From contig CAJNDT010000002.1 in assembly GCA_905221615.1 (NCBI GenBank), positions 1,491,923 to 1,555,922 of the forward strand: a stretch of DNA of 64,000 nt, given 5' to 3'. Of the stretch, positions 1-64,000 are shown in pieces. This DNA comes from Symbiodinium sp. CCMP2592. Taxonomy: Eukaryota; Sar; Dinophyceae; Suessiales; Symbiodiniaceae. The notes beneath the pieces are model-generated. The model saw only the letters and a program-made list of their open reading frames with translations, did not search any database and was not told where the DNA came from. The position numbers and the translations under genes are program-made. Position 1 is the stretch's first letter, and every line of letters begins with the position of its first letter.

Positions 1-410
1 GAGATATCTGAGATCACTGCGCACGGACTTACGGCTTCCGGTTTCCGTGGCTTCGTGCTTAAGCCCAAAAGCCAAGTCCTGCGTGAAAGCTCAGAAGTGG
101 TGCTCGGCAACAGCTGTATTCGGACAACAACGGTCTAAAACAAGCTTCTTCGGATCGCTTCGGTTTTGAAAGGATTCGGCGCTGGTATATGAACAGTGCT
201 ACGGCCAGCTTTTTGTCAGCTCTGAGCAGCATCTAGTCCACAGAAGCCATTGCTCATAAGTCTGCACTTGGACCTGAGGTCAAGCACCCCATACTCGAAG
301 CGACAACCGAGCGGAAACCCCACAGGCCCGCCGCCAACCACAAAAGTCGACCTCTGCGATCCGGAAACCCAAACCCGAAAACCTGAAATCCCGAAAAAAA
401 CGACGACCGA

Positions 411-433
411 AACCCTAAACCCCTAAACCCTAC
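411..433. repeat. Interstitial telomere-like tract (CCCTAAA)
   Basis: About three imperfect units of CCCTAAA/CCCCTAAA. It is one of many such short tracts in the window. The plant-type telomere unit TTTAGGG is also reported for dinoflagellates. Confidence 0.7.
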
Positions 434-3400
434 ATGGCCCTAAGCCTGCCATCCTCAAACGCGCCCGCACGACCGTTTCATGAGGTGGGCAGGCCAAGAA
501 GGTTGGAAAATCCTGGTGCGACTGCCCGGCTTCGGAGTTCGGGCTGCTCTAGGCTCAGCCGCTCAAGCCTACGGATTACTATACACCCCTTAGAACCATG
601 ATAAACATAATATGTTCAATTTTCTCTTGGGTCTTATATGAGCAAGCATACAAAATACTCCTCAGAAAGAGTATAGATTACGGTTGTGTGCTTCTGGCTT
701 GCTTTGACGCAGAAGGCCGGTTCCAGATCCGCTTCCTCCCTGCATCTAGGGGTTACGATTTTGGGGTCTGGCAGCCCTATGGTTTGGGAGGGTTACAGAT
801 TTCGGCTGAAGTTTTCGCATAGCAGATTCTGCAACGCCCTCCCTGTCATTGCGCATGAATGCACTGCTGCTGCTGTCGCCCAAACCCAACGAGGCAATGA
901 ACCCGGAAGTCCTTCCCTAGAACCCACCCACCCTACTAAAAAACCACGTGCCTAGAAACCTGTGTCCTTGACTCGCCCAATGTTTTCGAGCAGGAAGCAA
1001 ACCTTCCCGGAGAAGCAGGGTCGAGGCAAGCGAAAACCACTTCATGCGTACGGCAAGGGCGCTTTGATCTGCTGAACTTGCGAATGTCGGCATGCACAAA
1101 CTCGGGGGATTCATGTCCAAGATAACTGCAAGGAGGTTGAACCCGAGTCAAGGTCATAACAAAGGATTACCTCTGCCGTCCCTAAGCGCTGTCAAAACGG
1201 TTTCGGGGCTTCAGCGTCTGCCGTTCTTGCGTGCCTCCATGTTGTAGCTCAAATGGCAATTGATGGAAGTGAACTGGATGCGCGGATTGTCTGCGTACCT
1301 CTCGCAGTCCGTGAACGTATGTCACTGCATACGCACAGCAGCCACAGTGACCCAATCAAGCATCAAGTCCCGTAAGCTCCGGGTTCAGGGAATCCTTTGA
1401 CAGTATCGTGCGAAAGATGTTATGCAGCACTTGCAGCACTTGTCTTGTTTGGATACTGCGGTATGGTTTCGCATGCTGAACTTCCGCACCGAACAATGCA
1501 GCTGCTGATCTCCGTCCGTTAGAGCCAAGCCATAAAGCCACAAGATGCCACAAGACTCCCAAGACATTGTGCCCCGGAGTCACGCTTCCGCGACGTGCAT
1601 GTAGATAGGGACCTTAGACGTTTCGGGTTTATGGCTTAGTGCCTGACTGTATGAACGAACAACTAGTAACGAGCAGCGATCGGTATCAACTAGGCAAAAG
1701 CATGTTCTGAAAGCTTCTGCAGGAATTACACCCTTTTGCTTCTTGCTAAGTGCCAGCTCATCCCCGATAGTAGACCTTTAACAACAATCCATGCAAGGCT
1801 TGAGCGGTAAAGCATATGATTTCTGGTGGCTTTGGCTATTGAGGGTTGGGATCAAGGGCTGAGCTACCGGCAGCATACCAGCAATGTGGACCTCAGTTGA
1901 GACAGGTCCACCAGGCAAGTCTCTTGAACAACGATGATGAATATCGTAAAGATCAGGCGGTTGCGGACACGACCAGCATTTTTGATTAACGACCGGGTAC
2001 TCTTGAGCCAGTCTTCTCGTCTAGAGGCGTGAGGCTCATTTGCCTCTGTCAAAAGGCTGCCTCATGAGACTCACTCGTAGTCACCATGGAGGACAAAAAA
2101 ATGCAGTTTCGTTGCTAACGAAGTACCTGAGCATCACCTTTCGTAAGGGTGTTCACTGCTACCGCTTCCATTGGATTTCCCGTTGTCGCTGCTGGCTGAC
2201 GCTGCTCCTGTCTGCTGCAACATCTATTGCGTGGAGTACCGCGACGAGGTTTGAGCACGCCTAGTATGTACTGCTGCGACAATACTGTGACTTATGTTGT
2301 CGCTAGACCACAGCCCTCCACCAAGTCCGAATCTTCGGAAGTACACTAAAACGACCAAACAAACTAGAACCGCCAATCATCATCAACGACAACGCCATCA
2401 CCATGCCTATCACCAGCAAACGCAGCATAGTGCAGACCCTCACCTTGCAGCAACATCACAACCATCCTCAATGTCATCAGAGATATCATCATCGTGGTCC
2501 TCCTCTTCCTCGTGCTCTGCTCCATGATCCCAACCGCACGCAGAAGCATCATCAGAATAGTTCAACTGTTCGCAGGATCCATCAGGATTCAGGAACCCTA
2601 AATCGATCCGGAACGTAGGCCCGCACAGGTGTAGTCGTAGATCTCTACGATGGTCCACTTGGTATCACCTCCAATGGGATAGTCGAAGGAGATTTGGAAA
2701 GCTTTTGGGGCCGACTGTGTCGGCTTGCTTTAAAGGACTTGTCCGGTGGCTTGCCGTTGGTATGGCCATCGCCAGTTCTCTGGCAGCCTTATGCCAGAAG
2801 CTCTGGCTCCGTAGTGGGTACGCTATGCAGCTTTCGGTTAACAACAAGGTACATAGTTAGTTACACGATGCTACTCATTGGTCAGCAAGGTCCCCGGAGC
2901 GTGAGGGCTGTTGCGAACAGAGCGCTCAGCTTGCAGCAAACTGTCACACTCTTGTTGCTTCAAGGGAATCGTCCCCGGCTCCCACATCTTGGTAGGGTTT
3001 CTCGGTGTCGCTACCAATGCGCCGAACTGTGCCTGTGCATGGCCCCGAGACTTCTGGGATTTTGACCCAAACTCGCACCAAGGTGGCTTTTTCGGTTCAA
3101 GGCTCACAGCCTAGATCTTGACATCAACACCGACCACGCCCCCCAATCCAGAACGCGACAACTCTGCACGAACTGACGCCGCTCGTGCAGAAATCCAGAA
3201 CCCAACTTGCCAGATTCTGTCAGAAGAGACTGAAGCGACGTCGGACTCAAACCCAGAGCCCTACTCCTTTCAAGCTCCTACTACGAACACCGTCCTTTGG
3301 CATGTTGGGTTTGTTACCAAACCTGCCTTTCGCAGGCATGGACAGCCGCTGCAGAAACGTGTCGCCAACGTCGACGTCGACCTTTCGTCGGTGTTCGGTG

Positions 3401-4256
3401 ACGGGTTTGGGGCTTCAGGGCTCCGGGGCAGAGCCTGGGTTGAGTGACCTCGGACGCGGGATAACAATGCTGATAGCCGTATACAGGTACGCGTACTTAA
3501 AGTACAGGTTGGTATACAGGCAAATAACGCAGTCATGCATCCACCTATACGTGTTGGGAATGGCGTTTCGACTGTCATTGGTTGCATACAGCTGAGGCAC
3601 CTCAACCGTGAAATACTACTCACTTCGAGGCATCAAAGTCTAAGCGCGCCTCACTATCGCCGCAATGACCATGCCCGTCTTTTTCACAGTTCCCCGACGA
3701 CCATTAATTATAGCAAATTCAATGAATCATCGTAAACTGCCACGTGTATGACCAACATCCAACCGAAACCGTCCACTCTCTCAACCTTGAGACCCCAAAT
3801 CTACATTTCGCAGCTCCGGCCCACACACGCCCGAAGCTATGGGATGGAAGCAGAACTCGCCCGAGCGCATGGCGGCCATACCGGCTTTGTAGAGGGACCT
3901 GGCCAGTTCACAGGCTGCCGCTCTAGGTTTGAGGGAAGCGTTGAGGGTCGATGGGTTTGGACCTCCTCTTACCTCCTTATCGAAATGTGCAGATGCGACA
4001 CAATGGCCTCAAGAGGTTTTGATCGGTCTGACTCGAAATTCATCGGGTATTGAATTTGAGATCTTCGTGGCAACCTCCCGACAATCCCAAACACTGTGAA
4101 GTTGAGATGGCAAACGTGGCTGATGCACAGCGTCTCCGGTGTCATGTTGCTCGCCACCGGAACCCGATACCTGATCAGCAAGGAGAACAAGCGACAACTT
4201 CAACCACGAACGCCTGCAAATACCTGGGCTGAGCAAGGACTTCAGAAAGCCACACG

Positions 4257-4281
4257 ATAAACCCCTAAACCCTAAACCCCA
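4257..4281. repeat. Interstitial telomere-like tract (CCCTAAA)
   Basis: Three imperfect CCCTAAA/CCCCTAAA units, followed by a C-rich stretch to about 4325. Confidence 0.7.
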
Positions 4282-4726
4282 TACCAGCACCCCATCCCCC
4301 AACCCCCACACAACCCCCACTCCCTCGCGCCTTGGAGGCTCCGGACTCCAAGGCCTCAGTGACAAGTCCACGGCGATGACAAGGACACCAAAGCATGCGA
4401 TGAGAGGATTAAGCGTTGAGAGGATCATCATCGCTATCGCCCACACCATCAAACATGAGTTTGCTGACTGCAAAGATCATCGCAAGAACCATCGCGATCG
4501 TCCCGACATCGTCAACAAGCCTCCGGTAACGACTTGCGAAGGTGGGGCAAAAGCGGAGAAGTGCGCTCACGGGGATCCGTGAACCCATCTGCAAGATGCC
4601 GCGCTCGTCACAGCTGATCAGGCACAGAGAGTTCCTGTTAACCCCTGAAAAACGGCTCAGGGCCGAGCCCGGGTTTGAGACTTTAAGTACCATGCCCGGT
4701 GGCTGCTGCTTCCCCATTCCGAAACA

Positions 4727-4745
4727 ACCCTAAACCCTAAACCCT
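4727..4745. repeat. Interstitial telomere-like tract (CCCTAAA)
   Basis: Two and a half perfect CCCTAAA units in otherwise unremarkable DNA. Confidence 0.7.
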
Positions 4746-5361
4746 TTCCGAAACGATCACCTTCCGAAACAAGGCCGTGAGTCGGGAGCTCTCCGGTTTT
4801 TGAAGCGGCTCCGAGGACCCGGGCAGCTGGACGATCTCTGAGGGATCTTCCGACACAGCCAGGAAGGGCAGAACCTGCAAGCGATGAAGTTAGGGGGGTA
4901 GGTGTAGGGCGATTCTTCTCCTTCCGCTTCCGTAGATGATGACGATGATTCTGCTGCTGCGTGAAACTACAGTATCCGAGAACTTTTGACTGTGGACTCT
5001 ATACGATGCCAAATCCGGCAGCAGGCCAAAACCTCAAAGAGTCCATATGCCCTCTGACCGACACCCATTCCAGCCGGCCTGCCACCACGACGATCGCATG
5101 GCTTCCTAGGCAGTCTGACCACTTCTTTGAGTCTGCTTGGGTCGTTGGCCACGGCAGCCAGCTTCTTCCCTGTTGCTGTGTAGAACTCCTCTCAACCCGA
5201 CTTGTCGAGCCTAGCTACGGAAACAGGCAGCCAATCCAAATCCTCCAAATGCCGCAACTAGGAGTGCGCAATGTCCCACCTGCGCAGAAAATATTGGGCG
5301 CATCAGCCCTCAATTGGCCCCAAAACCCGAATCCCGAAATCATCCACACCAGACGTCGCCA

Positions 5362-5433
5362 AAAGTAGTTCCTTTTGGGGTTCGTCTATAGAATCCTAGA
5401 ATATATTAAATATTCCCAAAAAGGAACTACTTT
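5362..5433. mobile_element. MITE-like inverted repeat, family E
   Basis: A 72-bp hairpin element whose ends AAAGTAGTTCCTTTT and AAAAGGAACTACTTT are inverted repeats around an AT-rich centre. Copy 2 of the surrounding duplication lacks it, which supports an insertion. It is too short to code for anything. Confidence 0.7.
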
Positions 5434-5545
5434 GGGGCCTATGGGTATAGTCTAGACAAGTGACGTCGACAAGCGCCCAGGCGCTCGCTCCGGGCGTCAG
5501 GCCCAGGTCCGAGTTGAAACGAATCGATTGGAAGCTCTTAGATTC

Positions 5546-5648
5546 TAATGATAATACTAATACTAATACTAATATTATGACGTATACTAATACTAATATT
5601 ACTAATACTAATACTAGAATTAATACTAATAATTAAATACTATATTAG
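5546..5648. repeat. AT-rich microsatellite (ACTAAT)n
   Basis: About 100 bases of imperfect ACTAAT/TAATAC units. It sits exactly where copy 2 of the segmental duplication carries a MITE-B element instead. Confidence 0.85.
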
Positions 5649-6590
5649 TGCTTTGGAGGGCTTCGGACATGGCTTAGCTTGGGGCTTCCGCAGTCTAAAA
5701 TCCTAAACCCCGAACCTATCTCGTGCTCAGGTCTGCACCGTTTGAAGGGTAGGGAGGGCCTGGGCTAAGGCCGGCTCACGCCTTGACTCATGAAATAATA
5801 CTCTGATGTCTGTAACCACTTGGTAGAATAAAGACCACCAAACAACTCATGGCTTAAACCTGTCGTCGGGAGGGATGCGATGCAACGGAGACTCACACAA
5901 GTGTTCTGAATCCATCTTGCTCAGTTTGGGCCTAAAGGCTTGCGCAAGATGTGCGAAGCGTGAACGTCCTTTGACTTCGTCTGGGGTGTGGGGGGCTGAA
6001 GCTTTGTACTTTCAAGGACTTCTAAATCCAACTAGCCGGACTGCAGGCACGTGCGCAAGCTTCGCGCAGAGAACTCCAAATGTTTTGTCGAAGGTGCACG
6101 AGGTGGTATCAACAGAAGTCGGGTTGCCAAGCGAAGACATTTTTCTGGGTCTATAGCTTCCGCAGGATGACGTTGACACAGCTTCCCCCCAAAAAAGAAC
6201 AGTCCATCCACCCTTGAGGAATGCTGTCGGACATTTTCTCATCGGCGCGAAAAGGCTCAATTGCTGAAGCTCTTCAGATTGCAGAGGGGCTTCGAGTAGC
6301 TACCTTCGCGACACCCGGCCAATCTGCTCACGAAAGCCGCGTCGTTCGCGCGAACCGGTGCAGTCGAAGCCCGAAGGACCTCTTGCAGCTCATTGGTGGG
6401 TGTCTGGATGCTCTATAGCCCCAACATGGGCCCTTCATGTCTGCTGGAAAAACGGAGAGATCTTGACAACCCAAGCAACAGCATGACGGGGCCGCCTCCT
6501 CCGATCTCGTGCCCGTGGGCCGTGGGCTGCCATCATCCTGCAAGTGAGATTCGAGGGCTTCCTCCTGAATTCAGCCACGTTGAACCTCAA

Positions 6591-7180
6591 CTCCAAAGAC
6601 TCCAAAGAAAAGCTCCGGTACTCTCTCCAGTGTCGCCGCCCTCCTGCATGCGCTTGTCGGTGCCTTCATGGGGGCCTTCGTGCATTGGCTGAGGCACTGC
6701 TTAACGGTAAGGAGTGCGGGTTATGGGTTTCTGGACTGGCAGATACTGGCAGTGCGGATTCTGAAAATTGCCGTTGCGTGAGCTCGTTCTATGGAGCTCC
6801 GCCCTAGCTATGGCGTCCTTTGCACGCGTACAATTATTTCAATCGGGAAGCTCCGCATCCAACGACTGGAAGCAGCAGATAGCTTCGTAGTACATGCTCG
6901 CTGGAATGATCACTGTATTGGCTTTCATCATGCAGTGTTATGGGGTGATTCTCAATCCGGTTGAAATAGCCATGTTCCCATATCTTCGATAGCTTTGCTA
7001 TTGCTATGATCGGCTCCTTTACGCGACATCGACCAAGACTGCCTGCAAATCAGCAACGCAATGCGCCAGCTCCGTCATTGACCATCATGGTCAAGCTGCA
7101 GAGCTGCTTCGGGAATTCCTCGCACTGAAATGTAGGATCACATTGCAAGGTATGCCGTAAGTGCTTTCTGAAAGGTCAAG
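6591..7180. other. No recognisable feature
   Basis: No exon, repeat or RNA gene could be supported here. It lies between the duplicated segment and the 3' side of the dynamin-like gene. Confidence 0.4.
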
Positions 7181-7244
7181 CTAGCGACACAGGTTTAGGC
7201 ACCATAAGCGATCAGTGCTGCACCGTACACAAACCCCACAAACA

Positions 7245-7400
7245 AAACTGTCCGTCGTGCTATCGCCAACGCACTTATTAAACTGGCCCTGAACCACTTG
7301 GATCATGTCATGGCCTTCCTGCAGCTCTTCTGCTGCCAACTTTCTGGCTTGCCTGGCCGAAGGCTCGACGTCTACAGATCCATGCAAAATCCCTGTCTGC
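7245..7400 (-). CDS. Possible downstream exon of the dynamin-like gene
   Basis: A short minus-strand frame reads as an amphipathic segment (ARKLAAEELQEGHDMIQVVQ) with codon use like the nearby dynamin-like exons. It may be a further 3' exon of that gene, whose frame at 7907 ends at a sequence (TTGGTAAGG) that also looks like a 5' splice site. There is no family match, and it could be chance. Confidence 0.25.
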
Positions 7401-7906
7401 AAGCTGAATTGCCACAAGCCACACGCGTGGCAGCAAGAAAGCTTTTGACACTGTCAACGCTCATCTGCTAGGACTAGGATAAGCCGCGCTGCAGACGTAC
7501 TCTCGTCCGCCTTTGGAGGTGCGCCTGATTATAGTTCGTTGCTACCTTGTGCGACACACGAAGCCTTCGGAATACACCAAAGGAGCAAGGTTCAACGCAC
7601 CTCTGCTGATGGGGCTTGCTATCATGTTGAGCCAATCTAACGTAGACTCAGGTTTGAGTGAGAACGGGACTCTGTGTCAACTTGAGACAGATTGCTAGTC
7701 CGGCCAGCGGAACCCTCTTCTCGGCATGCACCTGCAGTGTTCAGATTCGGTAATAATTATTCGATCCTTACATTCCTTCCGTGCCAGAGAACTGGGCTCA
7801 GACAGGGCTAGACTTGCGTCCAAAACTAGGGGCTGATGATAAGACAGCCTTCGCCTCAACATGAACCTATCATCCGCACCTGTGCTGATGCTCTGTGCTG
7901 CACATC

Positions 7907-10900
7907 TCAGATGTCCTTACCAAGCGCGGTCAGGATCTCCTTCTGCTTGGCGGCATACTTCTCGGCCTCAGACTTGATGGCCTGAATACGATCATGTTTT
8001 GCGGCATCGAAGAAGCTCTGCATGAAGACCTTGGCTTCCTGCTCCATGTCCTGATGCAGGGGCTTGTGGTATCCTGTGAGCATCATCGCGGGTTTGCCCT
8101 CTGAAAGGTCCGGAGCTTTGGAGCTGCATCTCTCGATGCCTTTGAAAGGGTCATCCTTGCCCATGGAACCATTAACTCCATTTCCTCAGCTTCATGCAGC
8201 CCGACCCTCCAGTACGTCCAAGACTGCACAACACAAACAGCTCTAGCCGGCTCGACTTGTATCCATTGTAAGTGCAGGTCCATCCTTCGTGGTCACGTGG
8301 GAGGCGCCCCCAAAAGCAAGGACGTTGTGAGCCTGCAGCCTCTTCAGCGGCCATCCCTGCCACAATGCCCTTTCGGACAACTTGGCAAGCCTTGCATCGT
8401 GATCGGTCTTGAGTTGCCCGTCCTCGCATAGCGTTCAAATTTCACAAGAACAAAGTTTTTCACGCTGTGCGAGCCTGGACCTCGTCCGACACAGCAAAGT
8501 ACAAGTACTTGAACAAGAGGTGGCCGTTCTCGTACCAACAATTTTCAGAATACATTCGGTCCAACTCAATTTCCGAGTCATCAAGGAAGTGGGTGATGAC
8601 CTTGTGGAGGAAATGCTGGAAGATGAACTGGGCGGTCGTGTTCAGATAGTGCGCTTCGTCCTCACGTACACTGAGGTGGTACTGCGTCTTGTACGGCCGA
8701 ACCGTGTTCTGATTGAGTAGAGACGATTCATCCTCTTGCGTCAGCGGCGTAATCGAAGCGCTTGGACTGTCGGTGCTCACGGAAGGTCCGGCTTTGGGTC
8801 CTTAAAACTTAAGATCGGCTAATGGCGACCCCTGAGATCACTGCGCCTCCCTTAGCAATGTTCCTGCAAATCTATGTTCACGTGACCGTATGACACCTAA
8901 ACAGAAGAGCAAATCTCAATGACAGTCACAAACTGACAGGCGGACAGCCATGCAGGCAGGTGAGCCACAACGTATGTAATGATGCGCATCCAAGCCACTT
9001 GGTGCTAGCTCGGGATAGTATGCGGCCACGAAGTCCTTCTGCTGCTCGTCCGTCATCGTCTCCACAGACTGGCGGAGCTTTCGTTGGTGGACTACGTACG
9101 ACATTCCTCAGAAGTTGTGCGCTGGTACAGTTTGCAAACATGCCAGACGCGAGTCACAGCTTGCAATTAAGTCTTTCCTTTCTACTCCAAGCAACCTGTA
9201 ATCAGTCTCAGCTCTCCTGCCGAAATGGGCGCATCTGAGGCCCACGCGTGTTTGGCGAGAGAGGCATGTTCTCTCCAGAAATGCCGGCGACCGGGTCAAG
9301 AATCGATTCGCGAGAAACTCGCGAACATCATGGTAATAGAGCCTGTTGAGGACTCCTTTCATGATGTCTTTGAATGTGCCGTTGCTTCGCAGGTGTTCGA
9401 ACTGCTGCTCTTGCAGCACTACTTCCAAGGCCATTGAGTAGCTGTCATGGCAGTGGTGCGCCAGCCACACTGAGAGTAGAGGCACAAGCTCAGCGGCAAA
9501 GATGCCCTTGACGTGCCCGATTACGCGGATTTGTATGTAGTGCTCTGCATCCGCTGTGTTCTGCACCTGACATGATCTTTCACAGTTTACAGAACCGCAA
9601 TAACGTCTGATTGCCTCGCCGAGGCTCGCGACGACTTGATGCGCGACTGAGAGCCCAGCAGCGGTGGCGGCCATGAAGCGCATAATGTCAGCCCGCTTCA
9701 TTACTGGCATTTCGTACATACCGGCTAGCAACACGGCATTGTCCTTCAACCTGGCAGTGCGCTGCCACAGCCTGCGATGGTTCAAGCAGGAACCTTTTAC
9801 AGTGTTCACACGTCATGCAGCGCCTTCTCGGGGCAAATGCACTCTAACCATCGCACACAAGTCTTTCTGCGCATGTCTGAACAACAGAGGCAGGAACGCG
9901 TGCATCCCTTCTTTGTTCATGTACCAGTCTTCGTTCTCAAGTTCCTGGATCACCTGAAAGTGTGTCGGCTAACACTGCTGTCTCGGGTTGGGTGGGGCTC
10001 CCTTCAGGTGACCTCATCAGTGACCTCCACTTGTTGAATCGAGACACCTGCTCCAGATCTCCATTCTTCGCAGAAAGGCGAACCCCGTAGGCTTGCTGCA
10101 CGAAGCGCAGCTCTTCTGCAAGAGTCTGCGCTGAGCGTGCCGTTACCTTCTCGATCAACCCCAGATCGGGCGAACTGCTTGGGCGATCCAGACGATTTAA
10201 GCGACAAGTTTCTGCCATCTTCTCAACTTGCAAACAAAACTCCAGCAGGTTGTGTCCCAGACTGCAGTCCGAAATGCTGTCCTGCCTCGCAAAAAGCTTC
10301 GTGAGCATGTCGTTCGTCGTCTCAAGTGATGCATGCAGCCACTTTTCCACATTTGTCAAGAGGACTTCGCTCTGTGCTGTCATCAAGTCATTGTAGCGCT
10401 GCTTGAGCTTCTCAGTCCCCACTCGTTCCCGAAGCATGCGAAGCCACGGTGACTGCTGCTCGTCAGGCTTCTCACGCGAGATGCGGCCAATAACTTCTGC
10501 CAAGGTTTTGTCCAGTTTGCTGGCACAGTTAGGTTCATCAGATGGGTCGTTTTCACGCCATCCCGTTACGAGAAACTTGTCGTTGCAACCTGGCAGTTTG
10601 GTGTCCATGTTGGAGAAAATCGTGTCGTAGACGTCTTTGAAGGTTTTGCACGCTTGAAAATTGATGGGCTCATACAAATCGCCTTGGGTGAGCGCAACAA
10701 TGATGTGGAACGGGTTCGCGGCATCATGCTGCCGGTTCTTGATCACGTCAAGTTCTGGCCAACAGATGCCAGGCTCATCCGCTTTCATCCTCAGAACTCA
10801 GCAACAGTCAAGGCAACTTAATTAGGCTTTCAGGATGGAAACCGTGGCACTGCCAATGCAGATTGGCATGCGAGGCTTGCACATGGTACGTGTTGGTAAG

Positions 10901-12097
10901 CACCGCACCAAGATTGGCAGATGATCAGCACTCCACTTCCTGGCCCACCTGCTTTCGCCCTGTCGTTCAACATCGCGTCGATGGATTGAAACACGCCATC
11001 TGCTTCCTTGGGTCGTGGGGTGAAGCCGATGGTGTTCAATATAAATGTCGGCCATCCACTGCGAGAGCGGACCATGACGTTCACAGGTTCCAGCGTAAAG
11101 TTGTGGTGACCTTTATTCGGGTCACCGCTTCGGATGCCAGTCATGATTTCGTGCATGGTCCTCTGGTACTCTTTCGGATCCTGCAAGGGACTCCAGCGCA
11201 AGCTGAAGGATTTGTAGGACACACAAAAAGGGGTGCAAGTGACTTCAATCGCTGTCCTTGCCCTCATACTTCAACTCCTGGTGGAAATGCACCGTGAAGT
11301 GGTCCTCATCTGCATCTTGCCCAGATGCAACAGGCTCCACAACCGATGTCATCAGAACATTGGCTGCAGTGGTCATGTCCTTGCCGGTCCTTGGCAAGAG
11401 AAAAAGCCTTTGTGGGCCCCTCGGCAGGATTGCAAACGGCCTATGCAGACCTATACATGTCTATAGCACAAGCTCAGCGAACGGCACGGCCACATCTTTC
11501 TTGTTCACGATTTGCGCGCAAGTTGTATCCTTGCCCATTGAGGTGCAACCGATGGCTGCCGCAAACGTAGTCATGCTTTTGGCCTCTGCGCCCAAAACTT
11601 CGCCATTGACATTGAGGAAGTGGTTTGCTTTGGCCATTGCATTCATTTGCTCCTTGACTCGATCCTCTTCACTCAATCCAGCTGAAACGCCGGCATTGCA
11701 AACGCCTTGCAAGGCGGAGAAGTCCATCTTCAGCACTTTCTGTGGATCGCAGAAGGCCGCAAGTTCCGAAACACGCCGTGGCAAATCGGCTCGCGGGATC
11801 TGCAAAGGCTCCTGTCGCCAAACTGGGTGGGCTTCTCGCAAGAATCTCTCGACACTCCACCTCGCTCGATCTCACGACTCCAACTCAACTTTCATGTTCG
11901 GAGTCCTCAGCCACTGCATTTGCCGGAGGATCTTCGGGTGGCGGGTTCGCAGGCTGCCCTGCCGTCTGCGGAGGGGTTTGGCTGGCCACTGCATCTGGGC
12001 CTTCTGGGGGGCGCTGAGTCGCGCCGTTGGTGGGAGGGTAGAGCCTGTCCCATGTAGGATGGGCGAAAGAATATGCCGCTGCCATCTCCAAAATCAC
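7907..12097 (-). CDS. Dynamin-family large GTPase-like protein, multi-exon
   Basis: Several minus-strand frames separated by introns add up to a dynamin-type protein. From 5' to 3': a Pro-rich N-terminus (12097-11885); a helical stretch leading to a P-loop-like GCTSMGKDT (about 11841-11470); an exon with GKDMTTAANVLMTSVVEP, read as switch I (about 11400-11245); EPVNVMVRS followed by TFILNTIGF (about 11210-10900), matching the dynamin G3 strand; PFHIIVALTQGDL, matching the G4 region, followed by the stalk-type VGTEKLKQRYNDL (10788-9937); and helical exons at about 9809-9200, 9060-8970, 8780-8460 and 8164-7907. All catalytic motifs deviate: GKD instead of GKS, NTIG instead of DxPG, TQGD instead of TKxD. 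It may be an inactive GTPase, or exon choices by eye may mislead. A host gene is likely. Family assignment is moderate and boundaries are approximate. Confidence 0.5.
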
Positions 12098-12499
12098 CGT
12101 TCAATCGCTAATTTATAGTTATAGCAATGATATACTTCCAGTCATGAACACTTGAGCACAGAAACGGCATGAGTCGCAAGACTACTCATGTGTCAAGACA
12201 GTCGAGCGGATCAACCTGGTTCTGTGAAGGTTCTGCCAGAGTAGATCTGATGCAACCCTTGCAGCTGCTTGTGCCTTGCGCCTCCTTGCAACGTCAACTC
12301 TTTGGTCCTGGCCAAGTGAGACGGCTTGAGAACATGCATAAACACTCCCGTCTCACTCTGGCAAAGCCCAGTCTGCTGTGCGACTATACACGATGCGCTA
12401 CATGCACTATGCCTTGAAGACGACGAGACCCAATGACACCGAGAGCCATGGCCTGCGACAGTCGGACAGTAAAGCAAACATACACTACGTCATAATACT

Positions 12500-12525
12500 G
12501 ATGATGATGATGATGATGATATTGA
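12500..12525. repeat. (GAT)n microsatellite
   Basis: Seven tandem GAT units just upstream of the dynamin-like gene. Confidence 0.9.
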
Positions 12526-12929
12526 TTGAATACAGACTTTCCTGTGACATACACCCAGAACGTGTGTGACTGCAATATACCGAATGCCAGGCCAGCCCAG
12601 AAAGCCTCAACCAATGCAGATGCCCCGGCTGCACTCGGGCCTGATCTGTCGTCACCATGAAGGCTCCCTGAAGCCAGTCCTGGCTTGCATGGCACAATGG
12701 CGACCCATCGTGCCGAGTAGCAGTAGCAAACTGATTCGTTGTGAGCATGAGCAAGACAATGAGTATTGCCTCCTAGTTTTGGCTGCCGATGGTTGCAGTC
12801 ATAACAGTCGTCGCCGTCGATGTCGCCATTGCCGTAATGAAGAAGAGGGTAATGCTTCCAACCTTGCGGTTGGTGTTGGTGGCGGTGACGGCGACGAATC
12901 GCCAAGCGTCTGGCCTGAACCGAGTCGTG

Positions 12930-14440
12930 TGAAGCATCTGACTGCGGACTCTGCTCCGATAATGAAAGGCCGGCATCGAGCCCAACCCGAAATCCTCATC
13001 ATGTGCCCCATATGGCCTTTGACCGCCCCTGTCCCAGCCAGCCTGCCACCCGACAATCGTATGGCTCTCGGGGCAGCAACCCCACCTTTCGAGCGTTGCA
13101 AGAAGCTGGCAGTGCCCAATATTATCCTATCTGCCCAACAACTCTTGAGCTTATGAGCCCTAACCCAAACTCCGAAATCATCCACAACCAAGCTGAGTTC
13201 CCGGAGTTTTCGGGCGCGGGGCCTGGTCTAGACAGGTCTACTTGACCAGGTAACCTTAAGCTGCAGTGACGACATCTGAAACCAACACCTGAACCTCGAA
13301 GACCCAATTGTGCCCAGGTACTCGCAGCGGTCAGGGCCCGAGTTGAAACGAATCGACTGAAGCTCTTAAGATATGGGAGCTTCCGAATATTAGGGGTACC
13401 TTCTTTAGGGGTCCTTATAATAAGGATCCTACTATTTAGATGCTATATTAGGGTCCCCTATTTGCGGAAACCCCCATATTGGGCTTTGGAAGGCTTCGGA
13501 CAGGTCCTCCAGGCTTGGCTTCAGGTCTCTGGGGGTCAGGAAGGCCTGGGATAGGTTCGACTGTAGATTTTTGTTACCATAAGCAGGAGCACCCAAGAAC
13601 ATCCCAAGAACTAAGGGCTTAGGGCTGGGAGCTGAAATAGGAGGACATGCGACGCAACAAGCACTCACACCAAGGCTTTGCCTGTCCATCGTGTCTTCTG
13701 CGTTTTGGGCCAACAAGGCTTGCGCTTGCGACGTGTGAACGTCGCATCGCCCGACTTGTAAACCACTTCCTTGAGCCCTCTGATTTGGTGTCTTACACTG
13801 AAGCTTTGACCTTGCACTGATTTGTAAATGTACAAGGTACACATATCAGCATACGTTCAGTTGGCACCCGAAGCATGTCGCTTAGCAGTCGTCCAAAGGA
13901 TGAAATTGACAGAGCCCACGCCCCAGGCGAGCACAGCCTACGCACCCCGGACAAGTTTTACCATGGGCGGCACAGACAATCAGTAGTAGTCTTCAAGGCA
14001 CCGCAACTGCTCTCTTTTTTTCTCGGAAGTGGACTTTGGCTTGAGAGTTGAAGCCCTCTACGTTGCAGAGGGGCTTCAAGTAGGAGCTTTGCGACACTCG
14101 GCCAAACTACTCACGAAAGCCGCGTGCGGGTGAACCGGCGCAACCGAAGTCCGAAGGACTGAGGGAACCTCCACACACGCCATTGGCGAAAATGGCCCCA
14201 CAGCTCTATCAGGGGCAGCTCTGAATTGTCGATCTTGCAGATCATGGGCGGGCTCTGGATGCCCTAGCATTCGCCCTTGCATGTCTGCTGGAAAACGGAA
14301 ACAACGGGATGACGGGCCTCTTATCTCGTGGATCTGCAATTTGCAAGCATGTCCCTGTGGCCGAAGTGCTTTCAAGAGTAGAGTTTTCCTCTTTCCGGCG
14401 GGCTGCCATCCTCCTTCAAGTGAAATTCAAGCCCACCTAG
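12930..14440 (+). repeat. Segmental duplication, copy 2
   Basis: Diverged direct copy of 4970-6590 (matching blocks are listed there), about 8 kb away, with the dynamin-like gene between the two. At the position where copy 1 has a microsatellite, this copy carries a MITE-B element (13372-13479). It lacks the family E element of copy 1. No open frame is conserved between the copies, so it looks non-coding. Ends are approximate. Confidence 0.75.
13372..13479. mobile_element. MITE-like inverted repeat, family B
   Basis: Terminal inverted repeats GGGAGCTTCCG...CGGAAACCCCC flanked by ATAT on both sides. It shares its ends and the core GGTCCTTATAATAAGGATCC with the copy at 20857-20933. Confidence 0.75.
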
Positions 14441-15259
14441 GCTTGATGCACAGAGGCCAAGTAGAGGGAAATCAGTGACATTCCAAAGACGCCGACGCAC
14501 CTCAGCTGCGATGCGCCTTCATCTGCCCGGCTACGGGATGTTGAGAAGGTTTAGAGTTTATGAGCTTAGGGCTTGAGATGACAAGTTCATCACCCCACTG
14601 GCCTGGTGATGTGTGGTGGAGAGCTCGCTTGCTGTCGATGTCAGCTTCTGGGCTGTAAATGTTAGTCTTACGATGGTGGAGACGAGAGTCTCAGGCCCCG
14701 CAAGCCTCAACTGCTACAAAAACGCACCCCGAACAGGTCTGGTGTATGATCTCGTGCCTCTCGACAGAGACATGTAACCAGGCTGATCATGCATGCAGTC
14801 GATGACAAGACTTCGGTATGCAGTGGTGCAAGATGCTAATGCACGGCATGCCGTGCTATAGAGGTTACACAGCAACATATGAGTCATGCTGCACATGCAG
14901 CAACCCCATGAAGATCCATCGTCGGCCGAGCCAACATCCTCATTGTCTCCAGGTCTGTATAGTGATCAATGGTGGGATGATAAGAGATGCATGCCGAAGC
15001 TTGGCTGTCTTGCAGCCTGGACACGCAACTTTTCGGCGGTCCAGCTGCAAGCAGCCCGCCGAACGCAAGGCGAGCTTGGCAAGAGTCTTGTTCCTCGAAA
15101 TAGTCACACACAGGCTCGGGGAAAAAGGACAACACCCCGAAACCTCGTGAGTTGCCTTCGGACACCACGGCAATTGGGTGGCACTCTTGAGCTGCTGTCG
15201 AGAATAGACTGACTTTGGCTGAATTGCATGTTTGGTATCTCCGTTTCGTTGTTCTGCTT

Positions 15260-15261
15260 AC

Positions 15262-15296
<35 letters not shown>

Positions 15297-15348
15297 TATA
15301 ATGTATATATCTATGTATATATATATATGCATGTGTATGTATATATAC
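15260..15348. repeat. (TA)n microsatellite
   Basis: Nearly 90 bases of imperfect TA/TATG repeats. Confidence 0.95.
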
Positions 15349-15567
15349 CTACCTCCTACTCGCAAGCATGCTCTCTGGTCCTTGCGTACATCTTGCAGGC
15401 TGGTCCGTCGACACAAGCCCACGCATGCGGCGGGCACTTAAACAAAGGTGCCAAAATTATCGGAGAAGTAACGGGGACCGTGAATGCCTCCTCGATGCCC
15501 CCGGAACATCAGCCTGAAACATCCAAAGCCCAAGACCAAAAGGCTTAAACTCCAGAGCCCTCGACCT

Positions 15568-15685
15568 TACTTGGAGGCTCAAGGGTAGTTACAAGTGGGG
15601 TTATATAAGTCCCCGAATATAGGTTATGAGTATAGTTACCCTACTTATAACCTTATACTTATAACTACCCATGAACCTCCAAGTA
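15568..15685. mobile_element. MITE-like inverted repeat, family C
   Basis: A 118-bp hairpin with ends TACTTGGAGG and CCTCCAAGTA. The repeats run inward through GGGTAGTTA and TAACTACCC. Related copies lie at 57957-58129 and 62228-62319. Confidence 0.8.
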
Positions 15686-15791
15686 CCGCGAGCCTCTAGG
15701 GGTGACGGGTCAAGTTGGCCAAGGCACTGCAGCGCGCTGAGCACAGAGGAGCTGAAGATGTCGACCTTTACAGGTTGCAGGCAGGTTGGGT

Positions 15792-15920
15792 AATTTAGGG
15801 GCCTTAATAATTTAGGGGCCTTAATACTTAGAATCAGAATACGGTTCTGGGGCCCATTATACTAGAGTTGTAATAAGGAGCCCCCAAAACAGTATAGGTA
15901 ATTATTTAAGCCCTTATATT
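15792..15920. mobile_element. MITE-like element, family A
   Basis: It contains GGGGCCTTAATA near the left end (partly duplicated), GGGGCCCATTATACTA in the middle and GGTAATTATTTAAG with CCCTTATA at the right end, matching the 103-bp family A copy at 57554-57656. Confidence 0.7.
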
Positions 15921-17632
15921 AGTGGACTGGCGGACGCCCTATGTCGCAGACATGGACGGGCTGGAGCGCCGGTGCACATGCGTGAATTCCCATGCATGTG
16001 CAAAGACGAAGATGCGTCAAAAGAAGTTGGAACTTAGCTGAGAGTCCTCGAGATTGCTCGGAAGTGGGTTTGCTGTGCATGCGTCGTCGGCTTCGGGGGG
16101 CGGCTACAGCAGGCTTAAGGTTTTTCTCGAAGAGCCGTTATGCGGGTGCTGGGCAGCTCAACCTGCAAAAGTCTCGCGTATGTGACAGTGACCGTGAACT
16201 GCCATGGATTCCAACTACCAGCACCTCCTTCTGTTCGGGCGTTGTCAGGTTTTACGGCTCTTCATGCCGAAAACAAACAGACCGCGTTGCACAGACATAG
16301 GTGCATACTGTGAGTCTGCAAACACTGAAGTGTCGGCACTCTTGCTTAGTGCATCTCAACTTCAAGTCATTCGAAGCACAGTCTCCGAAACTGTAGACCA
16401 GCCTAGCCAAAGACTCCCTCGGCATCCTCAGCCCCGAGATGACATGATCGAACTGCACCTTGCCGTAAACTGTAAATATGTCGAGTCCGAACTTATCGTC
16501 AGATCCTTCAAAAAGTAGATTATGGTTCATAAAAGAGTTGTACCTAAACCGTAAAACACCAGACCGGCCAACCTTGGGCCCTCTGCTTCGCGTCAGAAAT
16601 CGAAGTGCAGCGGGGAAGGCCGCCTGAAGCAGGGAAATCTGAGGTCATTATTGTTGGTATTATTGGTACTGACTTCGTTGTTACTACTATTCTTAGTGTT
16701 GCGACTAAATGCATTTGTAAGTAGAAACACTGTTCTTCCTGTGCAGAACGGGATTACTATTGCCAATTGCTCATGTTGCAGGGTTACTGTTGATAATGCA
16801 AGCTTTGCGGTTGTCAGCAGTGTGAACTGTTATTACTTCCACGATGGTTCTTGTTCATCTATGATAGTATCATTGCCGCCACCGCTGTACACTTGTGCTA
16901 AGTTGTGTTGTGTCAGATTATGAACTTACTCAGCCAGAGTTAAACGAAGCGCTCACCACGCTATCACAGCAAAGAATGCAGGCAATGGCATTCGAACTCT
17001 GCGCGTTCAGTGCCCAGGCTGAAGCCGCACCACCCGGAACGTTCTGTCAAGCCAGATTTAAACAAGCACGTGGACAGCAAGCATTATGTGCAACAAACTG
17101 TGCGATTCAGCTAGAGGTGTGCGGCGGATCATGCACCCTCGAAGTGAAGAGTTCGTGCAAGAGATTTGTCTGCAAGGTCGTGAGTCTGCAGAAAATACCA
17201 TACCCTAAACTCTAAAGAGTACCCACTAAGCTCACAAGCGGAGAATCCCTAAATCCGAAAAGCTTTTCAGTGCCCTCGATCCCTCTGGATATCTGATGGG
17301 TTCCTGTCCGTTTTCGGGATCCCTTTTTTCTCTGATCGGTTAAAAAGCCCGAACCTACATACTGTTAGGGCATATCCTGGTAATGCCTGTTCATGCCGGG
17401 CCGTGAAAACCGTGCAGCTATCCTTCTAAATTACTCCAGAGAAGGGTTCCCTGCAATGTGGGCTTGGTAATGGCAACCATCTGTGATAGGAAACCCGATG
17501 ACGGGGCGCTGACCTAAACCTACAGCTATCCAAAGCTCGTAGGAATTGGAGGAATGGGGTACAGTTATAATTACAACTACTACCATTCTTCCATTCCCTA
17601 CTAACCAAAGGTAAGAAAAGAGCCACGCTCAC

Positions 17633-20428
17633 CTCGAAGATATCGAAGTTGCAGTCGGCAGCGAGGGCCATGCCCTCGAGGGTCAGCAGCGCCCTCACCA
17701 GCGCGACGTAGTAGTCCTTCGGTTTCGAGTTTAGGGCTGATTTTGTGGCTTTGGGTATGGGGTGCAGCTGTACTTCCGGGCATGTCACAAACTAGGAAGG
17801 TTTCCGAAATCCTGTGTTCAAGATTAAGATTTTAAACAGGGCCCGAAACCCTCGACCACAGAGCCCAAAACCTTCAGAGAAAAGGTCGAATTCCTATTCA
17901 TCGGTTTCTGCTCCTGGCGAAGAAGACTTGTTCCCACTTCGGGGTCTGTTTCCTTTAAGTCGTCATTACCACAAAAAAACAGCACGAAAGCAAGTCCGGG
18001 AGGGCGAACTCGAAGCGCCGGACCAGTGTGAGAATTTCCGAGTAGAGCAGCTGCACGGCACTTTTCCTCTTGGTGATGTCGCTGCCGCACTCCACCAGCT
18101 GGTCCCAGATCTTGGACCTAGGCATAGGCAGGTACGTGGAGTCGGCACCTCATAATTTCTGACAGATTTGTTAGGGACCGTAGCCAGTGTACCTGCACCT
18201 ACTAGGGCCTGCTGGGATGCTAAGACTGCCAGAAGTTGTTTGATGCCGTGGGACAAAACCGGCAGCATCTCCTCCCGCGGACACTCGCGCGGGAAGAAGC
18301 CGATCTCGATCAAGTCATCCAGCACAGCTCCGTGATCTCGTCTGACCAAATCCTGATCCGATCCTACGGCCCAGCAGAAGCCTCAAATCCTGATACCCGA
18401 GACTGGCCGCAACAGCTTTATAACCTCCAACTTTCCGGTCCTGCTTTCAAAACCTCCGAGGCCGAGGTCTACAAACCTCTGAACTTTGATTACTAAATTA
18501 CTACTTACACTGCAATGAGGTGCCAATATCATCTGTTGCTACTATTCTATGCGTAAGTACCATCAGATTCTGAAGTAAATTCCTAAACCACCGTGAGTCG
18601 CAACTCCGAAGCTCCATGCCAGCCCCTAGGTCGTCATCTACAACGCACAAAAAAACCCAAGCCCTACCCCGAACTCTGAAAGCTTTTATAGGCCCTGGGC
18701 CTCGAAAGCCAGCCCCTTCAGATTCATAGATCCTATAAAGTGCCCTTAGTAGTACAGGGTTTAGGGTTATAGTTCTTATAAAGTTACTTTAAAGTATAGG
18801 GCCCCAAATCAGGGGATCTACTTTCTAGATCCTCCCCGGGGGTCTGGGTATACAGAAGCCCAGATGTTCATCGAGGCACCACCACGCACTTGGCCCAAAC
18901 CGTCCGGTGGTGTTCAGGAACCAGGCAGACCATTCCGAAGTCGAGAAGGCAAATGTCGTCCTACGGATCGTGGACTCGGCGGATTAGTTCAAAGCCTCCG
19001 GGGGCCTCTTGAGACTTGCATGAGGGCTTGCAGGGGTGTGAAGAATGCTCAAGGGTCTCTGGAGATTTTCGTCAAAGACTCAAAGGGTTCTCTTCGGCAT
19101 GTGTTGACTGATTCAGTTCTTTAGTCAAGGGCCAAGGGCCTAGAAGATTCGAGCACCGGGCTGCATGTCCGCGGTGTTCTGGGATTCGGGTTGCCTTAAA
19201 GCTTCGATGTTCACACCCATGGGGAAGGGCGATAAGTATAACTCAACCAAAGCCAGAAGGAGTTTAGACTCATACGGAGGTCAGCCACATATGAAAAAGC
19301 ATTTCACGTGCCAAGGGGCATCAGGGATTTCACAAAACCTTGATTGTGAGATCCTGCTCTTCACCCCTATATACGCACTCAGATTTCGTGTGTATTCTCA
19401 CTTCTCGACATTTGTCTGTGGAGCCTCCTGTGTCAGGATGATGTTGCCCGGGTGGGGATCCGCGTGGACCACGCCCACCTCCAGCCGGCGACAGGGAGTT
19501 GGGGTTGGGAGGCTTCAAGCGGGCCAGATATCTCTTAGTCACAAATCTTGGAGCGTGTCGGTCAGGGGGCGGGGCAAACAAAGGCCAATGCACAGCCGAA
19601 TCGACAAGTTACTTCGCTAGTCAGACCGAAGAACATCGTTCTGGCTCGCGTAACTTCAAGGTGAAGGGCTTTCAGATGTCAGTAGCTACACGAAAGCCGC
19701 AGATGGAACTTACCGTTGCGTTGCTGCGCTGCACCTCCTCGCACAATAGAGCCAGCCCCGTGAAATTACCAAACCATGACAAAAGTGGTCCTTCACTGCA
19801 CCCCCTCGACGCACAATGCGGTAGGCCGAAATTTAGTTGCTGGCGATTTTGGGCAGAAACCGGTTCTCTCAGGTTGTCTCATGTTGATATGAGTTCGCTG
19901 GGTGCGCTGTATATTAATGGCCCGCAGAGTCATTAGAACATCAATGCATAAGATGCTGCTAGCGACAGCCAGAAGGAGAAGCAGCAAGTACAACGACCCA
20001 CAACATGTAACGCAATCTATGTCAAGGCCACTATCACATGCTACCACCAACAACTCTGATCATCATTCAGCCCCCTGCTGCCGCCATCATCCCAATCAGC
20101 TCACTGTCATCGTCATCAGCGGCATGCCATCAGCTGCATCAACATCAACATGCTCAAACATCGCAATCACATTCGCAAGAACTAGCCTCCAGGATCATCG
20201 CTGCAACCGCCTCGACACCGATTGAGATGTGCCGCTGAGTTACCCGCCGAGGGTCCTGTCGCAGCAGCAAAGCACGGTGGCCGGAGGCAGCTCCCGTGCT
20301 GGTGGTAGACGGCAGCAATAGCAATAGCACTAGCAGTAGCAGTAGTAGTAGTAGCAGTGGTGGTGGTGGTGGCGGTGGCGGTGGCGGTGGCGGGGGCGAT
20401 GGTGGTGGTGGTGGTGGTGGTGGTGGTT

Positions 20429-20461
<33 letters not shown>

Positions 20462-23400
20462 GTGGTGGTGGGAGAAAGAAGAAGCAAGTCGGCAACCCGT
20501 CTCATCCTCCGTGATTTTGAAGCCGTCCACCCACCTTGGAGCGAATTCAACACATGGTTCGTTGTCAGAGCAGGTATAACACAATGGTAAACACAAATAC
20601 GGACCTACAAGCTTGCCACTCTCCCATCCGAAACCCGAAAACTTCTCGAGCCCAGGCACTCGCTCGCCAGCACCCGCAGGGCTGTAAGCTCCCAGTGAAC
20701 CCGGGGGATGACTAGTCCTTTGATGCCACGAAAGAGAATCGGCGAAGGCACGTGTTTGGGCCCTCTTTAGGGTGGTACGGGCGAATAGCAGCTGAGAGTG
20801 ACATGATGTACAGGAACACAACAAGTGCTGAAAGCTCGGGCCGCGCTTACAGATTTGGGAGTTTCCGAAAATTAGGGGGTACCTTATTTCGTGGTCCTTA
20901 TAATAAGGATCCTACTGGGTATTCGGAAACCCCATTTCTTGACCAACTTTAAACAGACACCGGCGAAGTGTTGTGCGATTGATACGCCAGGTCAGAGGAG
21001 TGTCCACCGACAGTTCCGCAGAGCGCATCGCGCATATGCTCCATGGCCCGTCCCTCGTGCTTGTAGTCCAACCTGGGAGACCCAAAACATCGACACCAAT
21101 GATAGCAGTCTAGCACGCACGAATTCGTAACGGTAGTCGTTCTGCTTGTGGTGAATTCATCAGCAATCACAATTGAGCATGAACTCATGAAAGCCATGTA
21201 AAGCTCATACACCGGCTGTTCTAGCCAGGCACTCGTCCCACAGGGTCTTAGCCCACTCGTCCACCACCTGCGCTTCTTCCCAGGGGTCTTCGTGGTTTCA
21301 GTGCGTTCAAGGATCCTCTTAAGCGCTTTACTGTCATCTCGTTTGGGGCAGGTCGAGAACGTGCATGGCTTGGGGTTCGGCGCTTCACGCTCCGATGCGA
21401 CAGATTGCGAGAGTGAAATTCCGAGCCCCAATTCAGCACAGACTGAAGCCGCAAGCCGAAGGCACAGAACCTGAAAGCCCTGGGCGATAAAACCGCAGAT
21501 GTGAATACAGCTTCTGGGTTGGATGTCTTTGCAAGTGGGGGCAGGCTTCAAATTCCTTCTGAAACCACTCACTGCCTTAAACAAACAGAGAAGTCTCATC
21601 AATTCTCCTTGTGTCCTGAACCCTAAACCCTAAACCCATCTAAACCCCTAAACCCACACAGATCCGTGGATGATGTAAACTGGCTCAGGCCCCGCGAAGT
21701 CCAAGAAGTGGGTCTCCAATCAGTGGACTTCATTTTTGCAGCTGTCTTTGTAGGGTTTTATAGGGTTTTATCAATTTTTTAGGATATTTATTATTTTATA
21801 GGGTTTTAGGGTTTTTGGTCTTTTGGCCAAGGCAACCACCCGAAATCGCCTGCTCGGGGTCCACAGCTGCAGCCATGAAGCAGCGCATGACACGTCGAAG
21901 GAATCGGGCGATGCCCTTCCTCGGAGGATGTTGGAGGCTGTTGTGCAAATTTTCACCCTGTGTATGTGAAAACTGGCCAGTATTGCACTGTGAGGATCTA
22001 CCTGGCTTGTTGTATGTATTTGCTCCCATGGTCGGTGGTTCCTTTTTTGGCGGGAGTCTGTTTGAGAGCCCCTGTGCTGCGGCGTTGCTAGTCTGCTAGT
22101 CATTCCTCGCCGTCCTTGTTGCAATTCTGATGCATGGCCAACCCACAGAGGCACCAAACCGCAACAGTACGAAACACACAAACACCAACACAAAAAAAAA
22201 CAAAACAACACACACACACATGCATACAACAGTCACAAGACAACACCCTGTCCTTCGGGCACCACGATGCTTCTTGGACAAGCTTGTCTACATTGATGCT
22301 CTCACTACTACATAGCTGCTGTAGTCTGATGCTTGAACAGATTAGGCTCCTGACTTGATCCTTACTGCCACCAAGAGGCAGGATGACAACATCCATGGCC
22401 AAAGCACGATTCAGACCCGGCCGCTGCACCTTCAGTGCATACTGGCGACCATTTCTCTCGATGCGGTAGACCTGGGCGTCCGGGAGAACCGGGAAGCGAC
22501 TTTTCTTTAAAGGCGAGTGTTGGGATGCCGCGCCTGGCCGAGACTCGCGGCTGCCACACAACGCCCCAGGGACAAGCCGGAGCCCAGCTGGGCGACCACC
22601 AAACGCCGTGCCTCTTCGTCTGGAAAGGGCGCGACCTGGTCGCAGAGCTTGCGGAGCTCTGCTGCCACCCGGTCACTGAGCACGTCCTTCAGGGCTCTGC
22701 GGACTTAGTTCTTCAGTAAGCCCGCCTTTCCCATTTTTGGGACCCAAAAATACCCTAATTTTGACAACCACCCATCTAGGCCCCTGTATTAGGCTTTCGG
22801 GTGTCTCCCCAGGGGTTGCCATCCAGCGGGTTCAAGTCTCAAAGTGTAGGAGGAACACGCCATGACTTCAAAACCACAAGTCAAGCCCCTAAACTCTGAA
22901 TAGGGCTTTAGGGTTTTGGGTTTTAGGGGGTAGGGTTTTGGGGTTTTGGGTGGGTTTGAGGGTTCAGGAGGGCCCCAACCGTTCAGGATGATCCTACTCA
23001 CTAGCTATCATTATGGCCGTCTGCTTCAAGCCGGAGGAAGAGAACTCTCCTGAAACACTTTAACACTTTCCTGTAATACTTTCACAGACACCTTATTCCA
23101 TCCGCAAACCCAACGAACGACTCGCCCCAAAACATCATATCCCACATAAACCCTAAGCCCCAAAAGCCCTAAACCCCAACTCCCCAAAAACCCGAAGCCC
23201 CAGAAGCCGTAAACCCCCACTTCCCAAAACCCGAAGCCCCACCGGCCCCACCCAAAATACCCACAAGAAAACGCACTGAAAGCTCCAGGTCCTCTCTCGA
23301 AGCTGCCGCCTGGCCAAGCTTCACCTGGACTCTTGCTAAGGAATTTCAGCTTAGTCACCGTAATATACAGAAAACAACAGGGTTTCCTTGCCTGAAAATT

Positions 23401-23570
23401 AACTCCCTTAACCCCTAAACCCGTATAGAACCCTTAAAGGAGCCCTAGACTATGGCAACTTAAATTAAATTCCCTTGACAGGAGCCCAGTCGCGAAGGCA
23501 GGCCCAAGGCTCTCCAAGGCCAGACGAAGTCTCCGCGTGTTCTCCACGGCTCTCTGAGGACCCGAGGAAC
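17633..23570 (-). CDS. ABC1/UbiB (ADCK-type) atypical kinase, multi-exon
   Basis: ABC1-family kinases are atypical kinases of mitochondria and plastids linked to ubiquinone, plastoquinone and lipid metabolism. Minus-strand exons recognised by homology, in gene order: 23570-23474 (LRLALESLGPAF); 22697-22534 (ELRKLCDQVAPFP, then AAASLGQ); 22471 to about 22380 (VYRIERNGRQYALKVQRPGL, with the VAIK-type Lys); about 21267-21232 (VVDEWAKTLWDE); about 19760-19714 (EEVQRSNAT before GTAAGT); about 19500-19432 (VVHADPHPGNIIL, metal-binding Asn); 18960 to about 18885 (ICLLDFGMV, the DFG motif); 18341 to about 18225; 18117 to about 17995 (LTLVRRFEFALPDLL); 17716-17633 (VALVRALLTLEGMALAAD). The KxGQ motif usual after LGPxF is not visible where expected: the exon reads LGPAFATGLLS. 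The EWxxG segment was not found, and N- and C-terminal exons are probably missing. The family call is firm; whether the gene is complete is uncertain. Confidence 0.82.
20312..20472. repeat. Trinucleotide microsatellite (AGC/AGT, then GGT/GGC)
   Basis: About 160 bases of AGC/AGT units followed by GGT/GGC units. It lies in an intron of the ABC1-type kinase gene. The long poly-Ser, poly-Gly and poly-Pro frames across it come from the repeat. Confidence 0.95.
20857..20933. mobile_element. MITE-like inverted repeat, family B
   Basis: Begins GGGAGTTTCCGAAAAT and ends ATTCGGAAACCCC, with the core GGTCCTTATAATAAGGATCC shared with 13372-13479. It sits in an intron of the ABC1-type kinase gene. Confidence 0.75.
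21617..21655. repeat. Interstitial telomere-like tract (CCCTAAA)
   Basis: About five CCCTAAA/CCCCTAAA units inside an intron of the ABC1-type kinase gene. A related GGGTTTTA-rich stretch follows at 21753-21818. Confidence 0.75.
22472..22533 (-). other. 62-nt GC-AG intron in the ABC1-type kinase gene
   Basis: Protein homology fixes this intron. Joining the codons for ...AAASLGQ (ending at 22534) to VYRIERNG... (starting at 22471) restores the canonical ABC1 motif ASLGQVYR. On the minus strand the removed piece begins GCGCGG and ends GCCCAG, and the next exon starts with G. GC donors and a G after the acceptor AG are known dinoflagellate features. Without splicing, the frame hits a stop. Confidence 0.8.
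22735..22773. mobile_element. MITE family D, half copy
   Basis: The end GGGACCCAAAAATACC...AATTTTGACAACCACC matches one arm of the family D hairpin at 34360-34459. The other arm is missing. Confidence 0.6.
22903..23255. repeat. Degenerate telomere-like and CCC-AAA-rich tract
   Basis: TTTAGGG/TTTTGGG units at 22908-22970, followed after a gap by CCCTAAACCCC/CCCGAAGCCCC units at 23148-23255. It lies in an intron between the first two recognised exons of the ABC1-type kinase gene. Confidence 0.6.
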
Positions 23571-23870
23571 CTGAAAGGTGAGACATGAAACTTATAGGGG
23601 CCATTGATACACCCTGGGGGAAAGAAAACTGAATCATCCACCGTCAGGTTTACTGCGGGCAGGGTTCAGACATCGATCGCTGAGTGTGCAGGTGAGTATG
23701 CAGACACGTTGATTTGAATTATAGTATTTCTGCATACGCATATGCATACATGCAGGGCAAGCATGCGCAGTATGCATCGTCAATGTGACATTGCTTGACT
23801 TTTCGTCGGTAACAGGTTCGGGAACTTGAAATTACCCTGATCGGCCCCGAACCCGAAACGAGGAACGGAG

Positions 23871-23990
23871 GTTGTCCGCCAGAATGCGCACGGCCACCGG
23901 TGTGAGGCGCCATGCCACGGAGCCACGGCGCTTGAGGAGGCTCCAGCTGAAGCAGCCTTGCACCTTTGCGGCTCCCACGTGTGGTAATGT
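23871..23990 (-). CDS. Candidate N-terminal exon of the ABC1-type kinase
   Basis: Upstream (on the minus strand) of the first firm exon, one frame reads SLLKRRGSVAWRLTPVAVR and then ILADNLRSS. The basic-hydrophobic pattern resembles the helical segment that precedes the LGPxF region in ABC1 kinases. Length and codon style fit, but the match is weak and the splice sites are not fixed. Confidence 0.35.
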
Positions 23991-24011
23991 AGGAGCCGTA
24001 ACAATTACCTA

Positions 24012-24080
24012 TACAACTTTTGGGGGGGGGGGTCCTTGTTGTCATTATAGTATAATGGGCCCCAAAACCCTACTCTCAGG
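24012..24080. mobile_element. MITE family A, partial copy (inverted)
   Basis: TTTTGGGGG...GTCCTT followed by CATTATAGTATAATGGGCCCCAAAACCCTA matches the interior of family A read on the other strand. The terminal repeats are not evident. Confidence 0.55.
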
Positions 24081-24339
24081 CTTTCCTACTTCAAGGAGGC
24101 CGCGTCTTCTTTGAAGAGGAGCTCTGCGAACCCAACCCTCCAGTCTCGTGATGGTAGGGGTATGTATTTAAGTATGTATGTCTGTAAGTATGTATGTGCA
24201 AAATCTGATAGATTTTCGATAAATGGAAAGATCGATAGACAGCTAGGTATCGATACATCGGTGAATGGACAGACAGATAGCCAGATGTGCATACACATGT
24301 GTATACACACACGAATATTCACGTCGTCCTCCGATCTCG

Positions 24340-24362
24340 AAACCCTAAACCCTAAACCCTAA
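24340..24362. repeat. Telomere-like tract at the copia insertion site
   Basis: Three CCCTAAA units run directly into the left LTR. The last five bases (24358-24362, CCTAA) are the target site duplication, repeated at 34334-34338. The element therefore inserted at the edge of this tract. Confidence 0.9.
24358..24362. repeat. Target site duplication of the copia element, left
   Basis: CCTAA directly abuts the TG of the left LTR. The same five bases follow the right LTR at 34334-34338. Five bases is the usual copia target duplication. Confidence 0.9.
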
Positions 24363-24496
24363 TGCGAAGACTAGTCACTTTTCCGCAAAGCCGTAGGCTT
24401 GGTCCAAGGGGCCCCTGCGGTAGAGGGGAACGTCTGCAACCGTACAAAACGCTAGGTACACACACTGTACGCGCTGCAAAACAGGTTAGTTTCACA
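24363..24496 (-). repeat. 3' LTR of the copia element
   Basis: 134 bp, 133 identical to 34200-34333. Plus-strand ends are TGCGAAGAC...TTTCACA. It lies downstream of the gag-pol stop at 24544. Confidence 0.95.
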
Positions 24497-24543
24497 CCCG
24501 TGACTCTTACAGCGTCAGTGTGGTGAGACTTCGTGCTCAAGGA

Positions 24544-27500
24544 TCAACGGTCTTGCTCGTTGTCGTGTTCCTTCTTCGTCGACCTCCTCTGAAGCTGCTT
24601 GGCGCGCTTCTTCACGACACTCTCGAGCGGCTGCTCTACGTCGAGTGTGTTGGTCTTCAGGGCTTCAACCAACTTGACCGGCTCCATGACCTTCGTCAAT
24701 GGATCAGCGATCATCACGTCAGTGTCTATCCATCTGACGATGTCAGTTAACTGATCATCCACTGGCTTGTAGTCGTCGTAAAACGGATCTCCTGCTTTCT
24801 CGCCAGCTTTGCGCCATAGCTCCTGTCTGAGAGACGCGATCTCGATGCTCAATCTCTTGTCCGAATGCTTATTGCATTTCGGATTCGAAAGCGTCAGCTC
24901 CAGACTCTTGCAGTCTGTCATCCAGATCTGTTTCACAAACTTGGCCGACGTAGCCTCCCACCTTTTCATATCGAGGCATCCGAAGATGTCAGTGACAGCT
25001 GCCCTCAGCACGTCACCGTCCTCCACACCTGCCTGAAGTGTGTAGGCCTCTGCCTGTATGGTGGAGCGGCATACCCTCCGAACGAGGTTGCTCGCCCACA
25101 AGATGGGATGAATGCTACCTTTGTTCCCTTTCCACAGGGCGCCGTCCGTAAGAAACACCATCCTTGCACCTTGGCTCCGGTGTCCTTCCACAGATGTCAT
25201 CTCATTTATGATCATCTCTTCGGACTCATTCGCGTGAGAAGCGTCCGTGATCACCAAACTCAAAAGAGCACCTGGTGTCTTCCAGTCCAACAGCCCAGAC
25301 TTGAAAACAAGTCCTCTGTCGTATGTGCTAATAGCGTACTCGACCGCTTTGTTGGCATCTCTGATGTCAGCGACGGTACCATTGCTAGAAGCCGACTGGA
25401 TCTTGGATACCCTATAGCTTAAGTCGGGTCGGCATTGTCTGCAAACCCAAGCAAGGGACCCAGCGACGCTCTTCATCTGCGTCTTGTCAGAGTCCGTTAA
25501 GGGATCTCCCGGGTGCCTCCTCTTGTCAACGTGAATCTTGTTCACGTTCCTCGTTGTCTCGCTGCAGGTCACATGGATATTGAAATCCTCGTCTTGGCTT
25601 ATCTCCTTCCCGCAGTACCTGAAGCTCCCGGTCTCAACCTTCCCACATTTGAACGTCTCAATGAGATCGTTCATGATCCAATCGCATGACGGATCACAAG
25701 CCCACAATAGATCGTCTACGTGGGACGTCAAGAGCAACTGTACAACCCCATCGGCGTCGGTGTAACTGTACAACGCGCGGTAGATGCGGTTCTCGCGAAG
25801 TCCTTTACCCTTAAGGTAATTCCTAAGCCGCTTCCAAAACCGTCTACCTCCATCGGTGCTGCCGTAGATGGGTGCTCTCGCCAGCATGTGCTGGTGGGGC
25901 TTAAGCCCAGGGAGTCCTCCCTTGGGCTGAGATAGTAGAAGTACTCTATCTATCTCTTCGCCTTGAAAGTAGGCGTTGGTCACGTCCAGGGACTTAATCT
26001 TGACCTTCCTAGAAGAAGCGAACGAAAACACTAAGTTCTGAGCTTCTATGCTAGCAGTAGGGCTATCACTCCTAGGATCACCCTTCTCAAGATCACCCCG
26101 AACATCCAATCTACTCTTGTAGTTGGCTTCCACAGTAGGATCAAGTAACCTCTTGTTGTGGTTCTTGTCCAGCTCTACCCATTGGGTAGGTATGACTTGA
26201 TGTCCTTCACGGATCAACTCATCATACTGAGCGTCATCAAGAATGATCGCAGCACTGAAGTCCTGCCACTTTGCCCACTCCTTTGCTCTACTCTTGTCCA
26301 ACTCCTTCTGGACATCCTCAGGGCACTTGTGGTACATTAGGATCTTCCCGTGCTTCTCCTTCTGCTTCTTGGACGTAAAGTTCTTGCGGCGCTTGCGCCA
26401 CTGCGTCACCTTCTTGTCGTCCTCGACACGGTCTGCGAAGAAAACCCGTAAGGCCTCGTACTCCTTCTCCCCGGGGAGTGAGTTCCAAACGGTTCTTTCC
26501 TCTTTCGTCCAGAAGTGGCTAGCGTAAGCCCTCAGAAGAAGCGCTGAGCTACCTTCCGTGGCCTCGGCCTCACCGTCGGCGTCCACCGCCGTGTCCTCAG
26601 CCATCGGCTCTTGGATCCCTCCTGGAGGGTCCACCTGTTCGTCCTCTGGCTCCTCCACAGTCACGGCCCGTGACTCTTCACGTGTTGCTCCAACTCTCCT
26701 TCGAACAGCTCGTTCTGGAGCAGAGGCCGCAGTCTCCGGAGGATCTGCTTCAGCGTCCATTTGGATCGGAGTACCTATCCCAATTCCTCCGTCCGGTGGC
26801 TCTTCTGGGTCGTCTAGCAATAGATCATCCCCGGTGGCATCAATGTACCTTTGCTGCTCGCGTTCAACCTCCGCGTGCTCGTACTGTATGTTGCCACGGT
26901 TCAACACTTGGAACGCCAAAACCTCAGCCGATGTACACGGTCTGAGTCGCGCCAAGCTGGTCGCCACAGGCACGCCCTGATGCACCACCCAGACCGTTTT
27001 GTTATCGAAGCCAATTATTTTACTAACAGTTGACCACGTACTCACGCCTGAATGCTCATCTCGCGCGATCCTATAGCAAACTAGGTCGCCAGCTTGATAT
27101 TTCCCCGGCAGGGGGGCCGCCTTGCGCAACACGGTCTTTCGCACCCTGCGACTGCAATCCTCATGGACGAACGCCTTTCTTGCAGTATGGCGGAATTCGG
27201 CCTGACGGCCGAACGCAGTCGTGGCATCTAACCTGCCCGACAAGACTCCAAGCTGTCCTAGCTCTTCCTCGTCCAAAACGTGGCCCACTCCTCTGGGCAG
27301 GCGTCCAAGCACCCACTGGGTGGGGCTGAAGCCTCCAACACGCATGAACTCGTTCTTTGCGACCTGTGCCTCGAGCATCGCCACCTTGACATTATCTTTG
27401 CCCACAACGTTGTGGTCCTTGACCAAACGCTTAAAGGCTCGCTTTATGATGCCTCCGTGCCTTTCGCACTTCCCTATGTGCTCTGGCGATTCCAGTCCGG

Positions 27501-30500
27501 CTTGGCGGATCTGGACTCCATGGCTACCCAAGCCGTGAGCGAAAGCGCCCCGGTTGTGTAGACCACGGTCGTGGGAAACCACCTTTGGCCACCCAAAAGG
27601 GGAAACCCAGTGCTGCATGAACTTCTGCAAGCACTTGGCTGAGCTCGGCTGTCCGCCACCAACGCGGACCAAGGTCACAACTTGATAGCTTGTGCCGACA
27701 TCTATAATGTTCAGCCAGCTAAACTTTGCGCCTGTTGAGTCTGCAGTCTCCAGCACGTCCACCGAAACTGTGTGGTTGAACTCGTAAGGTGGTGGAGCTG
27801 ACACAGGGTGTGTGCGAACCTTCTCTTCGCTAACCCTGCAAGACTCACACTTGAAGATCTTAGCTGCATTCACCAACTCTTCAGAAGCACCTGCCCCACG
27901 GAGTACCTGCACTAGCACCTCCTTAGGCTTGTGGTTCATCATGGTGTGCAACCTCCTGATCCCCAAGCGAACACGCCGTGGTACCTTAGACCATGCCTTT
28001 CTCCTCTCAGACTCTTCTTTCGGAAACCCTGCTAAAGGCAACGTGTCTAAGATGTCTGCTTCCTCGGCGAGTTCCAGATCATCCATGAAAGTGGTCCTAT
28101 TATCTCTGGGATCCACTGTGGCATCTAGAGTACCAGTTTGCTCGACCTCATCCTGCCTTGCCTCAACAGGAAACGCTTCAGCAACGTGGTCCTCTACACA
28201 GCCCTCTTGCAACACAAGCAACAAGGTTTCGGCAAAACCAACTTGCGTGCCTACTGTGTCGATGCTCACAGGTGAGTAGTGTATGTCATGGTCACAGTTC
28301 GCCCAACTAGACATGACTTCACCTATCGCCTGCGAAAACGTCCCTACACACAGGTCACCCCTACACTGAAACAGCTGAAACTCTCTCTCAGTACCCTCGA
28401 CACTGTTCTCAAACCACAGGTTCCACCTAACACTGCCTAGACTGTCAAGAACAAGCACTTCTTTTGTGTACGCGGAGAGGGACTGGAGCCAGGTCTGTAC
28501 CTGCGGGGTGAGACCTACCTGGTCTTCCAAACTGTACACCAACAGCAGGAGGTCGGGACGGATCTTAGCAATCTCTTTAGAGATTTGCTTCTGCCAACCG
28601 ATGTCCTCCAGAAGGATCATACGGTAGCCAGGGTGTCGCACGATCACCTTGGCGCCGGTCCTCTCAAGGGATCCGGGCTGGAACTCCGAGTTCGCCAGGG
28701 CGTAGATCGTGGGCGGCTCGCCCGTGATCGCCACCGACGGGAGCCCCAAGGCCTGCATCAGCAGGTCGTCGTGCGTGTTGAGGTTCTTGCAAGAATCCTC
28801 AAACATCTTTCCGGTCTCCTTCTTCATCACTTTCAGGTCGGAAGCCATGAGATCCGGAAGCATGCCTCCAACGTAGAAGGCACTGCCACCGCGCGGCGGA
28901 ACCAAGAACACCAGCATGTGGCGCGGGTGTTGGTCCCAACGGTCGCCGAAGTAGACCCATTGGTGGGCTGCCACGTTCACTTCGCGCCACTCCCAGGGCC
29001 CATCGGACGTCCATTGGATCGCCACGCGCTTGCGGTAGCGCTGCAACTCTGTCGGGATTTTATCCCAGGAGTTTGCAGCGTGTGCCCTATAGGACACACG
29101 AACCGGTGCGCCTTCGTGCCCCACGCCTGGCTGTAACCAAGTTTTGAAGGCAACTTCACCGTGCCTCTTGTGTCCTGAGATCACTTGGCTCAAGTAACCC
29201 CCCGAGAGACTCCCCGGGTTGTTGGGGTTTTCCCCCAGACTTGCCAGGTCGTGGCGCGTCTCTGCGTGAGAAGTCGAGGCAGGGTTGGACTCGGTATGAG
29301 TCCTTGGGCCTCGAGGGTTGTTGTTCGGCCAGCGTCCCTTTTCTCCTCGGCCTTTTCCCTTACCCTTCTCACCTTTTCCTTTCTCTCCTCGCCCGTCGGC
29401 CTGTGCCGATCGGGTCCTTTCTCTTTGCGGTGGGTCCGCCGCCTGAGCGGTCGTCCTTCCAGCTGTGGTTGTGCCCGTTGGTGCCGCGGCCTTGTCCTCG
29501 TCCAGCTGGAGGATCGCCTGGTCCAGGCTTCGGTTTGCCAGCTCCAGGTCGGTGTCCCACTCCTTCTCCGTCCGCTTTCCGGATCGGACGTCTGCCACCA
29601 GCGACGACAGGAGTGCCCTCGCCGCCTCGTACTCCAAGTACTTCGCAGCAACGGCACAGGTGAGCGAGGTGTGGTCCGCCGCGTACTTGGCCACGAGCGT
29701 AGTGACTTCAGTAAGCTTCGCTGGGTTGAAGACACTATAAACCCTAGAAAGAAAAAGAAAACTTACCTTCTCAAGGGCCTTGTCATCTAGTCCTTCCAGC
29801 TCGGGCCGCAGGTCGTGGACCGGCACCGACACTCCCTCAGGGGTGTCCACCGTGTAGGGCTGCGCCGGTGCCTTCGAGCTGGCACTGGCCTCAGCTGCCC
29901 CAGTGGTGTCGCCCTCGTCGTGGGCCTCGTCTTCGAGCTGCTCGTCCTGCTGCTCGTCCTGAGCGGCCTCCTGCTCGGCAGGCGGGTCAGTGCTTGATCC
30001 CGCGCCTTCTGCCTGAGCTGTCCCCGAAGGGATCGGCTCTTCCACCACGACGCCATCGTCGCCTAAGCGGCGCTGGTCGTTCTTTCGCACCCACACCTTG
30101 GGCACGAACTCGAACCAGCGCTCCCTTGCGAAGTCCATCACCTTCTCTGCGGTGCTTCGAGCCTCCTTGGACTCCCAGTTGCACTCCGCGCAACCACCGC
30201 ATAGATATCGCCAATTGTAACCGTCGCAAAGGTGAAGTAGACTCGCCTCCACTTCGTACGTCTCCTTTATGAGATCGTACATGATCTTTGCATTCGAGAC
30301 AGACCTGTGTCTTCCCGATTTGCAAAACATGAAGATCACGCACTGCTCGTTCTCCTGGATGAGCTTGTGCACGGCCGGCACGACCTCCTTCATGAACGCC
30401 ACCCATTTTCCGTTCGTCTTTGGGTCCAAAACCATGGCTTGCACGTTCTTGGGGTACGTGCCTAAGTGGTCCCTGAGGGACTTGTCCTTGCCCGGGTCGT

Positions 30501-33500
30501 TCATGTGCCGGCAGTCCAGAAAAAGGATCTGCTCCGTGGCGTAGTCCCGGAAGGACTCAAAGTTCTGGCGCAGGCTTTCCAGAAGCGTGTCCTCGTGGGC
30601 CTCGTTGTTCAGCGAGAACTCGTGCGACTGCCCCTTTCGCATACCACGGATAAGTTCCGTGAGTCCACGGTAGGTGCCGCGCCCACGTTGGCAGGTCTCT
30701 AGCTTCTCCAAGCCCAACGTGACCACCAAAACGTTCTTCCGCTGCCCTTCGGTCTCCTTCACCATCTCGGACAGCATGAACGCCGCGCTGTCCTTGTCCC
30801 CTGAAGGGGTCAAGGTTTCTTTCTTGCGTGCCGTCCCGTCCCTCAAAGGGATCGAGAAAGTGCTCTTCTCCTTCTTAGATGTCCTCTTAGGGATCACCTC
30901 CGGATTCACTGCAAACTTTCTGTGCCTCTCTGTAACGTTCGCCCCAAACTGGCTCACGCACAGGAGGAGGAGGCCGGTCTTCGAGTGCCTCGCCAACTGC
31001 AGTGTCCCGGCGTAGCCCGAGATTCGGCACTCGCCGCGCCTCAGGTCCTTGATCAGGCCAAGCTGAACCTGATCCTGCAAGGACAGGAGGCAGAGCACGT
31101 CCGGAGAGTCCAGCTCCACGCTGGAGAGCTCTCCCTGCAGACGGGTGCTCCGGCGAAGGCCTCCGCTCTCCGGCATGATGCGGAGGGCGAACGGCATTGC
31201 GAACTTGCCCGTCGCTCGAGCCGCTCCAATGCCCTTGAAGCTCGCGCCGCTCGAGCGCACGCTGGTGAACTGCAACCCAAACTTTGCCAGGACCTTTGAG
31301 GAGTGAGCCCTCCATTTCGTCCCGTGGCATGTCTGGTTGCAGCCCTCGTCCAGCATCACCCAGACGTTTTCGTGGTCCTCTAAGGGATCCACGAGCTGGA
31401 GTTGCGGCTCAGCAATCTCCTCGTCCAGGGGTGCAGGCTCACTGTCTGAGCTCTGCACGCTCTTCGGGCTGATGTCTCCTTCGAGATCATCTCGCTGCAG
31501 CTGCCCCACCAAGGCTGTGAGGGTCAGCTTGGTGTCCCCTTCGGGATCACCACTCTTCTCCGCCGTCGCCACGCCGGCGAACTTTTCGCGGCTTCCCCAG
31601 CCCTTTCCGCTGGGAGTAGACGCCGCCATGGCGTCCCTAACAGCTGCTCCTCTCTCTCTCGGGCCAGCTGCTGCTGCGGCGGCGGGCGAAGCTTGCTCAC
31701 GAGGCTGTGCACTCCTACGCTCTCTACGTACTGGGGAAAACGCAGGCAAAGGTGGGGGCTCTACGTCCTGACTAGACCTAGCTACATCAGCGGCCCTACC
31801 ATGTTGCATGCGTAACTTCGTCTGCTCTACAACCTGGTCCATCGCATCCTCAAGGCAACTAGACAACTCGGTTGAACTGACTTGGTCAACTTTCAACAAA
31901 AACTTATCCATGTGCTTGAAGAACTTCTTTACCACCTCACCTGCCTCAAACTTCGTAAAGTTGTACTCCTCCAGTTGTCTCCTCGTGAGGTTCTGCACCT
32001 TGAGTGGAGACTGCTGCACCTGCTCGGCGAGTCCCTTCTGCTCCTTAAAGAGCTTCTGAGGGATTTCCTCTACCACAGTGCAACAATCAAGGCAAAAGGT
32101 GCGGTGTACCGATCTCGTGCTGTTCCTGTTGTCCGTGCGCTTGTGCTCGCACGTGAGGGGGTCATTCTTCGGTACGGCCTTTGGTCTCGGGTTTGAGGTC
32201 CTGTTACCGCACAACATGCAAGTGGTCTTGATTACGTGCGCATTGCTCCCTGCTTTGTTCAATGCATGTGCGGGACAGCCTCCAACGCACGGTCCTTTGG
32301 GATCCGGCTTCAACAACCCGAGCTTGCTCTTAGGTGCCTTCTCAAGGGTCACCTCCTTCCTAGCCTTCTGCAGCGAGTCGGCCTCCACCGGCAACGTGGC
32401 TGCCCTGAGTGTAGCCCTTCCACCGCCAACCGGTGGAACCTCAAAGTTGCGATACACCCAGACAAGCCATGCTTCTAGCATGGTGCTCGGCTCTTTCTCC
32501 TTGAGGCCCCAATGGTAGTAATCGGGGTGGTTCTGCAAAACCTCAAGGTAGGTGCTACCCCTATGCATCCCGAACCGAAACACTTGGTCGCTGCCGTCAG
32601 GGTACTCTATGGTATCCCATTCCGTGGAGGGAGCGCCTTGCGACGCAAAGTCGTCCAGGAGCTCTTCGTCGGACTCTTCAAAGTCAGTCCTGTCGAAGAA
32701 ACCCATGTACGCCGCAGGCTCCGTCTCCGAGTCCTGACCCAAGCTAACGTAGTTCGCTGTTGGCTCCGGGTCAAAGCTTTGACTCTCGCTGTCGCTCTCG
32801 CTGGGGCTAGCGATGAAGTCGCAGGTCTGTGTGGATTTATCCATCACACGCCTGACCTGGGCAAGGTGTGCCACTGCGGGCTTTCCTGCACCTTTCCCTG
32901 GGCCTGGGCATTCCTTGTCACCAGCCCAGTGGCCCTTTCTGCCACACGTTTTGCACGTGCTTCTGAGTTTAATCTCATGAAGCTTCCGTCTCCTGTCTTC
33001 AACAGTGAGACCGGTAGATCGCGGCCGATATCCATGTGCACTCCTCTGCATCACAGATTTACCTTTACCCTTAGCCTTGGCCCGCGCCATAAAGGCAACG
33101 GTCTCGCACTGCACGGTGTCTGCGAGAAACGCCAAAGCCTCTTTGTCTTCCTCATCGAACCCAGCGCCTATAAAGGCGGTGAAGACATCAAGCTCGACGT
33201 CCCTTAGGGAAGCGTCGGCCGACTGGGCAACACACGCGGTGTCCTCTTCCTTGTCGTACACGGGGAGCTCTTCTCCGTGGTACGCCCAGTCCTGCCCATC
33301 ACCGTCCTGGCCGTCCTGGTCCTCTTGTCCTGCCAGGTAGGCTGTTCCGTCGTCGTCTTCCTCGGCGTCAGGGTACTCGAAAAGGTCTTCCACGGCCGAA
33401 AGGTACGTGTAAGCAGTCCCTTTCTGGGATCTCTTTCCGTATCCTTTACCTTTTCCTCGGTCTCCCTTCCTGTGGAAACCTTTCCCTTTGCCAGTTCCGC

Positions 33501-34122
33501 CTTTGGCGGATGGCTGCTTTCGTTCCAACGTATGGATACGATTATGCATGCGAATCAGCGATGCTTCAGCATCCTTCGTCGCTGTGCTGCCTGACATCGA
33601 GGTCAGCACCATGAGTCGCTCTTGCCGGGTGAGCCCGCTGTTGTCCAGCAACAGATCTGTCAGCACCGCTTCACTTATGTGAAGGGCCTTGTCTAATTGC
33701 TGAAGCTTGCGTAGCCACCGCTTGCGGCGGTCGATGTAGGAGATCATTGGCTCTCCCGGCTGTCGTGACAACATGCCGCCGACTTGGGTCCCTAACCGAT
33801 AAAGTTCTTTCGTCTCTTGTTCCGCCAGAGGGAACAGGCGTTCTCTAACTGCCTCGATCACCTTGGGGATGTTTTGACTCGAGAACAAAACGTCGGTACC
33901 CAAATCCTCTGCGACAATGTATGCCTCGCTCCTTAAGGAGTCGAGGAACTTGGACGCAAGGTCGGATCTATCCTCAACCTTGGTCTGCTTCCACCTTGTC
34001 ATAGCTCGGAACTCCCACTCGTGAAAGTCACGAACGGTTCCGGCATAGACTAGGAAGCCAAACTTCGTCAGGTCTGTGTCCAGATCCTGGTGTGGTCGAT
34101 ATGCCAGCGATCCACTAGCCAT
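24544..34122 (-). CDS. Copia gag-pol polyprotein with extra domains
   Basis: One frame of 3192 codons encodes capsid, protease, integrase, reverse transcriptase and RNase H. The start is the ATG at 34122 in a strong context (GCCATGG); the frame is open a little further but only to a GTG. Approximate residues: gag 1-390; zinc knuckle CKTCGRKGHWAGDKEC 390-405; exonuclease-X-C-like FGMHRGSTYLEVLQNHPDYY 515-540; Cys-rich zinc-ribbon-like 612-680; protease-like LDEGCNQTCHG 920-930; RapZ-C/phosphatase-like segment 1130-1315 with FLDCRHMNDPG and CKSGRHRSVS; integrase HHCC 2052-2095, then Asp (VSVDVLE), Asp (SHDRG) and Glu (GKCERHGG) 2120-2217; RT 2600-2880 with LDVTNAYFQGE and SHVDDLLWA; RNase H 2955-3080 (TDASHANE, QAEAYTLQ, TDCKSLE). 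Two departures from the family: protease DEG for D[ST]G, and HVDD for YVDD. No stop or frameshift interrupts it. Confidence 0.93.
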   Translation of the reverse strand: MASGSLAYRPHQDLDTDLTKFGFLVYAGTVRDFHEWEFRAMTRWKQTKVEDRSDLASKFLDSLRSEAYIVAEDLGTDVLFSSQNIPKVIEAVRERLFPLAEQETKELYRLGTQVGGMLSRQPGEPMISYIDRRKRWLRKLQQLDKALHISEAVLTDLLLDNSGLTRQERLMVLTSMSGSTATKDAEASLIRMHNRIHTLERKQPSAKGGTGKGKGFHRKGDRGKGKGYGKRSQKGTAYTYLSAVEDLFEYPDAEEDDDGTAYLAGQEDQDGQDGDGQDWAYHGEELPVYDKEEDTACVAQSADASLRDVELDVFTAFIGAGFDEEDKEALAFLADTVQCETVAFMARAKAKGKGKSVMQRSAHGYRPRSTGLTVEDRRRKLHEIKLRSTCKTCGRKGHWAGDKECPGPGKGAGKPAVAHLAQVRRVMDKSTQTCDFIASPSESDSESQSFDPEPTANYVSLGQDSETEPAAYMGFFDRTDFEESDEELLDDFASQGAPSTEWDTIEYPDGSDQVFRFGMHRGSTYLEVLQNHPDYYHWGLKEKEPSTMLEAWLVWVYRNFEVPPVGGGRATLRAATLPVEADSLQKARKEVTLEKAPKSKLGLLKPDPKGPCVGGCPAHALNKAGSNAHVIKTTCMLCGNRTSNPRPKAVPKNDPLTCEHKRTDNRNSTRSVHRTFCLDCCTVVEEIPQKLFKEQKGLAEQVQQSPLKVQNLTRRQLEEYNFTKFEAGEVVKKFFKHMDKFLLKVDQVSSTELSSCLEDAMDQVVEQTKLRMQHGRAADVARSSQDVEPPPLPAFSPVRRERRSAQPREQASPAAAAAAGPRERGAAVRDAMAASTPSGKGWGSREKFAGVATAEKSGDPEGDTKLTLTALVGQLQRDDLEGDISPKSVQSSDSEPAPLDEEIAEPQLQLVDPLEDHENVWVMLDEGCNQTCHGTKWRAHSSKVLAKFGLQFTSVRSSGASFKGIGAARATGKFAMPFALRIMPESGGLRRSTRLQGELSSVELDSPDVLCLLSLQDQVQLGLIKDLRRGECRISGYAGTLQLARHSKTGLLLLCVSQFGANVTERHRKFAVNPEVIPKRTSKKEKSTFSIPLRDGTARKKETLTPSGDKDSAAFMLSEMVKETEGQRKNVLVVTLGLEKLETCQRGRGTYRGLTELIRGMRKGQSHEFSLNNEAHEDTLLESLRQNFESFRDYATEQILFLDCRHMNDPGKDKSLRDHLGTYPKNVQAMVLDPKTNGKWVAFMKEVVPAVHKLIQENEQCVIFMFCKSGRHRSVSNAKIMYDLIKETYEVEASLLHLCDGYNWRYLCGGCAECNWESKEARSTAEKVMDFARERWFEFVPKVWVRKNDQRRLGDDGVVVEEPIPSGTAQAEGAGSSTDPPAEQEAAQDEQQDEQLEDEAHDEGDTTGAAEASASSKAPAQPYTVDTPEGVSVPVHDLRPELEGLDDKALEKVSFLFLSRVYSVFNPAKLTEVTTLVAKYAADHTSLTCAVAAKYLEYEAARALLSSLVADVRSGKRTEKEWDTDLELANRSLDQAILQLDEDKAAAPTGTTTAGRTTAQAADPPQRERTRSAQADGRGEKGKGEKGKGKGRGEKGRWPNNNPRGPRTHTESNPASTSHAETRHDLASLGENPNNPGSLSGGYLSQVISGHKRHGEVAFKTWLQPGVGHEGAPVRVSYRAHAANSWDKIPTELQRYRKRVAIQWTSDGPWEWREVNVAAHQWVYFGDRWDQHPRHMLVFLVPPRGGSAFYVGGMLPDLMASDLKVMKKETGKMFEDSCKNLNTHDDLLMQALGLPSVAITGEPPTIYALANSEFQPGSLERTGAKVIVRHPGYRMILLEDIGWQKQISKEIAKIRPDLLLLVYSLEDQVGLTPQVQTWLQSLSAYTKEVLVLDSLGSVRWNLWFENSVEGTEREFQLFQCRGDLCVGTFSQAIGEVMSSWANCDHDIHYSPVSIDTVGTQVGFAETLLLVLQEGCVEDHVAEAFPVEARQDEVEQTGTLDATVDPRDNRTTFMDDLELAEEADILDTLPLAGFPKEESERRKAWSKVPRRVRLGIRRLHTMMNHKPKEVLVQVLRGAGASEELVNAAKIFKCESCRVSEEKVRTHPVSAPPPYEFNHTVSVDVLETADSTGAKFSWLNIIDVGTSYQVVTLVRVGGGQPSSAKCLQKFMQHWVSPFGWPKVVSHDRGLHNRGAFAHGLGSHGVQIRQAGLESPEHIGKCERHGGIIKRAFKRLVKDHNVVGKDNVKVAMLEAQVAKNEFMRVGGFSPTQWVLGRLPRGVGHVLDEEELGQLGVLSGRLDATTAFGRQAEFRHTARKAFVHEDCSRRVRKTVLRKAAPLPGKYQAGDLVCYRIARDEHSGVSTWSTVSKIIGFDNKTVWVVHQGVPVATSLARLRPCTSAEVLAFQVLNRGNIQYEHAEVEREQQRYIDATGDDLLLDDPEEPPDGGIGIGTPIQMDAEADPPETAASAPERAVRRRVGATREESRAVTVEEPEDEQVDPPGGIQEPMAEDTAVDADGEAEATEGSSALLLRAYASHFWTKEERTVWNSLPGEKEYEALRVFFADRVEDDKKVTQWRKRRKNFTSKKQKEKHGKILMYHKCPEDVQKELDKSRAKEWAKWQDFSAAIILDDAQYDELIREGHQVIPTQWVELDKNHNKRLLDPTVEANYKSRLDVRGDLEKGDPRSDSPTASIEAQNLVFSFASSRKVKIKSLDVTNAYFQGEEIDRVLLLSQPKGGLPGLKPHQHMLARAPIYGSTDGGRRFWKRLRNYLKGKGLRENRIYRALYSYTDADGVVQLLLTSHVDDLLWACDPSCDWIMNDLIETFKCGKVETGSFRYCGKEISQDEDFNIHVTCSETTRNVNKIHVDKRRHPGDPLTDSDKTQMKSVAGSLAWVCRQCRPDLSYRVSKIQSASSNGTVADIRDANKAVEYAISTYDRGLVFKSGLLDWKTPGALLSLVITDASHANESEEMIINEMTSVEGHRSQGARMVFLTDGALWKGNKGSIHPILWASNLVRRVCRSTIQAEAYTLQAGVEDGDVLRAAVTDIFGCLDMKRWEATSAKFVKQIWMTDCKSLELTLSNPKCNKHSDKRLSIEIASLRQELWRKAGEKAGDPFYDDYKPVDDQLTDIVRWIDTDVMIADPLTKVMEPVKLVEALKTNTLDVEQPLESVVKKRAKQLQRRSTKKEHDNEQDR
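29744..29766 (-). other. Intron-like 23-nt segment inside the copia frame
   Basis: On the minus strand this reads GTAAGT, a pyrimidine run, then CTAG followed by G, so it has canonical 5' and 3' splice signals in miniature. The unspliced frame is open, and removing 23 nt would shift it. It may be chance, a relic, or a regulatory splice. Confidence 0.3.
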
Positions 34123-34186
34123 GGCGACCACACGCCCGCGCAGGGGCGTACTATTGGGCTATGAGCTCTGGTTCTCTTAACCGAGA

Positions 34187-34198
34187 GCTCCGCTACCA
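34187..34198 (-). other. Primer binding site (tRNA-iMet-like)
   Basis: One base inside the 5' LTR the minus strand reads TGGTAGCGGAGC. This complements a tRNA 3' end GCTCCGCTACCA, close to eukaryotic initiator-Met tRNAs (acceptor AGC..., A73, CCA), the usual copia primer. Complementarity may extend to 34181. Confidence 0.75.
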
Positions 34199-34199
34199 G

Positions 34200-34333
34200 T
34201 GCGAAGACTAGTCACTTTTCCGCAAAGCCGTAGGCTTGGTCCAAGGGGCCCCTGCGGTAGAGGGGAACGTCTGCAACTGTACAAAACGCTAGGTACACAC
34301 ACTGTACGCGCTGCAAAACAGGTTAGTTTCACA
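34200..34333 (-). repeat. 5' LTR of the copia element
   Basis: 134 bp, with a single difference from the 3' LTR (T at 34278 versus C at 24441). It should carry the element's promoter, but no TATA-like box is obvious. Confidence 0.95.
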
Positions 34334-34338
34334 CCTAA
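34334..34338. repeat. Target site duplication of the copia element, right
   Basis: CCTAA immediately after the LTR end, matching 24358-24362. Confidence 0.9.
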
Positions 34339-34359
34339 CTTTTCCAACTTTAGCACATA

Positions 34360-34459
34360 GGTGGTTGTCAATATTTGGGTCCCTTTTTGGGTCCTTATTA
34401 TAGAACGGCACCTAATATTTAGGGTACCCAAAAAGGGACCCATAATTTTGACAACCACC
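34360..34459. mobile_element. MITE-like inverted repeat, family D
   Basis: A 100-bp near-perfect hairpin: GGTGGTTGTCAA...GGGTCCCTTTTTGGGT on the left and ACCCAAAAAGGGACCC...TTGACAACCACC on the right. It begins 22 bp past the copia target duplication. Related copies lie at 56818-56907 and 22735-22773. Confidence 0.85.
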
Positions 34460-34580
34460 CACATAAATGAACTGACCGAAGCAGGCTTGGAGGCCCACCT
34501 CCCGGCAGGCACTGGGGAGGTCTGGAAGCTGCTCGGCAGTTGGGTCGTCCAAGACCTGGGCTCTTGTTAATGGATTTATT

Positions 34581-34670
34581 TTAAGTTACCATGATAAGGA
34601 AACCATGATTTTAAGTTACCATAATAAGGAAACCATATGATTTACTATAGATCCTACTATGGTAACTTAA
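34581..34670. mobile_element. Inverted-repeat element, family F
   Basis: TTAAGTTACCAT is present twice as a direct repeat (34581 and 34611), each followed by ATAAGGAAACCAT. ATGGTAACTTAA at 34659-34670 is the inverted copy. It looks like a small foldback element with one arm duplicated. Confidence 0.6.
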
Positions 34671-34811
34671 GTCAAAATCCTTAAATAGAGCCCAGAGACC
34701 ACGGAGGAGCGTGCCTTTGTAGACGTCGTGGAAGGCCAGGGCCAACAGAAGCCCAGAAAGCTGAAACACGAGGTTTCAGCCTGGGCCTTGCCTCCGGATG
34801 GAAGGGGTGAT

Positions 34812-34963
34812 GAAGGGGCCTTAATAATTAGAAATATAATAAGTAGAAACATAATAATTGGAAATATTATAAGGACCACCCAAATGAAGGGGCCTTATAA
34901 GAAATAGAAATATAATAAGGAACCCCCAAATGGTAATGGTAATGATTATTTAGGCCTTATATT
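34812..34963. mobile_element. MITE-like element, family A (expanded)
   Basis: Begins GAAGGGGCCTTAATAATTAG and ends GATTATTTAGGCCTTATATTC. The start is repeated internally at 34884, and the middle is expanded with AT-rich repeats. Confidence 0.65.
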
Positions 34964-35505
34964 CATGAAGGGAGTGAAGGGAAGTGCAGGTGAGTTTGGA
35001 AATCAACAAATGGCCCATGTTTACCCTAAGCAGGTTGGGGCTTTCGGCTGTGACCGCGGACAGCTATGTCTGCTCTTCCTGCGAGTGGACAGGTTGGCGT
35101 GTGCATGCAGTTTGCGAGCTTCGCATGCTTGTGCTGACAAAGAGTGAGATACAGCTGCCACCTCCGTCAGAGGACAAGTGAGAATACCAACTACAATTCC
35201 TAAAACTGAATTGAAGGCAACGATGCTCGCAGCAGAATCGTAAGCAGACAACACAATCCATTGCCTCGTAGAAATTTCTGCTACTGGGAATGATTGCTTG
35301 TCTGATTGGGTTGTGCAGCATTCTAGTTGCAGGAGTCTTCGATAGCCCCTCCCAAGGTGCTTCATCTGGACACTTTGGAAAGCCTGCGCAAGTACTCATA
35401 CTCGTAGGGAAACTGCTATCGCGAGCACGAGTGCGAACCTCCAGTCGTAGCTAAAACAGTCATAGCATGAGGCCAGGCGCCTTAATCACTACAATAGGGT
35501 TCCTT

Positions 35506-35571
35506 AAAAGGGTTCTATATTACTACATTAAAGGGTTCTATATTACTACATTAAAGGGCTCTATATTACTC
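35506..35571. repeat. 23-bp tandem repeat, about three units
   Basis: Units beginning AAAGGGTTCTATATTACTAC are repeated nearly perfectly, the third with one change and a diverged end. The sequence resembles the AGGGTTCC/CTATA filler seen inside family A elements. Confidence 0.85.
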
Positions 35572-36989
35572 GCTGTATGCATCCCTTGCCCGGATGGCCT
35601 CCCGAACGGGAGCGGTGCGGCAACGTAGCCATGGCTACGAGAAGGAGCAGCACCCGAAGTCAAAAGAGCAAGCACTATATTAGTATCATGATTATTGTAA
35701 CCATGACTATTGTTAGTCTTAGTACTTTTTGTTTCTATTTTCATTGTTAACACTATTGCTGTCACTATTGCTACCATCTCATTCATATTGTCATGGTTGT
35801 TATTGTTGTCAATTAGTAAATTAGTTACTATATTATTGGTACTGGTTACCCACTTCCTCACACCTGACATCTTCACGGTCGCAACCTGTTTGTGGCAAGT
35901 AAGGAGCTAAAGGGCAGCTGGCTTGGCCAAGAAACTTCACGGTAAAGGCCCACATCGGACTCCTGGAATTCGGCTTTGCGATCTTCAGAAACAGTTGCTG
36001 TTAGTTGACTTGTGGCTCTCGATCGACAAGCTTTGCTCTGCGAAAGGTGACTGCTCCAGGATTGCCAGGGAGGGTTTCGGGCATAGGGTGTAGGGGTGTT
36101 TGCGAGTAGGGGGTCGGACCATAGGGCCATGCCATGTGCTAATACGCTTGGCTGTCGTTTGAGCAGAGCGGCCGAAAAAAACTCCGGTTCAAACTGATTC
36201 AAATTGTGATTGTAAAGATCTGTTTCCCGCTGCAGTCCGGCCCGAAACCCTCATAGATGACGTGCATCGTGTCAAGCTAGCCCGAAGGCCGTCTGTGACG
36301 GAAACCTCTGCCTTGTGCCCAGCACCTCGGAAGGTGGCTGCAGCCGCATTTTTGTTCCGCCAAGCTCTCATGCACAAGTGGCCGTGGCTCAAAGCACTGG
36401 TGGCCTTTGAACCAGGCCATGGTGAGCTTGCTTCACGCGGTCGTGCGTCCGTTGCCCCGACAAGCTCAGGTACAAGCAACACGTCGTTAGGATTGGCACC
36501 TGAGGCTCCCAAGGAAGCGAGAATCGGACAATACATATCCAGTAATTATATATCTTGTGTAAACATCCAACACCTTGGCCGACGGCAAAGCCACGTACTG
36601 CTTTGGTACAAGCACATGGCAAGGCCGCAAACCATGGGCAAAGGACGCACATAGGACATGCAGCGCACCGAGGCCGCCGAGTGAGCCCTGTTTTCGTAGC
36701 TGTCAACAGCCCCAGCGCAGTGCACATCTACCACGTGCCTCTTGATGTAGAGGCGATCATAGGCCAGGGAGGAAAGATCAGTCTTCAGCCTTCAGCCACT
36801 CTGCCGTCAAATGCCACAGGTTCGACGCAGCAACACACGGATTCTATGTCCCTCTCCTTACTGCCACATGCGTTACCCCAGGTACCGAGCACGATGCGAC
36901 AAAAATTGCTGACTTCCATGGAGCAAGAATCATGGCAATGTCCCCTACATGCGAAAACCCATTGAACACCAGCAACTCTAAGAAATCCT

Positions 36990-37010
36990 GAACTCTAAAC
37001 CCTAAACTTC
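36990..37010. repeat. Interstitial telomere-like tract
   Basis: Two to three degenerate CCCTAAA units. Confidence 0.55.
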
Positions 37011-37613
37011 TAAAGTCCAACCCTAGCTTCCCTGTCTCGAGGCGACCTGAACTGCCCTCGGCAGGTCGCCCCGTAGGCGTCGAACCCATCGCCTGTAGCA
37101 TCTATGCCATAATCGGGGGCCCTTAAACACAGGAAGAGGGCTGTGCTGCATCTGGGGTCCACGCGCTTCCTACTAGCCAGCCCGACTTAAGGTGCACATA
37201 CACCCTTCTCAAGGTTCGCAGGTAGAGCTTGGTCAGGGAAAGGCTTTAAAGTTGACGAGACCCGAAGATCCACGTGCAGCAGAGTCTTCTCATGATTCCA
37301 GATTGTCTTTTGCACGGTCCTCGCTTCAAACAGCCCTGGTCCAGACCTTGCGGACAATGAATTCGGATGGCCTGCGAATTAAACCGTGGGTCTTGGAGCT
37401 CTTGGCACTGCCAAAATGTGGAGGTCCCCAGCAGGCCGACATGTCGGGAAAGCTGGGGCTCCTATGCACGTCACCGTCACCGGTCAGCAACGGAAAATAC
37501 GAAAGCTTCACGTCGTGCTCAGGCTGCTTTCCGTGTTTGTGCAAACATCAGCACACGTTGTCCTAGGATCAAGACCAGGAGTAGGCGTAGCCGTAGTCGA
37601 ACTCGTATAGTAA

Positions 37614-38140
37614 AAGTAATAATAGTAGTATCAGTAGTAGTTGTAGTACTAATAGTAGTAGTAGTAGTAGTCGTCGTCGTAGTAGTAGTAGTAGTAGTCG
37701 TCGTCGTCGTCGTAGGCACAGTAGTAGGTCGTCGTCACAGTGCCAACAGCTGCTGCAGCAGCACTAGCAGCAGTCGCAGTCGCAGCCGCAGCAGCAGTAG
37801 GAGTAGTAGTTGTCGTCTCAATACAGTAGTCGGCGCAGCAGCAGCAGCAGCAGGAGCAGGAGCAGGAGTATGTAGGAGTAGTAGCAGTAGTAGCAGTAGT
37901 AGTAGTAGTAGTAGCAGTAGCAGTAGCAGTAGCAGTAGCAGTAGCAGTAGTACTAGTAGTAGCAGTAGTAGTAGCAGTAGTAGTCGTGGTAGTCGTCGTA
38001 GTAGTAGTAGTAGCAGCAGTAGCAGTAGTAGTAGTAGCAGCAGTAGCAGTAGGAGTAGGCGGAGTAGGAGTACGAGTAGCAGCAGTAGTAGTAGTAGTAG
38101 GAGTAGTAGTAGGAGTAGGAGTAGGAGTTGGAGTAGGAGT

Positions 38141-38226
<86 letters not shown>

Positions 38227-38365
38227 CAAGTAGCAATCGGAATAGGAGTGTAGCAGTAGAAGTAGAAGTAGAAGGAGTAGTAGTAGTCGTCGTAGTAGTA
38301 GTAGTAGTCGTAGTACGGTAGTAGCAGGAGCAGGAGCAGGAGCAGCAGCAGCAGCAGCAGCCGTA
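37614..38365. repeat. Long trinucleotide microsatellite (AGT/AGC/AGG)
   Basis: About 750 bases of imperfect AGT, AGC, AGG and CGT triplets, the largest simple repeat of the window. All six frames stay open over long spans and yield poly-Ser, poly-Val, poly-Leu or poly-Thr. These are repeat artefacts, not genes. Confidence 0.95.
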
Positions 38366-38980
38366 GCGGCACCTCTCGGGGCAGCCACAGACGGCACAAT
38401 CAGACAACAAAGGGCGACAACACAATAAGAAGGCACAAGAACAATCAAGATTAAACATCCAAAAGGAAACACCAACACTGCTTAGCTTGTCATACTCGCA
38501 GCAACGGGGAACTATGGTAACACCGTTGTTGACACCTGACACCACTCCAATGCTTCAAGAAGCATTATAATCGCAGTCGATTGGAAGTGTCGAGCTACCA
38601 GCAGACATAAATAATTCCTATCCCATAATTCGAACTGCTTGCAGTTGAAGCATTCACTCAATCGGAACACTACACTGAACTGAGAATCTGGAAGGCTGTA
38701 AGCAGCATGAGAGATAGAAGCAGACGGTTGTTTCAAAAACTCAAACCACGGTTCGAAGTTTGCCTCGAGTGGCTCCTTTTGGCAAAGACTTTCATGGATA
38801 AGGGCTAAGGCTAGAGGGATTTGGGGTTGTGGGTTTAAATTCCCCGGGTCAGGCTTTGGAAATCAAGTCTGTAGATGCCACGCATGCATCAGTGCAACGT
38901 GTGAACTTCTGTAGACACCACCGTGTCGAGGCGAACAAGTAGGCTTGGGTCGGCCTCGGCATGCGTCACTCTGTCTGTAA

Positions 38981-39072
38981 TATACGGGCCTTAGTCATTT
39001 AGAAGAGGGTTTTGGGGCCCATTATCCTATAATATAATAAGGATAATATAACAAGGACCCCCACCCCCCCCC
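38981..39072. mobile_element. MITE family A, truncated copy
   Basis: TATACGGGCCTTAGTCATTTAG...GGGTTTTGGGGCCCATTAT with AAGGACCCCC at its right. The usual right terminus (GGTAATTATTTAGG) is replaced by a poly-C/poly-A/(TA)n run. Confidence 0.65.
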
Positions 39073-39079
39073 AAAAAAA

Positions 39080-39119
<40 letters not shown>

Positions 39120-39121
39120 TA
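39061..39121. repeat. Poly-C / poly-A / (TA)n run
   Basis: Eleven or so Cs, about 25 As, then about 12 TA units in direct succession, abutting a truncated family A element. Confidence 0.95.
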
Positions 39122-39256
39122 GGCAATCTCTGTCTGTCTCTTTCCCTCTGTGGCTCTCGATCATGGTGCTCCCGGGCTCCCTCATTCAGGGGCCGTAGTA
39201 CTTAGAATAGGTGTTCCCTTTAAAGGATCTAAAAGGGATGCTACAAGGCTCTATAA

Positions 39257-39344
39257 TATAGGGGCCTTAATAATTAGAATAGGGTTTTGGGGCCAATTAT
39301 ACTATAATTTTCCCAAAATAGTATTGGTAATTATTTAGGGCCCC
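39257..39344. mobile_element. MITE-like element, family A (internally shortened)
   Basis: Begins TATAGGGGCCTTAATAATTA and ends GGTAATTATTTAGGGCCCC. It is 88 bp against 103 bp for the full copy at 57554-57656, with a deletion in the middle. Confidence 0.8.
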
Positions 39345-39438
39345 ACAGTATGTGTCTCACTCCTTCCCACGCCGTTTGCTGCCGATGCTTGGCTTCCTCT
39401 GCAACAGTTGCTGAACTGATGGTTATGGTCGAGCATAA

Positions 39439-39472
39439 TATAGGGGCCTAAATAATTACCAATACTAGTTTG
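39439..39472. mobile_element. MITE family A, left part split by the LINE
   Basis: TATAGGGGCCTAAATAATTA followed by CCAATACTAGTTTG is the end of a family A element. The rest resumes at 50490-50558, past the LINE. Together they restore 103 bp, the length of the intact copy at 57554-57656. Confidence 0.85.
39461..39472. repeat. Target site duplication of the LINE, left
   Basis: AATACTAGTTTG, repeated at 50478-50489. With one mismatch the duplication extends to 16 bases. Confidence 0.85.
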
Positions 39473-39707
39473 AGGGCTCAGGAACACTCGCAGAGGGCGA
39501 GATTGCCTAGGGCCCCAGTGACAATAGTTCACGATTTCAGGCTGTAGCAAAGCGATTGGCTCGCCCACTTGGCATCGACGTGCCAGGGCCCTACGATCCA
39601 GAGCGCGACGACGCCTGCACGCTCGCAGGTTCGCCGGGCTCCCACTGCTACGCAGAGACCTTGCTCGCCTCGAAGCACATCACAGCCGACCCCAGTACGC
39701 CAGAGAA

Positions 39708-40793
39708 ATGGGGAGAGGACCCAAGCAGTGGCCCACCGCGCCTCGACCACCCAAGGAGGATGGCTCACAATCCTGGCAGTATTGGTATGGGGCATGGCCT
39801 CAGGGCAACCAACCCACGACGCCGCCTTGGCGTGCAGATCCCAAGGCCAGGGCACGCCCCTTCCCAGGCTACGATGGTATTCGACCGCCAACTGGAACGA
39901 CGGAGACAACCGAGTTGACGGCCTTACCAGATCCACAGGGCCTCTCAGTCTCTGCCATGCAGGAGGCTCTCAATGGTGCGAGAAAGGCGGAAAACAAGTG
40001 CTCCAAAGCACGAGCTCTACTTGCAACGGCGAGGACACAGTGGGACACCTACGAACGCCTGCTCAAGGAGGCGTACCAGAAGGAACATCGCCGATTCCAA
40101 CAAAATGTGGACAGGATGCACCGAGACATTCAAGAAGCCGAGCAGGCCAGGGAGATGGCCAGAGCAACGGTGCGGGCCATTGTCCTTGGAGACGTAGCTG
40201 GCCCTTCAGCCGCGGTGTACCAAAGTGCAGTGGATACGGACAAGATGTTTGCATTGTGGCAGGAGGAGGAAGCACAGAACTATCATGGAGTGCTGCAGAG
40301 AGCCCTTGCGCCGCCCGCTTCACACCCTGGAGCTGGATCCCCAGCCAAGAAGGAGTCCAAGCCGGGGACACCGAAGCTAGGGCGAGGGAGACAGCAGTCT
40401 CCAAAGCCAGCGGCATCACCGGTTACGACACCGAGCGCCGCTCTACGATCAGAGCCACGAGGGCCCCAGACTGGGGAACCAAACAAGGCCCGCCCTCCTG
40501 CAAGCACACCATCTCCGCGACACCCAGGACAAAGAGATGCAACACAAGCACGAGTCCCAACATCGGAAGAGCCCCCGAGAGAGAGCATCAAGACAGCCAC
40601 CAGACAGCCGCCAGCACAGGAACCAGCCCATGGGGCCGACCTCTCCAGCAAGCTGGAGGCCAAGAGGGCAGCCGAGATGGCGAAGATGGCAGAGGATCAA
40701 GTCATGGCAGCAGCTGCTGCAGCAGGACTGAGGACGGAAAGCAAGCCACAGTTCATAGCGGACGACGACGATGGCATGGGAAGTCTGGAGTAA
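39708..40793 (+). CDS. LINE ORF1 protein, coiled-coil
   Basis: 361 codons, starting at an ATG with a favourable context (purine at -3, G at +4). No zinc knuckle or RRM is seen. Residues about 78-165 form a long charged helix (for example ALLATARTQWDTYERLL and NVDRMHRDIQEAEQAREMAR), likely a coiled coil, followed by a low-complexity Pro/Ser/Lys/Arg-rich tail and a final helix (LEAKRAAEMAKMAEDQ). This fits the RNA-binding, self-assembling ORF1 proteins of LINEs in role and position, though not by sequence. A second frame is open across the same bases (see rejected items). The composition and heptad pattern favour this frame. Confidence 0.7.
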   Translation: MGRGPKQWPTAPRPPKEDGSQSWQYWYGAWPQGNQPTTPPWRADPKARARPFPGYDGIRPPTGTTETTELTALPDPQGLSVSAMQEALNGARKAENKCSKARALLATARTQWDTYERLLKEAYQKEHRRFQQNVDRMHRDIQEAEQAREMARATVRAIVLGDVAGPSAAVYQSAVDTDKMFALWQEEEAQNYHGVLQRALAPPASHPGAGSPAKKESKPGTPKLGRGRQQSPKPAASPVTTPSAALRSEPRGPQTGEPNKARPPASTPSPRHPGQRDATQARVPTSEEPPRESIKTATRQPPAQEPAHGADLSSKLEAKRAAEMAKMAEDQVMAAAAAAGLRTESKPQFIADDDDGMGSLE

Positions 40794-40891
40794 CGCTGCC
40801 CTGGGACACAGGCACCCAGGTAGCTGCGACGGACACGTGTCCTGCATCTCCTTCCCTGGCGGGCCCGGACGTTGGTAGTGACTGCTGGATC

Positions 40892-43800
40892 ATGGGTTCG
40901 CCAGTAAGTCACTACAACGAACAGTTGCCCATCGGGTTGAAGGTGAACAGTGACGCCTGTTCGGAGCGGCTGCCTGAGCCATCTGAGATGATGAGGCTTA
41001 GCTCCTTTGCTTCCTGTACAGACCTTAGGATCCGCAGTGCCCTTCCGGTACATTGTCCAGAAACACCCGGACGGTCTTACACCAATAAAGTAGTGTGCAG
41101 GGGCTGTGTCATGGCTTCCTCTGAGTGCTATTGGAGGGTATGCTATCACTGGGTTTGTGATAGCTGCCAGCCAACTATGCACCTCCCTGACAAGGATCCG
41201 AATTGCATGGACTGCACTTCAGGACCATTGTCCCCACGTCCTTGCTACCGTGCCCCTCCTCTCTGGAGTCATTTGCCTGCAAAACAGCTATCTGCGACCT
41301 ATCAGCGCAGAGTCTTAGTCCGACTGTCCAGCGCGCCGAAGAAAGGAATCGGTGGCTCGGGGTCCTTCGCCTGGACCGGACTGCAGACACGGAGCAGCGA
41401 AGCGGCCCACATGCCTTTTGAAACCACATGCTCTGCCGCCTATAAGGACCCGACTCTGTCCCTAGCGGTTTTGTGGTTTAGGCCCCCCCCGACCTGGCTG
41501 CCGGATGAAACCCTGTCCTTCCCGGCTGACCATAGACCTGGCATTGACTCTACCCCTTCCCGCATTCACAGACACAGCCGCTGTCAGACAGCTGTCATTA
41601 CGAGCCTACGACCGGCTTTGACTTCTGGCCTAACTGCGACATGCTGGTCCTTGATGACTGCCTTACTGCACAGGTTTGCTACATTCATTGTGCCGCTTGG
41701 ACGCAGCATTTGTGGCCTTTGTCTGCTCGGCATTTGGGCCCTGCTTTGCCATGCACTACCTGGCAAAGGGGAACCGCTCTGGCGACTCATCAGGATGCCC
41801 ACCTCAGGTGTACATGCAGTTCTTGTTACCAGTCTTGCCAACGTTGGAACGCCTTCCAGGCCCATACTGGACTGGACACCTAAGAGTGGTAAGCAACGTG
41901 CCTGTGATAGGCCCTATAAGACCTCTTCCCTGAGCCCATGGCAGCTAAATGCTAGCCCAGTACGATGGAGCCCGCGACAGCCTTTTGCCAAGCTCCACCA
42001 GCTCGCTCGGGTGAAGGCTCACTGGAGACATCTGTGCCCGGACCCCTTGCATGCAGATAGCGAGGCAGATGCAAGCGGCCCTTGGGAGGACCACGGCCCC
42101 TTTCTCTCCTCCTCGCACAGGCACGCATATGGCTTCCCTGCTTTCCCCTTTGACCCGACTCATGCCGAGATGTACAAGTGGGATGCAAGTTCATATCATT
42201 TGTCGGTTGCCGCGCGACACTTGCATTCAACCCCTGTTTTCCTTGGCATAGCGTTTGTTGGTCTGCTGCTGGGAGGTAAAATGCCGAAGCGGGAACAGCG
42301 ACTGGACCAGGAGCCCAGCTCACAAACGCCCGCTCAAAGGGCTGATCTTGAGCGGCTTCGAGCGTATGAGCTACACGACCGCCGACCATGGCCGACCCTG
42401 CCAGCCAATGATGCCCCGGAGGCCTTGACTGACCCAATCCTGCAACAGGAGCATATGGATTTGGATCCAGCACAGGATTTTACATTCGCCATCCTCACGA
42501 CAGGCTACAAAGTAGAGACGGTAACCCTTACCCTCTCAGCCCCTATAGATGTGGCGGACGCGTTAGCGCTTTTCAATGGTGAACGCGACCAGGTACACGC
42601 AAGGCTGTTTCCAAGGCTCCTCGACGTGCGGCCTATGCCATCGCCGCACTTTGGCTTGGTCCTTGCTACGCCAGCATGGTCTGATGCAGATGTTTGCTTG
42701 TGCATAGATCTTCAGGAGATCGATGGGCGCCTCTACGCAGACTTAGGACCTGCCCATGCCACACGTGCCACCTTGCTACAGTTCGTTGGTTTCAGAGCCG
42801 AAGATCCCATCGACGTGTATGTCGGTGCTAGCCCGGATCCCCTGCCTCCACATGAGCAGGCGGAGCTGTATCAAGGAATGTGCCTGTTCTTCACTCCCCA
42901 ACACGCCCTACCGGGGGCGTATTATTACCTTGCCGACATACTTTTATCGGCAGATTCATGGCACGACCATCCATACGTGCCACGTGGTCCTGACTCGCCC
43001 TGCATGTGTGTCGTCACGGACAAGGGTCATCAACTCTTCTGCTTCGACAACGAGGAGGACTACGGTAGCTTGCAGGTGCTATCCCGGGCCTTTTCCATAC
43101 CCATGGAGCATATCACAGTCCAGCCAGCTGTGCCATCGGTACACGACGCTGCCATACAAGGTCGCCCCTGCCGGAGTGTCTGTGCCGTGTCGGGCTTGAT
43201 TTTCGGACGTGAGGAGTCAGACGGTACAAATCCCTGCACCCCTATCCTTGGCATAGTAGACTGCAGAGCAATGCATCAAGGATGGGACCTCCTTGCTGAG
43301 CCGGACGGAAAACGTCCTTATGCTGAATTCCGCTCGGTCCTCGAGACATTTGCCCCTCCCAGCTGGGAGCTGCATATAGAATGGCCAACCTTAGAGGACG
43401 GAATTCTCTGCTTTCAGCCCGGCACTCTTCTATATGCTTCGTACGTCCTGCAGAGACGCGCACTCCCTCTTGAGGCCGACACGGAACATGCAGATACCGA
43501 AACCTCCGAAGTGGTATCTTCAGACGAAGATGCTGCCATGGAGCCACCAGAAACGGACCGACAGCTCACACCCGACAGTGCAGACCTGTCGGCTACTAGT
43601 TCCAGCACATCGCGCAGTCGACCCTCCAGACGCGGCGGCCCTGCCGGCGGCCCTGCTGGGCCACCACCTCCAATCCCGGTAAACAGCCCGGGAAGGCTTG
43701 TGGGAGGACCCACCTTCACCGCAGTTTTCCTCCTGCTCACGCCAGAGTATACGCCTGAACGAGTGTCAGTTCAATTGCCCGAACAGAGCCATTTTGCAGT

Positions 43801-46800
43801 TGCACTGGACAGGATCCAGCAGGCCCGCGCAGCCACCCGCCGTGGCTACCATCCACGATTGGAACCTGTGGTCGACCAACCCCTTGCGGGCTGCATCCTC
43901 CTGCTTGCGCTGCCAGCATGGACGACTGATCTGTATGTAGCCTTCAACTGTGCGCAAGTGAACGGCAGTGTCTTTTGTGTGCACGTCCCACACAGGACGG
44001 ATCGCACAACGCTGCTAGCCCATGCAGGGTTTGCATCTACTGAGCAGCTTGATGTCTACGTGCCAGGATTACTGGGACCCCTGCAGCCTCACGAGGTTAT
44101 CACCCTGCAGATAGGTAGCTGTGTCTCCCTGCTGCCGCAAGGAGCAGGTATCTTGATTGTGTCCAGCTCACAAGACAGACTGCAGGACCCAACTGGGTGG
44201 GAACCCCATGCCCTGCCGCCCGTTGTCGCCGGAGCCTGGCTGCACGTGATGACGGACGACGGTTCCCATAGACTTCACATGCCAGCGGAGGGCCGGCGCT
44301 TTCTCAGACAAGAGCTTGGGCACCATCTAGGCCTTCCTGCCACTTACCACTTACAGCCAGCACGCCCTCCGTTGGAGGACTCCTGCGATCGAGGCATACC
44401 AGCAGACAACGTCTACATTGCATCGGCAGACGCCCGCCTTGAGCACCCCACAACAAACGGCGAGGCTGTGATGTTCATTTTGGATGCCAGGCCAATACTT
44501 TGCGGCATCACTTGGGGTTTTGCTCACGAAGGGATTGTCAATGAGAGGGCCGTTCTCGACAAATGCAACCTCCATCGCCCAGAAGGATACCAGGCATGCC
44601 TTATAGGGGGCAGACGTGACCTGTTTGGCCAGCTCAGGGTCGGTGCAGGAGAAGCCATTACTGTCTTCTTTGCCTTAACCTTTCGCACGGATGTTGGTGA
44701 CAATTATGACGAAGAATATGCCCTGCGCCGTCCGGGCACCACCCCCGGCAATCAGCCATACCAGCGAGGGCTGCAGCCTCCGACTCCAGGTGGGACCGCC
44801 ACAGACGCGCCTCTCCCAGCGGACATCCAGCCGGAGGGACGGTCGCGACAACATGGCCAGCACCATGTCCAGAGGCACCATCACCCACACAGAGACGTCC
44901 TGCACAAAGATAGGCCGGCCGGTCTCGCTATATTCCTCAGTTGGCTCATTGGCGCCGTGCTCGTCCAACCCGGGACAGCAATGCAAATGCACCACGAGAC
45001 CCAAGTGCACTTAAGTCTGCCTCCGGGCCTCCCCCATGGCTCATCACAGGACTGCCTCTCACAGACACAAGCCTTTTGCCGTGCCGAGTGCAACCCTCAC
45101 AGTGTGCAAACAGAGGGTGCCCAGACCCTTCATATCGGCCGGCCGTTGCCGACACCCTGCCGAGCGCTGCCCATGCTGCCTAGGGCCGACATGGAACGGC
45201 CTGAGCCGGATGCGGTAGCCAAAGCCGCAGAACAAGTTGGTCCAACTCTCCTAGAAGAGGCATGCCAACAAACTAGCCCCAGTCCTATGTGGGTTGCAGC
45301 CACCCTGCTTGAAACCCTCCAGGAGCACTTCCAACCTCCTGCCGACGAACAGGATGCCACAACTCCGACATGCAAGGCCGAGACCAAGCCTGCTCCGCTA
45401 CCACTTAGTCTAGCTGATGCTGTGCCAGCAAGTCCTTTCCAGCAGGAAGTGCAGCAGCTCCAACAAATCCTGCCACAACCACCGGCTCATCGAGGTACGG
45501 AGGTAGCATTGCGCCAGTCAGACTGGCTTGACAACGACCTTAGCATGCCCCTGGCACAATCTGATATCCCGGCAGATATGCGCGATAAAATCGCTCACAT
45601 GCCCAGGTGGCACACCCACCCGCTAGCGAAACAGGTCACCAAACTGCTTGTCTACACAGATGGCTCGGCAACACCAGACAAAGAGAAACCCGGTGCTGAT
45701 ATCCGGCCGGCAGCATGGGCATTCGCGGTTTGGGCGGTAATTGGGGATCTCCACCTTTTTGTAGGTTACAGTGCGCAGCCAACTATGCACACTGATTCCC
45801 CCTTCTATGTGGGCGAACACAGCGACACGCCACTAGAAGCTGAGCTTCTTGCGCTGGTCTGGGCCCTCGTGTGGACGTGGGATTCAGGGTTGACTTTCGG
45901 CCTAGATATAGAAATTAGGTATGATTGCACTGCAGCCGGAGCGGGCACATTTGCCGCTGCCAAACAGGTTCGACACCCTAGTGTCGATGGACACATGGAA
46001 CTGCCAGCCTTTGCTGGCGCCCTCCGCCAGGCCGTCGAAACACAGGTGCCCATTGTCCACACTCATGTGAAAGGACATTCCGGCGAGCTCGGAAACGAGC
46101 TATGCGATATCCTTTCCCGATGGGCTAGAAATCTGTGCAGAGAGTGGCAGCAGATCTGCCTGCCTTCTTGGCCAGCCTGTCTTCGTCAGCACCGCCTCTG
46201 CCCGTGGTGCTGGATGGCAGTGAGTTCAAAACACGATTTGCCCGCCCTAGAGGCCCTGGAAACGGAGGCAAATCGGCTGCAGCGACTGCCACAGGATGCT
46301 CTCCCACCCACAGCTTGCCACAAAGGGGGACCGATCAAGACTGCTCATGTCAAGTTCCAGTTCACAGCCATGACCTTCAATGTACTTACGATGTTCGACC
46401 CCACGGCACCCCACGGCAAGGATGCCAGGACTCAGAATCTTGGCTTCCTCATCACGGGCAAGAAATGCCTCATCAAACAACAGCTCTCGGCACAAGCTGT
46501 GCTCTTGGCTGGTTTCCAAGAAACGCGACTACCCACTACCGGGGTGCTTCCAGATGAGGACTTCCTAATTCTCAGTGCGGAGGCTGACCACAGAGGACAT
46601 GGTGGCTGTGCCCTCTGGATTAACCTCCGAGTGCCACTTGCCACGGCAGCCGGCACCTCACATCATGTTCGAAGAGATCAGGTCACAGTGACTGCAACTT
46701 CCCCGCGCCACCTCCAAGCCCTGATCGAAACACCACATATCAACCTCGTAGTGTTGGTGCTGCACGCGCCTCGCATTGCGCAGGCAGGTGAAGCTGAGGT

Positions 46801-49800
46801 TCGGGCTTTTTGGCAGCAGCGAGCGGCCGATCTTCTCGCTCGACCTACATGTGCGGAGTACCTAGTACTCATGGATGCCAATGCACACCTTGGCACGATT
46901 ACTACAGAAGCAGTTGCCGACCACGGGGCCGAGGAGGAGAATGCCGAAGGGGAGTTTTGCCACGACTTTCTACTGGCCATTCAAGGGCTCTTGCCCTCAA
47001 CGCTTTCACATGTCCATGGTGGTCAACATTGGACATGGACCACTGCTCCACCAGCAGCTACCAAGCACAGGATTGATTACGTGGTCACTCCCCAAAACTG
47101 GGAGCCCTTCCTGCAGGCAAGCTGGGTATGGCATACCTTCGAGGCCCTTCATACCCGACAAGACCACCTGCCCGTCTGTTTGACAGTTGCCTTTGAGCAC
47201 AACGTCCCCAGCTACTATGAGCCACGGCTTACGCAAGCTACATGTCGACCCAGTCTCGCTCGCACACCTGAAGATGTGCTTGCCAGACGCACTGCACTAA
47301 CCACGATGCCGGAAGTTCCGTGGAACACCGCAGTCGACACCCACAGCGATACATGGACCAAAGCCATGCGTCGTGTTGCTACTGCCTTTCACCCTCAGCA
47401 CACCCGGCCGCCCACACAGTCGTATCTCCAGCCTGATACCGTGGCCTTGGTTCATAGACGCACAGCGCTCCGGGAATACCTGCGTCTGGAAGAGGAAGAA
47501 CTCAACCGAAGGCACCTCCTCATCTCCTTCGCAGCGTTAGTGCATGCAACTCGAGGTGTTCCTCTCACACCCCATGCACAACAGGTCGCAGCAACGTGGA
47601 TGCAGCAGATCGACTACAGCATCGCATGGGCGCTTCAGCTACTGAAGGAACACACTACGGCCATCAGAGCGGCAATCCGCCGAGATCGCTGTTCTTACCT
47701 GGAGGGGCTCCGAGCCAACATCACTGTGCAGGACCTGCGACAGCCCAAGCACCTCTACAGAGCGGTCAGAGCTGCCTTCCCTGCGGCAAGATCTGCTCGG
47801 CGCAAGAGCTTTATGCCACTACCAGCAGTCAGAATGGAGGATGGCCAACTTGCCCCAACTGGCCAAGCCAGACAAGAGAGGTGGACAGCTTTCTTTGCGG
47901 AGCAGGAGAGTGGGCGCATCGTTACGCCTCTTGAATACACTCAGGCATTCAAGTGCCCAGACATTCCTGTCGACACACAAGGAGTCTGTTTTGACGTCCT
48001 GGCCGTCCCCACTCTCCACGACTTGGAACAGCAAATCCTCGGCCTGCGCCTGGGTAAGGCGCCAGGACCGGACGGCCTTACCGCGGAAGCCCTGCGGTTG
48101 CATGCAGCGTCAACTGCGCGTGCCCTGTATCCACTGTGCCTGAAGACTAGTATAGGGTTACGTGAGCCAGTGGACTGGCGCGGAGGGTGCTTGATTACCC
48201 TCGCAAAGCGCGCCGCTGCGGCGCTGGAGTGCACTGCCTTCCGTTCCATCCTCCTCGCCAATGTGACAGCCAAGCTGCAGCACCGGCTGCTGCGCAACAA
48301 GTTGCTTCCGCCGTTCGGGGATTACAAGCCAGAGGCTCAAGCCGGACAACTGCCGGGAATGGGAGTAGATGCCGTAGGACTTACTGTCCGAGCATATCAA
48401 GTATGGGCACGCCATCGCAAGCAACCTGCCGCGGTGGCCTTCTTCGATTTGAAGTCGGCGTTCTACCGCATCATAAGGCAAACTCTTGTCCCCACCGCAC
48501 AGGAACCCGACGATGCAGCCTTTCTTGCCTTGATCAGGGACCTAGGCGTTCCGCCTGATGCGGTTCAGGAGCTCGTGCAGCACCTCAACAGCATGGCAGT
48601 TCTGAGCGAAGCAGAGGTGTCGCCACACCTCATACAGCAGACCGCTGACCTTTTTCGAGGATCCTGGTTCAAACTGCAAGGTGACTCCCCCCTCGTTCTG
48701 ACTCGGCGAGGAACGCGGCCAGGAGATCCGGCAGCCGACCTGCTGTTTGCCTATTCGTTTGCTGCCTGCTGCAAAGCCATCGACCAGGCGCTCGCCGATA
48801 AGGGGCTCGCCACCGCCATCCCGCTCGTCACAGCACAACCCCCATGGCACACGTGGGAAGTACCAAGTACGGCGGGCCTGCCAGCCTGGGCAGACGACTT
48901 TACGTTTCTGCAGTCTCGACCAACCTCGCCACAACTGTGCCGAGATACAGTTGCAGCGATGGAGCTCATCGCGGGCATCACTGCGTCTACTGGCATGCTT
49001 TTGTCTTATGGCGAAGACAAGACCGCGGTTCTGCTGTCCTCAGACTGCAACAGGGACCAGACTATGGTATCCCACGATGCACAAGGCAAGCCCGGTTTCA
49101 GCATTCGCAATCCCGTCACCAGGCAAGAACACTGGGCACCCATCGTGGACAGCTACAAACATCTTGGAACCATCGCTGTCGCGGGGGCTACCCCTGATGT
49201 GGAAATCAGGTACAGGCATGCCCAGGGTTTGTCCACACTCAAGCCACTACGAAGGAAGCTCTTTTCGGACTCCGGGGTACCGATTGAGGTTCGCAGAACC
49301 CTGCTGAGGGCCCTTGTGATGGCCAAATTTGTCTTCTCCAGTGCCATTCTGCACCTCACGGCCCAGTCCCACAGGCGCACCTGGGCTAGATGCTATCTCC
49401 TTCTTTGGCGAGGGCTGTTGCGGTGGACACGAGCCGACAATTCGCCTCACAGTCTGCATGTCCTATATACAGCCCAGGCGCCTTCTCCCCCGCTCGCACT
49501 CGCACAGGCGCGAGCGGTCTTCTTCGCCCGAGCTCTCGCACAAGGGCCCTCTATCTTACTGCACTTTCTGCATGTGCAGTGGCGAGAGACACCGGCCACG
49601 TCATGGCTACACCAATTCACTCATGACATACAGGCGGTAGCGATGTATGTGCCTGCCGCCCAGCTCCTCGCGCAGACGGCTTGCCCGGTCACAGCACTCT
49701 GTGAGGTGCTCCAGGACGAGCCCAATTGGTGGAAGGCCCAAATCCGGAAGGCCATCACCGCGTATCAGCGGGAACTGGAACTGTGGGTCCAGAAGCCAGC

Positions 49801-50416
49801 AGCCCCTCCCACCTCGCGACAGGAGCCAACTGCCAATGTTCATGCCTTTCGCTGTCCGCACTGTCCTGCCACGTTTCCCTTGAGGAAACACTTGGGGGTT
49901 CATTTGGCGCGTAAGCACGGGTATGTTTCCCCTGTGCGACACTATGTGGCCGGACCCTACTGCGGAGCCTGTATGCGGTGGTACCACACTACGGCCAGAG
50001 TGCATAACCACCTCAAACATGCCAAAGCCTGCATGATGCGGCTCCTTCATGTAATGCCTCCATTGACCATGGCAGAAATCAAGGAGGTAGAAGCAGCTGA
50101 TCGTGCCATAGGCGCTAAGATTAAGCGAGGCCATTGGCAATCTTACAGGGCAACTCTGCCGCCAGTGCCGTGGTATGGCCCACGAGCGCCGACGTACAGC
50201 GAGGCCACAGCGGGGTTGGAAGAGGGCGATCTCGACCTGCACCGTATAGCCCAGCTGTACCGGCCCCATCCCAGAGATGTGGACTGGATGTCGTCGTACT
50301 GTGGGGAAGTCACAGTAGAGGGCCCACGCAAGCAGGCCACTGACTTCTGGCTGACTCGCCCTTCTGCACTGCCAGGCCATGACACAGCAACAACCGTTTC
50401 ACCCGTTTCTGTGTAG
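40892..50416 (+). CDS. LINE ORF2: RNase H, APE endonuclease, reverse transcriptase
   Basis: 3174 codons from the first in-frame ATG after the ORF1 stop (98 bases downstream). The frame is open further upstream over ORF1, so the true start is uncertain. Approximate residues: RING-like finger 69-108 (CRGC, CYHWVCDSC, CMDC); two homologous unknown domains 530-857 and 940-1266 (TPAWSDADV versus LPAWTTDLY; GFRAEDPIDVYV versus GFASTEQLDVYV); hydrophobic segment 1340-1363; RNase H 1585-1745 (VYTDGSA, LEAELLAL, RYDCTAAG, HVKGHSGE); APE endonuclease 1824-2110 (FNVLT, FQETR, LMDANAHLG, HRIDYVV, RQDHLPV); RT 2300-2840 (LGKAPGPDGLT, FFDLKSAFYRI, GTRPGDPAAD, WADDF); zinc fingers 2988-3047 (CPHCPATF...HLARKH and CGAC...H..H...C). 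All RNase H, endonuclease and RT catalytic residues are present. RNase H lies before the endonuclease, whereas it usually follows RT in LINEs. Confidence 0.92.
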   Translation: MGSPVSHYNEQLPIGLKVNSDACSERLPEPSEMMRLSSFASCTDLRIRSALPVHCPETPGRSYTNKVVCRGCVMASSECYWRVCYHWVCDSCQPTMHLPDKDPNCMDCTSGPLSPRPCYRAPPLWSHLPAKQLSATYQRRVLVRLSSAPKKGIGGSGSFAWTGLQTRSSEAAHMPFETTCSAAYKDPTLSLAVLWFRPPPTWLPDETLSFPADHRPGIDSTPSRIHRHSRCQTAVITSLRPALTSGLTATCWSLMTALLHRFATFIVPLGRSICGLCLLGIWALLCHALPGKGEPLWRLIRMPTSGVHAVLVTSLANVGTPSRPILDWTPKSGKQRACDRPYKTSSLSPWQLNASPVRWSPRQPFAKLHQLARVKAHWRHLCPDPLHADSEADASGPWEDHGPFLSSSHRHAYGFPAFPFDPTHAEMYKWDASSYHLSVAARHLHSTPVFLGIAFVGLLLGGKMPKREQRLDQEPSSQTPAQRADLERLRAYELHDRRPWPTLPANDAPEALTDPILQQEHMDLDPAQDFTFAILTTGYKVETVTLTLSAPIDVADALALFNGERDQVHARLFPRLLDVRPMPSPHFGLVLATPAWSDADVCLCIDLQEIDGRLYADLGPAHATRATLLQFVGFRAEDPIDVYVGASPDPLPPHEQAELYQGMCLFFTPQHALPGAYYYLADILLSADSWHDHPYVPRGPDSPCMCVVTDKGHQLFCFDNEEDYGSLQVLSRAFSIPMEHITVQPAVPSVHDAAIQGRPCRSVCAVSGLIFGREESDGTNPCTPILGIVDCRAMHQGWDLLAEPDGKRPYAEFRSVLETFAPPSWELHIEWPTLEDGILCFQPGTLLYASYVLQRRALPLEADTEHADTETSEVVSSDEDAAMEPPETDRQLTPDSADLSATSSSTSRSRPSRRGGPAGGPAGPPPPIPVNSPGRLVGGPTFTAVFLLLTPEYTPERVSVQLPEQSHFAVALDRIQQARAATRRGYHPRLEPVVDQPLAGCILLLALPAWTTDLYVAFNCAQVNGSVFCVHVPHRTDRTTLLAHAGFASTEQLDVYVPGLLGPLQPHEVITLQIGSCVSLLPQGAGILIVSSSQDRLQDPTGWEPHALPPVVAGAWLHVMTDDGSHRLHMPAEGRRFLRQELGHHLGLPATYHLQPARPPLEDSCDRGIPADNVYIASADARLEHPTTNGEAVMFILDARPILCGITWGFAHEGIVNERAVLDKCNLHRPEGYQACLIGGRRDLFGQLRVGAGEAITVFFALTFRTDVGDNYDEEYALRRPGTTPGNQPYQRGLQPPTPGGTATDAPLPADIQPEGRSRQHGQHHVQRHHHPHRDVLHKDRPAGLAIFLSWLIGAVLVQPGTAMQMHHETQVHLSLPPGLPHGSSQDCLSQTQAFCRAECNPHSVQTEGAQTLHIGRPLPTPCRALPMLPRADMERPEPDAVAKAAEQVGPTLLEEACQQTSPSPMWVAATLLETLQEHFQPPADEQDATTPTCKAETKPAPLPLSLADAVPASPFQQEVQQLQQILPQPPAHRGTEVALRQSDWLDNDLSMPLAQSDIPADMRDKIAHMPRWHTHPLAKQVTKLLVYTDGSATPDKEKPGADIRPAAWAFAVWAVIGDLHLFVGYSAQPTMHTDSPFYVGEHSDTPLEAELLALVWALVWTWDSGLTFGLDIEIRYDCTAAGAGTFAAAKQVRHPSVDGHMELPAFAGALRQAVETQVPIVHTHVKGHSGELGNELCDILSRWARNLCREWQQICLPSWPACLRQHRLCPWCWMAVSSKHDLPALEALETEANRLQRLPQDALPPTACHKGGPIKTAHVKFQFTAMTFNVLTMFDPTAPHGKDARTQNLGFLITGKKCLIKQQLSAQAVLLAGFQETRLPTTGVLPDEDFLILSAEADHRGHGGCALWINLRVPLATAAGTSHHVRRDQVTVTATSPRHLQALIETPHINLVVLVLHAPRIAQAGEAEVRAFWQQRAADLLARPTCAEYLVLMDANAHLGTITTEAVADHGAEEENAEGEFCHDFLLAIQGLLPSTLSHVHGGQHWTWTTAPPAATKHRIDYVVTPQNWEPFLQASWVWHTFEALHTRQDHLPVCLTVAFEHNVPSYYEPRLTQATCRPSLARTPEDVLARRTALTTMPEVPWNTAVDTHSDTWTKAMRRVATAFHPQHTRPPTQSYLQPDTVALVHRRTALREYLRLEEEELNRRHLLISFAALVHATRGVPLTPHAQQVAATWMQQIDYSIAWALQLLKEHTTAIRAAIRRDRCSYLEGLRANITVQDLRQPKHLYRAVRAAFPAARSARRKSFMPLPAVRMEDGQLAPTGQARQERWTAFFAEQESGRIVTPLEYTQAFKCPDIPVDTQGVCFDVLAVPTLHDLEQQILGLRLGKAPGPDGLTAEALRLHAASTARALYPLCLKTSIGLREPVDWRGGCLITLAKRAAAALECTAFRSILLANVTAKLQHRLLRNKLLPPFGDYKPEAQAGQLPGMGVDAVGLTVRAYQVWARHRKQPAAVAFFDLKSAFYRIIRQTLVPTAQEPDDAAFLALIRDLGVPPDAVQELVQHLNSMAVLSEAEVSPHLIQQTADLFRGSWFKLQGDSPLVLTRRGTRPGDPAADLLFAYSFAACCKAIDQALADKGLATAIPLVTAQPPWHTWEVPSTAGLPAWADDFTFLQSRPTSPQLCRDTVAAMELIAGITASTGMLLSYGEDKTAVLLSSDCNRDQTMVSHDAQGKPGFSIRNPVTRQEHWAPIVDSYKHLGTIAVAGATPDVEIRYRHAQGLSTLKPLRRKLFSDSGVPIEVRRTLLRALVMAKFVFSSAILHLTAQSHRRTWARCYLLLWRGLLRWTRADNSPHSLHVLYTAQAPSPPLALAQARAVFFARALAQGPSILLHFLHVQWRETPATSWLHQFTHDIQAVAMYVPAAQLLAQTACPVTALCEVLQDEPNWWKAQIRKAITAYQRELELWVQKPAAPPTSRQEPTANVHAFRCPHCPATFPLRKHLGVHLARKHGYVSPVRHYVAGPYCGACMRWYHTTARVHNHLKHAKACMMRLLHVMPPLTMAEIKEVEAADRAIGAKIKRGHWQSYRATLPPVPWYGPRAPTYSEATAGLEEGDLDLHRIAQLYRPHPRDVDWMSSYCGEVTVEGPRKQATDFWLTRPSALPGHDTATTVSPVSV
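41096..41215 (+). other. RING-like zinc finger near the ORF2 N-terminus
   Basis: Cysteine and histidine spacing is C-x2-C-x11-C-x1-H-x2-C-x2-C-x12-C-x2-C (CRGC, then CYHWVCDSC, then CMDC), which satisfies the RING-HC pattern. RING fingers usually bind E2 ubiquitin-conjugating enzymes. Because spacing alone is the evidence, another zinc-binding fold (PHD-like) is possible. Confidence 0.55.
42480..43460 (+). other. Unknown ORF2 domain, first tandem copy
   Basis: About 327 residues homologous to 43711-44690. Shared signposts in the same order: TPAWSDADVC / LPAWTTDLYV; RATLLQFVGF / RTTLLAHAGF; IDVYV / LDVYV; PLPPHEQAELYQGMCLFF / PLQPHEVITLQIGSCVSL; VVTDKGHQLF / VMTDDGSHRL; a final IVDCRAM / ILDARPI and a Cys/aromatic-rich end. 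No known fold was recognised. Confidence 0.75.
43711..44690 (+). other. Unknown ORF2 domain, second tandem copy
   Basis: Second copy of the unknown domain, equal in length to the first. A Pro/Gly/Ser-rich linker of about 83 residues (RRGGPAGGPAGPPPP) separates the two. Divergence is deep, so the duplication is old. Confidence 0.75.
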
Positions 50417-50460
50417 TTTGCAAATTTTGGGTCGCGCTCAATTGAGCTCGGATGACCTGA

Positions 50461-50481
50461 CCGAATACCGAATACCGAATA
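50461..50481 (+). repeat. LINE 3' tail, three CCGAATA units
   Basis: Three perfect 7-bp units close the LINE, the last overlapping the target duplication by four bases. Short tandem tails in place of poly-A occur in several LINE clades. Confidence 0.85.
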
Positions 50482-50489
50482 CTAGTTTG
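50478..50489. repeat. Target site duplication of the LINE, right
   Basis: AATACTAGTTTG, matching 39461-39472. Confidence 0.85.
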
Positions 50490-50558
50490 GGGGTTCCGTT
50501 TTTGTAATTGTTGTATAATTTGCCCCAATACCCTGTTCTAATTATTAGGGCCCCTATA
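50490..50558. mobile_element. MITE family A, right part split by the LINE
   Basis: Continues the family A copy broken at 39472 and ends GTTCTAATTATTAGGGCCCCTATA, the inverted counterpart of its left end (the last 20 bases pair with 39439-39458). Confidence 0.85.
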
Positions 50559-51210
50559 TGGAAGCTGTGGTATACTTGGTCATGAATCACAACACACTGG
50601 ACATCACCACCATCACCGCAGCATCGCCTCTTTGCCGTTCTTTTTCTCATCAGTAAGATTGTCAATGCGCCGGTCTCATGTCATCCTTGCTTCCAGCTGC
50701 CCTCGCCCTCCCTCTCTCGAGCAAGGGTATCTAAGTCTTCCTTCTGTGATGGCGGCCCGGCCCCACGTACTTGGAACAATGAACTGTGCCTTCGTGGTAA
50801 AGAACCTTCTGCTCTAATGCAAAGCACGTTAGAACAAGGATGCCACTCCCTTCAGAAGCACGTTCGAGAAACCCAGAACTTTCGGCGGCAGGTTCCATCG
50901 GCAGAGCAGCACCAAAGTCAATGCAGAGCCGGGAATCTTGAACAACGATTGCTACCTATGGCTACATGCAGCCGCTTCAGCTGATATGCCGACTATAGCA
51001 CTCAGAACCTAGCAGATGCAGAAACATGACTTCACGAGACTGAATATGCACATATTTAGATACAGGTACAAGTTATGCCGAAAATCGAAACACGCACGTG
51101 GCTCTGCACTAGTCTTTACACTTTACACCCCTCTAGACTCTAGATGGGAGCCGACCTAAAATCCTTCCCACGGCTTGATCTGCAACATATCAAGTAATGA
51201 ACCCTAAACC
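50559..51210. other. No recognisable feature
   Basis: No exon or repeat supported, apart from one to two telomere-like units at 51200-51215 that adjoin the stop codon of the following minus-strand frame. Confidence 0.4.
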
Positions 51211-51700
51211 CTACAAAACATCAATGCCTGCTGGTGCAACCTGCTCGATGACATGTACACAGTTGGTGCAGAGCCGGGCCTTCCCGACGAGGTCTGAGGC
51301 TTGGGTTTTCCGGTACAGGGTGTAGGGTTTTCCATGGTTTTCTACTCTGCATGAAAACGACCCGAACCTCAGACCTTGAAAGCAAGGCCCCGACTTCACC
51401 AAGCTGGCCCACCACGCGTCCGAGCTTGCCGCCGACTGGATGATCAATCGATCGACAGGGTTTCTGCCCGAGCTCCCAAAGACAACGAACCCGCGGAAGC
51501 CACGTCGGCTACGCAGCCCCCGGGCATCGGCCCTGATCAGGAGTTCTAGAACATACCTCGCGGCAAACAGCGGCTCGTCTTCGATCTGTTTAAACCACGT
51601 CACCTGCGAAAGTTGCCGTGACGAAAGCAGGGCAGTGGTCCTGAACCATGCCTTCGTCACTTGCGCTTCGCCTCCAGATGTTTCCGCGTTTGCAGCATAA
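51211..51700 (-). CDS. Unrecognised protein fragment, probably two exons
   Basis: The minus-strand frame reads as ordinary protein in two parts: about 51700-51385 (FAARYVLELLIRADARGL, GFVVFGSSGRNPVDRLI, SDAWWASLVK) and about 51290-51211 (VGKARLCTNCVHVIEQVA, ending in TAG). The piece between looks intronic and includes TTCCGGTACAGGG-type sequence. The last exon carries a CxxC. I recognise no family. Codon style and strand match the other host genes. Upstream exons were not found. Confidence 0.4.
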
Positions 51701-51970
51701 ACCAGCAAGGTAAAGCGAAACAACCTGGTGCCTCTCGGCACTGACCCACCGGTGGTGCATTTGTCCCTTTTTATCTCCATCTTCGATATCTCACGCATTG
51801 TCGTGTACAGATTGCTGCTCGAATTAATGAATATCGGGAAAATGGCAGATTGTGTGCATACCCGATGTGGACTTATATTTGTTGCAGTTACTGTGAGGAT
51901 GGATGTATGTAGGCAGGGATGTTTGTAAAACTGTGCAATGGTGCATGAGTGTACTCAACCGTGTACACAG

Positions 51971-52079
51971 CGAGAGAGCGACAGAGAGAGAGAGAGAGAG
52001 AGGAGAGAGAGGGAGAGAGAGAGAGAGAGAGAGAGACCGAGAAAGAAAGAAGAAAAGAGACAGAGAGGGAGGGAGAGAC
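51971..52079. repeat. (GA)n microsatellite
   Basis: About 110 bases of GA-rich repeat. The Arg/Glu-rich and Ser/Leu-rich frames across it are artefacts. Confidence 0.95.
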
Positions 52080-53123
52080 GGCGAGTGGTGTCGCAGGCAA
52101 TTCCGTCTAAACTTCTAAAGTCGGTCCTGCTGTCCCGGGCAAGAAGCCTGTCTCGTGCAATCTAATGCGCCGAAAAACCAGATAGACCCTAGATAGCTCA
52201 GTAAGCTGCTGGCAAGCAAACGCGCCTGCACCTACGATTGGTCACCTTGCGGACATCACCGCCAAGTGCCGTCTGTACACGATAAACTGCCCATGGACCT
52301 TTCAACAGAAGCGCCAGACTCAGATAAGACAGGAACTTGCGGGATTTGCAAAGACATGCCTGAAGATGTGCAATCGAACTGCGTGGAGATATCCGAGTGG
52401 GCATTCTTTCGCATCTTTAGCCGAATTCTTCGGCCGCTGGTCGCAGCCGTTTGAGTCGCAGTCGCCCATAACCCTGGCACCTGTTCAAGGGCCCCCCGGG
52501 CTTTTGAAATACCTACTTGTCAAGTACTGTGGGGAACTAATGGTTAACCCTTTGGGTTACATAGGGATCATATAAGGATTATACTACGCAAGAAACGTTA
52601 AAGGTTACCTACTCTACTACTCGGAGTATGGTGGCTGCTGAATAGACATGCGCGGAGCAGCTGGTGCTGCTGCTGCTCGGGTGCCAGGGTACCAGGGGCA
52701 TGCTCGTGCGAGGCTGCAGATGCATGCACATGCCAAGAGCTGAGCCAAATAGAGCTTCCAGCTGCTTCCACCATCTTCCACCGGTTTTCATGGTTTCTGA
52801 CACCTCTCTCACCTTCCGTCGGGGTCGAAACATCTTGTTCAAGCATCAATCCATCGCGTTGCACTGCTGCTGAGGGTGAGGTAAACGGGACAAGGCCAAG
52901 CCTTTGAGGTGAAATGTGGATCTTGCCATGCGTGTACTGTCGCGCGCCGCCGCGAACGTGGCCCCCGAAAGCCATGTAAACAATAAACCTCACGATCTGA
53001 ACCTCGAGCCATAGCCCGAACTCGTAAAGCCGGTGAAAGGTGCCAGCATGCTGAGAGAATTTGCTTCTTCACAGTCTGCAGGACATCCCCGCTCTAGCCG
53101 TGAAGGAGATGCACGAAGAGCCC
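52080..53123. other. No supported gene
   Basis: A minus-strand frame near 52210-52330 (LSYLSLALLLKGPWAVYRV) looks slightly protein-like but has no family match. Otherwise nothing was recognised. Confidence 0.35.
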
Positions 53124-53236
53124 CAGGCTCTTAATGATTAGAAAAAGGTTTTTGGGGCCCATATGGGCCCATAATACTATACGTATAGTAAGGACCCCCC
53201 AAAATAGTACTAATTGGCGATTATTTAGGCCCCTAT
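53124..53236. mobile_element. MITE-like element, family A
   Basis: CTTAATGATTAG...GGTTTTTGGGGCCCAT on the left and GATTATTTAGGCCCCTATA on the right, with GTAAGGACCCCCCAAAATAG in the interior. Confidence 0.75.
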
Positions 53237-53761
53237 ATTAAATGTCCCTGTTTGGGCTTGTCATCCGGGACTTCAGACGTGAACCATTAGCCGCCCTGTC
53301 TGATGCTTCAGAAATACTTCTCGAACGAAGCTCAGCGGAGGGAGGCGCAGGGAAGCGAAGTAAGCTTGGAGTTGCTACTCAAAGACTTGGAGAAGGAGCG
53401 TAGTAAAGGGGCTGTGGCTTGCAATTCTACAACCACGATGAGTTAGAACTACTGCATTGATGTGCGGGGCGGTTCTGCAAGCTTCAAAGCCAGAGCATAA
53501 GGCGCCTGCACACGCAGCGGTCGTGCAGTGTGCACGGTGTGCGTTTGCACACAGGGCCACCAGCGAATCTGTAGGCAAGTCTACGTAGCGTGAACTTCGC
53601 CAAATAGCCCCGAGATCAACAAGTTCCGACTTTTCACTGCCGCTTGGAAGGCCAATGGGAGCGAATTAACACACCAGATTCTGAGTCATCTCATCACCCC
53701 CAAATTAGACACAGCAACAACATCAAGCACCGCGCTGCAAAGGGTTGCCCGAGTCTTGGTC

Positions 53762-54176
53762 CTAATCCTCTCCCTGAGTACTGGCCTTGCCGGCTTGCAG
53801 GCGGATTAGCGCCTGTTTGATTGCACCCTGATCGCTGCAGGGTGCCAGACGAATCAAGCGCATGAAGCTCATCTGTTTCAGGAGCCGGTTCAGCTGATTT
53901 AGCTTCCAGGCCGCCATGCTATGGCCCTCAGCCTCATGTGGCAAGGACGCCAAATGCTGCTCCATCAAGCCTACCGTGTCTGCCGCCCCTTGGGGCAGGT
54001 TCAATGTTGAAACGCGGGCATTGAGGTGCGGTAGCAGCAAACCGAGTAGTGCCGATTCGCTCAGTTCCTTCAAAGAGTCTCGCTGACGCTTATCTAGCTT
54101 CACTGCGCGGCTGGAGTGTGGTACGTGGCAATATTCACATTGAACGCCGTTCGGGCAATTCCCATAGCGTAGAAAC
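53762..54176 (-). CDS. CCCH zinc-finger protein, last exon
   Basis: The frame opens after a splice-acceptor-like CGAG just before a G and ends at TAG (53762-53764). It encodes RYGNCPNGVQCEYCHVPHS, the C-x5-C-x3-H part of a CCCH finger, followed by RAVKLDKRQRDSLKEL. In dinoflagellate proteins of this type, as I recall them, the finger and a KLDKRQR-like tail go together. The first Cys of the finger must come from an upstream exon that I could not place. The rest (about 100 residues) is helical. CCCH fingers usually bind RNA, so a post-transcriptional role is likely, in line with the heavy use of such control in dinoflagellates. The 5' part of the gene is not identified. Confidence 0.7.
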
Positions 54177-55078
54177 CTCGGCTGGCTGGGAGTGGACAAA
54201 GCCTCTCAGGGAAGGAAGCCATCTGCTGAAACTTATGAGCCGTGTGTCTCTAGATACATGAACCTTCATTACTCCTACACCGCTTTAGATCTGCATCGCA
54301 TCTACACCCCTTAGCCCAGCTTCGGGCTGCACATTAGTTGGATCTGGGGTGGGCCCCGTTGGGGCTCAAGACGTAACATGTCACGTGGCTCCAAAGGTGG
54401 CGATCTGGCTCAGCACCTCAACATGGCACAGAAAGCCGCACCTTCAAGTCGGCTCAAAGAACTAACCATTCAGGTCAAAGCCCTGCAGCAGCTTTCCCCA
54501 ACTTCCCGAAAACGGAATGCCCTCTGAACTTCCAGCAGCCCCAGGTCCAAAACAGCTGGGGGCCCGTATCATGCAAAATGAAGGGATGATCTTGAGGTGT
54601 ATTCATTAGACAATGACAGACTATGGCTATGACACTTCTGTCCATCTTGAGACGAAGAACCTGGGTAGATATTCTGCCTCCTAAGTGGGTGAAAATTGTT
54701 GAGCAGCTGTTTTGAAAGGATTGCGGAGCAAGTCCTCCAGTTTAGCAAGTCCTGTCTTGCGCCAAGAAGCTATTGGGGAATACTTTAGTAGGGTCCTATG
54801 TCGCGTCAAGCTATTGGGAAGTTCCAATTCGCGGGGGTCTGTTCTGCCGCCGGCTATTGGGCAATGTTGTTTTTTGTTTTACCGTCCCTTTAGCAGGCGG
54901 CTGAACCTTGTCCAAACCCCCCGCCCAGCATTTGGCGATAGCAGGTGAGCAATCGGTAAGAAGCAACAGGCTGGAAACACAAAAGCGCAGAGCGGGAGAC
55001 TTGGAGACTGTAGAACCCTTCGCCAAACCATATGTCGAAAAAGGCGGGTCCATGCCTGAGCCCTCACCCCTAAAATCC

Positions 55079-55135
55079 CTAAAACCCTGAACCCTAAACA
55101 CCCTAAACACCCTAAAAACCCTAAATCCCTGAATA
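55079..55135. repeat. Interstitial telomere-like tract
   Basis: Seven degenerate units of CCCTAAA with A/C insertions (CCCTAAACA, CCCTAAAAA). Confidence 0.75.
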
Positions 55136-55243
55136 ATTCCTGGCGAGCAACAGGCAGGGCTTCCTGCAAAGCTCCGGGTGGCCATAACTTCCCTTGGAAG
55201 GAAGAGTCGCAGCGTCTGCCTCGCATAAAAGTGGAGAACTACA

Positions 55244-55312
55244 TGCACCCTAAACCCTAAACCCCTGAACCCCTAAACCGCCCTACACCCTAAACCCCCC
55301 CCAAACCCCTAA
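55244..55312. repeat. Interstitial telomere-like tract
   Basis: CCCTAAACCCTAAACCCC and degenerate relatives, about nine units. Confidence 0.75.
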
Positions 55313-55502
55313 CCCCGAACTTGCCCTAGTTTGGGTCTCGACCTCGGGGTTTCTGTGGGATTGCTGCAGAGTTCGGCTCTCTCTCGCTTTGGGTTTGGGG
55401 TGTGGTGTAGGGGTTTCTGGTTTCGGAAGGCCTGCAGAGACGGGATTGTAGATTCAGGCGCACCAATAATGTGAAGGATGTTGGGCTGGGGTATGTATGC
55501 AT

Positions 55503-55526
55503 GTATATATATATATATATATATAT
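55503..55526. repeat. (TA)n microsatellite
   Basis: About 12 TA units. Confidence 0.95.
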
Positions 55527-55939
55527 ACAGATCTATCCATGTATGCTCTTAGGGCTTCGGAGGTCTACGAGGTTCAATGCAATCGAAGGACTCAAAGCAG
55601 TCTCCGGTTGCGAACTATTCCGGAACGTGAACACCCCGAGATGCTCATGAACGCAGGTGACGAGGCTGTAGGACTGAAGCCTAGTGAATCCAAATCCTCC
55701 AAGACCACCCAGGCAAATCCTGCACATCCGCTTACGGCCCGCCCTTGCCGTGTGGCCTTTACTGGGGCTGGCTGCTCCTCTTGCTCTGTGGCCAGAACCG
55801 GCGCAGGCTCCTCGCGAACTCTTGCGCTGAGGATGATCTCTCTCGATAAACAAGATGACACTGAGAAGAAAACCTTGCGATAATGGAGATGGCGATAATA
55901 ACGCTGGCAGCTGTGGTAGCGGTCGTCGTATGACAATCT

Positions 55940-56125
55940 AGTAGCAGTAGCAGCGGCAGCAGCAACACCGCCAGCAGCATGTGAAGGAGCAAGAGTAGTA
56001 GGAGTCGTCCTCGGCAGCAGCAGCCGCAGCAGCAGTCGTCGAAGTGGGACCAGCAGCTTCAACAGCAGGAGGACATACCACGAAAGCTGCAACAGGAGCA
56101 GCAGCAGCAGCAGCAGCAGCAGCAA
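55940..56125. repeat. Trinucleotide microsatellite (AGC)n, imperfect
   Basis: AGC/AGT-rich ends (for example eight CAGs at 56101-56123) around less regular DNA. Confidence 0.85.
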
Positions 56126-56817
56126 TTGATGTGATCTTTTGTCCCTGCCCCTTCAAGCATCAACAATAGAACAAGATGGTAAGTCTAACAGAAGTAGCAA
56201 CAGGAGCAGTCGTGGTGAATGCTTTAGCAGTGGTCGTCGAGGCAGCTACCGGTGGTTGCTTCGTTTTCGTCTTATGGGAAGCGCCCAACATGCTGCTATC
56301 AATCAGTATCTACACAGGGTTTATGTCAAACAATTTCGGGGTCATTCGATGCTCAAAGCGTTCTGGCCTCCGCCTGGATCTCCTGAGCACCATCTGGGGT
56401 TGGCGGTCGTTCTGCATGAAGTTGTTCGGCACGGTGCTCCTTGGATGCGATAAAGGCTAGAAGGAAAGGCAGCAGTATGTCCAAAAGATCTAAGGACACG
56501 GGTGTGACACTAGTGATGTACAGATTCAAGCTGAGCAAAGGTGAATCTGTGCACAATCTATTTCAAAGCCTCCGGAGCGGATGATGAGTCCCTAGAGCCC
56601 CGTCTCAACATCGTCGTAGGAGATTCGGTTTCCCTGGGCAGTCTCTGCTCCCAAACCCAGATGTCCAACTGCGTGAGGTCTCCTGTCTGTGGAGATGCAA
56701 CAGATCGGCAGTTCCATACTGCTGTCGTATTCCAAGCCCTCCCAAAGATCTCAACCTGTACGGCCCTACATGCCCGAATCATCAAACCTGAACTGCAAGA
56801 ACCCCAAGCTCCTCATG

Positions 56818-56907
56818 GGTAGTTGTCAAAGTTATGGTCCCTTTTTGGGTCCCTAGTATAGTACGGCACCTAAGATCTGTACCCAAAAAGGGGCCGTAAT
56901 ATTGACC
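56818..56907. mobile_element. MITE-like inverted repeat, family D
   Basis: GGTAGTTGTCAAAGTTATGG with TCCCTTTTTGGGT on the left, ACCCAAAAAGGGGCC and TATTGAC on the right. It is a diverged copy of 34360-34459, sharing the central ACGGCACCTAA. Confidence 0.8.
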
Positions 56908-57553
56908 TTATGTATCGGCCTAGCAACCCCCAAAGGAACCGGTGCCTTGACACCAGCATGTAGAAACCCCACAGAATCTCCAATTGCAGGTCGGGCTCCA
57001 GGTTCTTCACATAGTTCCTGACACAAAGCAGAGATGCGACTCTTTGTGTGGGTTCCTGGTTCGAGGGTTTTGGGATGGTTTGGGGCTTCGCGGTCTTGGG
57101 AGTGCTGGGATGTTGTGGAATAATGCTGTTCGGTGCCTGAGGGCCTTAGGGCTCTATAGGAACTAATCGTGCAGGTTATTAAAGCTTTGCGTTTTCGAAA
57201 ATCTGGCCATAGCAACAGGTGCAAACTTGACCCCTGCTTGTCAAGCTTCCTAGCTTGACGTAGGACAAGCCCTGTATCAGCAGTCAGCATCAGTCAGGCT
57301 TCTCGCACTTCTTCGCGTTGGGTTGTAGGTGTGTAGCATTGGGCTTCGAAGGCATCTTCACATCACTTTTGGGGTGGGGTTTCGGGCTTGGTGCATCTAA
57401 TCTTCCCAGGACAGGCTCCAAAGCCCAAAGCCACAACCAACCACCTTGTGAAGGTGTGCAAAACACACGCCCGTGGTAAGGGCCCTGTACTATTGACAGC
57501 AAACCCGCTGCAGCGACATGGCCATATGCTCCATGAGCCCCTCAACTCCATGA

Positions 57554-57656
57554 TATAGGGGCCTTAACAATTAGAATAGGGTTTTGGGGCTCATTCTGCT
57601 ATGCTTATAATAAGGAACCCCCCCAAAAAGCATTGGTAATTACCCAGGCACCTATA
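57554..57656. mobile_element. MITE-like element, family A (reference copy, 103 bp)
   Basis: TATAGGGGCCTTAACAATTA at the left and GGTAATTACCCAGGCACCTATA at the right, flanked by TGA and TCA. The interior has GGGTTTTGGGGCTCATT and TTATAATAAGGAACCCCCCC. It codes for nothing. Movement would need a transposase from elsewhere. Confidence 0.85.
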
Positions 57657-57755
57657 TCATAGGGACCCTTACAGGGGGAAGGGTTGCGGCCCTTCATACC
57701 TATATTAAGGAAGTATACTCCCCTGCCCCCCTCCCTCCTACCCCCTTAAGGGTCC

Positions 57756-57822
57756 CTATCCCTAAACCCTAAACCCCTAAACTCTAAACCCCTAAACCCT
57801 AAACCCTTAAACCCTATACTAT
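57756..57822. repeat. Interstitial telomere-like tract
   Basis: About nine CCCTAAA/CCCCTAAA/CCCTTAAA units, one of the longest such tracts of the window. Confidence 0.85.
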
Positions 57823-57956
57823 CCTGGCTCATCCCTGTGGCTGGCGCCTGGCTGCTCGGGTCTCCCCCACCTGTGGACGGTCGCCAGCTGGTGGTGCGGA
57901 GAGCGAGAGACGACGAGAGGGGGCCGCCGTGTCCTGCCAGGAATCCCTCCGAGGGT

Positions 57957-58129
57957 TACTTGGAGGTTCAGGGGTAGCTATAAGGGTTCCTTTAATAGGC
58001 ATCCTATAAGGGTATAGGGTTTAGGGCCTACTTGGAGGTTCAGGGGTAGTTATAAGTGGGTTATAAGTCCCATAATATGGGTTTTTATAACCCTACTTAT
58101 AACTACGAGTGCCCATGAACCTCCAAGTA
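57957..58129. mobile_element. MITE family C, complete copy plus a partial one
   Basis: A complete hairpin at 58029-58129 (TACTTGGAGGTTCAGGGGTA...CCTCCAAGTA) is preceded at 57957 by a second left end with the same 20 bases. One copy probably inserted into or next to another. Confidence 0.8.
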
Positions 58130-59032
58130 AGGTCGGGGTGGGGCGTACGTGGCGGGAGAGCAATAGTCCTTCGAACATGTGACAAAATACTCGTTCACAG
58201 CGTATATTTCACAAGACAGTATCATTCAGGCAAGGCTGACAGAGTTTCAGCAGTGGGTCGTTTTCATGCATGGTCAGGAGCAGTGCTGCTGTCAACAGCA
58301 AGAAAAATATCACCGAACATTGATGCAGGCATAGGATTCAAAGTGTCGGACTCAGCGCTTGGGACCCTAGGAATCATGCTTGCCGGATTGCTGGCATGGC
58401 TTGCAACCCTGCTATTCCACCTCTGCCGTGTTATGTTGGTGCAAATTTGCCGCTAAGCACAAGCCCTGGACCCTTCGCCGGCAAACAGACTGTACCGCGG
58501 CGTAGAAAGTAGACTGCCCGGCGAATATGAAGATCTTGGCGTGTGGTCCGTGCGGTCCTTCACAGCGATGAAGGTGGACTCGTAGATGCAGTAGGTGGCC
58601 ATCGTCCTAGTGCTGCTTTATGCGAGGCAGAGGTACAAGTGCCAGACCACAATCCTTTCTCAGCCAAATGCTGCGAAGATGTAGCACAAGCATCTGGCCG
58701 CCTTTGCGGGCAACCATGGGCAACCTCAACGAGTCCTCAGCTGAAGTGCGCGCCCTGCTCGAATTTGGGGCTTATGCGGTCTATGTCTCCGGCCTCCTAA
58801 GAGGCCGCAGAGGCAGCCCCAATCCTAAACTCCATCTCCCATCAGCCTGAATCGCGCCAGTTTTCGAGCCTCGCCGGCCGATACTGAGCTCTAGCCAACT
58901 TTGAAGTCAGCCATCGCATTGTCCGGTTTTAAGTCTCGCAAGAGATTCGGAGAGGTGCCTTCGGCTCTAGAAATCAGGACTTCAGCCCTCCAGGATCTCA
59001 CGAGCCGGAATGTCCTAGCAAAATAGTATACA

Positions 59033-59196
59033 TAGAGGGGCCTTACAATATAATTCGGATAGGGGTTCCCTTTAAAGGGTTCCTTAGAGGGTCTATAAGG
59101 GATACTACAAGGGCGCTATATATAGGGGAAAACTATACTGTATTTATGACAAGAAACCCTCAAACTAGTGTAGGTAATTACTCAGGACCCTTTACT
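59033..59196. mobile_element. MITE family A, expanded copy
   Basis: GAGGGGCCTTACAATATAAT on the left and GGTAATTACTCAGGACCCTTTA on the right. The middle is replaced by TTCCCTTTAAAGGGTTCCTT and related palindromic filler, as also seen at 39187-39256. Confidence 0.65.
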
Positions 59197-59546
59197 AGGC
59201 ACGACAACGAACTAGGGTTGCAGTCAAGCAGCACCGTGTGTACCGGTGCACTGATGGCAAAGGCACTGATGGCAAAGGAAGAAGGAGAACAGCAGCACGA
59301 CACTTGCAGCAATACCAAAGTTGAAAACGACAACGACAGCCAGCACCGACACTGGCGTTCCAACTGACTGGAGGACAGTCAAGAATGATAAGAAACTTGA
59401 CAGGAAGGTCATTATCATCGACAAGCGACAGTAACAGTCGTAAACGTGGTGCATGTTGGTGGTGGCGGCAGTCGTGACCGTAGTCGTCGTCGCAACAATC
59501 AGTCGTAGTGGCAGCAGCAGCAGCAGCTGCTGCAGTGGCAGAACCG

Positions 59547-59573
59547 GATAGATAGATAGATAGATAGATAGAT
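59547..59573. repeat. (GATA)n microsatellite
   Basis: Six to seven GATA units followed by TATATG-type repeats. Confidence 0.95.
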
Positions 59574-61259
59574 ATGTCATATGTATATGTATATACATAT
59601 ACACAATATGTTCTTTACTAGAACACAGTATGCTATATGATGTTATACTATGTGATACTCGACCCTGATAAACATAATATGTATATAGATGCATACATAT
59701 ACACAAACACATACGCAGATACCTACTTACATACCTACCTACATGCATAGATTACATACATGCTCCTAATCCAGCTTAACCAAACATAAACATACACATA
59801 CATATACATATACTGACATACATGCATGATGGCAGGCAGGCAGTGCCTTGAGTACATACAGAACATACACTGCATCCAGATATTCATAATATGCTTGTGT
59901 CAAGGTGCTACATCATGGACATGACTGTGGCTCAGCTTCTATCGTATTTACAAGATCTCCGGCGATCGATCCTGCAGCTGAGTTGCACTACACCACTCCT
60001 GCAAAGGCTCTAATTTGCAGCACTTGCGTATATCGAGGCTGGCGCTGGTTGGTCTCAGACCGCCCTAAGTAGCCCTCACTTGGCAAACCGCGCTGCCCTC
60101 TTCTTCCTGCCGGGACAACTACACTACAACCCCGAGTTTTCCCGGTTTAGGCCTTCACGGCGAGGTGCACTACGCAGCTTCAACTGCATGCACAGACTGC
60201 CTGACGTTTGCCTGACTCCAAGCAGTTCAAGATCCTTCTGTGGCGCGCGAGAAGTGTGCTGACAGGGGCCCCGACTTCTTCTCCTCCTCAGACATCTCGC
60301 CTGCCATGTGATGGAACGGCGGAGCTGACATCGTGCGCCCGACTGCATCCGGTGATCTGCATGCATGCTTCATTACGACGATCGCGGGTTTGTGGTTAGA
60401 TGCACAAGGAGAGGGAAGTATACCAAACACACTCTGTTCCGACCTCTACTGAAGGGGCCGTGCGGCATCGTAGCTTAGTAGGCGTCGTGGACCCCGAAGT
60501 GCCACGAGAAGGATACAAACTAAAGTGCAAAACTCAGCGACCGCTAAGCCCAAATTGAGCAGCCGTTCAGACTGTTCGAGATGCTTCGATATATTGTGAT
60601 CACCTGGCCGAAAGTTCTAGGATCGGCAAACGAGGAAACCACGCTGTGCACTGCATGCGCAGGCCGAAATTGATCCACCAATGTAAGGAGACATCTAGAT
60701 TATAGATTCATCTAGACAAGCCACAACATAGAGCGGCTAATATAGCGTATCAACTGAAGACTGTGCAGGGCGAACAGCCGACTCAAAGAAACTCAATCCA
60801 AACCAGCCGGGACGCCTGTCGTGTTAGGCTTCGCCGGCGCTGGCTCGGTTGGCTTCTTGGTTTCTATCCTCACGCATGCTAACCGTCGAATGTGTAAGGC
60901 CAAACGAAGAATCGGTGTTATGCGGACGGGGAAGCATATGCGGAAAGAAGATGAACAGAACAAGTAACCTTGCAGAGTTTGTTGCTAATGAAGGGCACCA
61001 TACCATGGAAAGCAAGGATGAGCAACTCGCAAGCTAGCCGCAACTGTCGGGCAACTTTCACAAGTTCCGACTGACCGCACCTTTCCAACACAACCGACAT
61101 GCTGTTGAAACCTAGCAATACCAACATTCCGAACCATAAGCCGACAGTCCCAAGTTCAAGTTCCAGACCACTACTGAACCAAGCCAGAACAACTCGCACA
61201 CAAACAACGACGAGGGGGAGCACGATGGATAGAGATGATGCTGAAGACGATGGTGACTG

Positions 61260-61484
61260 CAGTAGCAGTGGCGGCGGCGGCGGTGGTGGTGGTGGTGGCG
61301 GTGGTGGCGGTTGTTGTGGTGGTGGTGGCGCTGGTGCTGGTGCTGCTGCCGCTGCTGGGGGGGGTGGTGTTGTTGTTGTTGGTGGTGGTGGTGGTGGTCG
61401 TGGTGGTGGTGGTGGTGGCAGTAGTAGTCTGAGTCGTAGTAGTCGTCGTCGCACGTGCTATAGTAGTACAAGATGTCCTCGTCG

Positions 61485-61528
<44 letters not shown>

Positions 61529-61530
61529 CC
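61260..61530. repeat. Trinucleotide microsatellite (GGT/GCT, then CAG)
   Basis: GGC/GGT/GCT units to about 61430, irregular AGT/CGT units, then about 14 CAG units. The long Gly-, Pro- and Ser-rich frames here are artefacts. Confidence 0.95.
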
Positions 61531-61689
61531 AGTGGCCGTGGCCGCAGCGGTAAAGCGATAGCGATAGCAGCAGCAGTTGCTGTTGTAGATTTTGAAAACA
61601 GCACAAGAGCTGAATAGTAGTTGTTGTAATAGTAGGAGGAGGAGGAGGCGGTAGTAGGAGTCGCAGTAACAGAAATCGGCAAGGTAACT

Positions 61690-63501
61690 CCCGCATTCTC
61701 CTGGTCTCGAGGCTCTGCGCTGCGGCCTTCAAAGCGCTACCGAAGCGCTCGGACCTCCTCTTCTTCCTCTCTGCTTCCTCGCCAGCCTCTCGGCGTTGAA
61801 AGTCACGACAGTGCGTTCTGGAGTGTCGCGTTTTGGGCTTTGGTGTGGCTACAGGGCACCACAACCATGATAAGACTATTATTGAGTTCATGAGTTGCAT
61901 GTGGCTTTTCACGCAAGCTTGTTGCGATGACGTTACCCACTGGAAGCGATTGCTTCGCACGGTCACTATTTGCAGCCTACCGCCGAAAAAAAAAACGAAG
62001 CCCAGACCAAGGGTAAAATCCTAGCAAAACCTAGGCTCCTAGATCCGACCCCCCTGCGCAAACTTAACCTTATAATCCCCTCCCTGGGGGTTGCAGTGTT
62101 ATTGTCATGGCCTACATCTTGCTACGGGGATCACCAGGGAAGTCAGATGGCGGTTTCTCAATTCCCCGAGAAGTGACAAATTAACCAGAACCCCACGTCC
62201 ACCCTCAACCAACACTCTCCTACCCCCTACTTGGAGGCTCATGGGTAGTTATACATAGGGACTGATAACCCATATTAGGCGACCTATACCCCACTTTCCA
62301 ATTTCCCTTGAACCTCCAACTGGGAGTTTCCGAAAATAGAGGACCTTAATATAGTACCCTAAATGGTAGGATCCCAATTTTAAGGACCCCGTACCCTAAT
62401 TTTCGGAAACTCCCAAGCAGAGTTCCCGAAAAAAAATCCTCCCCCCAGCCTCTGCGAGGACTCCGAAACGCTTCAAGCGCTCCGCCCTCGCATCGCCTTC
62501 CACAGGTGCTGGCGACTCCCTCTAGGGATGATGTGGAAGCCTTGACAATTGGAACAGGGTTTTGGGTGTATATTATAACTATATAAGTATCTATATATTT
62601 ATTCTATACCCCCCTAGAACCACATTTAGTAGCAAGGATATGTTTAATTACACAAGGATATGCTTAATTGAACATTCCTAAGGAGACTAAAGTGTTGCTC
62701 CAAAGCCGAGTATGCAAGGGTTATGGTTTAGGGTTTAGGGTTTAGCGAGTTTTGGCGGTATGACTTCTCCTACGGTTTTCATCGGTTAGTGGGCTTAAAC
62801 TTGTCGTTTGCTACCTGCTGCCTGCTGACCACTACTACTGATGCGAGCTATCCGTCTTCGCATTGGCACTGGCACCGCTGAAAGCTGAGCCTGCAAGTCT
62901 GACACCACCGTAAAACAGCTGAAGCCCAACCCACAAAGCCCAGAATCCCTTCAACAACCTATCCATCTTGTGGGGTCCGACAAGTCCAGTCCCGCACTCA
63001 CTTGGGCATACCAAGAAACATCCTCCAGTGCAAAACAGACTCGTCTGGAACCCCGTGCATGATACCTCCAATATAGGGGCCTTAGGGTTTTGGGGCCCAG
63101 GATACTATAACCATAATGAGGAACGCCTAGGTAATCATAGAGGCCCTATATTACCAAACCCATTTTGGGGGTTCCTTATTATAATTCTAGTGTAATATAC
63201 CCCCCCAAACCCTATTCTTTCTAAGTATCAAGGCCCCTGAGACTAAATCCTTATGGTAGCCCTTATGGTAACCCTTATAGACCGTTTAAAGGAACCCTAT
63301 AAAGGAACCCTATTGCAAAATTCAATGCCCCTACATGACCTCTAGCAAAGCCAGGCCTGCTGCGATGCCGAACCTCTGCGCCCGCTGGGCGATCTTCGCC
63401 TCCTCTTGGTCTGCAGCAGAGCCTGCGGGGTGGCGGTGGGTGTCGGGGCCTTCATAGAGGCTGTTGGGATCCGTATAGTTCTAGTACAGAAAATCATAAA
63501 C

Positions 63502-63543
<42 letters not shown>

Positions 63544-63593
63544 TTATTCTTATTATTATTATTATTATCATTATTATTATTATTATTATTATC

Positions 63594-63630
<37 letters not shown>

Positions 63631-64000
63631 CTATTTCTATTATTATTTATAGTAGGATTGACTGAGGAGGGGCGCTTCAAGGAAGGGGACCGTACTGCAG
63701 GGATGAACTGAAGCCACGTGCGAGGATTTGACGAGCCAGCCTCCCCTCAGAGCCCGACCTGCCAACAAGCGTAAAGCCCTTTTCCTGAGAGGGCTTAAAC
63801 CTGAAAGCCACCACAGGGGTATATGGTCCCAAATAAGGGGCATCTAGGGTCGAATAGAGGGTAGATGGAGGGTCTAGGCATGAGCCGTGACTAACAGCAA
63901 TGTTCAAAGCCGTGCCTCCCGCACTCGTGCCAAAGCGCTGCGCTCGCTGCATCTTCTTGGCCGCGTCGTCGCCAGTGGCTACTGAGTGCAGAGGCTACGG
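61690..64000 (-). CDS. SAP/Tho1-like protein with repeated RAQRFG motifs, partial
   Basis: Three minus-strand exons share one motif. At 64000 to about 63905: DDAAKKMQRAQRFGTSAGG. At 63422-63340: EEAKIAQRAQRFGIAAGLAL, bounded by a CCCCGCAG acceptor and a GTCATG donor. At about 61786-61690: EEAERKKRRSERFGSALKAA. An acidic-basic helix followed by R[AS][QE]RFG is reminiscent of the C-terminal motif of SAP-domain ribonucleoproteins (Tho1/SARNP), which act in nuclear RNA packaging and export. No SAP domain itself is visible, and it could lie beyond the right edge. The introns are filled with MITEs, a telomere-like tract and an ATT microsatellite. The repeat and strand are convincing; the functional name is a guess. 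Confidence 0.5.
62228..62319. mobile_element. MITE family C, diverged copy
   Basis: TACTTGGAGGCTCATGGGTA on the left, TTGAACCTCCAA on the right. It lies two bases from the family B element that follows. Confidence 0.7.
62322..62414. mobile_element. MITE-like inverted repeat, family B
   Basis: Perfect 16-bp terminal inverted repeats GGGAGTTTCCGAAAAT and ATTTTCGGAAACTCCC, 93 bp in total. It sits in an intron of the SAP-like gene. Confidence 0.85.
62725..62746. repeat. Interstitial telomere-like tract (TTTAGGG)
   Basis: Three perfect units in TTTAGGG orientation, opposite to most tracts in the window. Confidence 0.8.
63072..63238. mobile_element. MITE family A, two copies head to tail
   Basis: A short copy at 63072-63150 (TATAGGGGCCTTAGGG...GGCCCTATA) is followed directly by the right part of a second, inverted copy (TTTTGGGGGTTCCTTATTAT...CCTATTCTTT...AAGGCCCCT). 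Confidence 0.7.
63502..63650. repeat. (ATT)n microsatellite
   Basis: About 150 bases of ATT with scattered changes, between two exons of the SAP-like gene. Confidence 0.95.

Follow-up and report, generated by a model that had tools for sequence, protein, structure and literature searches.

A RapZ-C-type domain in Gag-Pol of divergent copia families and in ORF1 of LINE-type elements of Symbiodinium sp. CCMP2592

The C-terminal domain of RapZ/YvcJ proteins (RapZ-C; Pfam PF22740; E. coli RapZ, PDB 5o5s) is reported to bind RNA by itself (PMC5737377), and binding and cleavage of GlmZ are reported to require the RapZ pocket residues H190, T248, G249, H252, and R253 together with C247 (PMC9841335). 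The RNA-binding tail of RapZ is described as confined to Enterobacteriaceae whereas the ligand pocket is widely conserved (PMC7073468), and ligand sensing may therefore be the older function. Among dinoflagellate retroelements, SymbioLINE-Dnmt and SymbioDIRS-Dnmt3 likewise keep an accessory domain across lineages, but both the domain and the element class differ from those described here, and the account of these elements presents the LTR Copia elements of Symbiodinium as having no DNMT domain (PMC5890265). RapZ-C-like proteins of phages (phrog_18111 'ATPase'; IMG/VR locus L076) are short and contain the single domain; they are encoded by short separate genes whose neighbours resemble, by eye, terminase and portal genes, and L076 lacks the Cys-rich tail described below. 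Our literature search found no paper linking RapZ to retrotransposons, copia, or dinoflagellates.

The window (the whole 64-kb stretch of DNA analysed, from Symbiodinium sp. CCMP2592) contains a Ty1/copia LTR retrotransposon at 24363-34333 on the minus strand, as do all features given below except the TSD, for which no strand applies. The two LTRs (5' LTR, 34200-34333; 3' LTR, 24363-24496; TG...CA) are 134 bp each with one mismatch between them, and the element is flanked by the 5-bp TSD CCTAA (24358-24362, within a CCCTAAA repeat, and 34334-34338), in agreement with the young insertion claimed in an earlier, sequence-only reading of this locus. The primer-binding site TGGTAGCGGAGCTC (34185-34198) is presumably of the tRNA-complementary type. 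As that reading had also stated, the gag-pol frame is intact: it is a single open frame (34158-24544, 3204 codons from stop to stop), and the residue numbers given there fit a count from its first Met at 34122. The frame encodes, in copia order, a gag CCHC-like zinc knuckle (32908-32955; score under the Pfam cut-off), a protease-like motif (LDEGCNQTCHG, 31321-31353; read by eye, in a stretch alignable with other families), an integrase (27139-27903), and an RVT_2 reverse transcriptase (25645-26205; E = 1.9e-10). The integrase was assigned from its motif and from homology among the families; the region 27000-28800 has no Pfam match, and the rve match in the family E integrase (E = 1e-4) is under the cut-off. 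The LTRs, the TSD, and an integrase (by homology only) ahead of RVT_2 are features of copia elements, from which the element in the window differs in its 134-bp LTRs, its very long single frame, and an extra RapZ-C domain between the protease-like motif and the integrase. The CCCTAAA flank raised the idea of telomere targeting, which was not supported: of 33 exact LTR ends listed (first flank base not G), 22 adjoin the primer-binding site and 11 a genomic flank, and one of these 11, the window's own, lies in that repeat.

The profile match to RapZ-C comprises the core and a Cys-rich tail at 30163-30564 (residues 1199-1332 of the frame). A conserved upstream strand, VLVVTLGLEKLE (30697-30732), is similar in family B and in the standalone gene L036 and is likely the first strand of RapZ-C, and the interval 30170-30745 proposed earlier covers the domain well. 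Downstream, ILFLDCRHMNDPG starts at 30528, the D-x-R strand (LDCRH, 30505-30519) aligns with D182 and R184 of E. coli RapZ, LRDHLGTY starts at 30477, and the C-x5-R pocket loop CKSGRHRSV (30298-30324; CKSGRHRSVS, 30324-30295) aligns with C247-V255. The D-x-R strand, LR..G, and C-x2-G-[KR]-HRSV are the same as in RapZ/YvcJ in order and spacing, and D182, R184, C247, H252, and R253 are identical between the window and E. coli RapZ. In contrast, the window has G in place of the pocket residue H190, which the aligned dinoflagellate members do not conserve (in family D alone a His follows the Pro, beside that place), and K and S in place of T248 and G249. The window protein further differs from RapZ/YvcJ in lacking the N-terminal kinase-like domain, in the length of sequence that separates the D-x-R strand from the presumed first strand, which is long in the window, in lying inside a retroelement polyprotein, and in having a Cys-rich tail (H..W..C-G-G-C-x2-C, 30181-30240) where RapZ has a basic one. 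This tail, which may bind zinc, is absent from E. coli RapZ. It is common, together with the loop Cys and HRSV, to the ten dinoflagellate RapZ-C members that make up the alignment and profile A3, with the H, W, C, G, C, and C of the tail invariant; the loop Cys is invariant across alignments A1-A3. L072 (HRSS, different tail), E. coli, and phage rows were excluded from A3 and the training sets; A3 likewise omits L074 (last Cys lost), L053 (HPSV), and L071 (HTIV), which came to light later or were taken to be decayed.

Profile comparisons indicate that the window domain is almost certainly homologous to the RapZ C-terminal domain, the family to which the earlier reading had correctly assigned it. 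PF22740 matched the window segment with E = 7.7e-11 and 42.7 bits (gathering cut-off, 27 bits), and at least 25 matches of this genome at E <= 0.001, all above the cut-off, were obtained from the 150 of 198 candidates that were scored. Leave-one-out profiles recovered 10 of the 10 members tested with E = 2e-15 or better. With families A and B left out of the training set, the profile found the window segment at E = 6.4e-25, while its best E among 507 decoy ORFs and 200 shuffles was 1.2. When the ten-member dinoflagellate profile was searched against the PDB, the top three sequences were all E. coli RapZ (E = 0.0017-0.0098), and hhalign against E. coli RapZ-C gave E = 1.1e-5 and a probability of 82. 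RapZ was not found in the PDB by phmmer with the window domain alone as the query, and a PDB search with the standalone gene L036 gave no match. Taken singly, families B, C, D, and E (23.7, 15.2, 12.3, and 13.5 bits) and both LINE members (19.4 and 13.5 bits) score below the Pfam cut-off. Identity with full RapZ was rejected; the full-length profile NF003828 matched in its C-terminal part only (26.6 bits against a cut-off of 244), and the N-terminal Walker kinase domain is absent.

The RapZ-C-type domain is part of Gag-Pol in several divergent copia families (RT 38-41% identical), which carry it in the same order, and of ORF1 in LINE-type elements, where it lies beside an OTU-like domain; standalone frames with RapZ-C also exist in this genome. 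A search of related elements, as the earlier reading had recommended, found the domain in families B, C, D, and E, which align collinearly across the protease-like stretch and RapZ-C, but not in two family F copies, where the alignment skips it. No profile match below E = 0.04 was obtained for L075 and the two family F loci. Of four family E sites taken for the domain, L060 and L062 were mislocated and are uninformative. Recent private capture by one copy was rejected, the domain being present in several families. In the RT tree (midpoint root), families A and B group with F, apart from C, D, and E, and the position of the domain-less F requires either loss in F or repeated gain. Outside this genome, IMG/VR yielded no relatives with the window domain or the window integrase-RT, one phage locus with A2, and none with A3. 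The window domain found none in GTDB contigs and one match in phage records (E = 0.9), and L036 found none in phage records.

In the pairs sampled from families A, C, and E, the RapZ-C core is under purifying selection, which supports the maintenance of the domain that had been supposed from the sequence: dN/dS (0.00-0.16) was 0.09, 0.05, 0.00, 0.10, and 0.16 in five family A pairs, 0.11 in one family C pair, and 0.08 in one family E pair. The linker, where a comparison was possible, gave 0.27-0.50, and core and linker differed in four pairs (Fisher p = 0.0017-0.034). One family D pair gave 0.39 (p = 0.079) and the LINE pair 0.50. Constraint of a similar degree (0.14-0.30) was seen on the protease side of the frames in families A and C, so the selection is not peculiar to RapZ-C. 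That RapZ-C is common to other mobile elements of the genome suggests an old, selected role in the element life cycle, and its retention is very probably both old and selected.

ORF1 is usually the RNA-binding protein of LINEs, and the presence of RapZ-C in it points to a role in the ribonucleoprotein (RNP). The best explanation overall, to which we give about an even chance, is that RapZ-C serves as an RNA-binding, phosphate-pocket module of the element RNP, acting within the polyprotein or released from it; RNA binding itself, as the role of the domain, is somewhat less than an even bet. On this view the phosphate backbone of a stem-loop would be held by the conserved Cys/His/Arg loop, in the way that E. 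coli RapZ-C holds GlmZ, and the basic tail of E. coli would have its counterpart in the Cys-rich tail, which may be a zinc finger. Such a module could assist in selecting the element RNA, in folding or packaging it, or in priming, or could hold a host small RNA. The window core, with 17 K+R and 19 D+E, is not basic, and this, like the lack of H190 and the K/S at T248/G249, counts against an RNA role.

The non-basic core would suit a ligand sensor, in which RapZ-C would bind a phosphorylated metabolite, such as a sugar phosphate, and make transposition depend on the metabolic state of the host, for example under stress. GlcN6P is reported to be bound by the RapZ C-terminal domain alone, and its putative site is described as highly conserved among the homologues of RapZ in bacteria of diverse groups (PMC7073468); all ten A3 members have the Cys and HRSV. 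However, H190 of the pocket is not conserved, with a His beside its place in family D only, and a need for the same sensor in LINE ORF1 is difficult to explain. We consider this role rather unlikely.

The loop could instead be catalytic: RapZ-C would then be a thiol phosphatase or hydrolase whose substrate is a host protein, a nucleotide, or the end of an RNA. C-x5-R-[ST] is literally present (CKSGRHRS, from 30324 downwards), as the earlier reading had seen, and its Cys is invariant in A1-A3; weak matches were found to Y_phosphatase2 (E = 0.033, family B), DSPc (0.12), and a PTP chain in the PDB (0.71); and RapZ C247S is reported to be inactive, with a possible catalytic function mentioned (PMC9841335). 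RapZ has the same loop, however, and the motif is therefore not diagnostic of a phosphatase. The Pfam phosphatase scores are under their cut-offs (DSPc, 12.7 bits against 33.5; Y_phosphatase2 in family B, 14.2 against 27), and RapZ-C ranks above the phosphatase matches, the PDB search included. Assignment to the tyrosine or dual-specificity phosphatases was rejected on the scores under cut-off, and an enzymatic role is improbable.

Counter-defence or mimicry has a similarly low probability. The domain would have been taken from the host standalone RapZ-C family and would interfere with it or sequester host small RNAs. The pooled pN/pS of the standalone multicopy family is 1.16 (21 pairs, 7 sequences), as in a conflict, and the same domain occurs in unrelated element classes. 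Yet the RapZ-C tree gives no origin and cannot place the element copies relative to the standalone ones, and the standalone multicopy family may be mobile in its own right. Moreover, purifying selection acts on the RapZ-C cores of the A, C, and E elements, and PADLOC gave no match.

A more specific version of RNA binding, which we offer as speculation with only a slight chance of being correct, is that RapZ-C and the Cys-rich tail form a modular dinoflagellate RNA-handling cassette that has passed between LTR elements, LINEs, and genes of its own and grips a cell-specific stem-loop RNA (such as spliced-leader RNA or the element's leader), so that retroelements cope with trans-spliced mRNAs. 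A chance motif or annotation artefact is hardly conceivable: although the single-sequence AlphaFold2 model (pLDDT 42.2) is too poor to judge whether the domain has the PFK-like alpha/beta fold of 5o5s, and a Foldseek search with it listed nothing at E <= 0.001, with RapZ absent from the 50 matches listed, the Pfam E value, the leave-one-out recovery against decoys, and dN/dS refute it on sequence grounds.

RapZ-C is known as a bacterial domain that binds small RNA and an amino-sugar phosphate, and here it is found in eukaryotic retrotransposon polyproteins of two element classes. The RNP role proposed above offers a concrete, testable function for one portion of the very long Gag-Pol that copia elements of dinoflagellates encode, and the finding prompts one to ask how mobile elements came to be equipped with a riboregulator domain of bacterial type.

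The copia element occupies 24363-34333 on the minus strand, is bounded by two 134-bp LTRs with one difference and a TSD of CCTAA, and carries a single frame of 3204 codons with a Pfam RVT_2 match (E = 1.9e-10). The sequence-only reading had likened a segment of this frame to the C-terminal domain of bacterial RapZ (RapZ-C). PF22740, the Pfam model of that domain, bore this out, matching the segment (core at 30564-30163) with an E of 7.7e-11 and 42.7 bits against a cut-off of 27. The NCBIfam RapZ model matched through its C-terminal part only (26.6 bits, cut-off 244). In the control for the Pfam search, six of the 14 named genomes were positive, all bacteria. In the assembly (1.098 Gb), the spliced-leader motif of dinoflagellates occurs in 429 exact copies, and its reversed control is absent. 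The element is inserted in a short telomere-type CCCTAAA repeat (24340-24362), whereas none of the other LTR flanks of genomic origin that were listed (10) lies in one. A long imperfect GTA/GCA trinucleotide array lies at 37580-38400.

Protein searches of the same genome returned at least 81 RapZ-C matches (150 of 272 candidates scored) and at least 151 RT matches (150 of 2207 scored); the two lists were combined by hand, with distances verified for families A and C. In family A, that of the window's element (RT 98-100%), a RapZ-C match lay upstream on the same contig in all 15 listed cases in which the RT match spans at least residues 1-213 of 241, at 4.5-4.8 kb from RT in 14 cases and 15.9 kb in one. 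Among the listed matches, the domain was present in five of six family B copies (RT 78-80%), the exception being C323 and the count including C5299 with its broken frames and family-A-like RapZ-C, and in 18 of 18 family C copies (RT 38-40%, RapZ-C about 25%; 4.9-5.3 kb from RT in 17, 15.9 kb in one). Families D (RT 40-41%) and E (RT 38%), which fell outside the first list, carried it in one fetched copy each, as well as at four of four further sites in D and at two in E (four regions fetched, two off target). The segment was thus found in the related families B, C, D and E and in a C-like family represented by L079 (profile E = 8e-19), but not in family F, whose two copies (L042 and L078) both retain a protease-like motif and RT. 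The family F integrase was present in L042 and not found in the L078 frame. Aligned by blastp to the window frame, families B, C, D and E matched collinearly over the protease-like part and RapZ-C (E as two separate segments), whereas the alignment with family F skipped RapZ-C. The midpoint-rooted RT tree placed A, B and F on one side and C, D and E on the other (98/96 each), and family F was a long outlier in the integrase tree. As the RT tree joins A and B with a family that lacks the domain, it requires either a loss of RapZ-C in F or repeated gain.

Other accessory stretches were also seen. Between the protease and integrase/RT parts, L042 and L078 show by eye DNA-methyltransferase-like motifs (EIFAGAA, PVCTPW, and ENPW), for which L042 gave no Pfam match. 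A family E copy (L041:3302-8500) carries a second accessory domain, DUF488 (PF04343, E = 1.1e-11, above cut-off), in the same frame between integrase and RT. From integrase to RT, L034, L041, and L079 show by eye an H-x-D ... H ... R pattern resembling 2OG-Fe(II) oxygenases; the sole Pfam hint was Tet_JBP (0.063) in L034, with none in L041. The family C copies L034 and L035 have identical integrase proteins, yet their RapZ-C dS is 0.27, pointing to patchy exchange along the element.

RapZ-C also occurs outside copia elements. One LINE locus, L032, has an ORF with OTU-like (1.1e-4, 23.2 bits, just under the cut-off of 23.3) and RapZ-C-like domains (PF22740, 0.0013, 19.4 bits), followed 2 kb further on by a LINE ORF2 (RVT_1 6.1e-12, endonuclease 3.2e-11), the frame being broken between the two. 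A second copy, L038, is 97.5-97.7% like L032 over a stretch that begins in ORF1 and reaches the first part of ORF2, has about 1.35 kb extra in between, and by eye also places an OTU-like cysteine protease next to RapZ-C. In a second LINE family (L077), an open ORF1 of 2230 codons scored below cut-off for OTU (0.011) and PF22740 (0.085), and a profile built without LINE members found its RapZ-C at an i-E of 3.3e-22; ORF2 follows directly (1207 codons, RVT_1 1.1e-13, endonuclease 5.9e-11). Standalone RapZ-C frames of about 260-430 codons, with PF22740 scores of 2.8e-10 in L036 (above cut-off) and 0.0016 in L037 (below), may be host genes or further mobile parts. L037, which is proline-rich, and L065-L070 are multicopy frames of this kind. 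An IMG/VR phage contig (L076:3482-3850) holds a 122-aa RapZ-C-like gene adjoining genes that look by eye like terminase and portal genes.

Taken singly, families B, C, D, and E fell below the PF22740 cut-off (23.7, 15.2, 12.3, and 13.5 bits). Profiles were trained without the tested member, and its sister was left out as well where the member belonged to A/B, to C or to either LINE family. They found 10 of 10 members tested at an E of no more than 2e-15, while the strongest decoy or shuffle in any of the ten runs had an E of 0.021; the correct position was confirmed for B and the second LINE family. The three best PDB sequences for the ten-core profile were all RapZ (E = 0.0017, 0.0093, and 0.0098). 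As a single phmmer query against the PDB, the window domain did not retrieve RapZ; its best matches were PAS proteins (0.036). In the alignment of the ten dinoflagellate members, G33, C79, H84, R85, S86, and V87 are invariant, as are H109, W116, C120, G122, C123, and C126. Other copies deviate from this pattern: L053 has HPSV, L071 has HTIV, L072 has HRSS and a different tail, and L074 lacks the last Cys. The C..HRSV loop corresponds to the phosphate-pocket loop of RapZ, and D182, R184, C247, H252, and R253 of E. coli RapZ, but not H190, have identical counterparts in the window. The tail pattern, H..W..C-x-G-x(0,1)-C-x2-C, has no counterpart in E. coli RapZ or the phage locus.

In the 130-codon core, dN/dS (Nei-Gojobori) between the window and L014, L010, L016, and L011 was 0.09, 0.05, 0.00, and 0.10, and that of L014-L016 was 0.16 (all family A); L034-L035 gave 0.11 and the family E pair L041-L063 gave 0.08. 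Each of these seven pairs had p < 0.001 against neutrality, although pairs within a family are non-independent. The earlier supposition that the domain is maintained is supported by these pairs of A, C and E; the family D pair L040-L057 gave 0.39 (p = 0.079). The window-L031 value was 0.27 (124 codons, dS 1.7). Outside the core, dN/dS was 0.27-0.50 in the linker 3' of the domain, 0.14-0.30 on the protease side within A and C, and 0 to 0.70 immediately upstream, highest in L016 pairs; Fisher tests of core against linker gave 0.0017, 0.0076, 0.0096, and 0.034 in four pairs. For the LINE pair the value was 0.50, based on 8 changes, and pooled pN/pS was 0.51 in family D and 1.16 in the standalone multicopy set (21 pairs of 7 sequences), the latter being relaxed or diversifying. 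Since dS varies along the elements, exchange between copies is suggested.

As for function, the E. coli RapZ C-terminal domain is reported to bind RNA by itself (PMC5737377). Its pocket (H190, T248, G249, H252, and R253, near C247) is described as touching the GlmZ stem-loop backbone, with K170, C247, and the tested pocket residues needed for GlmZ cleavage and binding and three nearby residues dispensable (PMC9841335). The location of RapZ-C in Gag-Pol and in LINE ORF1 leads us to favour an RNA-binding or RNP role, which we rank first as a tentative choice. Caution is due because the core is non-basic and the ligand pocket broadly conserved, and these same points speak for ligand sensing, which may be the role instead and ranks second. 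RapZ is reported to bind GlcN6P through this domain and to require D182 for self-interaction, and its RNA-binding tail is said there to be restricted to Enterobacteriaceae (PMC7073468). Catalysis comes next as a less likely role, followed by host interference. A single-sequence structure model (mean pLDDT 42.2, pTM 0.45) had an alpha/beta order of strands and helices; a Foldseek search with this poor model returned nothing at E <= 0.001, RapZ was absent from the best 50 of 1044, and the best rows were dihydrofolate reductases (TM 0.2-0.3).

A search of open-licence PubMed Central yielded no paper joining RapZ with a retrotransposon, a dinoflagellate or copia, and none on an OTU domain in Symbiodinium LINE retrotransposons. 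Within reach of that literature, RapZ-C as a retrotransposon accessory domain is new. Capture of a methyltransferase by dinoflagellate LINE and DIRS elements, as described in PMC5890265, is a precedent; an accessory domain is likewise kept there, whereas here it is RapZ-C.
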